Below the pieces are notes generated by a model. The model had not been told where the DNA came from. It made no database searches and worked only from the letters and a program-made list of their open reading frames with translations. 64,000 bases of DNA, from assembly GCF_000934725.1 (NCBI RefSeq), contig NZ_JYNS01000001.1, forward strand, positions 186,001-250,000. Direction: 5' to 3'. This document shows positions 1 to 64,000 of this stretch, in pieces. This DNA comes from Methyloterricola oryzae. Lineage in GTDB: Bacteria; Pseudomonadota; Gammaproteobacteria; Methylococcales; Methylococcaceae. The translations under genes were made by a program, and so were the position numbers. Positions within the stretch are counted from its first letter, which is position 1. Every line of letters starts with the position of its first letter.

Positions 1-24
1 CCATACCCGCACGTTTTCCGCCCG

Positions 25-1860
25 ATGAACTCCCCTCGCCCTTCACCCCTGAACGGGCCGCGCCTTGCGGCAGCGTTGCTCTGCCTGTGCAGTTCCCCCG
101 CTTTCGCCGCCCACGGCATCGCCCAGTACGGCGAGCCCAAGTACCCGGCGGGCTTCGACCACTTCGGCTATGTCAATCCGCAGGCGCCCAAGGGCGGAAC
201 GCTAACCCTCTCTCCCGTGCAGCAGCCCAGCTACGACAAGTTCAATCCCTTTTCCCTCAAGGGCATCGCCGCCCCGGACCTGGGGCCCATGCTGTTCGAG
301 AGCCTGGCCACCGGCTCCAGCGACGAAATCGCCAGTGTCTACGGGCTGCTGGCGGACGATATCCGCCTGGCACCCGACCGGCTATCGGTGGTGTTCCATA
401 TCAATCCCAAGGCGCATTTTTCCAATGGGGCGCCGGTGCTGGCCCAGGACGTGAAGGATTCCTTCGACACCCTGGTGAGCAAGCTGGCCAGCCCGCTGTT
501 CCGTTCCATGTATGCGGACGTGGCCAAAGTCACCGTCATGTCCGAGCGCGAGATACGCTTCGAATTCAAGGTGCCCAACGCCGAACTGCCGCTGATCGTC
601 GCCACCATGCCAGTGTTCTCCAAGGACTGGGGTCGCCAGCCGGACGGCAGCGTGACGCCCTTCGACAAGCTGGCCTATGAAAAGCCGGTCTCCAGCGGGC
701 CTTACCTCATCGAGAAGTTCGATCCCGGCCGTTCCATCACCTACCGCCGCGATCCCAACTATTGGGGCAAGGACCTGAACGTGCGCAAGGGAATGTTCAA
801 TTTCGACCGCATCGTCCACCAACTCTACCGGGACGACACGGCGCAACTGGAAGGCTTCAAGGCCGGGGATTTCGATGTCAGCTTCGAGTTCCGCGCCAAG
901 AACTGGGCGCGCGGCTACCAGGGTCCGCGCTTTCGCAGCGGCGAGTTGATCAAGCACGAATTCCCCCATCACAACGGCGCCGGCATGCAGGGTTTCGTGA
1001 TGAACTTGCGCCGGCCGCTGTTTCAGGACATCCGCGTGCGCAAGGCGCTGGCCCTGGCCATCGACTTCGAGTGGATGAACCGGCAGTTGTTCTTCGGCCA
1101 ATACACCCGCCTCAACAGCTATTTCTTCGATACCGAACTGGCCGCCATCGGCACCCCCGGCAGCCTGCCTCGGACGGATGAGTTGAAACTGCTGGAGCCG
1201 CTGCGGGCGCAGCTTCTGCCTTCGGTGTTCGCACCGCTCCCGCCGCCGGCCAGCACCGCGCCGCCTTCCAGTCTGCGCGACAACCTGCGCAAGGCCAGGG
1301 CCTTGCTGGAAGAAGCCGGATGGCATTACCGCGACGGCGCGCTGCGCAATGACAAGGGCGAGCCCTTTGCCTTCGAACTGCTGGACAACGGCGTCATGTC
1401 CCGGGTCAACGGGGCCTATATCCGCAATCTGGAGCGCCTCGGCATCCGCGCCACCGAGCGCATCACTGACAATGCCCTGTACCAGAAGCGGGTGGAGGAT
1501 TTCGATTACGACATGATCGACGTGCCCTACCCCGCCACCCAGAGTCCGGGTAACGAGTTGATGGACCGCTTCGCTAGCCAGTCGGCGGAGGTCAAGGGTT
1601 CGGAGAACTATGTCGGGCTGCGTTCCCCGGCGGTGGATTCCATCATCCAGTCGGTACTCGGCGCCTCGACCCGGGCCGATCTAGTGGCTGCGGCCCGCGC
1701 CCTGGACCGGGTGCTCATGGCCGGTTTCTACATCGTGCCCCATTACACCAGCACCACCCACCGGGTCGCCTACCGGCGCGGCTTCGGATTCCCGGAAACC
1801 CTGCCCCTGTATTATCGGGCCGATGACTGGGTGGTCACCACCTGGTGGAAGGAGCCCTAG
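25..1860 (+). CDS. yejA: YejA-type peptide ABC transporter, periplasmic binding protein
   Basis: Periplasmic solute-binding protein of family 5 that captures oligopeptides and hands them to the YejBE permease. The first ~29 residues form a Sec signal peptide (hydrophobic LAAALLCLC, then the cleavage-like site AFA/A). The mature protein starts with the YejA-typical run HGIAQYGEPKYPAGFDHFGYV and covers the full SBP_bac_5 fold. Length 611 aa is normal for the family. Genes for both permeases and the ATPase follow on the same strand; the gap to yejB is only 4 bp. The frame is open upstream of the ATG to the window edge, but the signal peptide begins properly at this ATG. Known relatives import microcin C and other peptides; the natural substrate here is unknown. 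Confidence 0.9.
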   Translation: MNSPRPSPLNGPRLAAALLCLCSSPAFAAHGIAQYGEPKYPAGFDHFGYVNPQAPKGGTLTLSPVQQPSYDKFNPFSLKGIAAPDLGPMLFESLATGSSDEIASVYGLLADDIRLAPDRLSVVFHINPKAHFSNGAPVLAQDVKDSFDTLVSKLASPLFRSMYADVAKVTVMSEREIRFEFKVPNAELPLIVATMPVFSKDWGRQPDGSVTPFDKLAYEKPVSSGPYLIEKFDPGRSITYRRDPNYWGKDLNVRKGMFNFDRIVHQLYRDDTAQLEGFKAGDFDVSFEFRAKNWARGYQGPRFRSGELIKHEFPHHNGAGMQGFVMNLRRPLFQDIRVRKALALAIDFEWMNRQLFFGQYTRLNSYFFDTELAAIGTPGSLPRTDELKLLEPLRAQLLPSVFAPLPPPASTAPPSSLRDNLRKARALLEEAGWHYRDGALRNDKGEPFAFELLDNGVMSRVNGAYIRNLERLGIRATERITDNALYQKRVEDFDYDMIDVPYPATQSPGNELMDRFASQSAEVKGSENYVGLRSPAVDSIIQSVLGASTRADLVAAARALDRVLMAGFYIVPHYTSTTHRVAYRRGFGFPETLPLYYRADDWVVTTWWKEP

Positions 1861-1864
1861 CCCC

Positions 1865-2917
1865 ATGTGGAGTTATCTGCTCAAGCGTATCCTGCTGATG
1901 CTGCCCACCCTGCTGGGGGTCATCACGTTGACCTTCGTGGTGATCCAGTTCGTGCCCGGCGGCCCGGTGGAGCAGATGATGACGGAGCTGCGCCACGGCC
2001 AGATGGGACGCGGCGAGGCCGCCAGCAGCACCGCCGGCGCCTACAAAGGCCGCCAGGGCGTGGACGAAGAGCGGCTCAAGGAAATCCAGGCGCTGTACGG
2101 CTTCGACAAGCCGCCCCTGGAGCGCTATATCCTGATGCTGAAGCGATTCCTGGTGTTCGACCTGGGTGAGAGCTACTACCAGCACACCAGCGTGGCGGAA
2201 TTGATCCGTTCCAAGCTGCCGGTGTCCATTAGCCTCGGGCTTTGGACCTTCATCCTCACCTATCTAATTTCGGTGCCCTTGGGGATCGCCAAGGCAGTGC
2301 GCGCCGGTACCCGCTTCGATACTCTGTCCAGCCTGGTGGTGCTGGTGGGCTACGCCATCCCCGGCTTCGTGCTGGGGGTCGCGCTGCTGGTGCTGTTCGG
2401 CGGCGGCAGCTTCGTGCAATGGTTTCCCCTGCGCGGGCTGACCTCGGACAACTGGGAGCAACTGACCCTGGGCGGCAAGATCCTCGACTACCTCTGGCAC
2501 ATCACCCTGCCGGTGACGGCCCAGGTGGTGGGCAGCTTCGCCGTGATCACCATGCTCACCAAGAACGCTTTCCTCGAGGAAATCCGCAAGCAATACGTGC
2601 TCACCGCCAGGGCCAAGGGCCTGTCGCAGCGCCAGGTGCTGTGGAAGCATGTTTTTCGCAACGCCCTGATCCCTTTGGTGACAGGCTTTCCCGCAGCCTT
2701 CATCGGCGCCTTCTTTTCCGGCTCACTGCTGATCGAAACACTGTTTTCCCTGGATGGCCTGGGGCTCTTGTCCTACGAGTCGGTGGTGCGGCGTGACTAC
2801 CCGGTGGTGCTGGGCTCGCTGTATCTGTTCACCCTCATCGGCCTGGTGACCAAGCTGGTCTCGGACCTGTGTTATGTGTGGGTGGACCCGCGGATTCATT
2901 TTGAATCCATTGATTAA
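1865..2917 (+). CDS. yejB: YejB-type peptide ABC transporter permease
   Basis: Inner-membrane permease subunit, 350 aa. The N-terminus MWSYLLKRILLMLPTLLGVI is the usual first membrane helix of DppB/OppB-like permeases. The insertion around residues 35-80 (MTELRHGQMGRG to GVDEERLKEIQALYGFDKPP) is characteristic of YejB. The cytoplasmic EAA loop that docks on the ATPase is near residue 245 (TARAKGLSQRQVLWKHVFRN). I place the start at the ATG 4 bp after the yejA stop; an upstream in-frame codon would overlap yejA. It should form a heterodimer with YejE. The next gene is unusually far away (359 bp) because of an inserted repeat. Confidence 0.9.
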   Translation: MWSYLLKRILLMLPTLLGVITLTFVVIQFVPGGPVEQMMTELRHGQMGRGEAASSTAGAYKGRQGVDEERLKEIQALYGFDKPPLERYILMLKRFLVFDLGESYYQHTSVAELIRSKLPVSISLGLWTFILTYLISVPLGIAKAVRAGTRFDTLSSLVVLVGYAIPGFVLGVALLVLFGGGSFVQWFPLRGLTSDNWEQLTLGGKILDYLWHITLPVTAQVVGSFAVITMLTKNAFLEEIRKQYVLTARAKGLSQRQVLWKHVFRNALIPLVTGFPAAFIGAFFSGSLLIETLFSLDGLGLLSYESVVRRDYPVVLGSLYLFTLIGLVTKLVSDLCYVWVDPRIHFESID

Positions 2918-2989
2918 CGATAACCGTTGCGTGACTCGCGGTAATGCCTTGAATTTATGTCGAATCGCTACGCGATAACCTTTTTATTT

Positions 2990-3240
2990 CGGGTTCCCGC
3001 ACCCGAAGGCGGGTTACTTTCTTTTGCGCGGCCAAAAGAAAGTAACCAAAGAAAAGGCCGCCCGACAGTCACGAAAGCTCCTGAGCTTCTCGCTCGCACT
3101 GCGGGGCCGGCGGAAGGGCCATCCATTGCCCTCCGCCGCCGCACCGCGTCCCTGCTGTGCCCCTTCGGGCTGATCCTTGTGCGAGCTGCGAGGCTCAGCG
3201 CGGCTGAACGGGTCCTAATGCCCACGGCAATGGAGCCGAT
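2990..3240. repeat. Hairpin-rich intergenic repeat element splitting the yej operon
   Basis: Non-coding, strongly structured sequence in the 359-bp gap between yejB and yejE. The core is a perfect 15-bp inverted repeat (3012-3026 and 3033-3047, arms GGTTACTTTCTTTTG and its complement) with a 6-nt loop. A smaller CGGGT/ACCCG stem sits just before it, and an imperfect GGAAGGGC/GCCCTCC stem lies near 3112-3135. Sequences with this TTTCTTTTG...CAAAAGAAA core followed by AAAGGCCGCC are, from memory, dispersed intergenic repeats in many proteobacteria. A short frame through the element (about 2957-3280) has no credible protein signature. The outer limits are estimated, because no second copy lies in this window to define them. 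Confidence 0.6.
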
Positions 3241-3276
3241 CGTCCCGAAATTACTTAAGGTAGCCAGGAAGATTCA

Positions 3277-4338
3277 TTGAACGCCGCTGAATTACCAGAC
3301 CGACAGGAATCTCGGCTCTCCCCCGGCCGCCGCGCCTGGCTGCGTTTCCGCCGCCACCGTCTCGGTTACTGGAGCCTGATCCTGTTCCTGCTGCTGTTCG
3401 GCATCAGCCTCTGCGCGGAACTCATCAGCAACGACAAGCCGCTGTTGGTGCATTACCAGGGGCAATGGTACTGCCCCTTGTTCAACGACTATGCGGAAAC
3501 CGTGTTCGGCGGCGACTTTCCCACGCCCGCCGACTACCTGGACCCGTTCCTGCAGCAGCGCTTCGCCGAACCCGGCAATTTCGCCTTGTACCCCCTGAAC
3601 CATTATTCGTTCAATACCCTCAATTATTTCGCGCCCTCGCCCAACCCGGCCGCGCCCTCTACGGAAAACTGGCTGGGCACCGACGACCGCGGCCGCGACG
3701 TGTTCGCCCGATTACTCTATGGCTTCCGGCTGTCCATCCTATTCGGGCTCGCCCTGACCGCCATCGGCGTTTTCATTGGGGTCTTGACCGGCGCCCTCAT
3801 GGGCTTTTTCGGCGGGCGCTTCGACCTCATTTCCCAGCGGCTGATCGAGATCTGGGGCTCCATGCCCGAGCTTTACCTGCTCATCATCTTCGCCTCCATC
3901 TTCGATCCCAGCCTGTGGCTGCTGGTGGTGCTGCTCTCCGCCTTCGGCTGGATGGGGCTTTCGGACTATGTCCGCGCCGAGTTCTACCGCAACCGCACCC
4001 TGGAGTACGTGCGCGCGGCCCGCGCCCTGGGCCTCAGCAATGTGCAGATCATGTGGCGGCACATCCTCCCCAACAGCCTGACCCCGGTGATCACCTTCCT
4101 GCCCTTCCGCATGAGCGCCGCCATCCTGGCCCTCACCAGCCTGGACTTCCTAGGGCTCGGCGTTCCGCCCTCGGTTCCGAGCCTGGGGGAACTGCTGTCC
4201 CAGGGCAAGAACAACCTGGATGCCTGGTGGATTTCACTGTCCACTTTCGCCGTGCTGGTAATCACCCTGCTGCTGCTCACCTTCATGGGCGAGGCCCTGC
4301 GCGACGCCATGGACACCCGCAAGGCGGGCAGCCAATGA
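3277..4338 (+). CDS. yejE: YejE-type peptide ABC transporter permease
   Basis: Second inner-membrane permease subunit, 353 aa. An N-terminal helix (LGYWSLILFLLLFGISLCAELI) is followed by a periplasmic segment containing the YejE-type run VHYQGQWYCPLFNDY, then the five-helix BPD_transp_1 core. The EAA loop is near residue 244 (YVRAARALGLSNVQIMWRHI). I use a TTG start: AGGAAG sits about 6 nt upstream and no in-frame ATG precedes the conserved region. The stop overlaps the yejF start by 4 bp (ATGA), so these two are translationally coupled, whereas coupling to yejB is broken by the repeat element. Confidence 0.87.
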   Translation: MNAAELPDRQESRLSPGRRAWLRFRRHRLGYWSLILFLLLFGISLCAELISNDKPLLVHYQGQWYCPLFNDYAETVFGGDFPTPADYLDPFLQQRFAEPGNFALYPLNHYSFNTLNYFAPSPNPAAPSTENWLGTDDRGRDVFARLLYGFRLSILFGLALTAIGVFIGVLTGALMGFFGGRFDLISQRLIEIWGSMPELYLLIIFASIFDPSLWLLVVLLSAFGWMGLSDYVRAEFYRNRTLEYVRAARALGLSNVQIMWRHILPNSLTPVITFLPFRMSAAILALTSLDFLGLGVPPSVPSLGELLSQGKNNLDAWWISLSTFAVLVITLLLLTFMGEALRDAMDTRKAGSQ

Positions 4339-5942
4339 CGGCGCTGCTGGAGATACGCGGGCTCAGCGTCCGTTTCGGCGGCGGCGTCGAGGCCGTGCGG
4401 GACGTCAGCTTTGCCATTGCCCCGGGCGAGCGCTTCGCCCTGGTGGGCGAGTCCGGCTCCGGCAAGAGCGTCACGGCACTGAGCGTCCTGCGCCTGGTGG
4501 AGCAGGCCGAGACCCGCGGCGAGATCCTCTGGGGCGGCGAAAACCTGCTGCAGAAGCTCGAAGCGGACATGCAGCAGATCCGCGGCGCGGATATCGCCAT
4601 GATCTTCCAGGAGCCCATGACTGCCCTCAACCCGCTATTCCCGGTGGGCAAGCAAATCGTGGAGGCCCTGGAACTGCACGAAGGTCTGGGCCGGCGGGAA
4701 GCCGTGCAGCGGGCGGTGGCCCTGCTGCAGCGCACAGGCATTCCCGAGGCCGCCCACAAGTTCGGCAGTTTCCCCCACGAACTCTCCGGCGGACAGCGCC
4801 AGCGGGCGATGATCGCCATGGCCCTGGCCTGCCGGCCGAAACTGCTGCTGGCGGATGAACCCACCACCGCCCTGGACGTGACCATACGCGCACAGATCGT
4901 CGAACTGCTGCGCGACCTGCAAGAGGAATACGGCCTGGCGGTGATGCTCATCACCCATGACCTCAACCTGGTGCGCTCCTTCGCCAGTCGGGTGGGCGTC
5001 ATGGAACGCGGCCGGCTGGTCGAATGCGCCGATACCGAGACCCTGTTCACTGCGCCCCGGGAACCCTATACCCGCATGCTCATCGACAGCCGTCCCCGGC
5101 GCGAGGTCGGCCCCCTGGGCGAAGGTGCCCCAAGCCTGCTGGAAGGGCGCGGCGTGGCGGTCAGCTTTCCGCGCAAGCTGGAAGGCATCCGCAACTGGTT
5201 CAAGTCGGTCAGCACCCCCGTGGTCAAAGAAATTGACCTGCAGTTGCGCCGGGGCGAGACCCTGGGGTTGGTGGGCGAATCCGGCTCCGGCAAGACCACC
5301 CTGGCCATGGCCCTGCTGGGCTTGCAGAAAATGGCCGGGGGCCAAGTGCTGTTTCACGGCGAGGATGTGGCCAGCCTCTCCGCCGAGCAGCGGCGCGCCC
5401 TGCGTTCCCGCATCCAGGTGGTGTTCCAGGACCCCTTCGGATCGCTCTCTCCGCGCATGACCGTCGCCGAGATCGTCGGCGAGGGCCTGGCGCTGCACCA
5501 GCCCAATCTTTCCCCTGACGAACGTGAGCGGCTCGTGGCCGAGGCGCTGAGCGAAGTGGGCCTGGACGCCTCCGCCCTGCCGCGCTACCCCCACGAATTC
5601 TCCGGGGGACAACGACAGCGGATCGCCATCGCACGGGTGCTGATCCTCAAGCCCGAGGTGCTGATCCTGGACGAGCCCACCTCGGCCCTGGATGTCAGTA
5701 TTCAGCAGCAGGTCCTGCAATTGCTGACGCGCCTGCAGCAGAAATACCGCCTCTCCTATCTGTTCATCAGCCACGACCTGGCGGTGGTGCGCGCCATGTC
5801 CCACCGCATCCTGGTGCTCAAGGACGGCGTGCTGGTGGAACAGGGCGAGGCCGAGGCGCTGGCGGCGAACCCGCAGCATCCTTACACCCAGGCCCTGTTC
5901 CAGGCCGCGGGCATCGCAGCCGATAGCGGCGCCCCCGCGTAA
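4335..5942 (+). CDS. yejF: YejF-type ABC transporter ATPase with two nucleotide-binding domains
   Basis: Energises the YejABE importer. The 535-aa protein holds two complete ABC domains in tandem. Walker A is GESGSGKS near residue 37 and GESGSGKT near residue 313. ABC signatures are LSGGQRQR near 149 and FSGGQRQR near 421. Both Walker B motifs (LLADEPTTALD, LILDEPTSALD) are intact, so both sites look competent. Each half ends in an oligopeptide-ATPase C-terminal extension (EPYTRML, HPYTQALF). The frame is open far upstream inside yejE, but the conserved N-terminus MTALLEIRGLSVRFGG fixes the start at the ATGA overlap. Confidence 0.92.
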   Translation: MTALLEIRGLSVRFGGGVEAVRDVSFAIAPGERFALVGESGSGKSVTALSVLRLVEQAETRGEILWGGENLLQKLEADMQQIRGADIAMIFQEPMTALNPLFPVGKQIVEALELHEGLGRREAVQRAVALLQRTGIPEAAHKFGSFPHELSGGQRQRAMIAMALACRPKLLLADEPTTALDVTIRAQIVELLRDLQEEYGLAVMLITHDLNLVRSFASRVGVMERGRLVECADTETLFTAPREPYTRMLIDSRPRREVGPLGEGAPSLLEGRGVAVSFPRKLEGIRNWFKSVSTPVVKEIDLQLRRGETLGLVGESGSGKTTLAMALLGLQKMAGGQVLFHGEDVASLSAEQRRALRSRIQVVFQDPFGSLSPRMTVAEIVGEGLALHQPNLSPDERERLVAEALSEVGLDASALPRYPHEFSGGQRQRIAIARVLILKPEVLILDEPTSALDVSIQQQVLQLLTRLQQKYRLSYLFISHDLAVVRAMSHRILVLKDGVLVEQGEAEALAANPQHPYTQALFQAAGIAADSGAPA

Positions 5943-6040
5943 GCCCCCCACAGCAAAGCCGCCGCCGATAGCCGTAATACGCGGCAATCCGGTAGAATTG
6001 CGCGCCATCATCACAAAAACAAAGCTGAAGAGGAGACATC

Positions 6041-6823
6041 ATGGGCTTTCTGCACGGCAAGAAGATCCTCATCGTGGGGGTCGCCAGCAACCGTTCCATC
6101 GCCTACGGCATCGCCGAAGCCATGCGGCGGGAAGGCGCCGAACTGGCCTTCACCTACCAGGGCGAAAAGCTCAAGGACCGGGTCGAGAAGTTCGCGGAGG
6201 AATTCGGCTCCAAGATCGTCCTGCCCTGCGACGTCGCCAGCGACACGGAGATCGCTGAGGTCTTCGAAGGGTTGGCCAAGCATTGGGACGGGCTGGACGG
6301 CATCGTGCACTCCGTGGCCTACGCGCCGCGCGAAGCGCTGGATGGCAATTATGTGGACGCCGTGACCCGCGAGAACTTCGCCATCGCCCACGATATCAGC
6401 TCCTACAGCTTCACCGCCCTGGCCAAGGCCGGGCGCGAGATGATGGCCGGCCGCAACGGCGCCCTGCTGACCCTGAGCTATCTGGGCGCGGAACGGGCGA
6501 TCCCGAACTACAATGTCATGGGCATCGCCAAGGCCAGCCTGGAAGCAAACGTGCGCTACATGGCCGTGGCCCTGGGTCCGGAAGGCACTCGCGTCAACGC
6601 CATTTCCGCCGGCCCCATCCGCACCCTAGCCGCTTCCGGCATCAACAACTTCCGCGAGATGCTCAGCAAGGCCGCCGATGCAGCGCCCCTGCGCAAGAAC
6701 GTCACCATCGAGGAAGTGGGCAACGCGGGAGCTTTCCTCTGCTCGGACCTGGCCTCCGGCATCACCGGCGAAATCATGTACGTGGATGCCGGCTACAATA
6801 TCGTTGGGCTCGCCAGTATGTGA
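6041..6823 (+). CDS. fabI: Enoyl-[acyl-carrier-protein] reductase (NADH) FabI
   Basis: Reduces trans-2-enoyl-ACP in the last step of each fatty-acid elongation cycle. The 260-aa short-chain dehydrogenase has the FabI-specific nucleotide motif [12 protein letters not shown] near residue 12, where typical SDRs have GxxxGxG. The catalytic pair Y157 and K164 has the FabI/SDR Y-x6-K spacing (NYNVMGIAK). Purine-rich AGAGGAGA lies just upstream of the ATG. The 98-bp gap after yejF contains TAGAAT at 5993-5998, a possible -10, but I see no good -35. A ComFB-like gene follows 35 bp downstream. Confidence 0.95.
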
Positions 6824-6858
6824 GCCTCAATCCATGGACGCGCCGCAGGAGGAAACCC

Positions 6859-7140
6859 ATGAACGCCGACTTCATTTCCGTCCACAATTACCGCGAGCGC
6901 GCCGTGTTCGACGCGGTGACCAAGGCTGCCGACCTTTTCCCGGATATGGCGGAAGACCCCGGCATCCTTGCGGACGTGGCCTGCGTCGCGCTCAACCGAC
7001 TGCAGCCGCGCTACATCCGCCATCCGGTGGATTACGCCTTCTACCTCACCGATGAAGAGCGCGTGAACGACGAGCGAGCAATCACGGCCGCGGTGGAAGC
7101 GGCCTTCCTCTTCGTGCGTTCGCGGCTAGCCGAAAAATAA
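6859..7140 (+). CDS. ComFB-family (late competence) small protein
   Basis: A 93-aa protein. The segment ILADVACVALNRLQPRYIRHPVDYAFYLTDEE (residues 36-67) matches the core of the ComFB family (Pfam ComFB), including the ALN.L.PRY signature. Family members are small proteins first seen in Bacillus competence operons and later beside c-di-GMP and chemotaxis genes; their molecular role is not firmly established. The start is well set by AGGAGG 6 nt upstream. It probably shares a transcript with fabI, and a stem-loop follows immediately. There is no other competence gene in the window, so a competence role is not implied. Confidence 0.75.
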   Translation: MNADFISVHNYRERAVFDAVTKAADLFPDMAEDPGILADVACVALNRLQPRYIRHPVDYAFYLTDEERVNDERAITAAVEAAFLFVRSRLAEK

Positions 7141-7150
7141 GCACCCGGCC

Positions 7151-7180
7151 CGGGCCTAAACCACCCCAGCGTTAGGCCCG
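7151..7180 (+). terminator. Stem-loop after the ComFB gene
   Basis: Perfect 9-bp inverted repeat (CGGGCCTAA at 7151-7159, complement at 7172-7180) with a 12-nt loop, starting 10 bp after the stop codon. No T-tract follows, so it may be a weak or Rho-assisted terminator, or simply an mRNA-stabilising hairpin. Confidence 0.45.
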
Positions 7181-7241
7181 AGCCAGCCCCCCCGCTCACC
7201 TCACTCCCTGCCCGGTCGCGCTCCTGGCGCGCGCATTCTTT

Positions 7242-7273
7242 CCAACATACTACCTTCCCAACATACTACCTTC
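7242..7273. repeat. Tandem 16-bp direct repeat (two copies)
   Basis: CCAACATACTACCTTC occurs twice head to tail (7242-7257 and 7258-7273) without mismatch, immediately before the Pho-box-like array of the plcP promoter. It is A/T-richer than its surroundings. It could be a recent duplication or a protein-binding site. Confidence 0.7.
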
Positions 7274-7276
7274 CAG

Positions 7277-7332
7277 CCGTAACGCAATCGTAATCAAGGC
7301 GTTATGCTACCGTAACACGGCCTTTCTATCTT
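7277..7332 (+). promoter_or_regulatory. Probable PhoB-dependent promoter of the lipid-remodelling cluster
   Basis: Four 7-mers with 4-bp spacers and exactly 11-bp period: CCGTAAC (7277), TCGTAAT (7288), GCGTTAT (7299), CCGTAAC (7310). The shared pattern xCGTwAy fits the Pho-box half-site CTGTCAT at its G, T, A and final pyrimidine, and TGTAA-type half-sites are known in enterobacterial Pho promoters. A -10-like TATCTT lies at 7327-7332, 10 bp after the array, which is the spacing of classical PhoB promoters where the Pho box replaces the -35. No PhoB gene is in the window; the regulator is inferred. Confidence 0.65.
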
Positions 7333-7365
7333 GTGCGCAAGCCCAACACCCGGAAAGGTCAAATC

Positions 7366-8175
7366 ATGCGACTGCGCTACCGCACCGTCTGGATCTCCGA
7401 TGTACACCTCGGCACGCGTGGTTGCCGGGACGAGTATCTGCTGGATTTTCTTCGCCACGTGGACTGCGAGCAGCTCTACCTGGTCGGCGACATCATCGAC
7501 CTGTGGAAGCTGAAAGGCGGATTCTATTGGCCGGGACTGCACAACGAAATCCTGCGCCACATCTTCGCCATGGCCAAGAACGGGACCCGGGTGCAGTACA
7601 TTCCGGGGAACCACGACGAACTCCTGCGCGGGCACATCGGCACGGTCTTCAATGGCGTCGAGATCGTGGAACGCGCCGTCCACCGGACCGCCGACGGCCG
7701 CCGCTTCCTGGTGCTGCACGGCGATGAGTTCGACGGCGTCGTCTGCTCCAGCCGCTGGCTGGCGATGCTTGGCAGCGAAGCCTACGACCTCCTGATCGAG
7801 TTGAACCGCTGGTTCAACCATGCCCGCCGCATCCTGGGTTTCCCCTACTGGTCCATGTCGGCCTACATCAAGCACAAGGTCAAGAACGCCGTCAACTTCA
7901 TCTTCTCCTTCGAGGAGGCCCTGTTGCACGCGGCACGCGAGGAGCAGTTGGACGGAGTCATCTGTGGCCATATTCACCACGCCGCCTTGCGCCAGACCGC
8001 AGGCGGTATCGAATACGCCAACTGCGGCGACTGGGTGGAAAGCTGCACCGCCCTCGCCGAGTCGCCTACTGGCGAACTCTCTGTCATCCGCTGGGTGGAA
8101 GAAAGCATTCAACGACTTGAGGAATCGACCCTTGAAAATTGCCCTGATCACGGACGCCTGGCGCCCACAAGTTAA
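7366..8175 (+). CDS. plcP: PlcP-type metallophosphoesterase (phospholipase C for lipid remodelling)
   Basis: Calcineurin-fold metallophosphoesterase, 269 aa. All metal-ligand blocks are present: SDVHLG (D12, H14), GDIIDLW (D42), GNHDE (81-85), LHGDEFD (H118) and GHIHH (H202, H204). The run YRTVWISDVHLGTRGC and the following YLVGDIIDLWKL...WPxxHN closely resemble PlcP of rhizobia and marine bacteria, which removes the phospho-headgroup from phospholipids under phosphate limitation and leaves diacylglycerol. The family is related to LpxH, an alternative reading. Context favours PlcP: a lipid glycosyltransferase overlaps its 3' end, and a PAP2 phosphatase and DgkA follow. GGAAAGG lies 7 nt before the ATG; an upstream in-frame GTG (7333) is less likely. 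Confidence 0.82.
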   Translation: MRLRYRTVWISDVHLGTRGCRDEYLLDFLRHVDCEQLYLVGDIIDLWKLKGGFYWPGLHNEILRHIFAMAKNGTRVQYIPGNHDELLRGHIGTVFNGVEIVERAVHRTADGRRFLVLHGDEFDGVVCSSRWLAMLGSEAYDLLIELNRWFNHARRILGFPYWSMSAYIKHKVKNAVNFIFSFEEALLHAAREEQLDGVICGHIHHAALRQTAGGIEYANCGDWVESCTALAESPTGELSVIRWVEESIQRLEESTLENCPDHGRLAPTS

Positions 8176-9202
8176 CGGCGTCGTCACCACCCTGCTCAAG
8201 ACCTGCGAAGAACTGAGAAACCTGGGCCACAGCGTCGAGACCTTCACACCGGACCAGTTCCGCAACTGGCCCTGTCCCGGTTACCACGAAATCCGTCTGG
8301 CCCTGGGCTGCGGCCGGGGGCTGCGGGAGCGGTTGGACCGCTTCCAGCCCGACGCCATCCATATCGCGACGGAAGGACCTCTGGGGATGGCGGCGCGCAA
8401 CTACTGCCGCCGACGCGGCCTGCCCTACACCAGTTCCTTTCACACCCGTTTCGCCGAATACATCCACCTGCGCCTGCGTTTCCCGCTGGCCTGGAGCTAC
8501 GCCTTTCTGCGCTGGTTTCATTCTGGGAGCACACGTCTGATGGCGGCGACACCCACCCTGATCGAGGAACTCAAGGGACGCGGCTTCGCCAACCCGGTGC
8601 ATTGGTCGCGGGGCGTGGACACGGATCTGTTCCGGCCACGGGACAAGGGCTATCTGGACCTGCCGCGGCCGGTCTTTGCGTATGCGGGCCGCGTCGCCAT
8701 TGAGAAGAACATCGAGGCCTTCCTGTCCTTGGACCTGCCCGGCAGCAAGCTGGTGATTGGCGATGGTCCGCAGCGCGAGGAACTGGAAGCCAGGCACCCG
8801 GAAGTCCGCTTCGTCGGCTACCGGATGGGTGAGGAACTGGCCATGCACCTGGCTGATGCGGACGTGTTCGTGTTTCCCAGCCTGACCGACACCTTCGGAC
8901 TGGTGATGCTGGAGGCCCTGGCCTGTGGCGTGCCGGTTGCCGCTTTTCCAGTTCAGGGCCCCAAGGACGTCATACTCGACGAGCGGGTGGGCTGTCTCAG
9001 CGAGAATCTGCGGGAAGCGGCGCTCGAGGCCATGACCCTCGACCCGGCCGCGTGCAGAACCTATGCCATGGGCTACTCCTGGACCCGGTGCGCGCGACAG
9101 TTCGAAGGCCATCTGGCGCCGATTTCCCGCCACGAAGCGCGCCCGGCCGCCTGGTGGCAGCGCTCCGCTCGCAAGTCCGCCCCGCCTTCTGTCACGGACT
9201 GA
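8132..9202 (+). CDS. GT4-family glycosyltransferase, probably diacylglycerol glycosyltransferase
   Basis: Retaining GT-B glycosyltransferase, 356 aa. The N-terminal acceptor domain begins KIALITDAWRPQVNGVVTT, a loop typical of the SqdX/MgtA/Agt branch of GT4. The donor domain carries AYAGRVAIEKNIE, GDGPQREELE and the C-terminal nucleotide-sugar motif near residue 253 (DTFGLVMLEALACGVP, with D where E is usual). I use a TTG start because GAGGAA lies about 8 nt upstream and homology begins at once; this makes a 44-bp overlap with plcP, implying coupled translation. The likely role is to glycosylate the diacylglycerol released by PlcP, giving a phosphorus-free glycolipid. The sugar donor cannot be read from sequence. 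Confidence 0.78.
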   Translation: MKIALITDAWRPQVNGVVTTLLKTCEELRNLGHSVETFTPDQFRNWPCPGYHEIRLALGCGRGLRERLDRFQPDAIHIATEGPLGMAARNYCRRRGLPYTSSFHTRFAEYIHLRLRFPLAWSYAFLRWFHSGSTRLMAATPTLIEELKGRGFANPVHWSRGVDTDLFRPRDKGYLDLPRPVFAYAGRVAIEKNIEAFLSLDLPGSKLVIGDGPQREELEARHPEVRFVGYRMGEELAMHLADADVFVFPSLTDTFGLVMLEALACGVPVAAFPVQGPKDVILDERVGCLSENLREAALEAMTLDPAACRTYAMGYSWTRCARQFEGHLAPISRHEARPAAWWQRSARKSAPPSVTD

Positions 9203-9228
9203 TCATCATCCAGTCACGTCTCTGTCAT
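9189..9228 (+). promoter_or_regulatory. Second Pho-box-like array, ahead of the PAP2 phosphatase gene
   Basis: Four heptamers at 11-bp period: CTGTCAC (9189), TGATCAT (9200), CAGTCAC (9211) and CTGTCAT (9222). Units 3 and 4 together are a near-consensus Pho box (CTGTCAT-N4-CTGTCAT), and unit 1 is also near consensus. The array begins inside the last codons of the glycosyltransferase gene. About 10 bp further on, TAAGCT (9239-9244) could serve as a weak -10. It predicts an internal PhoB-activated promoter for the second half of the cluster. Confidence 0.68.
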
Positions 9229-9267
9229 GAATGCTTTCTAAGCTGAACGAACAGTCAAGGGAAGCCT

Positions 9268-9293
9268 GGCCGCCGCCCGTTGGTTTGGCGGCC
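9268..9293 (+). other. Stem-loop in the leader of the PAP2 gene
   Basis: Perfect 7-bp inverted repeat GGCCGCC (9268-9274) and GGCGGCC (9287-9293) with a 12-nt loop, between the Pho-like array and the ATG at 9350. There is no T-run after it. It may stabilise the mRNA or attenuate read-through from the upstream genes. Confidence 0.4.
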
Positions 9294-9349
9294 GAGCAAA
9301 GCCAAAGGCCAGGGACAGGCGCCGAGGTCCATGCCACGAGGTAAGCGCC

Positions 9350-9874
9350 ATGAAGCTCATGCACACCATTACCACATTCGACATCAATCTGTTCAGCTGG
9401 GTCATGCGCCGCAAGACCCAGAAGTTCCAGGTCCACTGCGCGCGCTGGATATCGAAAACCGCCGACGGTCCCCTCTATGTGCTGCTGGGAGCCGCGCTGC
9501 TCTGCTCGAAGACCCCCGCAGACCTGCTCCTGCTGCATAGCCTCGTGCTGGGGTTGCTCATGGAACGCCCGCTGTATGCGATCCTCAAGAACCTGTGCCG
9601 GCGCGACCGCCCCCCAGTGGTGCTGAACATCCAGAGTTTCATCGTTCCCTCGGACCGATTCAGCTTTCCCTCGGGGCATACCTCGGCCGCTTTCCTGGTG
9701 GCTACCTGCCTCAGCTATTTTCACCCGCCGCTCGCTCCCCTTCTGCTCACTTGGGCATCCCTGGTGGGCATGGCGAGGGTGGTGCTGGGCGTGCACTTCC
9801 CCACTGACACCTTCATCGGCGCCCTGATGGGCAGCGGCCTGGCCCTGTTGAGTCTGGAGATTTTGAACGCGTGA
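9350..9874 (+). CDS. PAP2-family membrane phosphatase
   Basis: Integral-membrane lipid phosphatase of the PAP2 superfamily, 174 aa. The three catalytic blocks are present in order: KNLCRRDRP (K-x6-RP), FSFPSGHTSAA (PSGH) and ARVVLGVHFPTD (normally SR-x5-H-x3-D; here A replaces S). Hydrophobic stretches between them form membrane helices. In this context it would dephosphorylate phosphatidic acid to diacylglycerol for the neighbouring glycosyltransferases. Undecaprenyl-pyrophosphate phosphatase is an alternative within the superfamily. The stop codon overlaps the next start by 4 bp. Confidence 0.8.
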   Translation: MKLMHTITTFDINLFSWVMRRKTQKFQVHCARWISKTADGPLYVLLGAALLCSKTPADLLLLHSLVLGLLMERPLYAILKNLCRRDRPPVVLNIQSFIVPSDRFSFPSGHTSAAFLVATCLSYFHPPLAPLLLTWASLVGMARVVLGVHFPTDTFIGALMGSGLALLSLEILNA

Positions 9875-10917
9875 GAATCTTTTTTGGTGTGCAGGCGACC
9901 GGCAACGGTCACATCACCCGCGCCAGAGCCCTGGCGCCCAAGTTGAAACAAGCGGGCATAGAAGTCGACTACCTGTTCTCCGGCCGGCCCTGGGAACAAC
10001 TGTTTGAAATGGAGGTGTTCGACGATTACCAATGGCGCGAAGGACTGACCTTCAGCACCCGCGACGGACATATCCAGCATGTCCGTACCGCCTTCCGCAA
10101 CAACCTGCTGAACTTCGCGCGCGATGTGCGGCAACTGGACCTGGGCGGCTACGACCTGGTGATCAGCGACTTCGAGCCGGTGACGGCCTGGGCCGCGAAG
10201 CTGCAGGGCGTCAAGCACGTCCTCGGCATCGGTCATCAATACGCTTTCGGCTACGACATCCCCAAGGCCGCCGCCGATTTCCTCGGAACGCAGATACTGC
10301 GGTATTTCGCGCCGGTGAAGCTGGGCCTGGGCGTGCATTGGCACCATTTCCATCATCCGATCCTGCCGCCCATCTTCGAGACCGGGGCGGAACGCAAACC
10401 TGTGGATCCGCGCAAGATCATTGTCTACCTGCCCTTCGAGGACGTGGATCACGTCATCGGTCTGCTGCGCCGCTTCCATGACCACCAGTTCACCATCTAC
10501 AGCCCGGCCATGCCCCATGACCGCCACGAACCGGCCGAACACATCCATGTCAGGCAGCTCTCACGCGCCGGTTTCCAGGCGGATTTCGCCGATGCCGCCG
10601 GGGTGATCTGCAACGCCGGCTTCGAATTGGCCAGCGAATCCCTGCATCAGGGCAAGAAGCTCCTGGCCAAACCCTTGCAGGGCCAGATGGAGCAGATGTC
10701 CAATGCCCTTGCCCTGGAACTGCTGCAACTGGGACAGGTGATGCAGTCCCTGGACTCCGCCAGCATCGAAACCTGGCTGGAACACAGCCAGGCCGTCGAG
10801 GTGCGCTATCCCGACGTGGCTCAGGCGGTGGTAGACTGGATTTGCGAGGGCAATTTCCATATCGACCAGGCCTGGGTGGACCGCATCTGGGCGCAAGCCA
10901 TCACCCGCCGGGACTGA
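9871..10917 (+). CDS. MJ1255/VC2487-family glycosyltransferase
   Basis: GT-B-fold enzyme related to MurG and GT28, 348 aa. The N-terminus RIFFGVQATGNGHITRARALAPKL contains the G-x-G-H-x-x-R loop typical of the MJ1255/VC2487 family. The C-terminal donor half has GVICNAGFELASESLHQGKKLLAKP, the counterpart of the nucleotide-sugar pocket of UDP-glycosyltransferases. No experimentally settled function is known to me for this family. Coupling to PAP2 (4-bp overlap) and to dgkA downstream suggests a second lipid glycosylation step, for example addition of another sugar to a monoglycosyl-diacylglycerol. Confidence 0.75.
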   Translation: MRIFFGVQATGNGHITRARALAPKLKQAGIEVDYLFSGRPWEQLFEMEVFDDYQWREGLTFSTRDGHIQHVRTAFRNNLLNFARDVRQLDLGGYDLVISDFEPVTAWAAKLQGVKHVLGIGHQYAFGYDIPKAAADFLGTQILRYFAPVKLGLGVHWHHFHHPILPPIFETGAERKPVDPRKIIVYLPFEDVDHVIGLLRRFHDHQFTIYSPAMPHDRHEPAEHIHVRQLSRAGFQADFADAAGVICNAGFELASESLHQGKKLLAKPLQGQMEQMSNALALELLQLGQVMQSLDSASIETWLEHSQAVEVRYPDVAQAVVDWICEGNFHIDQAWVDRIWAQAITRRD

Positions 10918-10960
10918 CCCGACCGCGATTTCCCCTTTTCAGCACGACGTAGCGATACCC

Positions 10961-11332
10961 ATGGCAGGACAGAACCTGAAAGGCATGGCCCGCATCTATG
11001 CGGCCTTCTTCAACTCCATGAAAGGCTTCAAGGCGGCCTGGCTCAGCGAGGAAGCCTTCCGCCAGGAAGTGTATCTGCTGGCGGCGACGGCACCCCTGGC
11101 CCTCTGGCTGGGCCAGGGCCCCGTGGAAAAGGCCCTGTTGCTGGGTAGCGTCCTGCTGGTGCTGATCGTCGAGTTGCTGAACACCGGCATCGAGATCGTG
11201 GTCGACCGCATCAGTTTCGAGCGCCACGAACTGTCCGGCCGAGCGAAAGACGTGGGTTCGGCGGCGGTGCTGTTGTCCCTCGCGCTGGCCGGATGCGTAT
11301 GGGGATTCATACTGCTGCCCCGTCTGTTCTGA
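10961..11332 (+). CDS. dgkA: Diacylglycerol kinase DgkA
   Basis: Small trimeric integral-membrane kinase, 123 aa, the usual size. Diagnostic elements are EEAFRQE near the first helix and the catalytic segment ELLNTGIEIVVDRIS followed by RAKDVGSAAVLLS. It phosphorylates diacylglycerol to phosphatidic acid, returning DAG to phospholipid synthesis. Next to PlcP and PAP2 it closes a PA/DAG cycle. It lies 43 bp after the VC2487-like gene and is the last gene of the run. The 208 bp after it hold only a short GGGCC/GGCCC hairpin (11379-11392) and a TACAAT (11467-11472) that may be the -10 for the next gene. Confidence 0.9.
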   Translation: MAGQNLKGMARIYAAFFNSMKGFKAAWLSEEAFRQEVYLLAATAPLALWLGQGPVEKALLLGSVLLVLIVELLNTGIEIVVDRISFERHELSGRAKDVGSAAVLLSLALAGCVWGFILLPRLF

Positions 11333-11540
11333 ACGGCACCACAGCTCTGTACTGCACTACAGCAAGCTTCATTCCCAAGGGCCGCTTGGCCCGCCTCTCA
11401 CCGGCGCAAGGCTTTGACGCCCGCGCCGCGTCGATTACCATACTGTCGCATTGCACGCGCACCCTCTACAATTAGCGGTCGGGTTCCCGGTCATAGCCCG
11501 CGTGACCCATTGAGTCAGCGCGTCCGGCTGCTTACGCCGG

Positions 11541-14285
11541 GTGCATAAGACCGCATTCGCTTTCGGCCGATGCGCCGCTGTTCATTTTACGACTCGGAAC
11601 GCGCATTTGAGGTTCAAACCCGGAATCAAAGCCAGCCTGCTACTGTTGGGCCTGTTGCCCGCAGCCCTCATTGGCATCGTGATGGCCGGCTACTTCGTCA
11701 ATGCGCGCTTTGAAGATCTCTACAACAGCCAGCGCGAACGCGGCGACATCATACTCAAGCAGCTGACGGCGGTTGCTGCGACCAACCTGGCGGACGGAAA
11801 CGTTTCCGCCCTCAGGCGCCTCACCCAGGAGATCCTCAAGGAAAGCGACGTGGTGGAGGTGGAAGTGTGGGACATCCACAGCAAGATAGCCGGCTCCAGG
11901 CGCAATTCCGCCAGTCGGGAGTCGGAACGCCTGCTGCTGTCCGCCGCCGTGCTGGAAGCGCCGGCAGAAGGCTCCTCAGCGGCACCCCGGCCCATCGGCA
12001 CCGTGCGCCTGGTATTGTCAGGTAGCGAGACGGTACAGCGCCAACGTGAAACCCTGATTCATGCCCTGGCCATAGGACTGGGCGGGCTGTTGCTCACCGG
12101 TTTGCTCGCCGACCGCATGGGGCGCCGCATCGGTTCACCGATCATTTCGCTGACCAGCGCCGTGCATGCGCTCTCCGAGGGCCGCCTGGAAACGCGCACC
12201 AATGTGCCGGCCAGCGCCGAACTGGCTTACCTGCAGGCCGGCTTCAACGCCATGGCGGCGGAGCTGCAGAAGAACCGCCAGACCCTGGAACAGCAGATCC
12301 AGGACGCCACGCGGCAATTGCAGAACACCCTCAAGTCCCTGGAGCGGCGCAACGCCGAATTGGATGCCGCAAGGCGCAACGCGGAACGGCAGACGGCGTT
12401 GAAGTCCCAGTTCCTTGCGCAGATGAGCCACGAGATCCGAACGCCCATGAACGGCATCATCGGCTTCGCCGAACTGCTGGGGCAGACGCCGCTGAACGAC
12501 GAGCAGAACGAAAAGCTGCGCCTGATCGAGCGGTCCGCCAAGAACCTGCTGGCCATCATCAACGAGATCCTCGACCTGGCCACCCTGGAAGCGGGCAAGA
12601 TCAGTCTGAACATCCACATGTTCATGCTGCGACCCTATCTGGAGGACGCCATCGCCCTGCAGATGCAGCGCTCGCCCCATCTGCCCGTGATCCTCTGGGT
12701 CGCCCCCGACGTACCCGCCTCGGTGCTGGGCGATCCGATCCGGGTGCAACAGGTGATCAACAATCTACTGAGCAATGCCCTCAAATTCACCCGCCGCGGG
12801 CGCGTGGTAGTGCGCGTGCGCCTGCAAAAGCCGCTGGGCGCACCCAAGCTGCTGTTCTCGGTGTCCGACAGTGGGCGCGGGATCAACGCCCGCGACTTGG
12901 CGAATCTGTTCGTCCCCTTTCAGCAGCTCAGCGACTACGCCATCGACCGCGAGCGCGGCGCCGGTCTCGGTCTGACCATCGCCAATAACATCGTCGACAA
13001 GATGGGCGGCCATCTCCAGGTGGCCAGCCGGCCCGGGCGCGGCACAACCTTCTGGTTCGACCTGCCCATCACCCAAACCGCCGGCGAGGAGCGACTTCCA
13101 CCGGCCAGCACTCCCTTGGTACTGGTGGATAACGACCGTCTTTCACGGCAGGCCCTGCGCTTCCAGTTGGAGACCGTTTCCTCTAGCGTGACCAGTTTTG
13201 CCAACTGGGAGGCTTTCGTATCCAGCTACCGGCCGGAGACCCATGGCCGTACGGTGCTGCTGAAAGCCACGGCCCAGGAAGGCGAGATGCACTCATCCAT
13301 GACCCAGTGGCTGGAGCAGGCCGGCCGCCTGGGTGCCCGTCCGGTGGTCATCCTGCCCACCGCGGAGAACCGGCTACTGGAGTTCTATCGCCGCAGCGGC
13401 GCTGTCTGCCTGATGGCACCCGTCCCCACCGAACGCTTGCGCAAACTGATCATGCATCCGAACACCGAGAGCCTCGCAAAACGTTCCGCCGACCAGCGCC
13501 TCGCGGTTCCCGACCTGCTGGGCCGCACCATCCTGATTGCCGACGACAACGAGATCAACCGCATCCTGCTCGGCGCGCAACTCACGGCCTTGGGCGCCAG
13601 CGTGCAATCGGCCAAGGACGGAACAGAGGCCTTGAGCGCCAGCCGCGACACTGTTTTCGACCTGATCATCCTGGATTTGCAGATGCCCGGAATGGACGGA
13701 CTCACGGTGATTCGGGAACTGCGTAAGCTGCCGGGTGCCAACCATGAGACGCCGGTCATTGCCATCACCGCTCATGCCCAGCCGGCGCAGCGCCGGGAGG
13801 TCATGGAAGCCGGCTTCATGGATTGCCTGATCAAACCCGTCACCGAGGAACAATTGCGGCAACTCGTCCAGGGACACCTGGGTCCACCCCGCGGCGATGC
13901 TTCGCAGCCGGCAATCCCGGCGGTGCGGGCGCCCCACGCCGACGCCCTGCTGGAAAAAACCTCGGGTAACCGCGAACTGGCTCTTACCATCTGCCGCAAG
14001 CTGTTCACCGAACTGCCACGACAGCTGACGGAACTGAACGCAGCCGTGACCCACGAAAAGCTGGAGGATGCCCGCGACATCACCCACAAGATCCACGGCT
14101 CCTCGGCCTTTTGCGGACTCCACGCCATCCGGGAAGCGGCAGGCAAGCTAGAGCGGGCCCTGGATCAGACGGACGAGCGCACGGAACTCGAGAACCACAT
14201 GCAAGATCTGTCCCTCGCCATACAGGACTTCATGGCCGAAGAGCCCCTCATCCTGGAAGCGCTGAGCGCAGGCACCCCGAGTTGA
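11541..14285 (+). CDS. barA: BarA-like hybrid sensor histidine kinase
   Basis: Tripartite hybrid kinase, 914 aa. A first membrane helix near 29-52 (KASLLLLGLLPAALIGIVMAGYF) opens a periplasmic segment ending at a second helix near 175-190; HAMP follows (ISLTSAVHALSEGRLETRT). The H-box is LAQMSHEIRTPMNGIIGFAEL, with N and G boxes (NNLLSNALKF, DSGRGI, GAGLGLTI). A first receiver (PLVLVDNDRLSRQAL on) lacks the phospho-acceptor block and looks degenerate. A second receiver is intact (ILIADDNEINR, DLIILDLQMPGMDG). A C-terminal HPt carries HKIHGSSAFCGL. This matches BarA/GacS, which act through UvrY/GacA on Csr small RNAs. The GTG start is tentative; an in-frame TTG at 11607 is an alternative. Confidence 0.85.
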   Translation: MHKTAFAFGRCAAVHFTTRNAHLRFKPGIKASLLLLGLLPAALIGIVMAGYFVNARFEDLYNSQRERGDIILKQLTAVAATNLADGNVSALRRLTQEILKESDVVEVEVWDIHSKIAGSRRNSASRESERLLLSAAVLEAPAEGSSAAPRPIGTVRLVLSGSETVQRQRETLIHALAIGLGGLLLTGLLADRMGRRIGSPIISLTSAVHALSEGRLETRTNVPASAELAYLQAGFNAMAAELQKNRQTLEQQIQDATRQLQNTLKSLERRNAELDAARRNAERQTALKSQFLAQMSHEIRTPMNGIIGFAELLGQTPLNDEQNEKLRLIERSAKNLLAIINEILDLATLEAGKISLNIHMFMLRPYLEDAIALQMQRSPHLPVILWVAPDVPASVLGDPIRVQQVINNLLSNALKFTRRGRVVVRVRLQKPLGAPKLLFSVSDSGRGINARDLANLFVPFQQLSDYAIDRERGAGLGLTIANNIVDKMGGHLQVASRPGRGTTFWFDLPITQTAGEERLPPASTPLVLVDNDRLSRQALRFQLETVSSSVTSFANWEAFVSSYRPETHGRTVLLKATAQEGEMHSSMTQWLEQAGRLGARPVVILPTAENRLLEFYRRSGAVCLMAPVPTERLRKLIMHPNTESLAKRSADQRLAVPDLLGRTILIADDNEINRILLGAQLTALGASVQSAKDGTEALSASRDTVFDLIILDLQMPGMDGLTVIRELRKLPGANHETPVIAITAHAQPAQRREVMEAGFMDCLIKPVTEEQLRQLVQGHLGPPRGDASQPAIPAVRAPHADALLEKTSGNRELALTICRKLFTELPRQLTELNAAVTHEKLEDARDITHKIHGSSAFCGLHAIREAAGKLERALDQTDERTELENHMQDLSLAIQDFMAEEPLILEALSAGTPS

Positions 14286-14316
14286 AAGCCCGGGCCCGGT
14301 TTACAGACTCAGGCGC

Positions 14317-14862
14317 TCAGAAGCGAAAAAAACGTTCCCGGTAGTACTTAAGCTCCTCGATGGACTCGAGGATATCGTCCAGCGCCAGGTGGGAGTTCTT
14401 CTTTTTGAAGCCGTCCTTGAGCTTGGGCGCCCAGCGCGCCGCCAGTTCCTTGACCGTGGAGACATCCAGGTTGCGGTAATGGAAGAAGGCTTCCAGCTTC
14501 GGCATGCAGCGTGCCAGGAAGCGCCGGTCCTGGCAGATGCTGTTGCCGCACATGGGCGAGGCTCCCTTCGGCAGCCATTGCGCCAGGAAGTCCAGGGTGC
14601 GCCGCTCGGCCTCGCCGACATTGATGCGGCTCTCCCGCACCCGGGTGATCAGCCCCGATTCCCCGTGCTGTTTGCGGTTCCAGTCATCCATGCGCGCCAG
14701 GGCCTCCTCGCTCTGATGGATAGCCATGACGGGCCCGCGGGCCCTGACATTCAGTTCCTTGTCGGTCACAACGGTGGCGATCTCGATGATGTAGTCGTTC
14801 TGGGGGTCCAGTCCGGTCATTTCGAGATCGATCCAGATCAGGTTCTGCGCGTCTTGGACCAT
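14317..14862 (-). CDS. orn: Oligoribonuclease Orn
   Basis: 3'-5' exoribonuclease of the DEDDh family, 181 aa, that degrades short RNAs and the c-di-GMP product pGpG. Catalytic blocks are visible: [11 protein letters not shown] (DxE), the ExoII Asp region in [13 protein letters not shown], and [14 protein letters not shown] (H-x4-D) near the C-terminus. The length is standard. It converges with barA (31 bp between stops) and follows argG by 36 bp on the same strand. Its presence is relevant to the several c-di-GMP proteins in the window. Confidence 0.95.
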
Positions 14863-14898
14863 CCGATTCCTCTCCTTCTGCTGTACGTCCGTCCGCCC

Positions 14899-16128
<1,230 letters not shown>

Positions 16129-16163
16129 GTTTCTCAGCAGGGTTGATGGAGCAAGATCGCGGC

Positions 16164-16169
16164 ATTATA
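16164..16169 (-). promoter_or_regulatory. -10 element for argG
   Basis: The minus strand reads TATAAT, giving a leader of about 30 nt for argG. The -35 region is weak (GTGAAC at 16-bp spacing), so activation by a regulator is possible. The 59-bp space lies between argG and the 3' end of the upstream cyclase gene on the same strand. Confidence 0.55.
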
Positions 16170-16187
16170 GCCGAATCGCCCGCGGGT

Positions 16188-18923
16188 TCACGCGGACTCG
16201 GGAGGCTGCTGGGTGCTGTTCGCGTCGCCGGCTGGCGCTGCAAAGCAGCAACGGTCGCGGCCGCTGCCCTTGGCCAGGTACATCGCCACATCGGCGCCTT
16301 TGAGCAGGCTGGCGAAATCGGGCCCGTGCTCAGGAAACAGGGCGATGCCGATGCTGGTGGAAACCTTGACGGCCTGCCCCTTCAAGTCGAAGGGCCTGGC
16401 CAGGACATCGCGGATCTTCTCGGCAACCGATGCGGCCTGGCCGGCACCGCTGATTTCCGGCAGGAGGGCCAGGAACTCGTCGCCACCCAGGCGTCCCAGG
16501 GTATCGCTGTCACGCACGCAATCGCGCAGACGCTGCGCAGCGGCCACCAGGAGTGCATCGCCCACATCGTGGCCCAATTCGTCATTGACTCGCTTGAAAT
16601 GGTCGATGTCGAAATAGATCAGGGCGAGCCGGCCCCATTTGCGCTTGGCCATACTCAACGCCCGCTCCACGCGTTCCTGCAGCAGTTGCCGATTGGGCAG
16701 CCTGGTCAGCGCATCATGATGCGCCAGGAACCAGACGCGCGCCTCGTTGGCGCGTCGCTCGGTCACGTCCATGGCGGTGGTGACAATCAGTTTGCGGCCA
16801 TCGGCCAGGGTGTCCAGCGGAGACGAGTGAAAATCCCAGATGAGCCACCGCCCGTCGCGGGTACAAATCTGGACCTCGCCTTCGGCAAAAGGCAGCCGGC
16901 AGACCGGACCCGCTTCGCCTTCAACCGGGCTCCGGCCTTGCGCCCGCTCCAGCCATGCCGACAGCGTCGGTGCGTCCTCCATGGAGTAACCACTCAGCGT
17001 CTGCCAGGTTTCGCTGAGCAGAAGGATGGCGCCGTCTTCCGCGTGCAGTGCCATGGGCACCGGCGCATTGAGGATGGCGCGCCGCAAGCGCTCCTCGCTC
17101 TGCGTGAGCGCCTCCGCGGCGCGCATGCGCTCGGTGATGTCGCGGATGATGGCGCCGAAATAGCGTCTTCCATCCAGACTCCACTCGGAGAGGGACAGTT
17201 CCAGGGGAAAATCCTCGCCGCTGCGGCGGCGGCCGCTCAACTGCACGGTCTTGCCCATGACGCGCGGCACGCCACGCTGGAGATAGGCGCTGACGAAGGC
17301 CTGATGCTGCCTGGCCAACTCCGGAGGCATGATCTGCGAGACCGGGTTGCCCAGTATGCTTTCCTCGCTGTAGCCAAAGATGGTCTCGGCGGCGCGGTTC
17401 CACGACACCACCTTGCCATCCGCATCGATGCTGATGATGGCATCGCTGGCGGAATTGGCCAGGCTCCTGAAGCGCGACTCGCTTTCCTGCAGGGCCGCTT
17501 CCGCGTGCTTGCGGGCGGAGATATCCACAATCATGGCGAACGACCCCATGAACGAACCGCCCTCGCCCAGCAGCGGCGCGGCGGAGAGCAGCACCGGGAC
17601 ACGCCCGCCGTCGGCTTTGAGCAGGTTCACTTCATAGCTTTCGCTGATACCCCGCCGACGGTTTTCCAGCTTCACCTTTACCAGCGCTCGCTGCTGCGTC
17701 TCGACGAGTTCCATAACCGGCCGGCCAATCAGGGACTCCAGCGGGCAGCCCAGCAGCTCGGCCAGCCTCGGGTTGGAGTAGGTCACCCGAAAACGCGTAT
17801 CCACAGCCAGGATTCCTTCGTGGGCGAGGGTCACGATACGGTGGTGGAGTTCACGGCTCTTGCGCAGACTCTGGGTCAGTTCGGCGGCGATTGCCCGCGC
17901 CCGCATCTGGGTGCCAACCAGCGACTTGGCGATGGCGAACAGCAACAGGCTGACCAGGCTGCCCCCCGCCATCACCAGGGCGGTGAAACCATGGCCTGAC
18001 GCAAAACCGGAAAATCCCGGCAGCGCAGACAGTGCCAGGGTCCAGGGATGTCCGGCCACGTCGATCCGATACTGTAGTTGCAACTCGGAACCGGTGCCGG
18101 CGGCGCCCTCGGGCCGATTGTCGTACAGCAGGTTCGCGGGCGATGGCGCCGCGCCATCATAGAGGTGCAGATGGACCTGCTGCTGCAGGGCACCCAGAAT
18201 GCCGTCCATGAGATCACCCATGCGAAACGGCGCATATACCCAGCCCAGCAGTTCCGCGCGGCGTCGCTCCACATCGCCGGGATCGGCACCGCCACGGTAG
18301 ACCGGCAGATAGATCAGGAAACCCGGTTGCGTGTCCTTGCCGGTTTCCTGAACCAGGGTCACCTTGCCCGTGGCAGTGATCTGTCCACTGTCTCGAGATG
18401 CCTGCAGGGCCTGACGTCTTACCGGCTCCGACAGCATGTCAAAGCCGAAGGCGCGCTGGTTGCGCGCGTTGAAAGGCTCCAAATAGACGATGGCGCTGTA
18501 CTCGTCACGTTGCCCCGACGGCCAGACCCGATAGGCCTCGAAGCCTTCCCTCGCCACATCCAGTTCGTGGGCAGGCAAGGATCCGGGGGCCAGGTGCAGC
18601 GCATAACCCAGACCCTGAATGCCGCGAAAGCGGCGCTGCAGTTCCAGGCTTTCGACGAAGCGGTGCCAGACCTGGCGCGATACCGCGACATCCGCCGCGA
18701 AAAGCCCGCGCGCGCCGAGCAGCACCTGTTCGTAGGCGCTGATGCGATCCTCGAGCCGGGTCTTGATTTCTCCGGCGGCAAGCACGAAGCGCTGGCGCGA
18801 CTCCTGCCCAACCTGCCGGTACGCCATCAGGCTGGAGTAAACGGTCAGGCACAGCGATGCCGCCAGCAGCACCCAGGGATAGGGCCGATAACCCAAACGC
18901 GCTAGGAAAGAACGGGAACGCAT
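16188..18923 (-). CDS. Membrane diguanylate cyclase with CHASE, PAS and GGDEF domains
   Basis: Makes c-di-GMP in response to an extracytoplasmic cue. The order in 911 aa is: helix 1 near 14-35; a periplasmic CHASE domain (about 40-290, with FRGIQGLGYALHL); helix 2 near 310-335; three PAS/PAC repeats (sensor-like HEGILAVDTRFRVTYSNPRL, then DAIISIDADGKVVSWNRAAE, then a third); and a C-terminal GGDEF. The GGDEF motif is intact near residue 815 and is preceded at the proper spacing by RDSD, an inhibitory I-site, so product inhibition is expected. No EAL domain is present. The 130 bp upstream separates it from the sigma54 activator gene. Confidence 0.88.
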   Translation of the reverse strand: MRSRSFLARLGYRPYPWVLLAASLCLTVYSSLMAYRQVGQESRQRFVLAAGEIKTRLEDRISAYEQVLLGARGLFAADVAVSRQVWHRFVESLELQRRFRGIQGLGYALHLAPGSLPAHELDVAREGFEAYRVWPSGQRDEYSAIVYLEPFNARNQRAFGFDMLSEPVRRQALQASRDSGQITATGKVTLVQETGKDTQPGFLIYLPVYRGGADPGDVERRRAELLGWVYAPFRMGDLMDGILGALQQQVHLHLYDGAAPSPANLLYDNRPEGAAGTGSELQLQYRIDVAGHPWTLALSALPGFSGFASGHGFTALVMAGGSLVSLLLFAIAKSLVGTQMRARAIAAELTQSLRKSRELHHRIVTLAHEGILAVDTRFRVTYSNPRLAELLGCPLESLIGRPVMELVETQQRALVKVKLENRRRGISESYEVNLLKADGGRVPVLLSAAPLLGEGGSFMGSFAMIVDISARKHAEAALQESESRFRSLANSASDAIISIDADGKVVSWNRAAETIFGYSEESILGNPVSQIMPPELARQHQAFVSAYLQRGVPRVMGKTVQLSGRRRSGEDFPLELSLSEWSLDGRRYFGAIIRDITERMRAAEALTQSEERLRRAILNAPVPMALHAEDGAILLLSETWQTLSGYSMEDAPTLSAWLERAQGRSPVEGEAGPVCRLPFAEGEVQICTRDGRWLIWDFHSSPLDTLADGRKLIVTTAMDVTERRANEARVWFLAHHDALTRLPNRQLLQERVERALSMAKRKWGRLALIYFDIDHFKRVNDELGHDVGDALLVAAAQRLRDCVRDSDTLGRLGGDEFLALLPEISGAGQAASVAEKIRDVLARPFDLKGQAVKVSTSIGIALFPEHGPDFASLLKGADVAMYLAKGSGRDRCCFAAPAGDANSTQQPPESA

Positions 18924-19053
18924 CGAACCGTCACCTCAAGCAGGCTCGTCTCGACCTGGCTGACGCGTGGTGTGGCCGCACAGAGAAGATGCCTCGGCAC
19001 CGGATCTGCGCCCGCTGGCCGGTTGGGGAATCACGGGCCGTGGCCCTGAATTT

Positions 19054-20418
19054 TCACAAGCCATGTTGTTTGCGCTTGCGCCAGAAGGTGGCACGGCTCA
19101 TCCCCAAGGACTTGGCGGCAGGCTCGATGCGGCCGCCGTATTCTCGCAGCGCGTCGCGAATCAAGTCCGCCTCCTGCGCACCCGTCAACCGCAGCGGAGG
19201 CAAGTTCGACGGCGGCCGTGCCGAAGCGGCGCGCTCCTCGCGAAACTCTGGCGGCAGATCCTCCAGGCGGAGAACCTCCCCGCGTCCCACAGCGAAGGCG
19301 TACTCCATCACGTTCTGCAACTCCCTCACATTGCCGGGCCAGGCGTAATCCAGCAATGCGCGCATGGCATCCGGATCGACGCGCACGACGCGACGGTGAC
19401 CCTGCACATTGTGACGGTCGATGTTATGCCAGAGCAGCAGGCTGATGTCCTGACGCCGTTCCCTTAGCGCAGGCAGGAAGAGGGGCACCACCCGCAGGCG
19501 GTACATCAGATCCTCGCGGAACCGCCCTTCGCGCACCTGATCCCGCAGCGAGCGATGAGTGGCGGCGACGATGCGCACGTCCACCTTGATGGCCCGGTCG
19601 CCGCCGACGGGCACGAAATCCCGCTCCTGCAGCACCCGCAGCAGCTTGGCCTGCAGTTCCAGGGGCAGTTCCGCGACTTCGTCCAGAAACAGGGTGCCGC
19701 CGTCCGCCCGCTGGAAGAGGCCGGCATGGTCACGCAGCGCGCCGGTGAAAGCGCCGCGCACATGGCCGAACAACTCGCTCTCCAGCAGATTCGCGCTGAT
19801 GGCTGCACAATTGACGGCCTGGAACGGCTTACGGGCGCGGTGACTCTCAGCATGGATGGCGCGCGCGACCAGTTCCTTGCCCGTGCCCGACTCGCCCCGG
19901 ATGAGCACCGTGGCCTCGGTTTGAGCCACGTTGCGGATGACCCGGCAGGCCTGCTTCATGGCGGGGTCGCGGGTCAGGATGCCATGGAAGTCCTCCGTCG
20001 CATCCTCGGTCGGCGGACGCGGCGGCACAGCCACCGCGGATTCGGGCCACAGCACTTCGAGAGCGCCCACAAAGCGTCCCTGCTCATCGAAGAACGGCCG
20101 CGCGGCCTGCCGCACCTTGACCATTCCGACGCTGCCGGGCAGTTCCATGGCATCGCCCTGTATGACCTCCCCGGCGCTGAGCTGCTTGGACACTGCGCAA
20201 TGGCTCAGCGGCGGAATGCTGCGGCTCGTTCGCCCCAACACCTCGCTCCGGGAAAGGCCGAGGAGGCGCTCCGCCCCCTTGCTCCAGAACACGATGCGGC
20301 ATTCGCCGTCTACCGCGAACAGGGCGCCGCAATCCAGCATGGCGGACAGCGCTTCCACGACCTGATCCGCCCCCACCTGGAGCAACCAGCTTTTCAGGAA
20401 GGCGGAGTGCTCGGTCAT
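19054..20418 (-). CDS. PAS-containing sigma54-dependent activator, FisR-like
   Basis: 454-aa enhancer-binding protein. A PAS-like sensor (about 20-125) contains three cysteines (C30, C40, C74). The AAA+ domain has GESGTGKE (175-182), the sigma54-contacting loop GAFTGA (222-227) and [10 protein letters not shown]. The C-terminal Fis helix-turn-helix is [21 protein letters not shown]. It is divergent from a persulfide dioxygenase gene that has a sigma54-type promoter, so it most likely activates that operon. FisR regulators are known to sense sulfane sulfur through N-terminal cysteines; that this protein does the same is inference. I prefer the ATG at 20418 (GGTGA upstream) over an in-frame start 57 bp earlier. 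Confidence 0.82.
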
Positions 20419-20522
20419 CGTTTCACCAGGGTTCAAATGTTTCACAAACGTATCATATTCTTTCAAGAAACACACCGGCGCCGCCCCCAGCGCGCCTCTC
20501 GATTCCAGGACTATGCTTTAGT

Positions 20523-20536
20523 TTCAATCGCTTGAA
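20523..20536. promoter_or_regulatory. Candidate upstream activator site for the FisR-like regulator
   Basis: Inverted repeat TTCAA-TCGC-TTGAA in the divergent intergenic region, 27 bp before the -24 element. More GTTTCA/TTTCAA copies lie between 20416 and 20470. This arrangement is compatible with binding of a dimeric Fis-type regulator, but 27 bp is closer to the promoter than most enhancers. Confidence 0.4.
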
Positions 20537-20562
20537 GTCGAAATCCAGCCACCCTCAGCTCA

Positions 20563-20578
20563 TGGCCTGCTTCCTGCT
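20563..20578 (+). promoter_or_regulatory. Sigma54 (-24/-12) promoter of the persulfide dioxygenase operon
   Basis: TGGCCTGCTTCCTGCT has GG and GC separated by exactly 10 nt, as required for RpoN promoters (consensus TGGCAC-N5-TTGCW). TGGC, T13, G14, C15 and the final W position match. It lies 43 bp before the ATG at 20621 and beside a divergent sigma54 activator gene. Confidence 0.72.
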
Positions 20579-20620
20579 TCTAGCAGATTCAGATCAACCC
20601 GAATTATAAGGAGAGCCCGC

Positions 20621-21328
20621 ATGATCTTCAGACAGCTGTTCGAACCGGAGACATCCACCTACTCCTACCTGCTGGGTTGCGAACGCACGCGCAAGGCCAT
20701 GATCATCGATCCGGTGGCCAGCGAGGTGGAGCAGTACGTGCAACTGCTGGAGACCCTGAAGCTGGAGCTCTACTACACCCTGGAAACTCATGTGCACGCC
20801 GATCACATCACCGGCTCGGGACAACTGCGGGAACGCCTGGGGAGCAAGAGCGTGGTGCACCGGGATGCGGGCGCACTCTGCGCCGACCTGCTAGTGACCG
20901 ACGGTGTCACCCTGCAACTGGGCGATCTGGAATTCGAAGTGCGGCATACCCCCGGCCACACCAACGGCTGTGTCAGTTATGTCATGGAGGACCGGGTATT
21001 CACCGGCGATGCCCTGCTCATCAATGGCTGCGGCCGCTCGGATTTCCAGCAGGGCAATGCCGGCCAACTCTACGACAGCATCCACCACCAGCTGTTTACC
21101 CTGCCGCCTGATACCCTGGTGTATCCCGGCCACGATTATCAGGGCAACACCGTGTCCACCATCAAGCAGGAAATGGCCAAAAACCCGCGCCTGGGCGCAG
21201 GCCGCACGCGCGATGAATTCATTGCCATCATGCAGGAACTGAAGCTGGCCTACCCCAAGCAAATCGATCAGGCCCTCCCCGCCAACCAGGCCTGCGGGAG
21301 GGTGGAAGGCACCTCGCGTCACGGTTGA
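20621..21328 (+). CDS. ETHE1-like persulfide dioxygenase (metallo-beta-lactamase fold)
   Basis: Mononuclear iron dioxygenase that oxidises glutathione persulfide to sulfite, 235 aa. Motifs are HVHADH (residues 57-62), HTPGHTNG, FTGDALLINGCGRSDFQQGN (with the iron-ligand Asp and the ETHE1-specific GRSDFQ) and YPGHDYQG. Glyoxalase II shares the fold, but the GRSDFQ segment favours persulfide dioxygenase. AAGGAG precedes the ATG. It heads a run of sulfur-transport genes under a probable sigma54 promoter. Confidence 0.88.
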   Translation: MIFRQLFEPETSTYSYLLGCERTRKAMIIDPVASEVEQYVQLLETLKLELYYTLETHVHADHITGSGQLRERLGSKSVVHRDAGALCADLLVTDGVTLQLGDLEFEVRHTPGHTNGCVSYVMEDRVFTGDALLINGCGRSDFQQGNAGQLYDSIHHQLFTLPPDTLVYPGHDYQGNTVSTIKQEMAKNPRLGAGRTRDEFIAIMQELKLAYPKQIDQALPANQACGRVEGTSRHG

Positions 21329-21345
21329 CAGGGAAGAACAAGCCC

Positions 21346-22302
21346 ATGACGCTCGTCCTCGTACTCGCAGCCTTTATCGGCCTGATCCTGGGCCTTTTGG
21401 GCGGAGGCGGCTCGGTCCTGGCGGTGCCCATGCTGGTCTACCTCTACGGCATGGAGCCCAAGACCGCCATCGCCACCGCCCTGGTGATGGTCGCCACCAC
21501 CAGCCTCATCGCCATGCTAGGCCACGCCCGCGGCAAGCGGGTGTGCTGGAAAACCGGGCTGGTTTTCGCCTGCTCGGGCATGCTCGGGGCCTACGGCGGC
21601 GGGCGTCTGGCGGGACTCATCCCCGGCGGCCTCCTGCTGCTGCTATTCGCTGGCGTGATGCTGACCACCGCGACCGCCATGTTGCGCAAGCGCGGCGATC
21701 AAGCGACACCGGAAGCCGAGGGTGCCAGCCTGTGCCCGGCGCACCTGCCGGTGGCCGCCATCCTGCTGGATGGCTTGATGGTGGGTGGCGTGACCGGACT
21801 GGTGGGAGCCGGCGGCGGGTTTCTCATCGTCCCGGCGCTCAACCTGCTCGGGCGGTTGCCCATGCACGCCGCGGTCGGCACTTCGCTGTTCGTGCTGGTG
21901 CTCAATTCCACCGCGGCCCTCGCCGGATACGTCCATCACGTGCACATCGACTGGTCATTCACCGGCGCCGTGACCCTGGCCGCCATTGGCGGGAGCTTGC
22001 TGGGCAGCCTGCTCTCGCGGCGCCTGAGCGCGGCCCGCCTGCGCAAGGTGTTCGGCTGGTTTGTGCTGATAGTAGGCTTCTATGTGCTCTCGCGGGAATT
22101 CACCCTGGAACTGGCCCAGGAGGTGCTCCGGCTTGCCACCGAACATCCCGAGTTCCTCGCCGGCATGGCCACCATGGCGGGCCTGGGATTGACCTATCGG
22201 CTATTGGCCTGGGTTCACAAAAAGGCCCTCAAGCCCCCCAGCCCGCGAAAATCGAGCAGCGCCTCGCTGCCACCTTTACGTCACCGCTTGCCGCGCTATT
22301 GA
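21346..22302 (+). CDS. TauE/SafE-family membrane permease
   Basis: Polytopic inner-membrane protein, 318 aa, of the TauE/SafE/DUF81 family, whose members move sulfite, sulfoacetate, thiosulfate or related anions. Two homologous halves each carry a glycine-rich motif: LILGLLGGGGSVLAVPMLVY near the N-terminus and GVTGLVGAGGGFLIVPALNL in the middle. I prefer the ATG at 21346 (AGGGAAGAA upstream); an in-frame TTG at 21325 would overlap the preceding stop. In this operon it probably exports sulfite or thiosulfate made from persulfide oxidation. Confidence 0.82.
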   Translation: MTLVLVLAAFIGLILGLLGGGGSVLAVPMLVYLYGMEPKTAIATALVMVATTSLIAMLGHARGKRVCWKTGLVFACSGMLGAYGGGRLAGLIPGGLLLLLFAGVMLTTATAMLRKRGDQATPEAEGASLCPAHLPVAAILLDGLMVGGVTGLVGAGGGFLIVPALNLLGRLPMHAAVGTSLFVLVLNSTAALAGYVHHVHIDWSFTGAVTLAAIGGSLLGSLLSRRLSAARLRKVFGWFVLIVGFYVLSREFTLELAQEVLRLATEHPEFLAGMATMAGLGLTYRLLAWVHKKALKPPSPRKSSSASLPPLRHRLPRY

Positions 22303-22457
22303 GCGGTAGCCTCGCGCCCCGAGCGCGGGGCTTGCAGTGAGTCGCGTAAATGTGAACAATGCAGCGACCCTTGAGCGAAATACTGCGGAATTCCACCCAG
22401 GAATGCGCCGCTGCGCGCCTCTGGGGCTCGGAAAACCCTGTCCATGCTGCAAGTCCA

Positions 22458-22895
22458 ATGACCGATACCCTGCTCTCCCTATGGCTCGCCCTCGCCGGCG
22501 GACTGTTGATCGGCCTGTCCGCCGCCGCGCTCATGGCCTTGAATGGCCGCATTCTGGGCGTCAGCGGAATCACCGCCGGAGCCTTGGGCCTTACGGCCAA
22601 TGATCGCGGCTGGCGGCGCGCCTTCCTGGCCGGACTGGGCCTGGGCGGTTTGTTGCTGGGACTTTTCTCTCCGCAGACACTGCAGGTGGAGCAGGCCAGA
22701 TCGCTGCCCATTTACCTGGTGTCCGGACTTCTGGTGGGCTATGGCGTGCGCCTGAGTGGGGGCTGCACCAGCGGTCATGGGGTCTGCGGTCTGAGCCGGC
22801 TGTCGCCCAGGGCACTGCTGGCCACGCTGAGCTTCATGGGTAGCGCCATGCTGACGGTATGGGTGGTCAAGCTCGTTACGGTGGCGGCGGCATGA
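22458..22895 (+). CDS. YeeE/YedE-family sulfur transporter, first half
   Basis: 145-aa membrane protein with four likely helices and the diagnostic motif SGGCTSGHGVCGLSRLS. The cysteines in this motif are known to relay thiosulfate through YeeE-type channels. Together with the next gene it forms the split two-gene version of the YeeE/YedE fold. The start is the ATG in front of MTDTLLSLWLALAGG; the frame is open upstream but has no membrane-protein character there. The stop overlaps the next start (ATGA). The 155 bp before it include a small GCCCC/GGGGC hairpin near 22317-22332. Confidence 0.83.
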   Translation: MTDTLLSLWLALAGGLLIGLSAAALMALNGRILGVSGITAGALGLTANDRGWRRAFLAGLGLGGLLLGLFSPQTLQVEQARSLPIYLVSGLLVGYGVRLSGGCTSGHGVCGLSRLSPRALLATLSFMGSAMLTVWVVKLVTVAAA

Positions 22896-23338
22896 AGGCA
22901 ATGCTCTCGGCATTCATACTAGGTCTGCTTTTCGCCCTGGGCCTCGGACTCAGCGGCATGGTGCAACCGTCGGTGGTGCTGGCGTTCCTGGATGTCACCG
23001 GCCACTGGAACCCCGCCCTGATGGCGGTGATGGCAGGCGCCATCGGTGTCACCCTGCCCGCCTATCAATGGCTGTTCCGAAGAAGGCGTCCGCTCTTCGA
23101 AGAGTCTTTCCACCTGCCTACCTCCGAGCGGATCACCCTCCGACTGATCGTCGGCTCAGTCCTGTTCGGCGTCGGCTGGGGACTGAGCGGCTATTGCCCG
23201 GGCGCAGGACTGCTGGCCGCGGCCGGCGCCATGCCCACCGCCATCGTATTCAGTGTTGGCATGCTCGCCGGATTCTATCTATTCAAACGGCAGGAAGCCC
23301 CTGCCTTGTCCAAACCTCCCCTGGGAGATCTTCCGTGA
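22892..23338 (+). CDS. YeeE/YedE-family sulfur transporter, second half (DUF6691-like)
   Basis: 148-aa membrane protein coupled to the preceding gene. It shows LGLGLSGMVQPSVVLAFLDVTGHWNP and the second conserved motif GVGWGLSGYCPGAG, whose cysteine pairs with the one in the first half. Known homologues sit next to persulfide dioxygenase and sulfide-oxidation genes, as here. The stop overlaps the following GTG start. Confidence 0.83.
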   Translation: MKAMLSAFILGLLFALGLGLSGMVQPSVVLAFLDVTGHWNPALMAVMAGAIGVTLPAYQWLFRRRRPLFEESFHLPTSERITLRLIVGSVLFGVGWGLSGYCPGAGLLAAAGAMPTAIVFSVGMLAGFYLFKRQEAPALSKPPLGDLP

Positions 23339-23871
23339 ACAAGACAATTCTGCTTTCCTCGGCCCTGGCCTGCGCGCTGATAACCACGTTGACGGGCTGC
23401 GACAGTGGCGGCACCAGCGCCAGAACGACCAGCGCGGGACCGGCCAGGCTGACCGTGAGCGTGTTGAACGACGAGGGGCCTGTCACCGCGGCGAAGGTCG
23501 AGGCCAAGGATTCCGGCGGGTCCGTTATTGCGAAAGGCGAACTGAAAAACGGCGCCAAGGCCGACCTGAGCATCCCCGCGGGAACGGCCTATCCGCTGAT
23601 CGTCTTCGCGTATCCGGACGAGGCCCCGAACCAGCCTTTGAAAGCGGCGGTGACCGACAGCCAGGCCACCGAGCAGGATGTGAGCCCGGTGACCACCATC
23701 GTGGTGGAAACGGCCCTGAGCCTGGGTGGCATCACGGAAACCAACCTGGCCAAGGCCGCGGGAGCCGCGATCGCGCAGCGCAAGCGCTCCGGTGGTGGCG
23801 GAGGCGGGGGCGGCGCCACCACCGAGAGCTTCAAGGGCGACCCCACCAAGCAATACGGCGGCTGGCATTGA
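23335..23871 (+). CDS. Putative lipoprotein with an Ig-like domain and Gly-rich tail
   Basis: 178 aa, not recognised as a named family. A signal peptide ends in the lipobox TLTGC, so it should be lipidated at Cys22. Residues about 40-90 (LTVSVLNDEGPVTAAKVEAKDSGG to IPAGTAYPLIVFAYPD) look like a small beta-sandwich of the carboxypeptidase-regulatory or invasin-like type. Near the end is a run of nine glycines after KRS, then a short polar tail. GTG start with GGGAGA upstream, overlapping the YedE stop by 4 bp; its own stop overlaps the thiE start. Co-translation with sulfur genes suggests envelope placement near that system, but no function can be assigned. Confidence 0.65.
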   Translation: MNKTILLSSALACALITTLTGCDSGGTSARTTSAGPARLTVSVLNDEGPVTAAKVEAKDSGGSVIAKGELKNGAKADLSIPAGTAYPLIVFAYPDEAPNQPLKAAVTDSQATEQDVSPVTTIVVETALSLGGITETNLAKAAGAAIAQRKRSGGGGGGGGATTESFKGDPTKQYGGWH

Positions 23872-24515
23872 CTCGAGGCGCAACCGCCCCGACGGCGTTT
23901 CCCGAACAGGGACTGTATGCCATCACCCCCGAAGACCTCTCCGCGATTGACGCCCTGCTGAATGCGGTATCGTCGGCCATCGCCGGCGGCGCCGCCGTGA
24001 TTCAGTACCGCTGCAAGAACGCCGCCGAGCGCCGCGCCGGAGCTTCCCCCTTGCTGGAGCTATGCCGAAAAGCCGGCGTGCCGCTCATCATCAATGATGA
24101 CGTGGAACTGGCTGCGCAGATCGGCGCGGACGGCGTGCATCTTGGGAAGGATGATGGCGACATCGCCCTGTCCCGGCGCGCCCTCGGGCAGCACGCCATC
24201 ATTGGCGTTTCCTGCTACGACTCGCTGGAGCGCGCCATGGCGGCCGAACAATCGGGGGCTGACTACGTGGCCTTCGGCCGCTTTTTCCCCTCCCGCAGCA
24301 AACCCCATGCCCCCTGTGCCAAGCCGGAAACCCTGACGGAAGCGCGCCGCCACATTCACCTGCCCATCGTCGCCATCGGCGGCATCACGGCCGCCAATGG
24401 CGCAAACCTGCTGCACGCGGGGGCGGGACTGTTGGCCGTCATCGACGGCGTTTTCGGCTCCGGCGACCCCAAGATGGCGGCAGCGCGGTTTCAGCCCTTG
24501 TTTCGGCGGGGTTGA
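23868..24515 (+). CDS. thiE: Thiamine-phosphate synthase ThiE
   Basis: Joins the thiazole and pyrimidine halves of thiamine. The 215-aa TIM barrel has IQYRCKNAAERR, LIINDDVELAAQIGADGVHLGKDD, GVSCYDSLERA, the phosphate-binding DYVAFGRFFPSRSK and PIVAIGGI. TenI, the non-catalytic relative, is less likely because the diphosphate-binding residues are kept. No ATG precedes the conserved region; a TTG that overlaps the lipoprotein stop (TTGA) is the best start. It ends the sulfur operon, which is unusual placement for a thiamine gene. Confidence 0.85.
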   Translation: MTRGATAPTAFPEQGLYAITPEDLSAIDALLNAVSSAIAGGAAVIQYRCKNAAERRAGASPLLELCRKAGVPLIINDDVELAAQIGADGVHLGKDDGDIALSRRALGQHAIIGVSCYDSLERAMAAEQSGADYVAFGRFFPSRSKPHAPCAKPETLTEARRHIHLPIVAIGGITAANGANLLHAGAGLLAVIDGVFGSGDPKMAAARFQPLFRRG

Positions 24516-24590
24516 AAAACCGTACAGCCTTTTTCACCAGATCGATGGAATGCGAACCTCCTGCGGGTGGGAACTCCCCATTCGACTGGT

Positions 24591-24596
24591 TATAAT
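24591..24596 (+). promoter_or_regulatory. -10 element for the pyruvate dehydrogenase operon
   Basis: Perfect TATAAT 47 bp before the aceE ATG, in the 127-bp gap after thiE. A TGGGAA at 17-bp spacing is a poor -35, so an activator or an upstream element may contribute. Confidence 0.55.
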
Positions 24597-24642
24597 CGCA
24601 ATTTCGTATTTGAATCCCGCCTGCCGAGCGAAGGAAACCATA

Positions 24643-27318
24643 ATGACTCCAGCCAATCCGCCCCTACCTTCTGGCCTTACCGACGATCTCGACTCCACGG
24701 AAACCCGCGAATGGCTGGACGCTCTGGAAGCCGTGATCGAGGCCGAAGGCCCGGAGCGCGCCCACTACATCATCGAGCGCCTGGTAGACAAGGCACGGCG
24801 GTCAGGCATCAATCTGCCCTACAAAGCCAGCACCGCCTACATCAACACCATACCCCCGCATCTGCAGGCTAAATATCCGGGCGATGACGAACTGGAGCAC
24901 CGCATCCGCTCCTACATCCGCTGGAACGCCATGGCCATGGTGGTGCAGGCCAACAAGATTTCCTCCGAGTACGGCGGGCACATCGCCAGCTTCGCCTCCT
25001 CGGCCACCCTCTACGAGATGGGCTTCAACCATTTCTTCCACGCCCCCAGCAAGGATCATGGCGGCGATCTGGTGTTCTTCCAGGGTCACTCATCCCCCGG
25101 CATCTACGCCCGCGCCTTCCTGGAAGGCCGCTTGACCGAGGAACATCTGGCGCGCTTCCGCCAGGAAGTGGGCGGCGACGGACTTTCCTCCTACCCGCAC
25201 CCCTGGCTGATGCCCGACTTCTGGCAGTTCCCCACGGTATCCATGGGGCTGGGCCCGCTGATGGCCATCTATCAGGCGCGGTTCATGAAATACCTGCAGG
25301 ACCGCGGCATTCTGGATACCGCCGGCCGCAAGATCTGGGCCTACATGGGCGATGGCGAGATGGACGAGCCGGAATCCATGGGCGCGATCGGTTTGGCCGG
25401 ACGCGAGAAACTGGAAGACCTGATCTTCGTGGTCAACTGCAACCTGCAGCGCCTGGACGGCCCGGTGCGTGGCGACGGCAAGATCATCCAGGAACTGGAG
25501 GGCACCTTCCGCGGCGCCGGCTGGAACGTGATCAAGGTAATCTGGGGTTCGCAGTGGGACGCCCTGCTCGCCAAGGACACCAAGGGCCTGTTGCGCCGGC
25601 GCATGGAAGAGGCGGTGGACGGCGAATACCAGAACTACAAGGCCAAGGGCGGCGCCTATACCCGCGAGCACTTCTTCGGCAAATACCCGGAGTTGCTGGA
25701 GATGGTCGCCCACATGTCCAATGACGAAATCTACCGCCTGAGCCGCGGCGGCCACGACACCCACAAGATCTTTGCGGCCTACCACGCGGCGGTGAACCAC
25801 AAGGGCCAGCCCACGGTAATCCTGGCCAAGACGGTGAAGGGCTACGGCATGGGCCAGGCCGGCGAAGGCCAGATGACCACCCATCAGCAGAAGAAGATGG
25901 ACGAGACGGCCCTGAAGGCCTTCCGCGACCGCTTCAATATCCCGATTCCGGACGAGAAGATCAGCGCAGCGCCCTTCTACAAGCCGGCGGACGACAGCCC
26001 CGAACTCACCTATCTGCACGAGCGCCGCAAGGCCCTGGGCGGCTATCTGCCCACCCGCCGCCGTGAGGCTCCGCTGCTGCAGGTGCCGGATCTGAGCGTG
26101 TTCGACGCGCTGCTGAAGAAGAGCGACCGCGAGATGTCCACCACCATGGCCTTCGTGCGCATGCTCACCACCCTGCTGCGCGACAAGAAGATCGGCAAGT
26201 ACGTGGTGCCCATCGTCGCCGACGAGGCCCGCACCTTCGGCATGGACGGCATGTTCCGCCAGTACGCCATCTATTCCTCCGTGGGACAGCTCTACACCCC
26301 GGAAGACGCGGACCAGATCATGTACTACCGCGAGGACAAGACCGGCCAGATCCTCGAGGAAGGCATCTGCGAGGCCGGCGCCATGGCCTCCTGGGTCGCT
26401 GCGGGCACGGCCTACAGCAACCACAACGTGCAGATGATCCCGTTCTACATCTACTATTCCATGTTCGGCTTCCAGCGCGTGGGCGACCTGATGTGGGCGG
26501 CGGGCGACATGCAGGCGCGCGGCTTCCTCATGGGCGGCACGGCGGGACGCACCACCCTGGCGGGCGAGGGCCTGCAACATCAGGACGGCCACAGCCATCT
26601 GGCCATGTCCTTCATCCCCAATTGCGTGGCCTATGACCCGGGCTTCGCCCACGAACTGGCGGTAATCGTGCAGGACGGCCTGCGCCGCATGTACCAGGAA
26701 GGCGAGAACGTCTTCTACTACGTCACCGTGATGAACGAGAACCACGCCCACCCGGACCTGCCCGAGGGTTCCGTACCCGGCATCCTGCGCGGCATGTACA
26801 AGCTCAAGGATGCGGGCAAGGAGGCTGTGGTTCAGTTGCTGGGCAGCGGCGCCATCCTCAGGGAGAGCCTGGCAGCGGCGGATCTGCTGGAGGCGGATTT
26901 CGGCATCAAGGCCACGGTGTGGAGCGTCACCAGCTACAGCGAGCTGCGCCGCGATGGCCTGGACCAGCAGCGCTGGAACCTGCTGCACCCGGATCAGCCC
27001 GCGAAAACCAGCTATGTCTCGCAGTGCCTGGACGGCGAGAAGGGCCCGGTGGTGGCGGCCACCGACTACATGAAACTGGTGCCCGACCAGATCCGGCCCT
27101 TCTTGAGCAAGCCTTTCGTCACCCTCGGCACCGACGGCTTCGGACGCAGCGACCGGCGCTCCGCCCTGCGCAACTTCTTCGAGGTGGACCGCAAGTACAT
27201 CGCGCTGACCGCGCTCAAGGCCCTGGCCGACGAGGGCACGCTGCCCGTGGCCAAGGTCAAGGAAGCGATGGAGCGCTATGGCATCGACCCGGAAAAACCC
27301 AACCCGGTTACTGTTTGA
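24643..27318 (+). CDS. aceE: Pyruvate dehydrogenase E1 component, homodimeric type
   Basis: Thiamine-diphosphate enzyme that decarboxylates pyruvate and acetylates the lipoyl group of AceF. 891 aa, the length of the single-chain gammaproteobacterial E1. The ThDP motif is GDGEMDEPES with NCNLQRLDGPVRGDGKI following. The N-terminus DLDSTETREWLDALEAVIEAEG and HFFHAPSKDHGGDLVFFQGHSSPGIYARAFLEGRL are typical. AAGGAAA is placed well before the ATG. aceF follows after 15 bp. Confidence 0.97.
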   Translation: MTPANPPLPSGLTDDLDSTETREWLDALEAVIEAEGPERAHYIIERLVDKARRSGINLPYKASTAYINTIPPHLQAKYPGDDELEHRIRSYIRWNAMAMVVQANKISSEYGGHIASFASSATLYEMGFNHFFHAPSKDHGGDLVFFQGHSSPGIYARAFLEGRLTEEHLARFRQEVGGDGLSSYPHPWLMPDFWQFPTVSMGLGPLMAIYQARFMKYLQDRGILDTAGRKIWAYMGDGEMDEPESMGAIGLAGREKLEDLIFVVNCNLQRLDGPVRGDGKIIQELEGTFRGAGWNVIKVIWGSQWDALLAKDTKGLLRRRMEEAVDGEYQNYKAKGGAYTREHFFGKYPELLEMVAHMSNDEIYRLSRGGHDTHKIFAAYHAAVNHKGQPTVILAKTVKGYGMGQAGEGQMTTHQQKKMDETALKAFRDRFNIPIPDEKISAAPFYKPADDSPELTYLHERRKALGGYLPTRRREAPLLQVPDLSVFDALLKKSDREMSTTMAFVRMLTTLLRDKKIGKYVVPIVADEARTFGMDGMFRQYAIYSSVGQLYTPEDADQIMYYREDKTGQILEEGICEAGAMASWVAAGTAYSNHNVQMIPFYIYYSMFGFQRVGDLMWAAGDMQARGFLMGGTAGRTTLAGEGLQHQDGHSHLAMSFIPNCVAYDPGFAHELAVIVQDGLRRMYQEGENVFYYVTVMNENHAHPDLPEGSVPGILRGMYKLKDAGKEAVVQLLGSGAILRESLAAADLLEADFGIKATVWSVTSYSELRRDGLDQQRWNLLHPDQPAKTSYVSQCLDGEKGPVVAATDYMKLVPDQIRPFLSKPFVTLGTDGFGRSDRRSALRNFFEVDRKYIALTALKALADEGTLPVAKVKEAMERYGIDPEKPNPVTV

Positions 27319-27333
27319 GGAGCTCTTACGTAT

Positions 27334-28626
27334 ATGGCAGAGGAAAAGATCGTCACGGTGCCGGATATCGGTAATTTCCGGGACATACAGATCATCGAGG
27401 TCCTGGTTGCGCCGGGCGATGCGGTCAAGGCCGAGGATTCGCTGATCACCCTGGAGAGTGACAAGGCGGCCATGGAAATTCCCTGCCCCTTCACGGGCAC
27501 GGTGAAGAGCATGGCAGTCAAGGTGGGCGACAAGGTGAACGAAGGCTCGCCAATCCTGACTTTGACCCTGGAGGAAGGCGCGCCCGCGGCGGCAGCCGCT
27601 CCAGCGCCCGCCGCGCCGGATCCGGCACCCGCGGCCCCGGCGGCCAGCGAACCCGCCCCGCCCTCGCCGCCCCCCAAACCCGCGCCAGCCGTCCTGGCCG
27701 CTCCGCCCGTGGAAGAGAGCGTGGGCGGCAAGCCCCACGCCAGCCCCTCGGTGCGCCGCTTCGCCCGCGAACTGGGCGCCGAGGTGGCGCGCATCAAGGG
27801 CACCGGTCCCAAGGGCCGCATCCTCAAGGAAGACGTGCAGAACTACGTCAAGGCCCGTTTGCAGGCCCCGGCTGGCGGCGGCATCGGTCTTTCCCTGCCG
27901 GAAGCGCCGGAAATCGATTTCACCCAGTTCGGCCCCATCGAACATCGCCCGCTGTCGCGCATCAACAAGCTGTCGGCCGCCAACCTGCACCGCAACTGGG
28001 TGACGATTCCCCATGTGACCCTGCACGAGGAAGCCGATATCACCGAACTGGAAGCCTTCCGGGTTTCCCTGAAGGCGGAAGCCGAGAAGAAAGGCGCACG
28101 CGTCACCCTGCTGCCCTTCCTGATCAAGGCCGTGGTGGGCGCGCTCAAGGCCTTCCCGACCTTCAACGCTTCCCTGGCGGCCAACGGCGAGGAACTGGTC
28201 CTCAAGCAGTACTACCACATCGGCGTCGCCGTGGACACGCCAGACGGCCTGGTGGTACCCGTCGTGCGCGACGCGGACCGCAAAGGCGTGATCGAACTGG
28301 CGCAGGAACTGGCTGAAATCAGCGAGCGCGCCCGCGGCAAGAAGCTCAAGTCCCAGGAAATGCAGGGCGGCAGCTTCACCATCTCCAGCCTGGGCGGCAT
28401 CGGCTCCACCGGCTTCACGCCCATCATCAACGCGCCGGAGGTGGCGATCCTGGGTGTTTCCCGCTCCAAGACCCAGCCCGTGTACCGGGGCGGACAGTTC
28501 GAGCCGCGCCTGATGCTGCCGCTCTCCCTGTCCTTCGACCACCGCGTCATCGACGGCGCCCAGGCCGCGCGCTTCGCCGCCTTCCTGGCGCAGGTGCTGA
28601 CGGACTTGCGGCGGGTTCTGCTGTGA
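27334..28626 (+). CDS. aceF: Dihydrolipoamide acetyltransferase, E2 of pyruvate dehydrogenase
   Basis: Core acyltransferase of the complex, 430 aa. It has one N-terminal lipoyl domain (lipoylated Lys in ESDKAAME, about residue 48), a long Ala/Pro-rich linker (about 85-130), a peripheral subunit-binding domain (ASPSVRRFARELGAEVARIKGTG) and the catalytic domain ending with the active-site motif SFDHRVIDGAQA. Many enterobacterial AceF proteins have three lipoyl domains; a single one is a normal shorter variant. The ATG lies 15 bp after aceE. Confidence 0.95.
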   Translation: MAEEKIVTVPDIGNFRDIQIIEVLVAPGDAVKAEDSLITLESDKAAMEIPCPFTGTVKSMAVKVGDKVNEGSPILTLTLEEGAPAAAAAPAPAAPDPAPAAPAASEPAPPSPPPKPAPAVLAAPPVEESVGGKPHASPSVRRFARELGAEVARIKGTGPKGRILKEDVQNYVKARLQAPAGGGIGLSLPEAPEIDFTQFGPIEHRPLSRINKLSAANLHRNWVTIPHVTLHEEADITELEAFRVSLKAEAEKKGARVTLLPFLIKAVVGALKAFPTFNASLAANGEELVLKQYYHIGVAVDTPDGLVVPVVRDADRKGVIELAQELAEISERARGKKLKSQEMQGGSFTISSLGGIGSTGFTPIINAPEVAILGVSRSKTQPVYRGGQFEPRLMLPLSLSFDHRVIDGAQAARFAAFLAQVLTDLRRVLL

Positions 28627-28672
28627 CGGCGGAGCGCGCCTAGCGCCGCCCGCCCCAGACGGGAGGACTCCC

Positions 28673-28813
28673 ATGGGCACCGCCGAACGCCTGACCATGA
28701 GCGCCGAGGAATACCTGGCCTGGGAAGATCAACAGGAAACCAAGCACGAGTTCCCGGCCGACCTGTTCGAGGATTTGGAACCCGCGGCAACCGACGCGGC
28801 GCGGCCCCTGTAA
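28673..28813 (+). pseudogene. Truncated Uma2-family (DUF820) endonuclease remnant
   Basis: A 46-codon frame between aceF and lpd. Its first ~27 residues, RLTMSAEEYLAWEDQQETKHEF, match the N-terminus of Uma2-family restriction-like nucleases. The match stops exactly where the family continues with a DGE-type motif; after KHEF the sequence is unrelated and soon meets a stop. None of the catalytic residues remain. GGGAGGA precedes the ATG, so the fragment may still be translated. It is best read as the leftover of a Uma2 gene deleted or recombined inside the operon. Confidence 0.72.
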
Positions 28814-28857
28814 ACCGGTCAAACCCAGCAAATTACTCTTTCCAGAAGGTTAGCCTC

Positions 28858-30291
28858 ATGAGCAATACCCCAGACAGCGCATCCTCCCCACTCCACGCCG
28901 AAGTCCTCGTGCTGGGCGGCGGCCCCGGCGGCTATACCGCCGCCTTCCGCGCCGCGGACCTGGGCAAGCAGGTGGTGCTGGTGGAACGCTATCCGGTACT
29001 GGGCGGCGTGTGCCTGAACGTGGGCTGCATTCCGTCGAAAGCCCTGCTGCACCTGGCTCTGGTGATCCATGAAGCGGAAGAAGTGAGCCATTACGGCGTC
29101 GCCTTCGGCAAGCCGGAATTCGACCTGGCCAAGATCCGCGACTGGCGCGACCGCGTGGTCAAGACCCTCACCACGGGGCTGGCCGGCCTGGCCAAGCAGC
29201 GCAAGGTGACCGTGGTCAGCGGCGAGGGGCGCTTCGCCAGCGACAAGAGCCTGACAGTGGAAACCGCCGAGGGCACCAAGACCATCACCTTCGACCACGC
29301 CATCGTCGCCGCCGGCTCCAAGGCGGTGAAGATTCCGGGCTTCCCCTATGAAGACCCCCGCCTGATGGATTCCACCGACGCCCTGGCCCTAGCCGACATA
29401 CCGGGCAAGCTGCTGGTCATCGGCGGCGGCATCATCGGCCTGGAAATGGCCAATGTCTACCATGCCCTGGGCTCCAAAATCAGCGTGGTGGAACTGATGG
29501 ATCAGTTGATCCCGGGCTGCGACGCCGATTTGGTGAAGCCGCTGCACCAGCGCGTGCAGAAGCAGTACGAGAAGATAATGCTGAAGACCAAGGTGTCCAA
29601 GGTCGAGTCCAAGCCGGAAGGCCTGCTGGTGCACTTCGAGGGCGAAGGGGCCCCGGAGCCGGAACTCTTCGACCGGGTGCTGGTGGCGGTGGGCCGCCGC
29701 CCCAACGGCAAGCTCATCAACGCCGAGGCCGCCAGCCTGGCCGTGAACGAAGCCGGCTTCATCCCCGTGGACAACCGCCAACGCAGCAACGTGCCCCACA
29801 TCTTCGCCATCGGTGATATCGTCGGCAATCCCATGCTGGCCCACAAGGCCACCCATGAGGGCAAGGTGGCAGCCGAAGTGATCGCCGGCGAGCACTCCGC
29901 CTTCCAGGCCCTGACCATTCCCTCGGTCGCCTACACCGACCCGGAGGTGGCCTGGATGGGGTTGACCGAGACGGAAGCCAAGGCCAAGGGCATCGAAATC
30001 GAAAAAGCCACCTTCCCCTGGGCCGCCAGCGGCCGCGCCATCGGCATCGGCCGCCGCGAGGGCCTGACCAAGCTGATCGTCGACAAGGAAAGCAAGCGTA
30101 TCCTGGGCGCGGGCATCGTCGGCCCCAATGCGGGGGAACTGATTGCCGAAGCGGTACTGGCCCTGGAAATGGGCGCGGACGTGGAAGACGTCGCCCTTAG
30201 CATCCACCCGCACCCCACCCTGTCGGAAACCTTTGCGTTTGCGGCGGAGATGATCGAAGGCTCGATCACGGATCTTTACATCAAGAAGTAA
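28858..30291 (+). CDS. lpdA: Dihydrolipoamide dehydrogenase, E3 of pyruvate dehydrogenase
   Basis: FAD enzyme that reoxidises dihydrolipoamide with NAD+. 477 aa. The FAD-binding GGGPGGYTAAFRAADLG, redox-active disulfide GGVCLNVGCIPSKALL, NAD-binding GGGIIGLEMA and the C-terminal catalytic HPHPTLSE are intact. The short N-terminal extension before AEVLVLGGG carries no lipoyl domain. It is the last gene of the pdh operon, separated from aceF by the Uma2 remnant. Confidence 0.96.
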   Translation: MSNTPDSASSPLHAEVLVLGGGPGGYTAAFRAADLGKQVVLVERYPVLGGVCLNVGCIPSKALLHLALVIHEAEEVSHYGVAFGKPEFDLAKIRDWRDRVVKTLTTGLAGLAKQRKVTVVSGEGRFASDKSLTVETAEGTKTITFDHAIVAAGSKAVKIPGFPYEDPRLMDSTDALALADIPGKLLVIGGGIIGLEMANVYHALGSKISVVELMDQLIPGCDADLVKPLHQRVQKQYEKIMLKTKVSKVESKPEGLLVHFEGEGAPEPELFDRVLVAVGRRPNGKLINAEAASLAVNEAGFIPVDNRQRSNVPHIFAIGDIVGNPMLAHKATHEGKVAAEVIAGEHSAFQALTIPSVAYTDPEVAWMGLTETEAKAKGIEIEKATFPWAASGRAIGIGRREGLTKLIVDKESKRILGAGIVGPNAGELIAEAVLALEMGADVEDVALSIHPHPTLSETFAFAAEMIEGSITDLYIKK

Positions 30292-30307
30292 CCCGACGAG
30301 CGAACAC

Positions 30308-30333
30308 GGCGGCGCATCTGCACAAGCGCCGCC
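30308..30333. terminator. Bidirectional terminator-like hairpin after lpdA
   Basis: Perfect 8-bp stem GGCGGCGC (30308-30315) and its complement (30326-30333) with a 10-nt loop, in the 60-bp gap between the convergent lpdA and response-regulator genes. There is a short TTTT only about 18 bp beyond, so intrinsic termination may be weak. Confidence 0.5.
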
Positions 30334-30351
30334 CGCCACGTAGACCGGGTT

Positions 30352-31755
30352 TTAGCGCGTCGCCACGTCCAACCCGTATTTGCGAATACGGTAGCGCAGG
30401 GTCTCGCGCGTGGTGCCCAAGGCCCGTGCCGCGGCCACGGTATTGTGTCCGCTGCGTTCCAGGGCGGTGCGGATGATGAAGCAATCCATGTCGTCCAGGT
30501 TCATGCTGCCATCCAGGGGTATGAACAAGCCGTCTTCCCCCTCAGCCAAGGCGGCTCGCATCGGAGCCGCGCCAGCCTGACCCGGCAACTGCAGCCACTG
30601 GGCGGGAAACTCGGGACCTTCCGAGAAAAGCACGCAGCGCTCCACCACATTGCGCAGCTCACGCACGTTACCCGGCCAGTCATGGGCCCGCAGCTGCTTC
30701 CATGCCTCGTCAGGAATGGTCCGCACCTGGCGCCCCGATTTGGCATTGAACTCGGCCACGAATAACGGCACCAGTTCGCTCAGGTCCTCCTTGGACTCGC
30801 GCAGGGGCGGCAGATTGAGCCGGAACACGCTCAAGCGGTGGTACAGATCACTCCGGAACTCGCGGTTCCTGGCCATTTCCTCCAGATCGCGGTTGCTTGC
30901 GGCCACCACTTGCACGTCCACCGAAATTTCCCGCTCCCCACCCAGGCGGCGAATCTTGCGGTCCTCGATGGCCTTGAGCAACTTGGCCTGAAGATCCAGT
31001 TGCAACTCGCCGATCTCGTCCAGGAACAGCGTACCGCCATCCGCCTGTTCAATCAGGCCGCGGTGCCTCGTGGTAGCTCCTGTGAAGGCGCCCGCCTCAT
31101 GTCCGAACAATTCGGACTCCAGCAGTTCCCGCGGCAGGGCGGCACAGTTCAGTTCCACCAACGGGTTTGCCGCACGGCTGCCCGCATAGTGAAGGATACG
31201 GGTTACCAAACCCTTGCCGGTCCCCGTCTCGCCACCGACCAGGAGTGCGCTGAATGGCACCCGGGTCAGCTTGCCCAGCAGTTCGCGCACTTGCCGGGCG
31301 GCCTCGCTGTGCCCCACATAGGCTTCCGGCGAGTAGCGCCGGTGACGCTGCTGAGCCTGATCCAGCAAGCGGCGCTGGGCGTTGGCGCTCCGCGTGGCGC
31401 TGGCCACCACCAGCCCCAGCCTTTCCAGATCGCAGGGCTTTTCCAGAAAATCGTAGGCGCCCAGGCGCAAGGCCCGCACCGAATCGGCCACACCGCCGTA
31501 GCCTGTGAGAAATATCCACTCCGCATAAGCCTGGCGTCCGCGCACCTCCTCCATGAGATCCAGCGCATTGCCGTCGGGCAGGTTCATGTCGGTGAGCACC
31601 AGCAACGGATCGAACTGCCTTTCCAGGAGGCAGCGGCGCGCCTCGGCCAGATTAACGGCCCATTCCACCTCCCAGCCCTCCTTGCGATAGTGGCGGCTGA
31701 TTTCCGCCCCGAGCAGGGCTTCATCCTCGATGATCAACAGGCCACCGTGACTCAT
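30352..31755 (-). CDS. NtrC-family sigma54 response regulator
   Basis: 467 aa with receiver, AAA+ and Fis domains. The receiver has IIEDE and phospho-acceptor D56 ([11 protein letters not shown]). The AAA+ domain has GGETGTGKG (Walker A), GAFTGA and [10 protein letters not shown]. The C-terminal helix-turn-helix is [22 protein letters not shown]. It overlaps the 3' end of the kinase gene by 4 bp, so the two form a two-component system. The Fis segment resembles regulators of transport or respiratory genes, but the target is unknown; no sigma54 promoter is evident right beside the pair. Confidence 0.88.
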
Positions 31756-33209
31756 GGCTGACTGCTCCGAAGCGGCAAGGTGATACTGACGCAGGCGCCA
31801 TGAGGCGTCTGATTGGAAAGGCGGATCTGCCCGCCCAGTTCACGCACGAAACGCTGCACGATGGCCAAGCCCAGGCCTGTGCCACGCACCCGGCCGGTAC
31901 CGAACAGGCGAATCCCCTTCGCGAGAATTTCTGGGCTGAACCCAGGCCCATCGTCGATCACTTCCAAGAGCACTTTATCCTCTTCTCGCTGCGCCACCAG
32001 GCGGATTGTGCCTGGGTTGCCCACCAGGGCCTGGGCCGCATTCAGCACCAGGTTCAAGAGTATCTGGCGCAGGTTGCTCTCCGGCAGATAGCACTCCAGA
32101 TCGGCGGGGATATCCTGCTCCAGCATGATCTCCGCCGGCACCTGATACCGCGTGAGCGCCAGGAGTTCCCGCACCAGTTCCGCCAAGTTGAATTCGCAGG
32201 CTGGCAAAGGCGACTGCCTGCCCTGCTCAAGCAGGTTGTTGAGCAGGCGCGCCATGCGCTTCAATTCGGCGCCGATGAGATCCAACCGCTCCGCCTGATC
32301 GGGGTCGCGGATTTCGTTGCGCAGGTTCTGGCAACTCATCTGGATTCCCGCAAGCGGGTTGCGCAGTTCATGGGCCACCGCCGCCGCCAGTTCGCCAATG
32401 GCCGCCAGTCGTTCGGCCCGCGCCAGGCTGCGCTGCTGTTCCAGCAGGGCCTGGGTCGCAGACCTTACCTCCGCTTCCAGGGACAAGGCATACATGCGCT
32501 TGGCTTCCTCCAACTCACCCAGGTTGCGGACCATCAGGTTGTAACTGTCGAACACGGGCACCAGCAAGGGATCGAGGCCTTTGGTGTCCATGGGCACGAA
32601 ATCCTCCTGCGCCAGGTTCGACAGCAAATGTCTCAGATCGTTGAGCGGGGCAAGTATGCGTCGCCGCAGGAAGATCCACGCGGTCACCAGTATCACGGTG
32701 AGCGTTCCGGTGGCCAGTTCCAGTTCCGCCAGGGTGTCGCGGCTGATTTCCTCCAGCACCCTCTCGCGCTGGTCGGTCTCCGCGCTCAGGATCAGGTGCA
32801 TGACCTTGACCGCATCCGACAGTTGGCTCCGCGCATCGGCCAAGCTGCCACCGCCCGCCTCCCGCAAAGCCGAATCGACCACACCCAGGCGCGCCGGCGT
32901 ATCCTGATCCAGATGTGCATCTTCACGGATCAACTTGCGAATCTTCTCGGACTGCTCCTGCAGCCGCCGCGGTCCAGGGTGAATGCCGGAAAACGTATCC
33001 ACCAGAACTTGCTGCAGTCCGAGTCCCGCGTCCTGCACCAAATGGGAATAGCTCACATAAGCCTGTATGGTATCGAGCCGCGACAGGTTTCGCCAGATCA
33101 TTCCCACCAGGATGGCCAGCACCAGTCCAAGCAGGGCCAGCATCGCGAGCCCGCGCAATTGGGCGGGACGATCAAGCACTGTCTTGAGGGCGGGCTTCGC
33201 GAGAACCAT
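31752..33209 (-). CDS. Sensor histidine kinase, partner of the NtrC-family regulator
   Basis: 485 aa. Helix 1 (LAMLALLGLVLAILVGMIW, about 19-38) and helix 2 (about 165-185, TLTVILVTAWIFL) flank a mostly helical periplasmic sensor. A HAMP-like linker and coiled coil follow. The H-box is AAVAHELRNPLAGIQMSC; N box LNLVLNAAQAL; G boxes DDGPGF and GTGLGLAI. HELRNPL is typical of NtrB-like kinases. A TATAAT lies only 6 bp before the ATG, suggesting a leaderless transcript. Confidence 0.86.
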   Translation of the reverse strand: MVLAKPALKTVLDRPAQLRGLAMLALLGLVLAILVGMIWRNLSRLDTIQAYVSYSHLVQDAGLGLQQVLVDTFSGIHPGPRRLQEQSEKIRKLIREDAHLDQDTPARLGVVDSALREAGGGSLADARSQLSDAVKVMHLILSAETDQRERVLEEISRDTLAELELATGTLTVILVTAWIFLRRRILAPLNDLRHLLSNLAQEDFVPMDTKGLDPLLVPVFDSYNLMVRNLGELEEAKRMYALSLEAEVRSATQALLEQQRSLARAERLAAIGELAAAVAHELRNPLAGIQMSCQNLRNEIRDPDQAERLDLIGAELKRMARLLNNLLEQGRQSPLPACEFNLAELVRELLALTRYQVPAEIMLEQDIPADLECYLPESNLRQILLNLVLNAAQALVGNPGTIRLVAQREEDKVLLEVIDDGPGFSPEILAKGIRLFGTGRVRGTGLGLAIVQRFVRELGGQIRLSNQTPHGACVSITLPLRSSQP

Positions 33210-33215
33210 GCTCCG

Positions 33216-33221
33216 ATTATA
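33216..33221 (-). promoter_or_regulatory. -10 element immediately upstream of the sensor kinase
   Basis: The minus strand reads TATAAT followed by CGGAGC and the ATG. Transcription would start at or within a base or two of the initiation codon. A TTGAAG lies 19 bp further upstream, a tolerable if long -35 spacing. Confidence 0.45.
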
Positions 33222-33299
33222 CCGGTGCGGTGGCGCTCCGCTTCAATAAGCGCGAGAGAATGACCTCAGACCCAGACGGGCGCGATCACTGTGCAGGCA

Positions 33300-35054
33300 T
33301 CAGATCCGGGAAAATTGCTGGTCGCCGTCTGCATCGTTGTCTCGGTCCTGAACCCGGCGCCGCGCCGCCAAGGGGTGCTGCGAAGACGCCTTGTGCCGAT
33401 GCAAGCCATGAATCTCGCACTGACCGCCGCGGCGCCGGTAGTCTTCGCAGTAATGATGGATGAACTCCATCACCGTGTGGTCGATGGTTTCCGCTTCCGA
33501 CAGATCAAAGATCAGTTTCTTGCGCTCCGGCAGAGCGGCCAGTTCGCTTTTGAGCGACAGGAAGTTGGCGAAGAAGGCGGCCCCGTCCACCGAGATGCGA
33601 TAAACGCCGTTGCCGAGGTCGTCGACGCGAAAATACAGCCTGAGCACCTCCGACCAGTTGACGCTGCGCAGCACGTGCACCAGAAATTCAGCCACCATGC
33701 CGATGGCGACACCGATCAGCAGATCGGTCGCCAGCACGCCGCCGATGGTGATGATGAACACGACGAACTGGCCCCAGCCGATGGCTTGCATCTTGAGAAA
33801 CTCCCGGGGCGACGCCAGCTTGAACCCCGTAAAGACCAGCAAGGCGGCTAGCGCGGAAAGAGGAATCTCGTGGATCAGATTGGGAAACAGGCCCACGAAC
33901 AACAGCAGGAATCCCCCGTGGAAAAAATTGGCCCAACCGGTGCGGGCGCCGTTGTTGATATTGGCCGAACTGCGCACGATCTCGGCAATCATCGGCAGGC
34001 CACCGACCATGCCGCTCAGGAAGTTGCCGACACCGACCGCCGTAATGTCGCGGTTGAGATCGGAATAGCGCTTGTAGGGGTCCAGCTTGTCCACCGCCGC
34101 GGCGCTCAGCAAGCTCTCCAGGCTGCCCACCAGGCAGATGGTGATCACGTTTTCCCAGAATAGCAGCGTGCCCATCATCGAAAAATCCGGGAAATAGAAA
34201 CCCGCCAGGAAGTTGTCGGGAATCGCCACCAGAAACTTGGGCCCCACCGTGAATTCATGATGTGGCAGGTGCGGATCGTCGGGCAGGAACATATAGATAT
34301 GCTCGTGATCCAGATCGAAGTACTGGCCCAGCCCCACACCCAGCAGCACCACCAGGATGGGCGCCGGAATCATCTTGAGATAGCGGTTGCGGATGAACGA
34401 CCAGACGACGAGTATGGCCACGCCCAGACCGCCGATCACGGCCACCTCGGGGTTGAGGTCGATGAAACTTGCGGGGATCTTGCCGATGGTCTGCAGCAGG
34501 GTGGGCGCATCGGGCTTGACGCCGAGCAGGGTGTGGATCTGCTTGGCCATGATGATGATGCCGATGGCGGCCAGCATGCCATGCACAACGGAGGAGGGAA
34601 AGAAGGCGCTGAGCCGGCCTGCCTTGAGCAAACCCATGGCGATCTGCAGCAGGCTGGCCACGACGATGGCAGCCAAGGTGTAGCGGTAACCTGCCATGGC
34701 GTCGCCCTGCCCCATCTCCTGAACCGCATCCAGGATCACCACGATCAGGCCCGCGGCGGGTCCATTGATGGTCACGTAGGAGCCGCTGAGGCGCGAGACC
34801 ACCAAGCCGCCAATCATGGCGCTAATGATGCCGGCCATGGGCGGAAAGCCCGAAGCCATGGCTATACCTAAGCACAAGGGCAAGGCAATGAGGAACACCA
34901 GAAAACCCGACATGGCGTCGTTGCGCCAGTTATCGCGCAATCCGGCCAGGCCGCTTGCCGGCAACGAGAGGGCTGTGTTTGATCGTGAATTGCTCATGGT
35001 GCAGAGAGGGTCGCGCTGAGAGACTGTCATCACCCCATACAGCAACCGTGCCAT
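33300..35054 (-). CDS. SulP-family anion transporter with C-terminal STAS domain
   Basis: Up to 584 aa. The membrane domain begins NDAMSGFLVFLIALPLCLGIAMASGFPP, a hallmark of bacterial SulP transporters, and includes INGPAAGLIVVILDAVQEMG. A C-terminal STAS domain follows (about 470-560, with IFDLSEAETIDHTVMEFIHHY). Substrates in the family include sulfate, bicarbonate and dicarboxylates; the sequence does not decide. The start is uncertain: candidates are 35054 (weak GGAG upstream), 35030 and 34997 (MSNSRSN), of which the last gives the more usual short N-terminus. Confidence 0.86.
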   Translation of the reverse strand: MARLLYGVMTVSQRDPLCTMSNSRSNTALSLPASGLAGLRDNWRNDAMSGFLVFLIALPLCLGIAMASGFPPMAGIISAMIGGLVVSRLSGSYVTINGPAAGLIVVILDAVQEMGQGDAMAGYRYTLAAIVVASLLQIAMGLLKAGRLSAFFPSSVVHGMLAAIGIIIMAKQIHTLLGVKPDAPTLLQTIGKIPASFIDLNPEVAVIGGLGVAILVVWSFIRNRYLKMIPAPILVVLLGVGLGQYFDLDHEHIYMFLPDDPHLPHHEFTVGPKFLVAIPDNFLAGFYFPDFSMMGTLLFWENVITICLVGSLESLLSAAAVDKLDPYKRYSDLNRDITAVGVGNFLSGMVGGLPMIAEIVRSSANINNGARTGWANFFHGGFLLLFVGLFPNLIHEIPLSALAALLVFTGFKLASPREFLKMQAIGWGQFVVFIITIGGVLATDLLIGVAIGMVAEFLVHVLRSVNWSEVLRLYFRVDDLGNGVYRISVDGAAFFANFLSLKSELAALPERKKLIFDLSEAETIDHTVMEFIHHYCEDYRRRGGQCEIHGLHRHKASSQHPLAARRRVQDRDNDADGDQQFSRI

Positions 35055-35203
35055 TCGGCTCCGGGCTCCCAGAGCCGCGAAACCCCGCGACCCGCGCCAT
35101 CAAGGCCTGTCCCTAACCGCCACCAGTGGTTTAATTCAACCACCGCCCATCGTTTATATGCACCATGAAAGCGCTTCGCGCACCGCACGGCGTCGCCTCG
35201 TGG

Positions 35204-36472
35204 CTACGCTCCACCGTCTTCGCTCGCGACTGGTGTGCGAAAGGACTTCTCCCACTTGGCTACCACGACCGTGGCCACCGCATTGCCGATCAGGTTGGTG
35301 ATGGCGCGCGCCTCGGACATGAAGCGGTCAACGCCGAGTAATAAGGCGAGCCCCGCCACGGGCAGCACGTCCACGGACGAGAGGGTCGCCGCCAGGGTGA
35401 TGAAGCCGCTGCCGGTGACGCCGGCCGCCCCCTTGGAGGTCAGCAGCAGCACCGCGAGGATGGTCAACTGATGCCAGAGGGTCAGCTCGGTATCGGTGGC
35501 CTGGGCGATGAATACCGCGGCCATGGTGAGGTAGATGGACGTGCCGTCCAGGTTGAAGGAATAGCCGGTCGGCACCACCAGGCCGACGACGGTGCGCGAG
35601 CAGCCGAAGGCCTCCAGTTTTTCCATCAAGCGCGGCAGGGCCGATTCCGAGGACGAGGTACCCAAGACCAGCAGGATTTCCTCGCCGATGTGGCGGATCA
35701 GCCGCCACAGGCTGAAGCCGCTGAGGCGGGCGATCAGGCCCAGCACCAGGGTCACGAACAGGCCGCAGGTGAGGTAGACGCTGAGCATCAGCTTGCCCAG
35801 GGACAACAGCGTGTCGATGCCGTATTTGCCGATGGTGAAGGCCATGGCGCCGAAGGCCCCGAGAGGGGCAAGCCGCATGACCATGTTGATCATCGCGAAC
35901 AGGGTGGCGGAGATCCGCTCCAGCAGTTCCGTGACGGCGCGCCCCTTCTCTCCCTGTGCACCCAGGGCCCAGCCGAACAGCACCGAGAACAGCAACACCT
36001 GCAGGATCTCGCCCTTGGCGAAGGCGCCCACGGCGCTGTCCGGGATGATGTTGAGGACGAAATCCACCGCGCTCAGGTGTTTCGCGCCCTCGGCATAGGC
36101 GGCCACGGAGGTCGCATCCAGGGTCCTGACATCGGCCCCGATGCCGGCGCCGGGTTTGAGCACGTTCACCACCACCAGACCGATGACCAGGGCCAGACTG
36201 GTCACCAACTCGAAATATATCAGCGCCTTCAAGCCGACCCGGCCGACCCTGCGCATATCGCCCATGTGGGCGATGCCGAGGGCGATGGTGGTGAAGATGA
36301 TGGGCGCGATGAGCATCTTGATGAGCTTGATGAAACCGTCGCCCAGGGGCTTCAACTGCTCCCCCAACTGCGGATAGAGCCAGCCGGTGGCGATGCCCAG
36401 CAGCACGCCGGCGATCACCTGGAAATACAGATGTCGGTAGAAGGGCGGGCGGTGTGTATTGGACAGGCTCAT
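35204..36472 (-). CDS. dctA: C4-dicarboxylate/proton symporter DctA
   Basis: Imports succinate, malate, fumarate and related acids. 422 aa of the DAACS (GltPh-like) family. Recognisable segments are the substrate-binding hairpin [20 protein letters not shown], the NMDGT-type motif as [12 protein letters not shown] and [22 protein letters not shown] in helix 8. The N-terminus [24 protein letters not shown] is DctA-like. It lies 149 bp downstream of the SulP start on the same strand. Confidence 0.93.
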
Positions 36473-36515
36473 GGTTCAGGGTGCGGGAACGTGGGAATAA
36501 TGTCGGCGCAGGATT

Positions 36516-36788
36516 TCAGTGCTGCGACTCCTGCTGCGCCAATCGCTCCAGCGTCAACCTGAGACTGCGGCTCATGGTATCGATCGCCACCGGCACCGGC
36601 ATGTGGCCATCCACGACGAACAAGCGCAGTATGTCGTAAGCCGCCGTCAGGATCCTGGGATCGTCCGGCAGTTCCATCAGCGCCGCCAGTTCGCGGGCCA
36701 CTTGAGCAACCTGGGCCTTTTCGGCGCTGCTCAGCACCAGATCCCCAGGGCCATCTTCCGCTGACGCCATCGGCGATGCTCGCTTCAT
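36516..36788 (-). CDS. Small hypothetical protein, 90 aa
   Basis: Not recognised. A good AGGGAG site precedes the ATG at 36788, and the gene is divergent from proS. The protein is acidic and helical, with no signal peptide or membrane segment: SSAEKAQVAQVARELAALMELPDDPRILTAAYDILRLFVVDGHMPV. The frame is open far upstream as the antisense shadow of proS, which could hide the true gene. A segment like ILTAAYDILRLFVVDGHMPVPVAIDTMSRSL could be a small regulatory or adaptor protein; no function assigned. Confidence 0.6.
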   Translation of the reverse strand: MKRASPMASAEDGPGDLVLSSAEKAQVAQVARELAALMELPDDPRILTAAYDILRLFVVDGHMPVPVAIDTMSRSLRLTLERLAQQESQH

Positions 36789-36838
36789 CCTTTTCTCCCT
36801 CTGCTGGGCCACACTGCGGCGGCGTGAGCTGCCTCGGG

Positions 36839-36867
36839 CTGACCGGGACACCGGCAGCAGGTAGAAT
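36839..36867 (+). promoter_or_regulatory. Sigma70 promoter of proS
   Basis: CTGACC (36839-36844) and TAGAAT (36862-36867) with an ideal 17-bp spacer, 38 bp before the proS ATG. Four of six and five of six consensus bases match. Confidence 0.6.
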
Positions 36868-36905
36868 GATACGCCAACATTCACACATACGCCGAAAGGG
36901 CATCC

Positions 36906-38615
36906 ATGCGCACCAGCCAATTTCCCCTGAACACTCTCAAGGAGACACCCGCCGACGCCGAGGTCGTCAGTCATCAGCTCATGTTGCGGGCTGGCCTGAT
37001 CCGCAAGCTGGCGGCTGGCCTGTATACCTGGCTGCCCCTGGGCCTTCGGGTGCTGCGCAAGGTGGAGCGCGTGGTGCGCGAGGAAATGGACCGTGCCGGC
37101 GCGCTCGAGGTGTCCATGCCGGTGGTGCAACCCGCCGAACTGTGGCAGGAATCCGGTCGCTGGGAGCAATACGGCCCTGAACTGTGCCGCCTGAAGGACC
37201 GCCACGAGCGCGAGTTCTGCCTGGGCCCCACCCACGAGGAGATCATCACCGAACTGGCCCGCGGCGAGATCAAAAGTTATAAACAACTGCCGGTCAACTA
37301 CTACCAGATCCAGACCAAGTTCCGCGACGAGATCCGGCCGCGCTTCGGCGTCATGCGCGCCCGCGAGTTCCTGATGAAGGACGGCTATTCCTTCCATCTC
37401 GACCAGGGCTCGCTGCAGCAAACTTACGATGCCATGTATGCCGCCTACAGCGAGATATTTACCCGCCTCGGGCTGAAGTTCCGCCCGGTACTGGCCGACA
37501 CCGGCGCCATCGGCGGCAGCCACTCCCATGAATTCCACGTGCTGGCGGACTCCGGCGAGGACGCCATCGCCTTCTCCAACGAGAGCAGCTATGCCGCCAA
37601 TGTGGAGCAGGCCGAGGCCCTGACCCTGGCAGCGCCCTCCGAGGCGCCGGCCGCGATGAGCAAGGTGGCCACGCCCGGCCAGCACAGCATCGAGGAAGTC
37701 AGCGCCTTTCTCAAGCTGGAGCCGCAGCGCGTCCTCAAGACCCTGCTGGTGGCGGGCAGCGAAGGCGGCGTAGTGGCCTTGCTGCTGCGCGGCGACCATG
37801 AACTCAACGCCATCAAGGCCGCCAAGCTGGAGGCGGTGGCCAGCCCGCTGCGCTTCGCCAGCGAGGCCGAAGTGCGCGAGGCCGCAGGCTGCGGGCCGGG
37901 CTCGCTGGGGCCGCTGGGCCTGCGCATTCCGGTCATCGCCGACCGCAGCGCCGCAGCCCTGGTGAACTTCGTGTGCGGCGCCAACGAGGACGGCTACCAC
38001 CTGACCGGCGTCAACTGGGGACGCGACCTGCCCGCGCCCGCCGTCGTTGCGGACATCCGCAACGTAGTCGACGGCGACCCCAGCCCAGACGGCATCGGCA
38101 CACTCCGCATCGCCCGCGGCATCGAGGTGGGTCATATCTTCCAGTTGGGCACCAAGTACAGCCAGGCCATGAACGCCACCGTGCTCAATGAGCAGGGGCA
38201 GAACCAGGTGATGATCATGGGCTGCTACGGCATCGGCGTCTCCCGCGTGGTGGCCTCCGCCATCGAGCAGAACCACGACGAGCGCGGCATCATCTGGCCC
38301 GAGGCGCTCGCCCCCTTCCAGGTTGCCCTGTTGCCCATGAACATGCACACCTCGGAGCGTCTGCAACAAGCGGCGGAGAAGCTCTACCAGGAACTGCGGG
38401 GAGCCGGCTTCGACGTGCTGTTCGACGACCGCAAGGCCCGTCCCGGCGTCATGTTCGCCGACATGGAACTCATTGGCATACCCCACCGCGTGGTCATCAG
38501 CGACAAGGGCCTGGACGCCGGCACCCTGGAATACAAGGGTCGGCGTGACGCCCAGAGCGAGAACGTGCCCCTGTCCGGGATCATCGACTTCCTGCGCGCC
38601 AAGGCCGGTGCCTGA
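36906..38615 (+). CDS. proS: Prolyl-tRNA synthetase, bacterial type
   Basis: Class II synthetase, 569 aa. Motif 1 is [22 protein letters not shown]; motif 2 surrounds [26 protein letters not shown]; motif 3 is [14 protein letters not shown]. The editing (INS) domain typical of bacterial ProS sits between motifs 2 and 3 (about residues 225-400), and the anticodon-binding domain is C-terminal. It starts [30 protein letters not shown], the family consensus. Confidence 0.97.
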
Positions 38616-38699
38616 GAGGTAGATGCGCCGATTGTCTTGTTCCCGGCAAATCTGGTATTTAAACCACAGCAGCTCACACATACGCTAAGGAGAGACAAA

Positions 38700-39203
38700 A
38701 TGCAGAAACTCGCTTTCGCCAGTCTCATGCTGGCCGCCCCCTTGCTCGTCAACGCGGCGCCACCGCAAAGCACGTCCAACCGCGGCGATGGCGCCGGCGG
38801 CTGCGGCTGGGGTTCCCTGTTGTTCGACGGCAATTCCGGCGTGGGCGCCCACATCTTCGCCATGACCACCAATGGCAGCTTCGGCAATGCCACCTTCGGC
38901 ATGTCTTCCGGCACCCTGGGTTGCGACCCCAGCCAGCCCATCCGCTACAAGGGCGGGCGTGTCTACATCAGCGCCAACATGACCAAGCTGGCCGAGGACA
39001 TCGCACGCGGCGAGGGCGAAACCCTGGACGGACTGTCCGAGGTGATGGGGGTCGCGGCGGCGGACCGCCCCGCCTTCAACGCGCTGGCCAAAAGCCATTT
39101 CGATAGGCTCTATCCCAACGAGGCGGTGACCAGCGATCAGGTCATGGATACGCTGCAGGCCCTGCTCAAGGCCGATCCGGCCCTGTCCAAGTACGCGGGC
39201 TGA
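38700..39203 (+). CDS. DUF3015-family periplasmic protein
   Basis: 167 aa with a signal peptide (LAFASLMLAAPLLVNA/APP). The mature part contains GGCGWGSLLFDGNSG and a second conserved Cys (SGTLGCDPS), as in DUF3015 proteins, probably forming a disulfide. Its function is not established. AAGGAGAG stands before the ATG. It lies 84 bp after proS and 56 bp before a DUF4105 gene. Confidence 0.75.
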   Translation: MQKLAFASLMLAAPLLVNAAPPQSTSNRGDGAGGCGWGSLLFDGNSGVGAHIFAMTTNGSFGNATFGMSSGTLGCDPSQPIRYKGGRVYISANMTKLAEDIARGEGETLDGLSEVMGVAAADRPAFNALAKSHFDRLYPNEAVTSDQVMDTLQALLKADPALSKYAG

Positions 39204-39259
39204 TTCCGCCCCTCTCACCGGCGCGCCGCCCGATGGCGGCGCAGGCTGTTCCCTGCCAC

Positions 39260-41131
39260 ATGAGCGCCCCGGCACGCTGGCTGCTGTGCGTCTGCCTGCT
39301 GCTTCCGACCGTAGCCGGGGCCTTGCCCGAAGCCCGACCCTTGCAGGAAAGGGCCGAGCGCCTGGACCTTGCCCACGACGAAGCCTGGCTGGCCTTGGGC
39401 CATTACCGTCGCAACTGGCTGGGCGCTGGTTACGCTAGCGACGCCGACGACCCCGGATTCTTCCTCGCCGCCCAAGGCAAGGCCGACCCTGCGGCAGAAC
39501 TTAACGCCACGCTGGCAGCGCTGCTCAGCCCTGGGAGCGGCGACCGGCACCCGCAGTGCCGCTTTCCTGCGCGGGCCCGCTGGCTGCAGCAGCGATTGCA
39601 CTTCGACTTGCCCGAACGCCGCTGCAAGGCCCTGGCCGAATGGCGGAGTACCCTGAAGGCGCACGAGGTCAGCCTGATCTTCCCCACCGCCTACCTCAAC
39701 AGCCCTTCCTCTATGTTCGGCCACACCTTCCTGCGCTTGGATCGGGAGGGCCAGACCGATTCCAGCGCGCTTCTCGCCTACACCCTCAATTACGCCGCCG
39801 AGGCGGTGGACGAAAACGAACTGTTCTATGCCTATCGCGGACTGTTCGGCGGCTATCCGGGCGTCCTGGGGGTCAGGCCCTATTACGACAAGATCAAGGA
39901 ATACCGGGACTTCGAGAACCGGGACATCTGGGAATACCGCCTCAACCTGAGCCCGGCCGAAGTGGCGCAACTGGTGGACCACAGCTTCGAACTGCAGCCG
40001 GTGCGCTTCGACTACTATTTCATCGGCGAGAATTGCTCGTACCGCCTCCTGGCTCTGCTGGACGTGGCCCGAACCGGCCTTCGGCTGCGTGCAGAGTTCC
40101 CCTGGCGGGCAATCCCCGCCGACACCGTGCGCGCCATCGTCGCCGCCAAACTGGTGGCCGACACCCGCTACCGGCCATCGGCCGCAACCGTGCTCACCGC
40201 TCACGCCGATCAACTCGGTAACGCCGAGCGTCGACTCGCCAAGCGACTGAAGCATGGCGACACATCCCCGGACGACACTGAACTGACGCGGCTGGCGCCA
40301 ATGCGGCAGGCGGCAGTGCTGGAAACCGCCTATGAGTCGGAACGCTTCCGCGCCCTGGATGACAAACTGGAGCGCGATGCCACGGCCAAATCCTCCCTGG
40401 CCCTGCTGCGGGCGCGCAGCCGCATCGCCGCCGCCTCGCCACTAAAGGCCCCGCAAGCCCCCGCCGTGCGCGACGATCAGGGCCACAAACCGGCTGCCTT
40501 CGGGCTGGGAGCGGGGTTTTACGATCATCGCGCCTACGGCGAAATACGCCTGCGCTCGGCCTACCATGAACTCACCGATCCCTGGCCCGGCTACCGGCCG
40601 GGCGCGCAGATCGCGCTGCTGGACGGGAGCCTGCGCTATTACGAGGACAACCGTCTGCAACTGGAGCGTCTGGACGCGGTGAACATCCGCTCCCTCAGCC
40701 CGCGCAGCGAATTCATCCAGCCGCTGTCCTGGTCCATCGGTTTGGGCGCCTATCGCAGGCTGATGCGAGACAGCCGTCCCTTGCTGGGCAGCCTGAGCGG
40801 CGAGGTGGGCTGGTCCTACCCTCTTGCGGGCGGGATTGCCTATGCCATGGCTGGCGCCCGGCTGGACGCGGGTGGCGGATTGGAAAGCGGGGCGCAGATC
40901 GGCTTGGGGCCCCGGGCCGGCTGGCTCTATCGCGGTCTGGGTGGTCAGGGGATGGCGGCTTTCGAACTGGATTGCTACCTGATCGGGAGCGCCTACTGCG
41001 GCGGCAAGCTATCCCTGCGCCATGCCATAAACCTGGGACGCGATCTGGCGCTGTCCTTCAGCCTCAGCCGCGAACAGGGGCAAGACCGCTCCGCCAGCGA
41101 AGTCGGCTTCAGCCTGATGCGCTATTTCTGA
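39260..41131 (+). CDS. Lnb_N (DUF4105) protein with a probable outer-membrane C-terminal half
   Basis: 623 aa. The signal peptide is MSAPARWLLCVCLLLPTVAGA. Residues about 130-330 hold the Lnb_N/DUF4105 domain, with LIFPTAYLNSPSSMFGHTFLRLD and the catalytic-like FYYFIGENCSYRLLALLD type segment (here FDYYFIGENCSYRLL). The H and C in these blocks resemble papain-like or NlpC-type active sites. The last 200 residues alternate like beta-strands and end in a terminal Phe (SLMRYF), as outer-membrane barrels do. Related domains occur in the lipoprotein intramolecular transacylase Lnb, but enzymatic activity here is not shown. An in-frame ATG 27 bp upstream is the alternative start. Confidence 0.72.
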   Translation: MSAPARWLLCVCLLLPTVAGALPEARPLQERAERLDLAHDEAWLALGHYRRNWLGAGYASDADDPGFFLAAQGKADPAAELNATLAALLSPGSGDRHPQCRFPARARWLQQRLHFDLPERRCKALAEWRSTLKAHEVSLIFPTAYLNSPSSMFGHTFLRLDREGQTDSSALLAYTLNYAAEAVDENELFYAYRGLFGGYPGVLGVRPYYDKIKEYRDFENRDIWEYRLNLSPAEVAQLVDHSFELQPVRFDYYFIGENCSYRLLALLDVARTGLRLRAEFPWRAIPADTVRAIVAAKLVADTRYRPSAATVLTAHADQLGNAERRLAKRLKHGDTSPDDTELTRLAPMRQAAVLETAYESERFRALDDKLERDATAKSSLALLRARSRIAAASPLKAPQAPAVRDDQGHKPAAFGLGAGFYDHRAYGEIRLRSAYHELTDPWPGYRPGAQIALLDGSLRYYEDNRLQLERLDAVNIRSLSPRSEFIQPLSWSIGLGAYRRLMRDSRPLLGSLSGEVGWSYPLAGGIAYAMAGARLDAGGGLESGAQIGLGPRAGWLYRGLGGQGMAAFELDCYLIGSAYCGGKLSLRHAINLGRDLALSFSLSREQGQDRSASEVGFSLMRYF

Positions 41132-41150
41132 TCGCCGCATTAGGCCGTGT

Positions 41151-42377
41151 TCAGGTCGATGGCGCCGCCACGGCGAGGCCATGGCAATAGGCCAGGTTCT
41201 CCGCCACCAGATCGACCACGCGGCCATCGATATGCCCATCGCGCACCATGGACCGTAGGACGCCCAGGATGACATCGGGCGCGGTCGGCGCCAGCCGGTA
41301 GGGACGGAGCTGGGCCATGGCCTGGTAGATGTCGGCGACGCGTATGATGCGGGCCTCGATGGATAATTCATCGCCCTCCAGGTGAAAGGGATAGCCGGTG
41401 CCGTTGATGGATTCGTGGTGGTAGGAAGCCCATTGCGCGATGTCGTCCATGCCGTCGATCTGCTTCAGGATCTGCAGGGTGACGAAGCTGTGGCTTTTCA
41501 TCAGGGTGCGCTCGGAGGGGCTCAGGATATCCGGCTTCTCCAGAATCTCGTCGGGAATCTGCAGTTTGCCGATATCGTGCATCAGCCCCGCAATCTCGAT
41601 CTTGTCACAGCACTCCGCGCTCAGCCCGAGACACTCCGCCAGGTAGCGCGACAATCGGGCCACCCCCTCGGAATGCTCCACGGTGAAATGCGACTTGGCA
41701 TCGACGATGTGGGCGATGATGGCGGCAAACTGCCTCAGTTGGTTCAGATCGATGATCTCAAGACCGTCCTCATCCCCCATTTCATTGACATACTGGCTGA
41801 TGTTGTCCGGGGCCAGCAGCATCCAGAAGGCTTCCGGGAAAGATGTCTCGAGGAAGGAATCCACCAACTCTGGTGCAAAGAAAGTGCCAGAGAAAGACGC
41901 AATGCGCGAGCGAATCTCCTCCGCGTGCAACAGTTGCTGATTACCCCGAAGATAGGCAGCCGCCAGCATGTCGACGCGATCCACGAGGTAGATGAGGTTG
42001 GCATGCAGGGCGAGCGTCGGGTCCAGGGAATCCGGCAACTCGTTCCAATGGGTGTGGTGGAACTGCACGATAGGCGCCAGGTCCGCCATGGGCCCGAATC
42101 CCGCCACCAGCCTGGCGCCCAGATCGCAATGGGCCTGCGCGCCCTCCCAATCCAGCTCGGTCACCAAAATGCGGTGCACTTGGGTGGAAGACACGCCGCA
42201 GTCATGGATCAGGCCCGCCTCGAAGAGACGGTCGCACACCGCCTGGGGAAAACCCAGGACGCTCGCGCACTCCCGTGCCATGATGCCGACCCGCTTGCCG
42301 TGAGCAGTGTCGTCCACCCCCACCAGGTCCACTGCATTGGCGATGGCCAGAGCCAGACGCCGGGTATTGATGCTCAT
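41151..42377 (-). CDS. HD-GYP-type protein with two HD domains
   Basis: 408 aa. The C-terminal half is a canonical HD-GYP phosphodiesterase: HSEGVARLSRYLAECLGL, MHDIGKLQIPDEILEKP, HSFVTLQIL and HHESINGTGYPF. The N-terminal half has a partial copy (HGKRVGIMARECASVLG, IHDCGVSSTQVH, FHHTHWNEL) in which several metal ligands and the GYP triplet are lost. Expected activity is c-di-GMP hydrolysis in the second domain with the first as a regulatory unit. The start at MSINTRRLALAIANAVDLVG fits the family; an ATG 39 bp upstream is possible. Confidence 0.85.
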   Translation of the reverse strand: MSINTRRLALAIANAVDLVGVDDTAHGKRVGIMARECASVLGFPQAVCDRLFEAGLIHDCGVSSTQVHRILVTELDWEGAQAHCDLGARLVAGFGPMADLAPIVQFHHTHWNELPDSLDPTLALHANLIYLVDRVDMLAAAYLRGNQQLLHAEEIRSRIASFSGTFFAPELVDSFLETSFPEAFWMLLAPDNISQYVNEMGDEDGLEIIDLNQLRQFAAIIAHIVDAKSHFTVEHSEGVARLSRYLAECLGLSAECCDKIEIAGLMHDIGKLQIPDEILEKPDILSPSERTLMKSHSFVTLQILKQIDGMDDIAQWASYHHESINGTGYPFHLEGDELSIEARIIRVADIYQAMAQLRPYRLAPTAPDVILGVLRSMVRDGHIDGRVVDLVAENLAYCHGLAVAAPST

Positions 42378-42513
42378 GCCCGCTTTCCAGAAATCTTTGA
42401 ACCCGCCGGAACCCAAGGCCCGGATTTAAACGCGGCGCCCGCACCGCTGCCCGGCCCAAGGCCGAATGCGGTTAAACTATAGCGCCAATACCAACCAGAC
42501 AAGGTGTTTTTTG

Positions 42514-44823
<2,310 letters not shown>

Positions 44824-44842
44824 AAGAATTCCGAGAAACTTT

Positions 44843-45673
44843 TCAGATCAGACTGCCGTAAAGCTGCGTCGCCCGCTCCTGGACATTGTCCATCACATGG
44901 GCGATGGCTTCCGCCGGCAACGGGCACGCGCCCTGGCCCTCCAGTTCGGCTGCGGCGCAGACGTCCTCCACCGCCTGGCCATCGACCAGCCCGGTGGTGA
45001 CCAGGCCCGCCAGACGCATGAGGCGGCTCTCGGGGCTGTGCTCGTCCGAATCGAGCGGCATCAACTGCAGGCGCAGCAGCAACTCCACGGTTTCAGGCAA
45101 CTTCCACAGCCGGGCCAGGGCCGCGCCCAGGTCAGCATAGGTGAAACCGAACTCCCGCCGCTGCAGTTCGGGCAGTCGCGCCCTCACCCCCTCGGCCTCG
45201 AGCAGGATCGCCTGAGACTTCTCCGGCTCCTTGGAATACAGGATCAGCGAACCCAGGTCGTGCAGCAGCCCGGCCAGGAACAAGGGGCCGCGCTCGCGGG
45301 AATGCGCGGCTTCCGCGAGCATGTCGGCGGCGACGCTCATGATTACCGAGCTTTGCCAGAAGGTCTCCATGTCGATCAGGTCCTGACGGATGGACGCAAA
45401 CCGGTTGACTGCCACCGTCGCCATCACCAGGTTGACCAGCTGGCGAGTCCCCACCATGGTTACCGCCTGGTCCAGGGTGGTGATCTCCTTGGTGCTGGCG
45501 TAGAAGCCGCTGTTGGCCACTCGCAGCAGTCGCGCCGTCAGCCCCGCGTCGGTGGCGATGAGATGGCCTATTTCGCGCGATGAACCGGTGGAGACCATCA
45601 GATTGAGCTCAGTGACGATGGTCGGCATGGAGAACAGCTTGATGTCGCTTTGGAGGAGGTCTTCGGGTTTCAT
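44843..45673 (-). CDS. HDOD-domain protein
   Basis: 276 aa, essentially one HDOD domain (LLRVANSGFYASTKEITTLDQAVTMVGTRQLVNLV, then FLAGLLHDLGSLIL). HDOD proteins lack most of the HD phosphohydrolase ligands and act as scaffolds in signalling, often with c-di-GMP or chemotaxis partners. Only a HD-like LHD remains here. It converges with tex (19 bp between stops). No partner is encoded next to it. Confidence 0.82.
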   Translation of the reverse strand: MKPEDLLQSDIKLFSMPTIVTELNLMVSTGSSREIGHLIATDAGLTARLLRVANSGFYASTKEITTLDQAVTMVGTRQLVNLVMATVAVNRFASIRQDLIDMETFWQSSVIMSVAADMLAEAAHSRERGPLFLAGLLHDLGSLILYSKEPEKSQAILLEAEGVRARLPELQRREFGFTYADLGAALARLWKLPETVELLLRLQLMPLDSDEHSPESRLMRLAGLVTTGLVDGQAVEDVCAAAELEGQGACPLPAEAIAHVMDNVQERATQLYGSLI

Positions 45674-45742
45674 GGGAGCGCCTTTCTTGGCAGTGGGTGC
45701 AATTGCTTCATCGCAGAGTATAGAGCCTCCGTCATTCCGCGC

Positions 45743-46843
45743 TCAGAACACCGCCGGGACGGGAGTTTCGTCGATACCGTGGCGCCCGTCGTCCACTGCG
45801 CCCACGACCGGCTGGGCGTGGGCCGTGAGCGGCAGGGCATCGCGCAGCGCCGGTGGGATGTGACGGTCCGCGCCCGAAGGCAACGGCGCCTTGCGGTCGC
45901 GGAGCCAGGCAGCGATATCGCGCCAGGCAGCTTCCGCATGCAGGTCGCGCAGCAACATGTGATATCCCTGCGCATAGAAGGCGGTCCGCACCGGCGCTTC
46001 CTTGGGAAGGCTGCGCAACATCCGGTACACCGGCTCCTTGGGCACCACCTGGTCGCGGTCGCCGTAAAGCACCAGGGTATCCGGACGCAAACGTGCGGAC
46101 TGCTCCATGGCCGCATCCATCAGGTCCACCAGGCCATACATGGCGTCGATGCGTGTGCCCTTGATCACCAGGGGATCGCGGCCCAAGGCCCTGAGCATCT
46201 CGATGTTGTCGGAAGGCAGGATGCCCAGGCCCTCGCCGGTCAGTTCCATCCAGGGCACGGTGCGCGCCCCCGCGCCGAGCAACAGGCGCTGATACCAGGG
46301 CATGGTGTCGCGGCTCCATACCGCCGGCGCTGACAGGATCAGCCCGTCCGCAGGGGGCGCATTGGCTCCGGTCATGGCGACGATGGCCACCGCGCCGCCC
46401 ATGCTCTCCCCCAGGATGTAGACCGGAACCCCCGGATGTCGCTGCCGTACCGCGTCGGTGAACTCGGCGAGATCGCGGGTGTAGGCCTCGATGCCGGACC
46501 ACAGGCCGCGCCCCGGCGCATTGCCGAAGCCGCGCTGGTCATAGGCGTAACAGGCCACCCCCTGTGCGCTGAGATAGGCCGCGGGCATGGAGAAGAATTT
46601 GCTGTAGTCGTTGAAGCCGTGCAGCGCCACGATGACGCTTTGCACCTGGCCGTCAGCGGGCACCCAACTGCGCACGGGCAGGACGACCCGATCGGCGGTG
46701 ACGAAGTGGGAGCGTTTCAGCTGCGCCGGGCTCACTGCTTGTCCGGGTGGATTGACCAGCGGCGAGCAGCCTGCGGCCAGTGCGGCTGCGAGCACGATGC
46801 CGGCCCACCAGAAGCCGGCGCATAAGGATTTTGGGATTTTCAC
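45743..46843 (-). CDS. Alpha/beta-hydrolase lipoprotein, lysophospholipase/monoglyceride-lipase-like
   Basis: 366 aa. The signal peptide ends in the lipobox LAAGC (Cys26), so the protein should be membrane anchored. Residues 68-330 are an alpha/beta hydrolase of the monoglyceride lipase type: ALHGFNDYSKFF (oxyanion region), YDQRGFGNAPGR, nucleophile elbow GESMGG (S147), acid residue near LVLYGDRDQVVP and His in QGYHML. It faces aas across 176 bp. A role in cleaving lysophospholipids or acylglycerols at the envelope is inferred. Confidence 0.78.
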   Translation of the reverse strand: MKIPKSLCAGFWWAGIVLAAALAAGCSPLVNPPGQAVSPAQLKRSHFVTADRVVLPVRSWVPADGQVQSVIVALHGFNDYSKFFSMPAAYLSAQGVACYAYDQRGFGNAPGRGLWSGIEAYTRDLAEFTDAVRQRHPGVPVYILGESMGGAVAIVAMTGANAPPADGLILSAPAVWSRDTMPWYQRLLLGAGARTVPWMELTGEGLGILPSDNIEMLRALGRDPLVIKGTRIDAMYGLVDLMDAAMEQSARLRPDTLVLYGDRDQVVPKEPVYRMLRSLPKEAPVRTAFYAQGYHMLLRDLHAEAAWRDIAAWLRDRKAPLPSGADRHIPPALRDALPLTAHAQPVVGAVDDGRHGIDETPVPAVF

Positions 46844-47019
46844 GTATCCGCCTCACCAGCGGGAGCCGCTCTGACCGTGCCGGACGAGCGCACTCCCATT
46901 TCAAACGCATTCGACCCTGTTTCGGCCGACCAGGTCAATTGTTTGGTGCTCACGCCGCACGACACCGTTTCTCGATGCTGTAATCCGGCTGCGCTAGACT
47001 AGCCGCCCCGGAGGTGAGC

Positions 47020-49176
47020 ATGATCAGAACAATGGTGCGCTGGTTGCTTGCGCGCATGTACAGAGTCAAGGTAACCGGCACCGAGCACATCCGCGCGGCG
47101 GGCGACAAGGTGCTCATCGTCGCCAACCACGCCTCGTTTCTCGATCCCGTGCTGCTGTGGGCTTTTCTGCCCGAGGACGTCACCTTCGCCATCAACACGC
47201 ACATCGCGGCGCAGTGGTGGGTCAAGCCGGCGCTGCGGCTGGCGCGGGTATTCCCCATGGACCCGACCCAAGCCATGTCGCTGAAGGCGCTGACACGGCA
47301 CATCCGTCAGGGCAACAAGGCGGTGGTGTTTCCGGAAGGGCGCATTACCGTCACCGGCGCGCTGATGAAGATCTACGACGGCGCCGGCATGGTGGCCGAT
47401 CACGCCGGGGCCCGCATCCTCCCCGTCCGCATCGATGGCGCCCAGTTCACGCCGTTCTCGCGGCTGCGCGGCATCGTGCCCATCCGCTGGTTCCCCGCCA
47501 TCAGCCTCAACATACTGCCGCCGCAGACGGCTGAAATTCCTCTGGATATCAGCGGGGACGAACGCCGCCGGCGGCTGGGCACCTGGCTCGAGGACATCAT
47601 GAGCGAGATGGTGTTCGCCACGGAAAACCACCGGCGCACCCTGTTCCAGGCCCTGGTGGAATCGCGCCGCACCCACGGCGGGCGCCGCATCGTCCTGGAA
47701 GACCTGCAGCGCAAACCTGTCAGCTACGACCAACTCATCACCCGCGCCATCGCCCTCGGCGACCTGCTCGCCGATGTCAGTAAGCCGGGGGAAACCATCG
47801 CCTTGCTGCTACCCAGCGGAATCGCCACGGTCGCGAGCGTGCTGGGCCTGCAACGCACAGGCCGCGTGCCGGCCCTGCTCAACTACAGCGCCGGCGTGCG
47901 CAACATGCGCCTGGCCTGCCAGTGCGCGGACGCCAGGACCATCGTCAGTTCGAGGCGCTTCCTGGCGCTGGCCAAGCTGGAGGAACAGGCGCAGGAACTG
48001 GCGGCGGAACGGCGCACCGTCTATCTGGAAGATCTCGCCGCGGGCGCTGGCTTGACCCGCAAGCTGGGTTTCTGGCTGCAGGGACTGCATGCCCGCCGCC
48101 TGGGTCAGCCGTCCGGCGACCCCGATGCCTGCGCGCTCATCCTGTTCACCTCAGGCTCCGAAGGCGCGCCGAAGGGCGTGGCGCTGTCCCACGCCAACCT
48201 GCTGGCCAACTGCAGCCAGATCTGCGCCAAGCTGGATTTCAACGCCCAGGACCGCATCCTCAACGTGCTGCCCTTGTTCCATTCCTTCGGCTTCACCGCC
48301 GGCACCCTACTGCCCCTGTTGGCGGGCATGCGCAATTTCCTCTACCCCACTCCCCTACACTACCGGCAGATCCCGGAAATCGCCTACGACATCAATGCCA
48401 CGGTGCTGTTCGGCACCAACACCTTTCTTGCCGCCTATGCCCGCAGCGCCCATCCCTACGATTTCTATAGCGTGCGCTACGTGTTCGCCGGCGCCGAAAA
48501 GCTCCAGGCCGAAACGCGCCGGCTGTGGTCCGACAAGTTCGGCCTGCGCGTCCTGGAGGGCTACGGCGTCACCGAGACCAGTCCGGCCCTGGCGGTCAAC
48601 ACGCCCATGCATTGCCGTCCCGGCAGCGTGGGCCGGCTGCTGCCCGGCATCCGCTGGCGCATCGAGCCTGTGCCCGGATTCGCGCGCGGCGGGCGGCTGC
48701 ATGTGTCGGGCCCGAACGTGATGCTGGGCTATTTGTTTCCCGCGAACCCGGGCCAGGTGATCCCGCCCGCCTCGTGTTTTGGTCCTGGCTGGCACGACAC
48801 CGGAGATCTCGCGGAGGTCGATGCCGAGGGCTACCTCACCATCCTCGGCCGGGCCAAGCGCTTCGCCAAGATCGGCGGCGAAATGGTGTCGCTGGGCGCG
48901 GTGGAGGAACTGGCCGCGCGCCTGTGGCCGGAACACCTGCATGCCGCCATCGCCATCCCCGATGCGCGCAAGGGCGAGCAGATACTGCTGTTCACCACCT
49001 GCGCCGAGGCCGAGCGGGGAGCACTTCTGGAGCAAGCGCGGCGGGAAGGCTATGGCGAACTGCATGTGCCGAAAACCGTCTTGCCGCAGGCCGAACTGCC
49101 CCTGCTCGCCACCGGCAAGGTCGACTACCCGAGGCTGGTGGAACGGCTCCCGGCATCCGGTCCGCAACAGCCGTGA
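47020..49176 (+). CDS. aas: Aas-like bifunctional lysophospholipid acyltransferase / acyl-ACP synthetase
   Basis: 718 aa. The N-terminal PlsC-type acyltransferase has NHASFLDPVLL (HX4D) and FPEGRITVTG. The C-terminal AMP-binding domain has LFTSGSEGAPKGVALSH, GYGVTETSPALA and a C-terminal lobe ending ATGKVDYPRL. This is the two-domain form; the MFS flippase (LplT) found in some relatives is absent. It re-acylates lysophosphatidylethanolamine, typically after lipoprotein maturation. GGAGG 5 nt before the ATG at 47020 fixes the start over the in-frame GTG 6 bp upstream. Confidence 0.88.
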   Translation: MIRTMVRWLLARMYRVKVTGTEHIRAAGDKVLIVANHASFLDPVLLWAFLPEDVTFAINTHIAAQWWVKPALRLARVFPMDPTQAMSLKALTRHIRQGNKAVVFPEGRITVTGALMKIYDGAGMVADHAGARILPVRIDGAQFTPFSRLRGIVPIRWFPAISLNILPPQTAEIPLDISGDERRRRLGTWLEDIMSEMVFATENHRRTLFQALVESRRTHGGRRIVLEDLQRKPVSYDQLITRAIALGDLLADVSKPGETIALLLPSGIATVASVLGLQRTGRVPALLNYSAGVRNMRLACQCADARTIVSSRRFLALAKLEEQAQELAAERRTVYLEDLAAGAGLTRKLGFWLQGLHARRLGQPSGDPDACALILFTSGSEGAPKGVALSHANLLANCSQICAKLDFNAQDRILNVLPLFHSFGFTAGTLLPLLAGMRNFLYPTPLHYRQIPEIAYDINATVLFGTNTFLAAYARSAHPYDFYSVRYVFAGAEKLQAETRRLWSDKFGLRVLEGYGVTETSPALAVNTPMHCRPGSVGRLLPGIRWRIEPVPGFARGGRLHVSGPNVMLGYLFPANPGQVIPPASCFGPGWHDTGDLAEVDAEGYLTILGRAKRFAKIGGEMVSLGAVEELAARLWPEHLHAAIAIPDARKGEQILLFTTCAEAERGALLEQARREGYGELHVPKTVLPQAELPLLATGKVDYPRLVERLPASGPQQP

Positions 49177-49270
49177 GTCGCATCATTTGTGGGACCGGAT
49201 TACCACGGACAAGCAAGGGCGATGTGTAATATGATGGCGTATCGAAACCCGAGACCTGGAAGGTAATCCC

Positions 49271-49615
49271 ATGGCCCGTCATCTCAGTCTATTACTCCTT
49301 TTGGCCTGGGGCCTGGCCCATGCGGTGGAGGAAGCGCCGCCCAGGGGTCTGACTCCCGTGCCCGATGTGCCCGACATGCCGCCTCCGGTGGAGAGCGGCG
49401 AAACCATGGAGCCCGACATCACCATCATCAAGCGCGGCAAGGACACCATCGAGGAATACCGCATCCATAACCGGCTTTACATGGTCAAAATCAAGCCGGC
49501 AATTGGTCCCGCCTACTATCTGGTGGACACCGATGGCGACGGCACCATGGATCACCGCCGCGGCACCGTGGAGGAAGGCATGAACATCCCGCAATGGGTG
49601 CTCTTCAGCTGGTAA
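49271..49615 (+). CDS. DUF2782-family periplasmic protein
   Basis: 114 aa with a signal peptide (LSLLLLLAWGLAHA/VEE). The mature core PDITIIKRGKDTIEEYRIHNRLYMVKIKP...YYLVDTDGDG matches DUF2782. The function is unknown; related genes in gammaproteobacteria often sit by polA or as here alone. GGAAGG lies before the ATG. Confidence 0.75.
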   Translation: MARHLSLLLLLAWGLAHAVEEAPPRGLTPVPDVPDMPPPVESGETMEPDITIIKRGKDTIEEYRIHNRLYMVKIKPAIGPAYYLVDTDGDGTMDHRRGTVEEGMNIPQWVLFSW

Positions 49616-49646
49616 TATGGAACCGCGCGAGGCGCCGGCCCGCGTC

Positions 49647-49655
49647 TGATATAAT
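49647..49655 (+). promoter_or_regulatory. Extended -10 promoter of gshA
   Basis: TGATATAAT is a perfect extended -10 (TGn + TATAAT), about 57 bp upstream of the gshA TTG. No -35 match is visible, as is common for extended -10 promoters. Confidence 0.6.
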
Positions 49656-49711
49656 CCCGGCCCATTCCAATCGCCCCCACGCCCCGATCATCCGACCAGG
49701 ACGGTAACGCC

Positions 49712-51325
49712 TTGAACACCAGCATCGAGTCCCGGCTGCGCCGCCTGGCGCAGGCCGGTCAGCAGCATTTACTTAAAGGCGGACTGAAAGGCCTGGAGAA
49801 GGAGAGCCTCAGGATCACGCCACAAGGCACCATCGCCACCACGCCCCACTCCGAATCCCTGGGCTCCGCCCTCACCCACCCCTATATCACCACGGACTAT
49901 TCCGAGGCGCTGATCGAACTGATCACGCCCCCTTTCCAGGACCCTGCGGAAACCCTCGGCTTTCTCGAGGACCTGCACCGTTATGTCTACCAGCATCTGG
50001 GCGACGAACTGCTCCTGGCCACCTCCATGCCCTGCGAGATCGAAGGCGACGCCAGCATTCCCATCGCCACCTACGGCAATTCCAATATCGGGCGCATGAA
50101 GCATGTCTACCGCCGCGGCCTGGCCTGGCGATACGGCCGCGCCATGCAGGCCATCGCGGGAATTCACTTCAACTATTCGGTCAACGAGGCCTTGTGGCCC
50201 GTGCTGCAGGAACTGGAGGGGGATCGCCAGACGCTCCAGGCCTATATCGCCGATCAGTATTTCCGCCTGATCCGCAACGTACACCGCCACGGCTGGCTGA
50301 TCCTCTACCTGTTCGGTTCCTCTCCCGCCCTGTGCCGCTCCTTCTTCGCCGGACGCGAGGACATGACCGCGCGCTTCGAGGCCCTGGACGCGCGGACGCT
50401 GTTCCGGCCGCACGCCACCTCCCTGCGCATGAGCGATATCGGTTACCGCAACGACAGCCAGGCGGGCCTGGAAATCTGTTTCAACCGCTTGGACGACTAC
50501 GTGTCCAGCCTGTGCCGTGCCATCAGCACGCCTTATGACGCATACGAGCGGATCGGGGTGAAAGTCGCGGGTGACTACCGGCAGTTGAACACCAACATCC
50601 TGCAGATCGAAAACGAGTATTACAGCCCCATCCGCCCCAAACAGATCGCCCAGTCCTGCGAGAAGCCCACCCTGGCATTGAAGCGGCGCGGCATTCGCTA
50701 CGTGGAGCTGCGCTCCGTCGACTTGGGCTGCGCCCATCCCGTCGGCATCGATTTGGAAGGCCTGCGCTTCCTGGAGGTCTTCATGCTGTATTGCCTCCTG
50801 GAGGACAGCCCGCCCTTCCAGGGCCATGACCGCAAGACCTACGCCGGCAATTCCCTGACCGTGGCCTGCTGCGGACGCACCCCCGGATTCAGCCTGTGGC
50901 GCGGCAATGGCCAGATGCTGTTGCGCGACTGGGCCCGGGAAATCGCCGATGGAATGACCGCCATCGCCGCGGCCCTGGACCAGGGCGTCGCGGCGCAGGC
51001 CTATACGAGCAGCCTCGCTCGCCTGGAGCATGCCATCCGTGATCCGGACGCGACTCCCTCCGCCAAAGTGCTGGACGAGCTGCGGCAGGGGCGGGAATCT
51101 TTCGGGGAATACGGGGTCCGAGTCTCGTCGGAACATGCGCGAAGCCTGAAATCCAGGGCTTTGTCCCCGGAACGGGCCGAAGAATTCGCCCGGCAGTCAG
51201 CCCAGTCCCTGCAGGAGCAAGCGCAGATCGAAGCCAGCGACACCCTGAGCTTCGAAGAATTCCTCAGGCGCTACTTCGAGCAGGCCTGCCAGCCCCTGCC
51301 CGCCGAATCAAGAGCCGTCGGCTGA
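49712..51325 (+). CDS. gshA: Glutamate-cysteine ligase GshA
   Basis: First enzyme of glutathione synthesis, 537 aa, gammaproteobacterial class. Recognisable blocks are GGLKGLEKESLRITPQG, TDYSEALIELITPP, GNSNIGRMKHVYRRGLAWRYG, IAGIHFNYS and RGIRYVELRSVDL. The start is TTG, directly preceded by ACGGTAACGCC; no ATG is available before the conserved glycine-rich block. Glutathione is the persulfide carrier used by the dioxygenase encoded at 20621, though the genes are far apart. Confidence 0.92.
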   Translation: MNTSIESRLRRLAQAGQQHLLKGGLKGLEKESLRITPQGTIATTPHSESLGSALTHPYITTDYSEALIELITPPFQDPAETLGFLEDLHRYVYQHLGDELLLATSMPCEIEGDASIPIATYGNSNIGRMKHVYRRGLAWRYGRAMQAIAGIHFNYSVNEALWPVLQELEGDRQTLQAYIADQYFRLIRNVHRHGWLILYLFGSSPALCRSFFAGREDMTARFEALDARTLFRPHATSLRMSDIGYRNDSQAGLEICFNRLDDYVSSLCRAISTPYDAYERIGVKVAGDYRQLNTNILQIENEYYSPIRPKQIAQSCEKPTLALKRRGIRYVELRSVDLGCAHPVGIDLEGLRFLEVFMLYCLLEDSPPFQGHDRKTYAGNSLTVACCGRTPGFSLWRGNGQMLLRDWAREIADGMTAIAAALDQGVAAQAYTSSLARLEHAIRDPDATPSAKVLDELRQGRESFGEYGVRVSSEHARSLKSRALSPERAEEFARQSAQSLQEQAQIEASDTLSFEEFLRRYFEQACQPLPAESRAVG

Positions 51326-51376
51326 CCGCTCTAGTCGGCAACCGCGTCGCACCGCGCTCCACCACACATTAAAACC

Positions 51377-52120
51377 ATGAACGCTGAAACACCATTGAAC
51401 CTGGAATCCCTGCAGCAGGAACTGGCGGGCAAGAACCCAAGGACCATCCTCAAGGCGGCGCTGGCCAGCTTCGATAATATCGCCATCTCCTTCAGCGGCG
51501 CCGAGGACGTGGTCTTGATCGATATGGCCAGCCAGCTGAAGCCCGGCATCCGGGTGTTCACCCTGGACACGGGACGGCTGCATTCGGAAACCTACCGCTT
51601 CATCGAACAGGTGCGCGAGCGCTATCCCATACAACTGGAAATCCTCAGCCCCGATCACCGCGAACTGGAAGTCCTGGTGCGCACCAAGGGCCTGTTCAGC
51701 TTCTACCGGGACGGCCACCAGGAATGCTGCGGCATTCGCAAGGTTTCGCCCTTGCGCCGGCATCTGGCTCAACTGGACGCCTGGATCACCGGACAGCGCC
51801 GCGATCAGAGTCCCAGCCGCGAGGCGGTGGCCGAGGTGGAACTGGACGGCGCCTTCACCACGCCGGAGCATTCGCTGGTCAAGTTCAACCCACTGACCAA
51901 CTGGACCTCCGCGCAGGTCTGGGACCACATCGAAGCCTACGACGTGCCCTACAATGCACTGCACCGCCAGGGCTTCGTCAGCATCGGTTGCGAACCCTGC
52001 ACCCGGCCGGTGCTGCCCAACCAGCACGAGCGCCAGGGACGCTGGTGGTGGGAAGACGCGGCAAAAAAGGAATGCGGCCTGCATGCGGGGAACCTCAAGC
52101 AAGGCGCGGAGAACGCCTGA
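51377..52120 (+). CDS. cysH: Adenylyl-sulfate reductase (CysH, iron-sulfur type)
   Basis: 247 aa. Reduces activated sulfate to sulfite with thioredoxin. The PP-loop-like segment is [15 protein letters not shown]. The cysteine pairs [11 protein letters not shown] and GCEPCTRP bind a [4Fe-4S] cluster, which marks the APS-using branch rather than the cluster-free PAPS reductases. The C-terminal catalytic Cys is in KKECGLH. It follows gshA by 51 bp on the same strand. Confidence 0.9.
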
Positions 52121-52221
52121 AAAGCCGGGACGGCATTTGACGCGGGCCGCTCCAGCGGGTCAAGATGCAGCAACGCCAACCACCCGGCCGCCCTGCATGA
52201 CCCGAATCCGACCCTTCTGCC

Positions 52222-53286
52222 ATGAGTAACCCCTCCCGCGTTCTCATCTGGATGTCAGCCTTCCTTGGCGCTGTCGCCGCCCTGGCCTTTCTGGTAATTC
52301 ATCGGCTGGCGGACATCTTCGCGGCCAACCCCTTTTTCAACGGCGTCATCCTGGCCGTGCTGGCCGCGGGGATCATCGTCAACATCCGTCAGGTGCTGGT
52401 GCTGAACCGCGAAGTGGACTGGATCGAATCCTACCGCCGCTCCAACCCGGAACGCGCCCTGGCCGGCAAGCCGCGCCTGCTGGCGCCCATGGCGCGCATG
52501 CTGGCGGGGCGCGAGCGCGGGCGCGCCGCCCTGTCGGCGCCTTCCATGCGCACCATCCTGGATAGCGTGCAACTGCGCCTGGAGGAATCCCGCGACCTGT
52601 CGCGCTACCTCATCAGCCTGGCGATCTTTTTGGGACTGCTGGGCACCTTCTGGGGACTGCTGGTCACCATCCGCTCGGTCGCCGACATCATCGGCACCCT
52701 GAACGTCGGCAACGATGCCGTGTCCATGTTCGGTGCCCTGAAGGAGAACCTCAAGGAACCCCTCGGCGGCATGTCCACCAGCTTCTCCACGTCCCTCTTC
52801 GGACTGGCCAGCTCCCTGGTCATCGGTTTCCTGGACCTGCAGGCCGGCCACGCGCAGAACCGCTTCTACAACGAACTGGAGGAATGGCTGTCGGGGATGA
52901 CGCACCTCTCCTCGGGCAGCGCCCTGGAAGCCGAGGCATCGGTGCCCGCCTATGTGCAGGCCCTGCTGGAGCAGACCGCGGACGGCCTGGAACGCATGCA
53001 GCGTGCCATGGGCGAGAACGAGCGCGAGCACCGCAGCGGCAACGAACAACTGGCCGAGTTGGCAAGCCAGCTCGGGCGCCTCAACGAACTGCTGGGGCGC
53101 GACGCCCGCGAGCGCCAGGCCGCCATCGAAGTGCAGGAAGATTTAAAGGCCGCCTTGCGCCAGTTGGCGAGCCAACCCCATGGCGAATCCCGATTATCCG
53201 AGGATCTGCGCGCCGAACTGCGCCTGATGACGCGCACCATTGCCGCCGCCATGGACCCGCAGCACCGCCGCGAGGCCGCGTCCTGA
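52222..53286 (+). CDS. MotA/TolQ/ExbB-like proton-channel subunit
   Basis: 354 aa. Two N-terminal helices (about 7-27 and 37-57) precede a cytoplasmic loop and the MotA_ExbB core with helices near 130-150 (LISLAIFLGLLGTFWGLLVTI) and 185-210 (STSFSTSLFGLASSLVIGF). A long helical, glutamate- and arginine-rich cytoplasmic tail (about 230-354) follows. It is coupled to the next gene, a MotB/OmpA-like subunit, so the pair should form an ion-driven stator complex. No flagellar or ton/tol genes are nearby. ZorAB of the Zorya defence system has the same general architecture, but the nuclease/helicase partners are missing. Confidence 0.78.
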   Translation: MSNPSRVLIWMSAFLGAVAALAFLVIHRLADIFAANPFFNGVILAVLAAGIIVNIRQVLVLNREVDWIESYRRSNPERALAGKPRLLAPMARMLAGRERGRAALSAPSMRTILDSVQLRLEESRDLSRYLISLAIFLGLLGTFWGLLVTIRSVADIIGTLNVGNDAVSMFGALKENLKEPLGGMSTSFSTSLFGLASSLVIGFLDLQAGHAQNRFYNELEEWLSGMTHLSSGSALEAEASVPAYVQALLEQTADGLERMQRAMGENEREHRSGNEQLAELASQLGRLNELLGRDARERQAAIEVQEDLKAALRQLASQPHGESRLSEDLRAELRLMTRTIAAAMDPQHRREAAS

Positions 53287-54371
53287 GCAGCCTGGCCCGG
53301 CGCCGGCGGCGCGCTCTCGATATCTGGCCGGGATTCGTCGACGCGCTCACCTCCCTGATCATGGTGATGATCTTCGTGCTGCTGATCTTCGCCATCGGCC
53401 AGTTCGTGCTCTCGGACACCCTGGCCGGCAAGAACCGGGCCCTGGATGCCTTGCAGGGCAAAGTGGCTGAACTGGCGCGCACCCTGTCCCTGAGCGAAGA
53501 AGCTCGGGCATCCCTGGACAAGCGGATGGCGGAACTCAGCGCATCCCTGGGGCAGACGGCGAACGAGCGCGATCAACTGCGCCAGTCGCTGGACCGGACC
53601 ACCGCCGAATCCCAGGCCCTGACGGCCAACGTCGCTGCCCTGAGCGAGTTGAAGCGGCAACTGGAGGCGGAGATCGCGCGCATGAGCACCGAACTCCAGG
53701 GCAACCAGCAGGAACTGGTGAAACAGACCGAACTGAATGCCCAGGCCACAGCCCAGGTCGAGCTGCTGAACCGGCAGATCGCCGCCCTCAACGAGCAACT
53801 GGCGAAACTGGCCGCAGCCCTGGATGTCGCCAACAAGGACGTTCAGGCCAAAGACCTCAAGATCGAGGATCTGGGCAAGCAGCTGAACCTGGCGCTGGCC
53901 AACCGGGTCAGCCAGTTGGAGCGCTACCGCTCGGAGTTCTTCGGCAAGCTGCGCGAGGCCCTAGGAAACCGGCCCGATGTGCGCGTGGTGGGCGACCGCT
54001 TCGTGCTGCCCACGGATATCCTGTTCGAATCCGCTTCCGCCGATCTCGGCGCCCCCGCCGAGGCGCGCCTTGCGCAACTAGTCAGTACCCTGCGCGAACT
54101 GAGCGCCAAGATCCCGTCGGGCGTCGACTGGGTATTGCGCATCGACGGTCATACGGACAAACTGCCCATCAACACGGAGCGCTTTCCCTCCAACTGGGAA
54201 TTGTCCACCGCGCGCGCCGTTGCCATCGTCAAGTACCTGACGGCCCAGGGCATCCCGGCGGAGCGCCTGTCCGCCAACGGTTTCGGCCAGTTCCAGCCAC
54301 TCGACACGGCGGATACGCCGGACGCTTACGCCCGTAACCGGCGTATCGAGCTGCAACTGACCAACCGCTGA
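53283..54371 (+). CDS. MotB/OmpA-like stator subunit with coiled coil
   Basis: 362 aa. One transmembrane helix (WPGFVDALTSLIMVMIFVLL, about 15-36) carries the Asp that bears protons in MotB/TolR-type proteins. A long heptad-rich coiled coil (about 55-220) leads to a C-terminal OmpA-like peptidoglycan-binding domain (LRIDGHTDKLPIN, then ELSTARAVAIVKYL, RRIELQL). No ATG, GTG or TTG is available before the helix. The CTG at 53283 overlaps the upstream stop (CTGA) and has GAGG 7 nt upstream, so I take CTG as the start. Confidence 0.75.
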   Translation: MSSLARRRRRALDIWPGFVDALTSLIMVMIFVLLIFAIGQFVLSDTLAGKNRALDALQGKVAELARTLSLSEEARASLDKRMAELSASLGQTANERDQLRQSLDRTTAESQALTANVAALSELKRQLEAEIARMSTELQGNQQELVKQTELNAQATAQVELLNRQIAALNEQLAKLAAALDVANKDVQAKDLKIEDLGKQLNLALANRVSQLERYRSEFFGKLREALGNRPDVRVVGDRFVLPTDILFESASADLGAPAEARLAQLVSTLRELSAKIPSGVDWVLRIDGHTDKLPINTERFPSNWELSTARAVAIVKYLTAQGIPAERLSANGFGQFQPLDTADTPDAYARNRRIELQLTNR

Positions 54372-55110
54372 AACGTGGGTTTGCAACATCCGCGCTATTG
54401 CGGTGCATGCCCTTGTAAGACATGCGACACACCAGCTGTAAATTCCGGTGAAATATGAACGAGACCCGACAAAGCCAGGCAAACCATTGACTAGGTTGCA
54501 CGTTTTCCCCAACGCTGATAACCGTGCGGGGAGCCACAAGCCATCGCAAGGACGGATGCATCAGGTGAAACGACGGCACAATTGCGCCATTTGCCGCACA
54601 ATGAACCCCAAATTGATGCGATTGTTGCCCGAATATCAGGCAATTCCTGGCATACGCGCCTTTCAGGGAGCCTGACGGGCCCGCGCTGCTCCCCGCCCAA
54701 AAACCATGCTTTCCGTCAGCGAAATCCTTTACACATCCGGCCTCAGGGCCTCGGTCACCTGAGCCTCTGGGCACGAAAATTCCACCCGATAGCGGTGCAG
54801 CCCTCAACTTGGCACGAACTCTGCCAATAATATTTCAGACGTGGCAAAAAAGTGTCGTCCGCCCATCTGCGGGACTGGTAGTCAGCGGCAGGGCACAACG
54901 GTTCACCGCCACGCCTCCGACATTGGCGAACGCGTCGATAGCCCGTGCCCTGGAAAGTCCCCACGAAAGGTTCGGAGCAAGGAAAATAGCTTCATTAAGA
55001 CGTCAGGATGCCCGAACTTCGCGTGGACCGTTTAGCTTCGTTTTTGACCGCCCGTCAAGGGTTGCAGCCTATTGGAGGCTGGTCCTGAGCCGGGTCTTTT
55101 GGAGACTTCC
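54372..55110. other. 739-bp stretch without a convincing gene
   Basis: This sequence separates the stator pair from the DUF5658-like gene. It is visibly less GC-rich than its neighbours. Short frames exist on both strands (for example 54448-54675 +, 54229-54807 -), but none has a good ribosome site, a recognisable motif or sensible composition. It holds a near-perfect sigma54 promoter (54810-54825) and, after it, several GGA triplets in about 250 nt. It could be a sigma54-driven small RNA, a long leader of the next gene or decayed sequence. Confidence 0.5.
54810..54825 (+). promoter_or_regulatory. Sigma54 (-24/-12) promoter with no obvious protein target
   Basis: TGGCACGAACTCTGCC matches TGGCAC fully at -24 and has TGC at -12 with the exact 10-nt GG-to-GC distance. 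It points rightward into 54840-55110. The next coding gene starts 285 bp away. Confidence 0.68.
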
Positions 55111-55410
55111 GTGGACGCTTTACTGATAGTTTTATTCGGGCTCCTGCATGTTGCAGACGGCGTGATCACCTACCTCGGCTTGACGTTTTTCGATGTGGCG
55201 GAAGCCAACCCGGTCCTCAACTACTGCGCCGACGTAATCGGCCTGGGCTGCGCCATCCCCCTGCTCAAGGCCGGTGGCATGGCCTTCATTATCTTCATGT
55301 TTTTCGACCGTCGCCGGTCCAAGAGCCGCTGGATCACCGCCACCCTGGCCTCAAGCGTCATCTTCTATTCCTATGTGGTGACGCAGAACGTGCTGCTGGT
55401 GGTCGCCTGA
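55111..55410 (+). CDS. Small membrane protein, DUF5658-like
   Basis: 99 aa with three likely membrane helices (LLIVLFGLLHVADGVITYLGL, CAIPLLKAGGMAFIIFMFF and ITATLASSVIFYSYVVTQNVLL). The pattern D..ITY.GL......EANPVLNY is typical of DUF5658 proteins, whose function is unknown. GTG start with GGAG 6 nt upstream. The long preceding region with a sigma54 promoter could be its leader. Confidence 0.62.
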   Translation: MDALLIVLFGLLHVADGVITYLGLTFFDVAEANPVLNYCADVIGLGCAIPLLKAGGMAFIIFMFFDRRRSKSRWITATLASSVIFYSYVVTQNVLLVVA

Positions 55411-55452
55411 GCGCCAGAAACAGAATTGAAACACTGAAACAGCCGTGAAACG

Positions 55453-55473
55453 CCGGCCCGCGCATCGGGCCGG
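55453..55473. terminator. Bidirectional hairpin between convergent genes
   Basis: Perfect 8-bp stem CCGGCCCG (55453-55460) and CGGGCCGG (55466-55473) around a 5-nt loop, midway between the DUF5658-like gene and the acyl dehydrogenase gene. T-rich sequence (TTCGTATTTG) follows on the plus strand. Just before it, TGAAAC occurs three times (about 55427-55450). Confidence 0.6.
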
Positions 55474-55484
55474 TTCGTATTTGC

Positions 55485-56585
55485 TCACCGTCCTTTGCCG
55501 CGAAAGCCTTCCCCTGTCCCCAGCAGCGCGGCGATGATGTTCTTCTGAATCTCCGAACTCCCGGAAAACAGCCTCCCGGCCATGGCATCCAGCACCAGTT
55601 CCTGCATGCCCGATCCGCTCTGCTCCAGGCCTTTCGCGCCGAGGATCTGCACCGCGTCCAGGCTTGATTGCAGGAAAGCCTCCGAGGCGAAGAGCTTGGT
55701 CTGGGCCGAAACCAGGCTGATGCGCTGGCCCGCTTCGCACAGCCGGACGCACTCCCGCAGCCACAGATCGATGGTGTCCAGGCGCAACTTCATGTCGGCA
55801 ATGCGGTGGCTGATGGCCTGATGATGACCCAGGTGCACGCCCCGGGAACGCCGCTCGCGGCTGTGGGTGACCACCTGCTCCAACTGCCACTCCATCACGC
55901 CGGCGATGCCGGCAAACACGAAGCTGCGCTCCAGTTCCAGGGCGCGCTGGATCATGGACCCGCCCGCGCCGGCCTTGCCCAGCAGGCGGTCGAAGCCCAC
56001 CAGGCAGCCGTCCAGCAGGACCGAACCGGTGGCGCTGCCGCGGCAGGCACGCACCGCGCCGTCCTGTGTCATGCGGCAGCCGGCATCCCGCGCCGATACC
56101 AGGAAAGCGCTGATGCCCTCCTGCAGCCTGGCGTAGACCACCAGCCAGTCGGCCAGCGGCACATTGGTGATGTAGCGCTTCTCGCCGCTCAGGCGAAAGC
56201 CATCCGCCACCGGCTCGGCGCGGGTGGCCATCGCCCGCACGTCGGAACCGCCGCTGGGCTCGGTGATGGCATGACCCGCCAGCCATTCGCCGCTGATCAG
56301 CCGGGGCAGCAGCTCCTGTTTCTGGTCCTCGCTACCATGCTGCAGGAGAGGAAACACCGCCCCCCACAGATGCGCATTCACCGCCAGCACCAGGCCGGGA
56401 TCGCGGCAGGCCCTGCCCAGCAGCCGGTGCGCCTTGTAGAGCTCGCCGAAGCCGTCGCCGAGACCGCCGAAGGCCATGGGCACGGCATGCCCGAGAATGC
56501 CCTGCTCCGCCACCTTGCGAAAACGCTGGCGCAGCCGGCTTTCCCCGTCCGGAGCGGCTTGCGGTAATACGTCCTCGCTGCTCAT
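55485..56585 (-). CDS. PltE-like acyl-carrier-protein dehydrogenase (acyl-CoA dehydrogenase family)
   Basis: 366-aa flavoprotein. It keeps the ACAD fold: AITEPSGGSDVRA (FAD/substrate loop), the middle beta domain, and a C-terminal helical domain with GVMEWQLEQVV, QAISHRIADMKLRLDTIDLWL and LFSGSSEIQKNIIA. These C-terminal segments resemble PltE/RedW/PigA, which oxidise prolyl-carrier protein to pyrrolyl-carrier protein. Its start overlaps the adenylating-enzyme stop by 4 bp. With the ligase and carrier protein next door, oxidation of a carrier-bound prolyl group is the best guess; oxidation of another acyl-ACP is possible. Confidence 0.75.
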   Translation of the reverse strand: MSSEDVLPQAAPDGESRLRQRFRKVAEQGILGHAVPMAFGGLGDGFGELYKAHRLLGRACRDPGLVLAVNAHLWGAVFPLLQHGSEDQKQELLPRLISGEWLAGHAITEPSGGSDVRAMATRAEPVADGFRLSGEKRYITNVPLADWLVVYARLQEGISAFLVSARDAGCRMTQDGAVRACRGSATGSVLLDGCLVGFDRLLGKAGAGGSMIQRALELERSFVFAGIAGVMEWQLEQVVTHSRERRSRGVHLGHHQAISHRIADMKLRLDTIDLWLRECVRLCEAGQRISLVSAQTKLFASEAFLQSSLDAVQILGAKGLEQSGSGMQELVLDAMAGRLFSGSSEIQKNIIAALLGTGEGFRGKGR

Positions 56586-58018
56586 GATCCGGCCGCCAGG
56601 GTCTTGAGGCGCGCGTAATCCAGCTTGCCGGTGGACAACCGGGGCAACTCGTCCAGTTGCAGCCAGCGCACCGGCTGCATGTAGGCAGGCAATTGGTGTT
56701 TCAACATGGTTCTCACCTCAACCAGCACCGCTGGTGATTCCAGGCACAGTGCCAGCACCGGGCGCTGTCCGGCCGCAGGATCGTCGATGCCCACCGCGGC
56801 GCAGGCGCGGACGCCCGCAACCCGCAAGGCCGCCTGTTCGATCTCGGCGGGCTCGACGCGATAACCCGAGCACTTGAGCATGCGGCCCATCCGGCCGTGA
56901 AACCGGTACGCGCCGTCCGGCCCCAGGCTCACCCGGTCCCCGGTGGCATACCAGCCCTCCGCATCGCACAGGGCTTGCACACGTCCCCCGGACAGATACC
57001 CGCTCGCCAGTGTCGGGCCGCGCACCCACAATTCCCCGTCCACCAGTCTCAGCTCGTCCCCCGCCGCCTGGAAGCCGATGGGAATGGCTTGGTCCGGCCG
57101 CAGCCGCGAACGCTCCACCTGCCAATGGCAGCACACGTTGGTTTCCGTAGGTCCGTAGAAATTATACAGCCGTACCTCGGGCAGAGCCTCGGCCAGCGCC
57201 ATCAGTGCCGGCGCAGGAAACACCTCGCCGGCGAACACCAGGAAGCGCAAGGCATCCAAAGGAGTGTCTGGCAGATTGCCCTTGTAGGCCAGGAAAGACA
57301 ACAGGGAGGGCACGGTGTACCAACCGCTGATGGCCTGCTCGCGCAGCCAGGCGCTGAGCCGGGCCGGCGCCAGGGTCAGCCCGGAGGGAAGGAAATGCAG
57401 GCTCGCGCCGCGGCCCAGCACGGCGTAGAGATCGAAGGTGGACAGATCGAAAAAAAACGGCGCGCTGCTGACGATGCGATCCTCCGGGCGCAACGCCAGC
57501 AGGTCCGACGCCCACGCGGCAAACGCCTGCACCGCGCCGTGGCTGAGCACGACACCCTTCGGGGTTCCGCTGGAACCTGAGGTATAGAGAATTGCGGCGG
57601 GTTCGGAGGCTTCCACCGGCTTCCGTTCGAAACCGGTGAGACTAGGCAGGCGGGCGGTATTCAGGTCCAGCCAGCGTGCGTTCTCCAGCCAGTCCGGAGC
57701 ATCCCCGGCGCCGATCACCGGGGCCGCCGCGGCGTCTTCGAGCATGCGGCGCAGGCGGGCCGGCGGGCTGCGGATGTCCAGCGGTACATAACAGCAGCCG
57801 GCCAGCAAGCTGCCGAACACGGCGATGACCGCATCGATGCCGCGGTCCAGGCAGACGGCAACCCGTTGGCCGGGCTCCGCTCCCCGGCTTCGCAGCGCCT
57901 GCGCCAGCGCAACTGCTGCCGCCAGCAACTGACCGTAGCTTAGCGCCCTTCCCGGCTCCGTAACCGCCAGGACTTCCGGGGCCGTCGCGCAGCGTCCAAG
58001 GAAGGCATCAAGCAACAT
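56582..58018 (-). CDS. Stand-alone amino-acid adenylating enzyme (PltF/RedM/PigI-like)
   Basis: 478 aa of the ANL superfamily. The P-loop is ILYTSGSSGTPKGV (144-157). D191 in PFFFDLSTFDLY corresponds to the Asp that binds the amino group in amino-acid-activating domains, which argues against a plain acyl-CoA ligase. FAGEVFPAP and YNFYGPTETNVCCHWQ resemble prolyl-AMP ligases. The catalytic Lys lies in LSTGKLDYARL near the C-terminus. It should load the neighbouring carrier protein; proline is inferred, not proven. The ATG at 58018 overlaps the acyltransferase by 11 bp; an ATG at 58051 is less likely. Confidence 0.78.
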   Translation of the reverse strand: MLLDAFLGRCATAPEVLAVTEPGRALSYGQLLAAAVALAQALRSRGAEPGQRVAVCLDRGIDAVIAVFGSLLAGCCYVPLDIRSPPARLRRMLEDAAAAPVIGAGDAPDWLENARWLDLNTARLPSLTGFERKPVEASEPAAILYTSGSSGTPKGVVLSHGAVQAFAAWASDLLALRPEDRIVSSAPFFFDLSTFDLYAVLGRGASLHFLPSGLTLAPARLSAWLREQAISGWYTVPSLLSFLAYKGNLPDTPLDALRFLVFAGEVFPAPALMALAEALPEVRLYNFYGPTETNVCCHWQVERSRLRPDQAIPIGFQAAGDELRLVDGELWVRGPTLASGYLSGGRVQALCDAEGWYATGDRVSLGPDGAYRFHGRMGRMLKCSGYRVEPAEIEQAALRVAGVRACAAVGIDDPAAGQRPVLALCLESPAVLVEVRTMLKHQLPAYMQPVRWLQLDELPRLSTGKLDYARLKTLAAGS

Positions 58019-59309
58019 GCCCGGGCGCAGCCCCCCCCAGCAGTTCAGCATCCATGTGTGCCAGCAGGCATTCCAGCCAGGCCTCGTCCACCGCCGGCTT
58101 CAAATAGTTGAAGGACAGGGTGATCTGGCCGTTGGCCTGCCCGACCAGCAGGGCAAGCCCGGGTGGCAGGGTCATCCAGCACAGATGGAACACGCCCAGA
58201 ACCCGCGCGCCCAGGAACTCGCCATGGCCGAAGCGTTGCTCCCCCACATCGGAAAACCACAGGCTGCTGAGTTCCCCGCCGCTGTGCTGCTTGCGCAGCA
58301 GCCGGGCGTAGCGCTCGGGCGAGAGCCACTGGCCCATCCACATGGAGGGCAGATAGGCATAGTCCAATTCCTCGGCGATGGTGCGCCGGTAATCAGCCAG
58401 CAGATGCCCCATGAGCGTGGCGCGGTCCGCCGCCTGCGCCCGGGTGGCGCGCGCGAACAGACAGCTGACATGGTTGGCGAAGACCGGCGTCGGCGCGTTC
58501 TGCCGGCGCAGGTTGAAGGCATAGGGCACGCAGTAGCCGGCCTTGGCCGCGGGCGGACCCGCCAGTTCCATGGCGCGCATGAAACTACCGATGGTGTACA
58601 GCGTCTTGCCCGCCAGGCCCATGGTCTGCTGCGCCAGGGCGTTGATCTGCCGTGATTCTTCCGCGCTGTAGCGCCGCAGCCGCAGGTGCAGGGTTTGTGG
58701 ACCGGCTTCCGAACGGGTCGGCAGGCAACTGTCCAGGCGATTGCACCGATCGTTGTGGCGCTTGGCCTTGAGGAATAAGGCCGCCTTCTTCCAGAAGCTC
58801 CACTTCGCCAGGCGTTCGCCGATGAGTGACGGCCCATCGCGGTAGCGATCCGGATCCTGGCTGCACAGGAACTCCAACAGGAGCTTGCCGCCGGTAGCGT
58901 CCAGCAAGGGGTGCAGCCACTGCAGCATGAGCAGGCCACCGCTGTCGCCGGCTATCCAGTGCAGGCTCAAGGGCGGCGCCTGGTTGAGGGGCGCCGGCCG
59001 ATTGAGGAGCTCCACGGCGACGGCGCGGCAGGCCTCGAGATCGGCGCCGGGGTGCACCATCAGCGCGATGCGCTCACCCGAGGGCACCCAGGCATGGCGC
59101 TTTCCCCTCCGCTCCAGGCGCGCTGTGGCCTGAGGAAAGCGCTCGGCCAAAAGGTCCAGTCGCGCCTGCAGACGGGCCAGGTCCGGCGTGCCCTCCAGTT
59201 CCAGCACGAAGCCGCAGTAGCCCCCCGGCATTCCGGCGGCGCGGATCTCCTGATCGAGGACAAAGGTGAAATAATCGGCCGGATTGAACCAGCGCGGCGT
59301 TTCGCTCAT
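58008..59309 (-). CDS. Condensation/CoA-dependent acyltransferase-superfamily protein
   Basis: 433 aa. The key motif is LHPLLDATGG (H133, D137), the HxxxDxxG block of NRPS condensation domains, PapA-like and wax-ester acyltransferases. The N-terminal half has the expected fold (LARLQARLDLLAERFPQATARL). A second-half segment FNYLKPAVDEAWLECLLAHM is like the C-terminal floor of the superfamily. It probably transfers a carrier-bound acyl group onto an alcohol or amine. It starts in a 4-bp ATGA overlap with the carrier-protein stop. I cannot name a closer homologue. Confidence 0.68.
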   Translation of the reverse strand: MSETPRWFNPADYFTFVLDQEIRAAGMPGGYCGFVLELEGTPDLARLQARLDLLAERFPQATARLERRGKRHAWVPSGERIALMVHPGADLEACRAVAVELLNRPAPLNQAPPLSLHWIAGDSGGLLMLQWLHPLLDATGGKLLLEFLCSQDPDRYRDGPSLIGERLAKWSFWKKAALFLKAKRHNDRCNRLDSCLPTRSEAGPQTLHLRLRRYSAEESRQINALAQQTMGLAGKTLYTIGSFMRAMELAGPPAAKAGYCVPYAFNLRRQNAPTPVFANHVSCLFARATRAQAADRATLMGHLLADYRRTIAEELDYAYLPSMWMGQWLSPERYARLLRKQHSGGELSSLWFSDVGEQRFGHGEFLGARVLGVFHLCWMTLPPGLALLVGQANGQITLSFNYLKPAVDEAWLECLLAHMDAELLGGAAPGHVA

Positions 59310-59554
59310 GCCGAAGCCGTGCGGGTGATCCACTGCTCCAGCGCGCTGAGGCTGCGCACGTTCTCGGGCTCGATCTCGTTGTCGGGCAGGGTGACGCCGA
59401 ACTCCTTCTCGGCGAACATCACCAGGCGCATGATGCCCATGCTGTCCAGCCCCGCTTCCAGCAGATCGTCCGCGTCGCCGAAGGCTTCCGGCGCCTCGTG
59501 ATAGATCAGCTCGCTGAAAATGAATGCCCTCAGTTTTTCCTTCATGGATTCCAT
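59306..59554 (-). CDS. Acyl/peptidyl carrier protein
   Basis: 82 aa. The phosphopantetheine site is S38 in EAGLDSMGIMRL. The helical pattern and FGVTLPDNEIEPENVRSLSALEQWI are typical carrier-protein features, and the protein resembles the PltL/PigG type that holds prolyl and pyrrolyl groups. It lies between the halogenase (gap of 3 bp) and the acyltransferase (overlap of 4 bp). An in-frame ATG 9 bp inside the gene is an alternative start. Confidence 0.82.
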   Translation of the reverse strand: MESMKEKLRAFIFSELIYHEAPEAFGDADDLLEAGLDSMGIMRLVMFAEKEFGVTLPDNEIEPENVRSLSALEQWITRTASA

Positions 59555-59557
59555 GTA

Positions 59558-60754
59558 CTACCAGTGGCTGGCATGCCGGCCTGCCAACAGACGGTTCTGC
59601 AAATGATTGACACCGCTCCACAAATCGCCGGCAAGGAGCTGGGCGATCTCGTCCCGTAATTGCGGGTGCTGGTCGGCCTCGAAGAAGAGGTTATGCACCA
59701 TGTCGGACTGGTAAAAGCGCTCCACGAACACGCGCATGGTGTTGAAGCCCAGCAGATATTCATCGTCATCGCCCGCGTGCAGTTGCGGGTCGGCCTCAGT
59801 GCCCGAAACCAGGCCCTGGTGCACTCGGTCCGCCACCCGCGCCGCGCCGGTGAAGGCCAGGAACACGCCCGAGGAAAACACCGGGTCCAGGAATCCGGCG
59901 GCATCCCCGCAGCAGGCGTAGCGCAGGCCATAGCGGGTCTGGTTGGTGTAGCTGAAATCCGCCTCGGTGCGAATCGGGGCATCCTGCTCCGAGCCCTCCA
60001 GCAGTTGACGCAGGACGGGCGACTGGCCCAGATAGCGGCGGAACAGGTCCTCCACGCTGCCGGCGGGGCGCGCTTTCTGAACCACCAGGCCGACGCTGAG
60101 GCGACGGCCGCTCAAGGGGATGATCCAGATCCAGCCGATATCCACCACAGGGATATAGATCGTCCCGGTGCGGAACAGTTCATCGGCCGTGTCGTTCCGG
60201 GGAATGTCACGGTAATGGCTGAAGACAGCGAACTGCCCCAGGTTGGAGATGCGCGCGATGCCGCCCTGCGCCCGGCCCATGAAGGCGCTGCGGCCGCTGG
60301 CGTCCACCAGATAGCGGCTGCGGTGGCTGCCCGCTTGGGTGCTCACGGTCACGCCCTCCTCCGCGCAGTCGGCCTTGAGCACCTTCTCGTTTTCGCGGGT
60401 CTCGACACCCTGGGCCGCCGCATTGCGGAACAGCAACTCGTCGAAAGGTCCGCGCTCGATCTGGTAGGTGCGGCGCTGACGGCTCAGGGGAAAGAAAATC
60501 TGGCGCCCCACGGCTTCGTCCATGAACAGGGCGCCGCTCTTGAACTGGTTGCCGGCGCTCCAGTCGATGCCGAGGCGCTCCACCACCGGCTCGCTCAAAG
60601 GCAGCATGGACTCGCCGATGTGAAAACGCGGATGGCTGTCGCGCTCCAGCAGCAGCACGCGGTGACCATGCTGGGCCAGCAAGGTGGCCGCGGTGGAGCC
60701 CGCGGGCCCACCGCCCACCACGGTCACGTCATAATCGAAGCGCGTTGCCGGCAC
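59558..60754 (-). CDS. PltA-like flavin-dependent halogenase
   Basis: 398 aa. The FAD motif is VVGGGPAGSTAA (13-24). Halogenase marks are all present: K72 in QFKSGALF aligns by eye with the active-site lysine region of PltA; GWIWIIP (207-213) corresponds to the WxWxIP block; FLDPVFSSG (288-296) is the phenol/pyrrole-halogenase FxxPxxSxG motif; TEADFSY and LLAGDLWSG also parallel PltA. PltA chlorinates pyrrolyl-carrier protein. A non-halogenating oxidoreductase of this family cannot be excluded. A flavin reductase would be needed and is not in the window. Confidence 0.78.
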   Translation of the reverse strand: MPATRFDYDVTVVGGGPAGSTAATLLAQHGHRVLLLERDSHPRFHIGESMLPLSEPVVERLGIDWSAGNQFKSGALFMDEAVGRQIFFPLSRQRRTYQIERGPFDELLFRNAAAQGVETRENEKVLKADCAEEGVTVSTQAGSHRSRYLVDASGRSAFMGRAQGGIARISNLGQFAVFSHYRDIPRNDTADELFRTGTIYIPVVDIGWIWIIPLSGRRLSVGLVVQKARPAGSVEDLFRRYLGQSPVLRQLLEGSEQDAPIRTEADFSYTNQTRYGLRYACCGDAAGFLDPVFSSGVFLAFTGAARVADRVHQGLVSGTEADPQLHAGDDDEYLLGFNTMRVFVERFYQSDMVHNLFFEADQHPQLRDEIAQLLAGDLWSGVNHLQNRLLAGRHASHW

Positions 60755-60781
60755 CTTCAGACTCCAGGGACCGACAGGCCA

Positions 60782-61180
60782 TCAACGGTCCGGATGACCG
60801 TCCTCCGTCGTGTCGTAGACGATGCGGTACACCTTGTAGTTGGTGCCGCCCACGCCCATGCCGGTATAGGTGATGCGCCCCTGGCCCTTGTACATCTCCT
60901 CCAGGCGCGCCACGTCCTTGCCGAAGTAGAAGGGAATCCACATCTTGCCGGTGCTGTAGGTCATTTCGTCGGAAGGCGGGCCGATGATTTCGTGCACCAT
61001 GCCCTTGGTCATGCCCAGTTTGAGCTTCGACCAGGGACTGCTGGCGGGTATGCTGCCGACGATGCGCGACTCCTCATCGCTGGCCTGGCTGGCCGAGGGG
61101 CCTTCCTTTTTGGAGCTGGCGCAGCCGCTGACACCGAGTACAACAGCAAGCAGCACGAGTCCGGGCGTAGGGTTCTTCAT
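60782..61180 (-). CDS. BamE/SmpA-like lipoprotein
   Basis: 132 aa. The signal peptide ends with lipobox GVSGC (Cys20). The mature part has WSKLKLGMTKGMVHEIIGPPSDEMTYSTGKMWIPFYFG, the SmpA/OmlA-like fold seen in BamE. A second BamE in the chromosome is likely, so this copy may be dedicated to the biosynthetic locus, perhaps for export of an outer-membrane pigment. It is the first gene after an internal promoter and lies 27 bp before the halogenase. Confidence 0.72.
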   Translation of the reverse strand: MKNPTPGLVLLAVVLGVSGCASSKKEGPSASQASDEESRIVGSIPASSPWSKLKLGMTKGMVHEIIGPPSDEMTYSTGKMWIPFYFGKDVARLEEMYKGQGRITYTGMGVGGTNYKVYRIVYDTTEDGHPDR

Positions 61181-61246
61181 TCATGATCTCCTTCTAGGCA
61201 TTCCACTGATGGCCAGGCACAGGCTGCGTGGCCGCCGGAATTTGGA

Positions 61247-61252
61247 ATTATA
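61247..61252 (-). promoter_or_regulatory. -10 element of the halogenase/pyrrole sub-operon
   Basis: The minus strand reads TATAAT, 67-72 bp upstream of the lipoprotein ATG, in the 186-bp gap after the chain-length-factor gene. The -35 is not obvious. It suggests the lower half of the cluster can be transcribed on its own. Confidence 0.5.
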
Positions 61253-61366
61253 ACGCGGCTGCGCGCAGAGTAAGGCGTTGTGATAGGCGGCGAAGCATCC
61301 GGCCGAACCCTTGCGTGTCCTTTGCGGTTGTCACCGCTACGCCTGCGTGAAAGAGATTTGGAAGAC

Positions 61367-62122
61367 CTAAGCGGCAGCAGACGTCGCAAGCAACAGATCC
61401 CCTACCCAGCCGTTGCCCGACAGCGCCACCGGGCCGGCTTCGCCCAATGCCGCCGATTGCAACAGAGGCAAGGCCCAGGCCGCCGGGGCCGTTTCCAGCA
61501 GATTTGAGAACTCCGCGCGATTACCGCTCGCACCGATCGGACAGGGCTTTCCCAAGTGCGCCAGAGCCTCAGGCACATCCCCTGCCGCCAAAACCATAGC
61601 GCTGGCCACGGCCACACGGCCCAGAGGCGGCGCCAGGTAGCCGGGCCAGCGCTCATCGTAACAGACCACGAGCAGCTCACCGCCGTTGCAGCTCAGCTGG
61701 CACCAGGCTTCCAGCAATCCAAGAGCAAACGTGTCATGCCCGGCAGCCAATGCAGTTGCCGGTTCCGGGCACCCGTGAACGATGGTCCAGTAACCCGCGG
61801 CGGTGTTGTGCACCGAATTGTGGAATGCCGTGGGCGAGACGAGACCTTCCGGCTTGGCCAGTTCGATGCACAATTGGTCGGTGACCTGCATCTCGCCGCC
61901 CACGCTGGCGAACACCGAGGGCAGTGCGGCGGGTGAGCGTGCGGCTTCCCTGCAGGCGCGGGCGGCGGCGCTGAAGGCCAACTGGGTCGCCTCGCTGGCG
62001 CGCCGGCGCAGACCGGCGGGCATGGCATCGCGGTCGATGCCACCCACGTCGAAGGGCAGTGCGTCCGACTCCAAACCGATACCGCAGACCGCATATCCCA
62101 ACAGGCTCATGCGCTCCATCAT
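61367..62122 (-). CDS. Chain-length-factor-like ketosynthase partner (Ketoacyl-synt_2)
   Basis: 251 aa, only the N-terminal lobe of a ketosynthase fold. It lacks a catalytic Cys; the segment SPTAFHNSVHNTAAGYWTI is the hallmark of the short KS-like proteins in aryl-polyene clusters, where they form a heterodimer with the active ketosynthase and set chain length. Its start overlaps the ketosynthase stop by 4 bp, consistent with a heterodimer. Confidence 0.8.
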   Translation of the reverse strand: MMERMSLLGYAVCGIGLESDALPFDVGGIDRDAMPAGLRRRASEATQLAFSAAARACREAARSPAALPSVFASVGGEMQVTDQLCIELAKPEGLVSPTAFHNSVHNTAAGYWTIVHGCPEPATALAAGHDTFALGLLEAWCQLSCNGGELLVVCYDERWPGYLAPPLGRVAVASAMVLAAGDVPEALAHLGKPCPIGASGNRAEFSNLLETAPAAWALPLLQSAALGEAGPVALSGNGWVGDLLLATSAAA

Positions 62123-63312
62123 GCCCCTCCCGACCGCAACAGCACGCTGGCATTGTTGCCGCCGAAGCCGAAGGCATTGCTCAGCACATGGCGGGGACGC
62201 GCGCCCGCTTGCGGGTCGCCCAGCACCGGCAAGGCGCTGTCCACGCCCAGTTCCCGGAATCCGCAGGTACCGGGCAACAGGCCGCGCTCCAGGGCCAGCA
62301 GGCTGACGACGGCCTCCACCGCCCCGGCGGCGCCCAGGGTGTGGCCCAGCAGACCTTTCACGCCGCTGCAGGGGGGCGGCTTCGGGAACATCTGCGTCAC
62401 CGCGCGCGCCTCGGATTGGTCATTGAGCGGCGTCGCGGTGGCGTGCAGGTTGATGTAGTCCACCGACTCCGGCGACACGCCCGCCCTCTCCAAGGCCATG
62501 GCCATGGCGCGGGCCGCTCCGGCCCCATCCGGATGCGGCGCGCTCATGTGGTGGGCGTCGGAGGATTCGCCCACCGCAAGCAAGAATGGCGCGCCGGCAT
62601 TGGCCGCAGCCCGCCGTTCCAACAGCAGCATCCCCGCGCCCTCGCCGATATTGATGCCCCGCCGTGAACTGTCCATGGGCCTGCAGGGCTGCGGGTCGAT
62701 CAGCTCCAGGCTGTGAAAGCCGCGCAAGGTCAGGCGGCACAGGGTGTCGACGCCTGCCACCAGCACCGCATCGCACACCCCGGCCGAGATCAGACGCTGC
62801 CCCGCCGCCAAAGCCTTGGCGCTGGATGAGCAGGCAGTGGAAATGGCATAGCTGGGACCGGCGAGCCCCAGTTCCAGGGCCAGGAACTCGGCGGTGGCCT
62901 GGGCGGCGTGACGGCGCATGAAATGAAAGTCCGAAGGCATGGTGCCGGTTTCCAGGAACCGAGTGTAGACGGCCTCGGAGTCGTAGATGCCGGACGTGCT
63001 GGTGCCCAGCACCAGGCCCACGCGCTCGCGCTGGTAGCGATCCATAGCCTCCTCCACCCGGGCGCGGAAGCCGTCCTGGTTGAGAGCTTTCAGGGCCAGG
63101 CGCGCATTGCGGCAGCCATAGGCCGCCAAGCGTTCAGAAACTTCGGGCAACGGCGTCTTGACCGCGCCGACGACGGTCTCGAAGGGCAGTTCGAACAGTT
63201 TCAGGGACGACAGGCGGCAGCGGTTATCGACCAGCGCCTGCCACAAGGCTTCCACGCCGTCCCCCGCGGCGCTGATGCAGGTGTAGGCGGTGATGGCGAC
63301 CGGTTCGATCAT
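62119..63312 (-). CDS. Aryl-polyene-type beta-ketoacyl-ACP synthase
   Basis: 397 aa. FabF-like ketosynthase with the triad C161 (STACSSSAKAL), H289 (NLHATATPLND) and H323 (KGLLGHTLGAAG). NLHATATPLND, where FabF has NAHGTSTP, is typical of ketosynthases in aryl-polyene and related pigment loci. It extends a polyene chain with malonyl-ACP together with its short partner. It is coupled to the exporter gene upstream by a 4-bp overlap. Confidence 0.88.
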   Translation of the reverse strand: MIEPVAITAYTCISAAGDGVEALWQALVDNRCRLSSLKLFELPFETVVGAVKTPLPEVSERLAAYGCRNARLALKALNQDGFRARVEEAMDRYQRERVGLVLGTSTSGIYDSEAVYTRFLETGTMPSDFHFMRRHAAQATAEFLALELGLAGPSYAISTACSSSAKALAAGQRLISAGVCDAVLVAGVDTLCRLTLRGFHSLELIDPQPCRPMDSSRRGINIGEGAGMLLLERRAAANAGAPFLLAVGESSDAHHMSAPHPDGAGAARAMAMALERAGVSPESVDYINLHATATPLNDQSEARAVTQMFPKPPPCSGVKGLLGHTLGAAGAVEAVVSLLALERGLLPGTCGFRELGVDSALPVLGDPQAGARPRHVLSNAFGFGGNNASVLLRSGGA

Positions 63313-64000
63313 GACGTGGCCCTGGAAACCCGGCTGCGGTCAGCGCTCACCAGCAGTGGGCAGAGCAGGAACCCCAGGGTGACGCCCAGGGTGACGGACA
63401 CCGACAGGATGGGCAGGGTCGGCGTGCGCGCCAGGGCCATGGCGCCGAAGGAGGCCAGGGTGGTCAGCGTGGACGAGGCGATGGCGTGGTAGGTGATATC
63501 GGTGTCGTGCACCCGGTTGTCCATGAAGAAGATGCCATAGTCCACGCAAAGGGACACCGACAGCAGCAGGCCGATCACGTGCAGGAAGCTGACTTCCTCC
63601 CCCACCAGCGCCCAGGCGGCCATGATGAACAGCACCGAGGCAAGAGTGGGCAGCAGGGTCAGGGCCACGCGCCGCAGGCTGCGCTGCTGCAGCCAGATCA
63701 GCCCCGCCATGACCAGGATGCCCCAGCCCAGCATTTCCAGGGAACGGTCCCGGTGCTGCTGGGCCACCCGGTTCATGACATCGCGCTGGCTGAAGTAGCG
63801 CACCCCGTCCAGGCCGTGCAGGGCGGCCTCGACCTTGGCCGGATCGTGGTGGCCGAGCCAGATGGCCAGGGCAACCCGCCCGTTCTGCCGGATCACCTGG
63901 CCGGAGAGTATCGCTTTCACCGCCTCGCCCGCCAGTGCCGCTTCCGGCGTGAGCATGGCCCCTGCGGGAAGATCCGGCAGCGCGCCCAGCTTTTCCACGG
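63309..64000 (-). CDS. MMPL-family exporter, C-terminal part (gene continues beyond the window)
   Basis: Partial: only the last ~230 residues are in the window; the start lies past 64000. A periplasmic loop end is followed by six membrane helices (ILVMAGLIWLQQRSLRRVALTLLPTLASVLFIMAAWALVG to LPILSVSVTLGVTLGFLLCPLLVS). VSLCVDYGIFFMDNR carries the proton-relay Asp of RND/MMPL transporters. In aryl-polyene clusters an MMPL protein of this kind probably moves the pigment lipid to the outer membrane. Confidence 0.82.
   Translation of the reverse strand, partial: VEKLGALPDLPAGAMLTPEAALAGEAVKAILSGQVIRQNGRVALAIWLGHHDPAKVEAALHGLDGVRYFSQRDVMNRVAQQHRDRSLEMLGWGILVMAGLIWLQQRSLRRVALTLLPTLASVLFIMAAWALVGEEVSFLHVIGLLLSVSLCVDYGIFFMDNRVHDTDITYHAIASSTLTTLASFGAMALARTPTLPILSVSVTLGVTLGFLLCPLLVSADRSRVSRATS

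Follow-up and report, generated by a model that had tools for sequence, protein, structure and literature searches.

A probable phosphate-starvation lipid-remodelling locus in a methanotroph: plcP-agt followed by a predicted PAP2-glycosyltransferase-dgkA unit

The 64-kb stretch of DNA analysed here (the window) carries five predicted genes, all on the forward strand, in the order plcP, agt (a GT4 glycosyltransferase), PAP2, an MJ1255/VC2487-family glycosyltransferase (the second GT) and dgkA. Genes, order and range (7277-11332) are as given in an earlier note on this DNA, which had placed all five in one run. The five genes are indeed adjacent, but a single five-gene operon was dropped: the locus probably consists of two transcription units, plcP-agt and pap2-GT-dgkA, with a separate Pho box ahead of each. 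The reading frames of plcP and agt overlap by 44 nt and those of PAP2 and the second GT by 4 nt. An Rfam scan of the 64-kb window found no RNA elements, and a sigma-70 scan at both Pho sites returned nothing useful. The host is a Methylococcaceae-like methanotroph, with pmoA in its genome. Methanotrophs of this group build large internal membranes.

The first gene (7366..8175, +) encodes a predicted phospholipase C-type metallophosphoesterase, PlcP, with Metallophos Pfam matches. Over 245 aa it shares 54% identity with the protein encoded beside agt1 in P. aeruginosa, and the metal-binding motifs DxH, GDxxD, GNHD and GHxH are all present (SDVHLG, GDIID, GNHDE and CGHIHH). PlcP and LpxH share a common metallophosphoesterase family, and databases label PlcP as UDP-2,3-diacylglucosamine diphosphatase. 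Accordingly, PlcP might be a spare LpxH in a locus serving lipid A synthesis, and the earlier note had itself raised the case of PlcP acting only as LpxH. As far as sequences can tell, this point is answered: a separate LpxH encoded elsewhere in the genome scores 275.7 bits against the LpxH model, whereas PlcP scores 33 bits, far under the cut-off of 190. PlcP has GNHD where the host's own LpxH has GNRD, it clusters in the tree with PlcP homologues and apart from that LpxH, and its gene is linked to agt and Pho boxes. Since a true LpxH is encoded elsewhere, it is very unlikely that PlcP is only an LpxH; we rejected this on the model scores and the tree, and give the lipid A reading almost no credence. 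PlcP is instead predicted to remove phospholipid headgroups, leaving diacylglycerol (DAG).

The second gene (8132..9202, +), which has a TTG start, encodes an Agt-type GT4 with 52% identity to P. aeruginosa Agt1. Members of the GTcp group are characterized by the motifs GRVAxEKN and FPSxTDTFG and a His104-Asp catalytic dyad (PMC8231724). The GT4 carries GRVAIEKN at 186, FPSLTDTFG at 248 and His at 104, in agreement with these published motifs and dyad, and the order of plcP followed by GT4 is kept in most relatives. By likeness to Agt1, this predicted DAG glycosyltransferase would most likely transfer glucose to DAG. A second agt copy is present elsewhere in the genome, for which no Pho box was found.

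A Pho-box array lies 5′ of plcP (7277..7320, +) and comprises four 11-bp repeats, CCGTAACGCAA TCGTAATCAAG GCGTTATGCTA CCGTAACACGG, which carry, in order, CCGTAAC, TCGTAAT, GCGTTAT and CCGTAAC. By the standard consensus, this array is weak. Another Pho box, CAGTCACGTCT CTGTCAT (9211..9228, +), is located 5′ of PAP2, 9 bp past the agt stop codon. Both were scored with a half-site matrix trained solely on promoters of this genome other than these two (porin, PstS-like, phoBR, phoU and exbB). Among 127,966 window positions, the site before PAP2 (9211-9228) ranked first with 16.1 bits and the first step of the plcP array (7277-7294) ranked fourth with 9.0 bits; the two "Pho-like arrays" noticed earlier thus hold up. 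The PAP2 box is also among the 25 sites listed in the 4.9-Mb genome with at most two mismatches to CTGTCATNNNNCTGTCAT.

These sites recur in relatives. Of 36 relatives, 28 have a Pho site of at least 9 bits ahead of PAP2, whereas among control genes the figure is 10 of 184 (Fisher p=4e-20). Upstream of plcP, 7 of 28 relatives reach at least 9 bits against the same 10 of 184 controls (p=0.0026), arrays are found at p<0.05 in 13 of 28 relatives, and in many relatives 11-bp-step arrays stand 60-95 bp 5′ of the gene. We therefore rejected chance matches, against which both the ranks in the window and the control genes speak. A PhoB-like regulator and a PhoR-domain kinase are encoded at C3:285540-287543 with their own Pho box ahead of them, and the host's own olsB has a Pho-like site of 13.1 bits. 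From these boxes we predict that both units are controlled by PhoB in the cell.

The third gene (9350..9874, +; PF01569 E=3e-22) encodes a PAP2-superfamily membrane lipid phosphatase of the LpxE/YodM-like kind. PAP2 lipid phosphatases are defined by KX6RP, PSGH and SRX5HX3D (PMC6581854). The catalytic residues of KX6RP, PSGH and RX5HX3D are invariant in 23 PAP2 sequences, and in the window protein the S of SR is replaced by A. The nearest solved structures are LpxE, followed by acid phosphatases and YodM/PgpB. The window PAP2 resembles LpxE, YodM and PgpB in its complete tripartite active-site motif; unlike theirs, its gene overlaps that of a GT and has a Pho box ahead of it, and its lipid-phosphatase substrate is putative. 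Among its functionally characterized relatives are lipid A 1-phosphatase and undecaprenyl-diphosphate phosphatase. Judged from the sequence, the substrate may be phosphatidic acid or another lipid phosphate.

The second GT (9871..10917, +; TIGR00661, PF13528) scores 232.3 bits against TIGR00661, above the curated cut-off of 195.9, and a GNGH motif near its N terminus is invariant in a 29-member alignment. Its match to MurG is collinear but weak (E=0.037). A search of solved structures found no relative, the AlphaFold model, built from a two-sequence alignment, has a pLDDT of 38, and a literature search on VC2487, MJ1255, PF13528 and TIGR00661 found no functional paper. This predicted second DAG/lipid glycosyltransferase may transfer a first sugar or a second sugar, or may use another acceptor. 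If it added the second sugar to MGDG or GADG made by Agt, rather than acting on DAG as a first-step enzyme, the locus would yield di-glycosyl-DAG. The standing together of agt and the second GT in this lineage fits such a role, as do the diglycosyl lipids made by some plcP-linked glycosyltransferases (PMC4796936). In two relatives (L122 and L222), however, the second GT is directly 3′ of plcP with no adjoining GT4, and in two others (L123 and L133) PAP2-GT comes after plcP; in these relatives the second GT might fill the role of agt. We regard the addition of a second sugar as rather unlikely.

The survey of conserved gene order suggested by the earlier note gave a divided result: among the relatives compared, the full five-gene order was found in this lineage only, whereas PAP2 and the MJ1255/VC2487-family GT form a conserved pair of their own in Gammaproteobacteria, reaching other orders. 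The second GT nearly always adjoins PAP2, and in 9 of 18 genera no more than 15 kb separates the pair from plcP (binomial p ~4e-14). In about half of the genera, PAP2-GT is away from plcP or not placeable. Its other settings are next to genes for ornithine lipids, phoU or a different kind of DAG kinase. In G046 and G054, plcP and PAP2-GT are separated by olsBA, phoU and a transporter are located 5′ of PAP2-GT in other lineages, and a patatin lipase and a DAGK_cat kinase flank the pair in still others; olsB or olsB-olsA is also found 5′ of plcP in G030, G004 and G005.

This linkage bears on whether the second unit acts on the outer envelope. PAP2 could be an LpxE-like enzyme working on lipid A or undecaprenyl diphosphate at the periplasmic side, with its Pho box serving to save phosphate from lipid A and the GT glycosylating another lipid. 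LpxE is the best solved-structure match of PAP2; its substrates further include PG-phosphate and undecaprenyl diphosphate, and it has its active site on the periplasmic side (PMC6581854), in contrast to DgkA, which consumes ATP within the cell. The company of PAP2-GT, namely plcP, olsBA and DAG kinases of two unrelated kinds, points to glycerolipids instead, and an envelope role, be it for the unit or for the phosphate-saving box, appears to us rather improbable. We tentatively propose, at slightly less than even confidence, that PAP2-GT is a distinct phosphate-starvation-controlled glycolipid module across Gammaproteobacteria, in which PAP2 would provide DAG by dephosphorylating phosphatidic acid or a similar lipid and the GT would be an uncharacterized type of DAG glycosyltransferase, possibly MurG-like, able to substitute for Agt beside plcP. 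A published function for the pair was not found in the literature. If the proposal is true, a GT family that occurs in archaea and Bacteroidota too would gain its first function.

The last gene (10961..11332, +; PF01219 E=4e-33) encodes the diacylglycerol kinase DgkA, which matches E. coli-type DgkA structures across almost the entire protein (E=2e-29) and is predicted to return DAG to phosphatidic acid. It is third after PAP2-GT in seven genera, this one included. No Pho box of its own was found before dgkA in 18 relatives, and thus it is probably co-transcribed with PAP2-GT. As dgkA lacks such a box and is widespread in the group, its placement may owe something to lineage history. It could even be a housekeeping gene whose place after PAP2-GT in one lineage is a coincidence and which takes no part in remodelling: all PAP2-GT-dgkA cases fall within one family, no Pho box precedes dgkA, and the gene is located elsewhere in many relatives. 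Yet other arrangements too bring dgkA or a DAGK_cat kinase close to plcP or PAP2-GT (L009, L011, L130, L132 and L218), with dgkA divergent from plcP in the first two. A purely incidental neighborhood is in our judgment doubtful, and we retain DgkA in the proposed pathway.

Taken as a whole, the locus likely mediates a PhoB-controlled swap of phospholipids for phosphorus-free glycolipids at phosphate shortage. This lipid-remodelling interpretation is supported by the PlcP-Agt homology, the diagnostic motifs, the conserved Pho boxes and the linkage to olsBA, phoU and DAG kinases. In the first unit, PlcP would cut phospholipid headgroups to yield DAG, on which the Agt-type GT4 would put a sugar, most likely glucose. 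In the second unit, PAP2 would free phosphate from a lipid phosphate, most likely phosphatidic acid or PG-phosphate, and the resulting DAG would feed the second GT, giving a second glycolipid or an added second sugar. DgkA would turn surplus DAG back to phosphatidic acid, limiting its build-up and permitting a return to phospholipids. The earlier proposal that the genes strip headgroups, make glycolipids and balance DAG with phosphatidic acid therefore stands at the level of the locus, whereas what PAP2 and the second GT do is less certain; the exact assignments within the second unit fall a little short of even odds in our estimate. Many bacteria make limited phosphate go further by exchanging phospholipids for sugar lipids; in methanotrophs the swap bears on the amount of methane oxidised under phosphate shortage (PMC9239053).

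Among the closest known systems is plcP-agt1 of P. aeruginosa (PA3219-PA3218), whose mutants lose MGDG, Agt1 converting DAG and UDP-glucose to this lipid (PMC8528852). It shares the gene order and the above protein identities (54% and 52%) with the first unit, and its upstream 11-bp-step Pho array, a published Pho box, scores 10.0 bits with the matrix used here. In contrast, PAP2, the MJ1255/VC2487-family GT and dgkA are absent from the 6.7-kb stretch around plcP-agt1, and the second glycosyltransferase of P. aeruginosa, Agt2, is encoded elsewhere (PA0842). The marine plcP arrangements, types 1-6, likewise combine plcP and a Pho box with a glycosyltransferase or betaine-lipid genes, but none of those described in the accessible part of PMC4796936 contains the PAP2-GT(-dgkA) unit.

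The earlier note considered the five-gene version undescribed. For the PAP2-GT-dgkA half, no description was found in the literature, and the words PAP2 and kinase are absent from the main text of PMC9239053; the plcP-agt half, on the other hand, is already known in methanotrophs from that study. According to it, plcP occurs in all proteobacterial methanotrophs and agt adjoins it in type Ib, and a plcP-agt mutant of Methylosinus lost GADG and grew poorly at low phosphate. Methylosinus trichosporium OB3b, Methylococcus and Methylocaldum, methanotrophs likewise, have both genes in this order, with MGDG or GADG synthesis predicted. For type Ia methanotrophs, this 2022 study notes "another putative DAG glycosyltransferase" by plcP, in Crenothrix and Methylobacter, its family not being given there, which could be the same as the second GT. 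With its conservation and its Pho box, the PAP2-GT pair hints at a further, undescribed branch of this response and at a testable function for a GT family for which none was found in the literature.

All five genes lie on the + strand of the window (contig C1, positions 186001-250000), with plcP (7366-8175) overlapping the GT4 gene agt (8132-9202) by 44 nt, and the PAP2 gene (9350-9874) overlapping the gene for an MJ1255/VC2487-family glycosyltransferase, GT-VC (9871-10917), by 4 nt; dgkA (10961-11332) follows after 43 bp. The 147 bp between agt and the PAP2 gene form the only sizeable gap and contain the second of two Pho boxes. Thus, the single run of the earlier note is better read as two predicted units, plcP-agt and pap2-GT-VC-dgkA. 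A small ComFB-domain protein is encoded between fabI and plcP (6859-7140). Because the 4.9-Mb genome (73 contigs) carries pmoA-type genes and the closest named match of the window PlcP is from an uncultured Methylococcaceae bacterium, the organism is, judged from its genes, a Methylococcaceae-like methanotroph. Two pmoA-type matches score equally (C18:70710-71423 and C22:33-746, the latter right where its contig begins); contig C12 has a further copy that differs from them.

The whole genome was scanned for CTGTCATNNNNCTGTCAT, and matches were read with their neighboring genes. Sites were located near phoBR, phoU, an ExbB-type gene and the genes for a phosphate-selective porin and a PstS-like protein, which shows a normal predicted Pho regulon. 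A half-site matrix was built from eight such sites, none from the window. Among 127,966 window positions, this matrix ranked 9211-9228 before the PAP2 gene first (16.1 bits) and 7277-7294 before plcP fourth (9.0 bits), bearing out the two Pho-like arrays noticed earlier. The plcP array matches the consensus weakly yet has four 11-bp steps, and the array before P. aeruginosa plcP-agt1 scored 10.0 with the same matrix. A 16-nt tandem repeat, CTTTCCAACATACTAC, lies a short way upstream of the plcP array (7238-7269), its second copy having one change. Elsewhere in the genome, three consecutive Pho half-sites (C25:33352-33380) precede the gene for a 608-aa protein in which MotA/TolQ/ExbB is fused with DUF2341 and laminin-G domains, unusual for a Pho regulon.

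The box before the PAP2 gene is conserved. A site beating 95% of shuffles was found upstream of PAP2 in 33 of 38 relatives, mostly at 60-90 bp and spread over several families and orders, but upstream of GT-VC in only 2/41 and of dgkA in 0/18. Compared with 184 control regions upstream of other genes at these loci, of which 10 had sites of ≥9 bits, such sites were enriched before PAP2 (28/36, Fisher p=4e-20) and plcP (7/28, p=0.0026), p-values that overstate the case as the relatives are not independent. At least four of the eight best-scoring controls precede phosphate or lipid genes (olsB twice, PstS-like and a phosphate ABC permease), which would make the control rate, if anything, an overestimate. 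At one relative's locus (L128; plcP 8198-9013), a very strong box of 22.8 bits upstream of plcP lies on the opposite strand and points away from plcP, to a DnaJ/CbpA-like ORF (9333-10283); similar reverse-facing boxes (17.4 bits) occur at L125 and L126.

GT-VC is present in 44 of 61 relatives' genomes (one marginal), nearly everywhere with PAP2 directly upstream. Class-wide, it was found in only 10/369 genomes; the majority of the distant ones also carry an adjoining PAP2, as does Aeromonas caviae. In 16/38 genomes and 9/18 genera, no more than 15 kb separates the pair from plcP (binomial p about 4e-14 if genera are taken as independent). The five-gene order recurs in G026, G021 and G030 (about 4 kb inserted) and partially in G014 and G035, while genus g10 has consecutive GT4-PAP2-GT-VC-dgkA with a divergent second-type plcP nearby. 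GT-VC directly follows plcP at two loci (L122 and L222), which hints that it could act in place of agt. In a distant gammaproteobacterium, an S1/P1 nuclease gene (L221:9383-10192) is near the pair, perhaps a further phosphate-scavenging link.

Ornithine-lipid genes accompany some of these loci. The olsB-olsA genes are upstream of plcP in G030 and G004 (olsB alone in G005) and between plcP and PAP2-GT in G046 and G054, and in several relatives olsB has a strong Pho box upstream. PhoU and an ABC transporter are immediately upstream of PAP2-GT in G049; in G381 the pair, beside plcP, is flanked by a patatin lipase and a DAGK_cat lipid kinase; and dgkA is divergent from plcP at L009 and L011. In M. 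oryzae itself, an olsB-like gene (PF13444; C10:34468-34773) has a Pho-like site just upstream (L235:1318; 13.1 bits), and ornithine lipid is probably controlled in the same way. Given these linkages and sites, the genes for glycolipids and for ornithine lipid very likely belong to a single regulon.

These data best fit a pathway in which low phosphate would activate PhoB, PlcP would convert phospholipids to DAG and Agt would add a sugar; PAP2 would release phosphate from a lipid phosphate and supply extra DAG, GT-VC would make a second glycolipid, and DgkA would return surplus DAG to phosphatidic acid. The PhoB, PlcP and Agt steps are read from close homologues, and the PAP2, GT-VC and DgkA steps are suggested by family, position and regulation. 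PAP2 retains the full set of catalytic residues. Since its closest solved relative is LpxE, and LpxE enzymes take lipid A, PG-phosphate and undecaprenyl diphosphate (PMC6581854), lipid A or an undecaprenyl substrate is possible. For GT-VC, a search for a solved relative found none; it matched MurG weakly but collinearly (E=0.037), and its structure model was of very low confidence (pLDDT 38).

On sequence, it is very unlikely that PlcP acts only as LpxH. The LpxH model matched a separate gene on contig C9 strongly (275.7 bits) and plcP at only 33 bits. Over 245 residues, PlcP shares 54% identity with a P. aeruginosa protein whose gene precedes those for a GT4 and a cyclase; by gene order, this protein and the GT4 are taken as the characterized PA3219-PA3218 pair. 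In a tree, it fell among Methylococcales plcP homologues with the organism's own LpxH far outside, a placement that is all we use of that very long branch.

A description of the PAP2-GT-VC-dgkA unit and its Pho box was not found in the open-access literature, a scope outside which many journals fall, and the PAP2-GT pair is the part of the cluster worth testing. PMC9239053 mentions another putative DAG glycosyltransferase, family unnamed, close to plcP in Crenothrix and Methylobacter; this may be GT-VC itself. The one Crenothrix plcP locus read (L008) had no GT-VC within 10 kb. The plcP-agt half is already known. According to PMC9239053, all proteobacterial methanotrophs have plcP, and agt adjoins it in Methylococcus and Methylocaldum. 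A plcP-agt mutant of Methylosinus, also a methanotroph, lost GADG and showed poor growth when phosphate was low (PMC9239053). In P. aeruginosa, MGDG is formed by Agt1 from DAG and UDP-glucose and disappears in plcP mutants (PMC8528852). The window GT4 is 52% identical to Agt1 and contains GRVAIEKN, FPSLTDTFG and His104, which correspond to the motifs and the catalytic histidine described for GTcp, a DAG glycosyltransferase (PMC8231724); by sequence, it is of the Agt type. A second Agt-type GT4 (C12:70727-71749; L202:2728-3750, - strand), 59% identical to the first and with the Agt motifs, has no Pho box upstream; P. aeruginosa likewise has two Agt enzymes.
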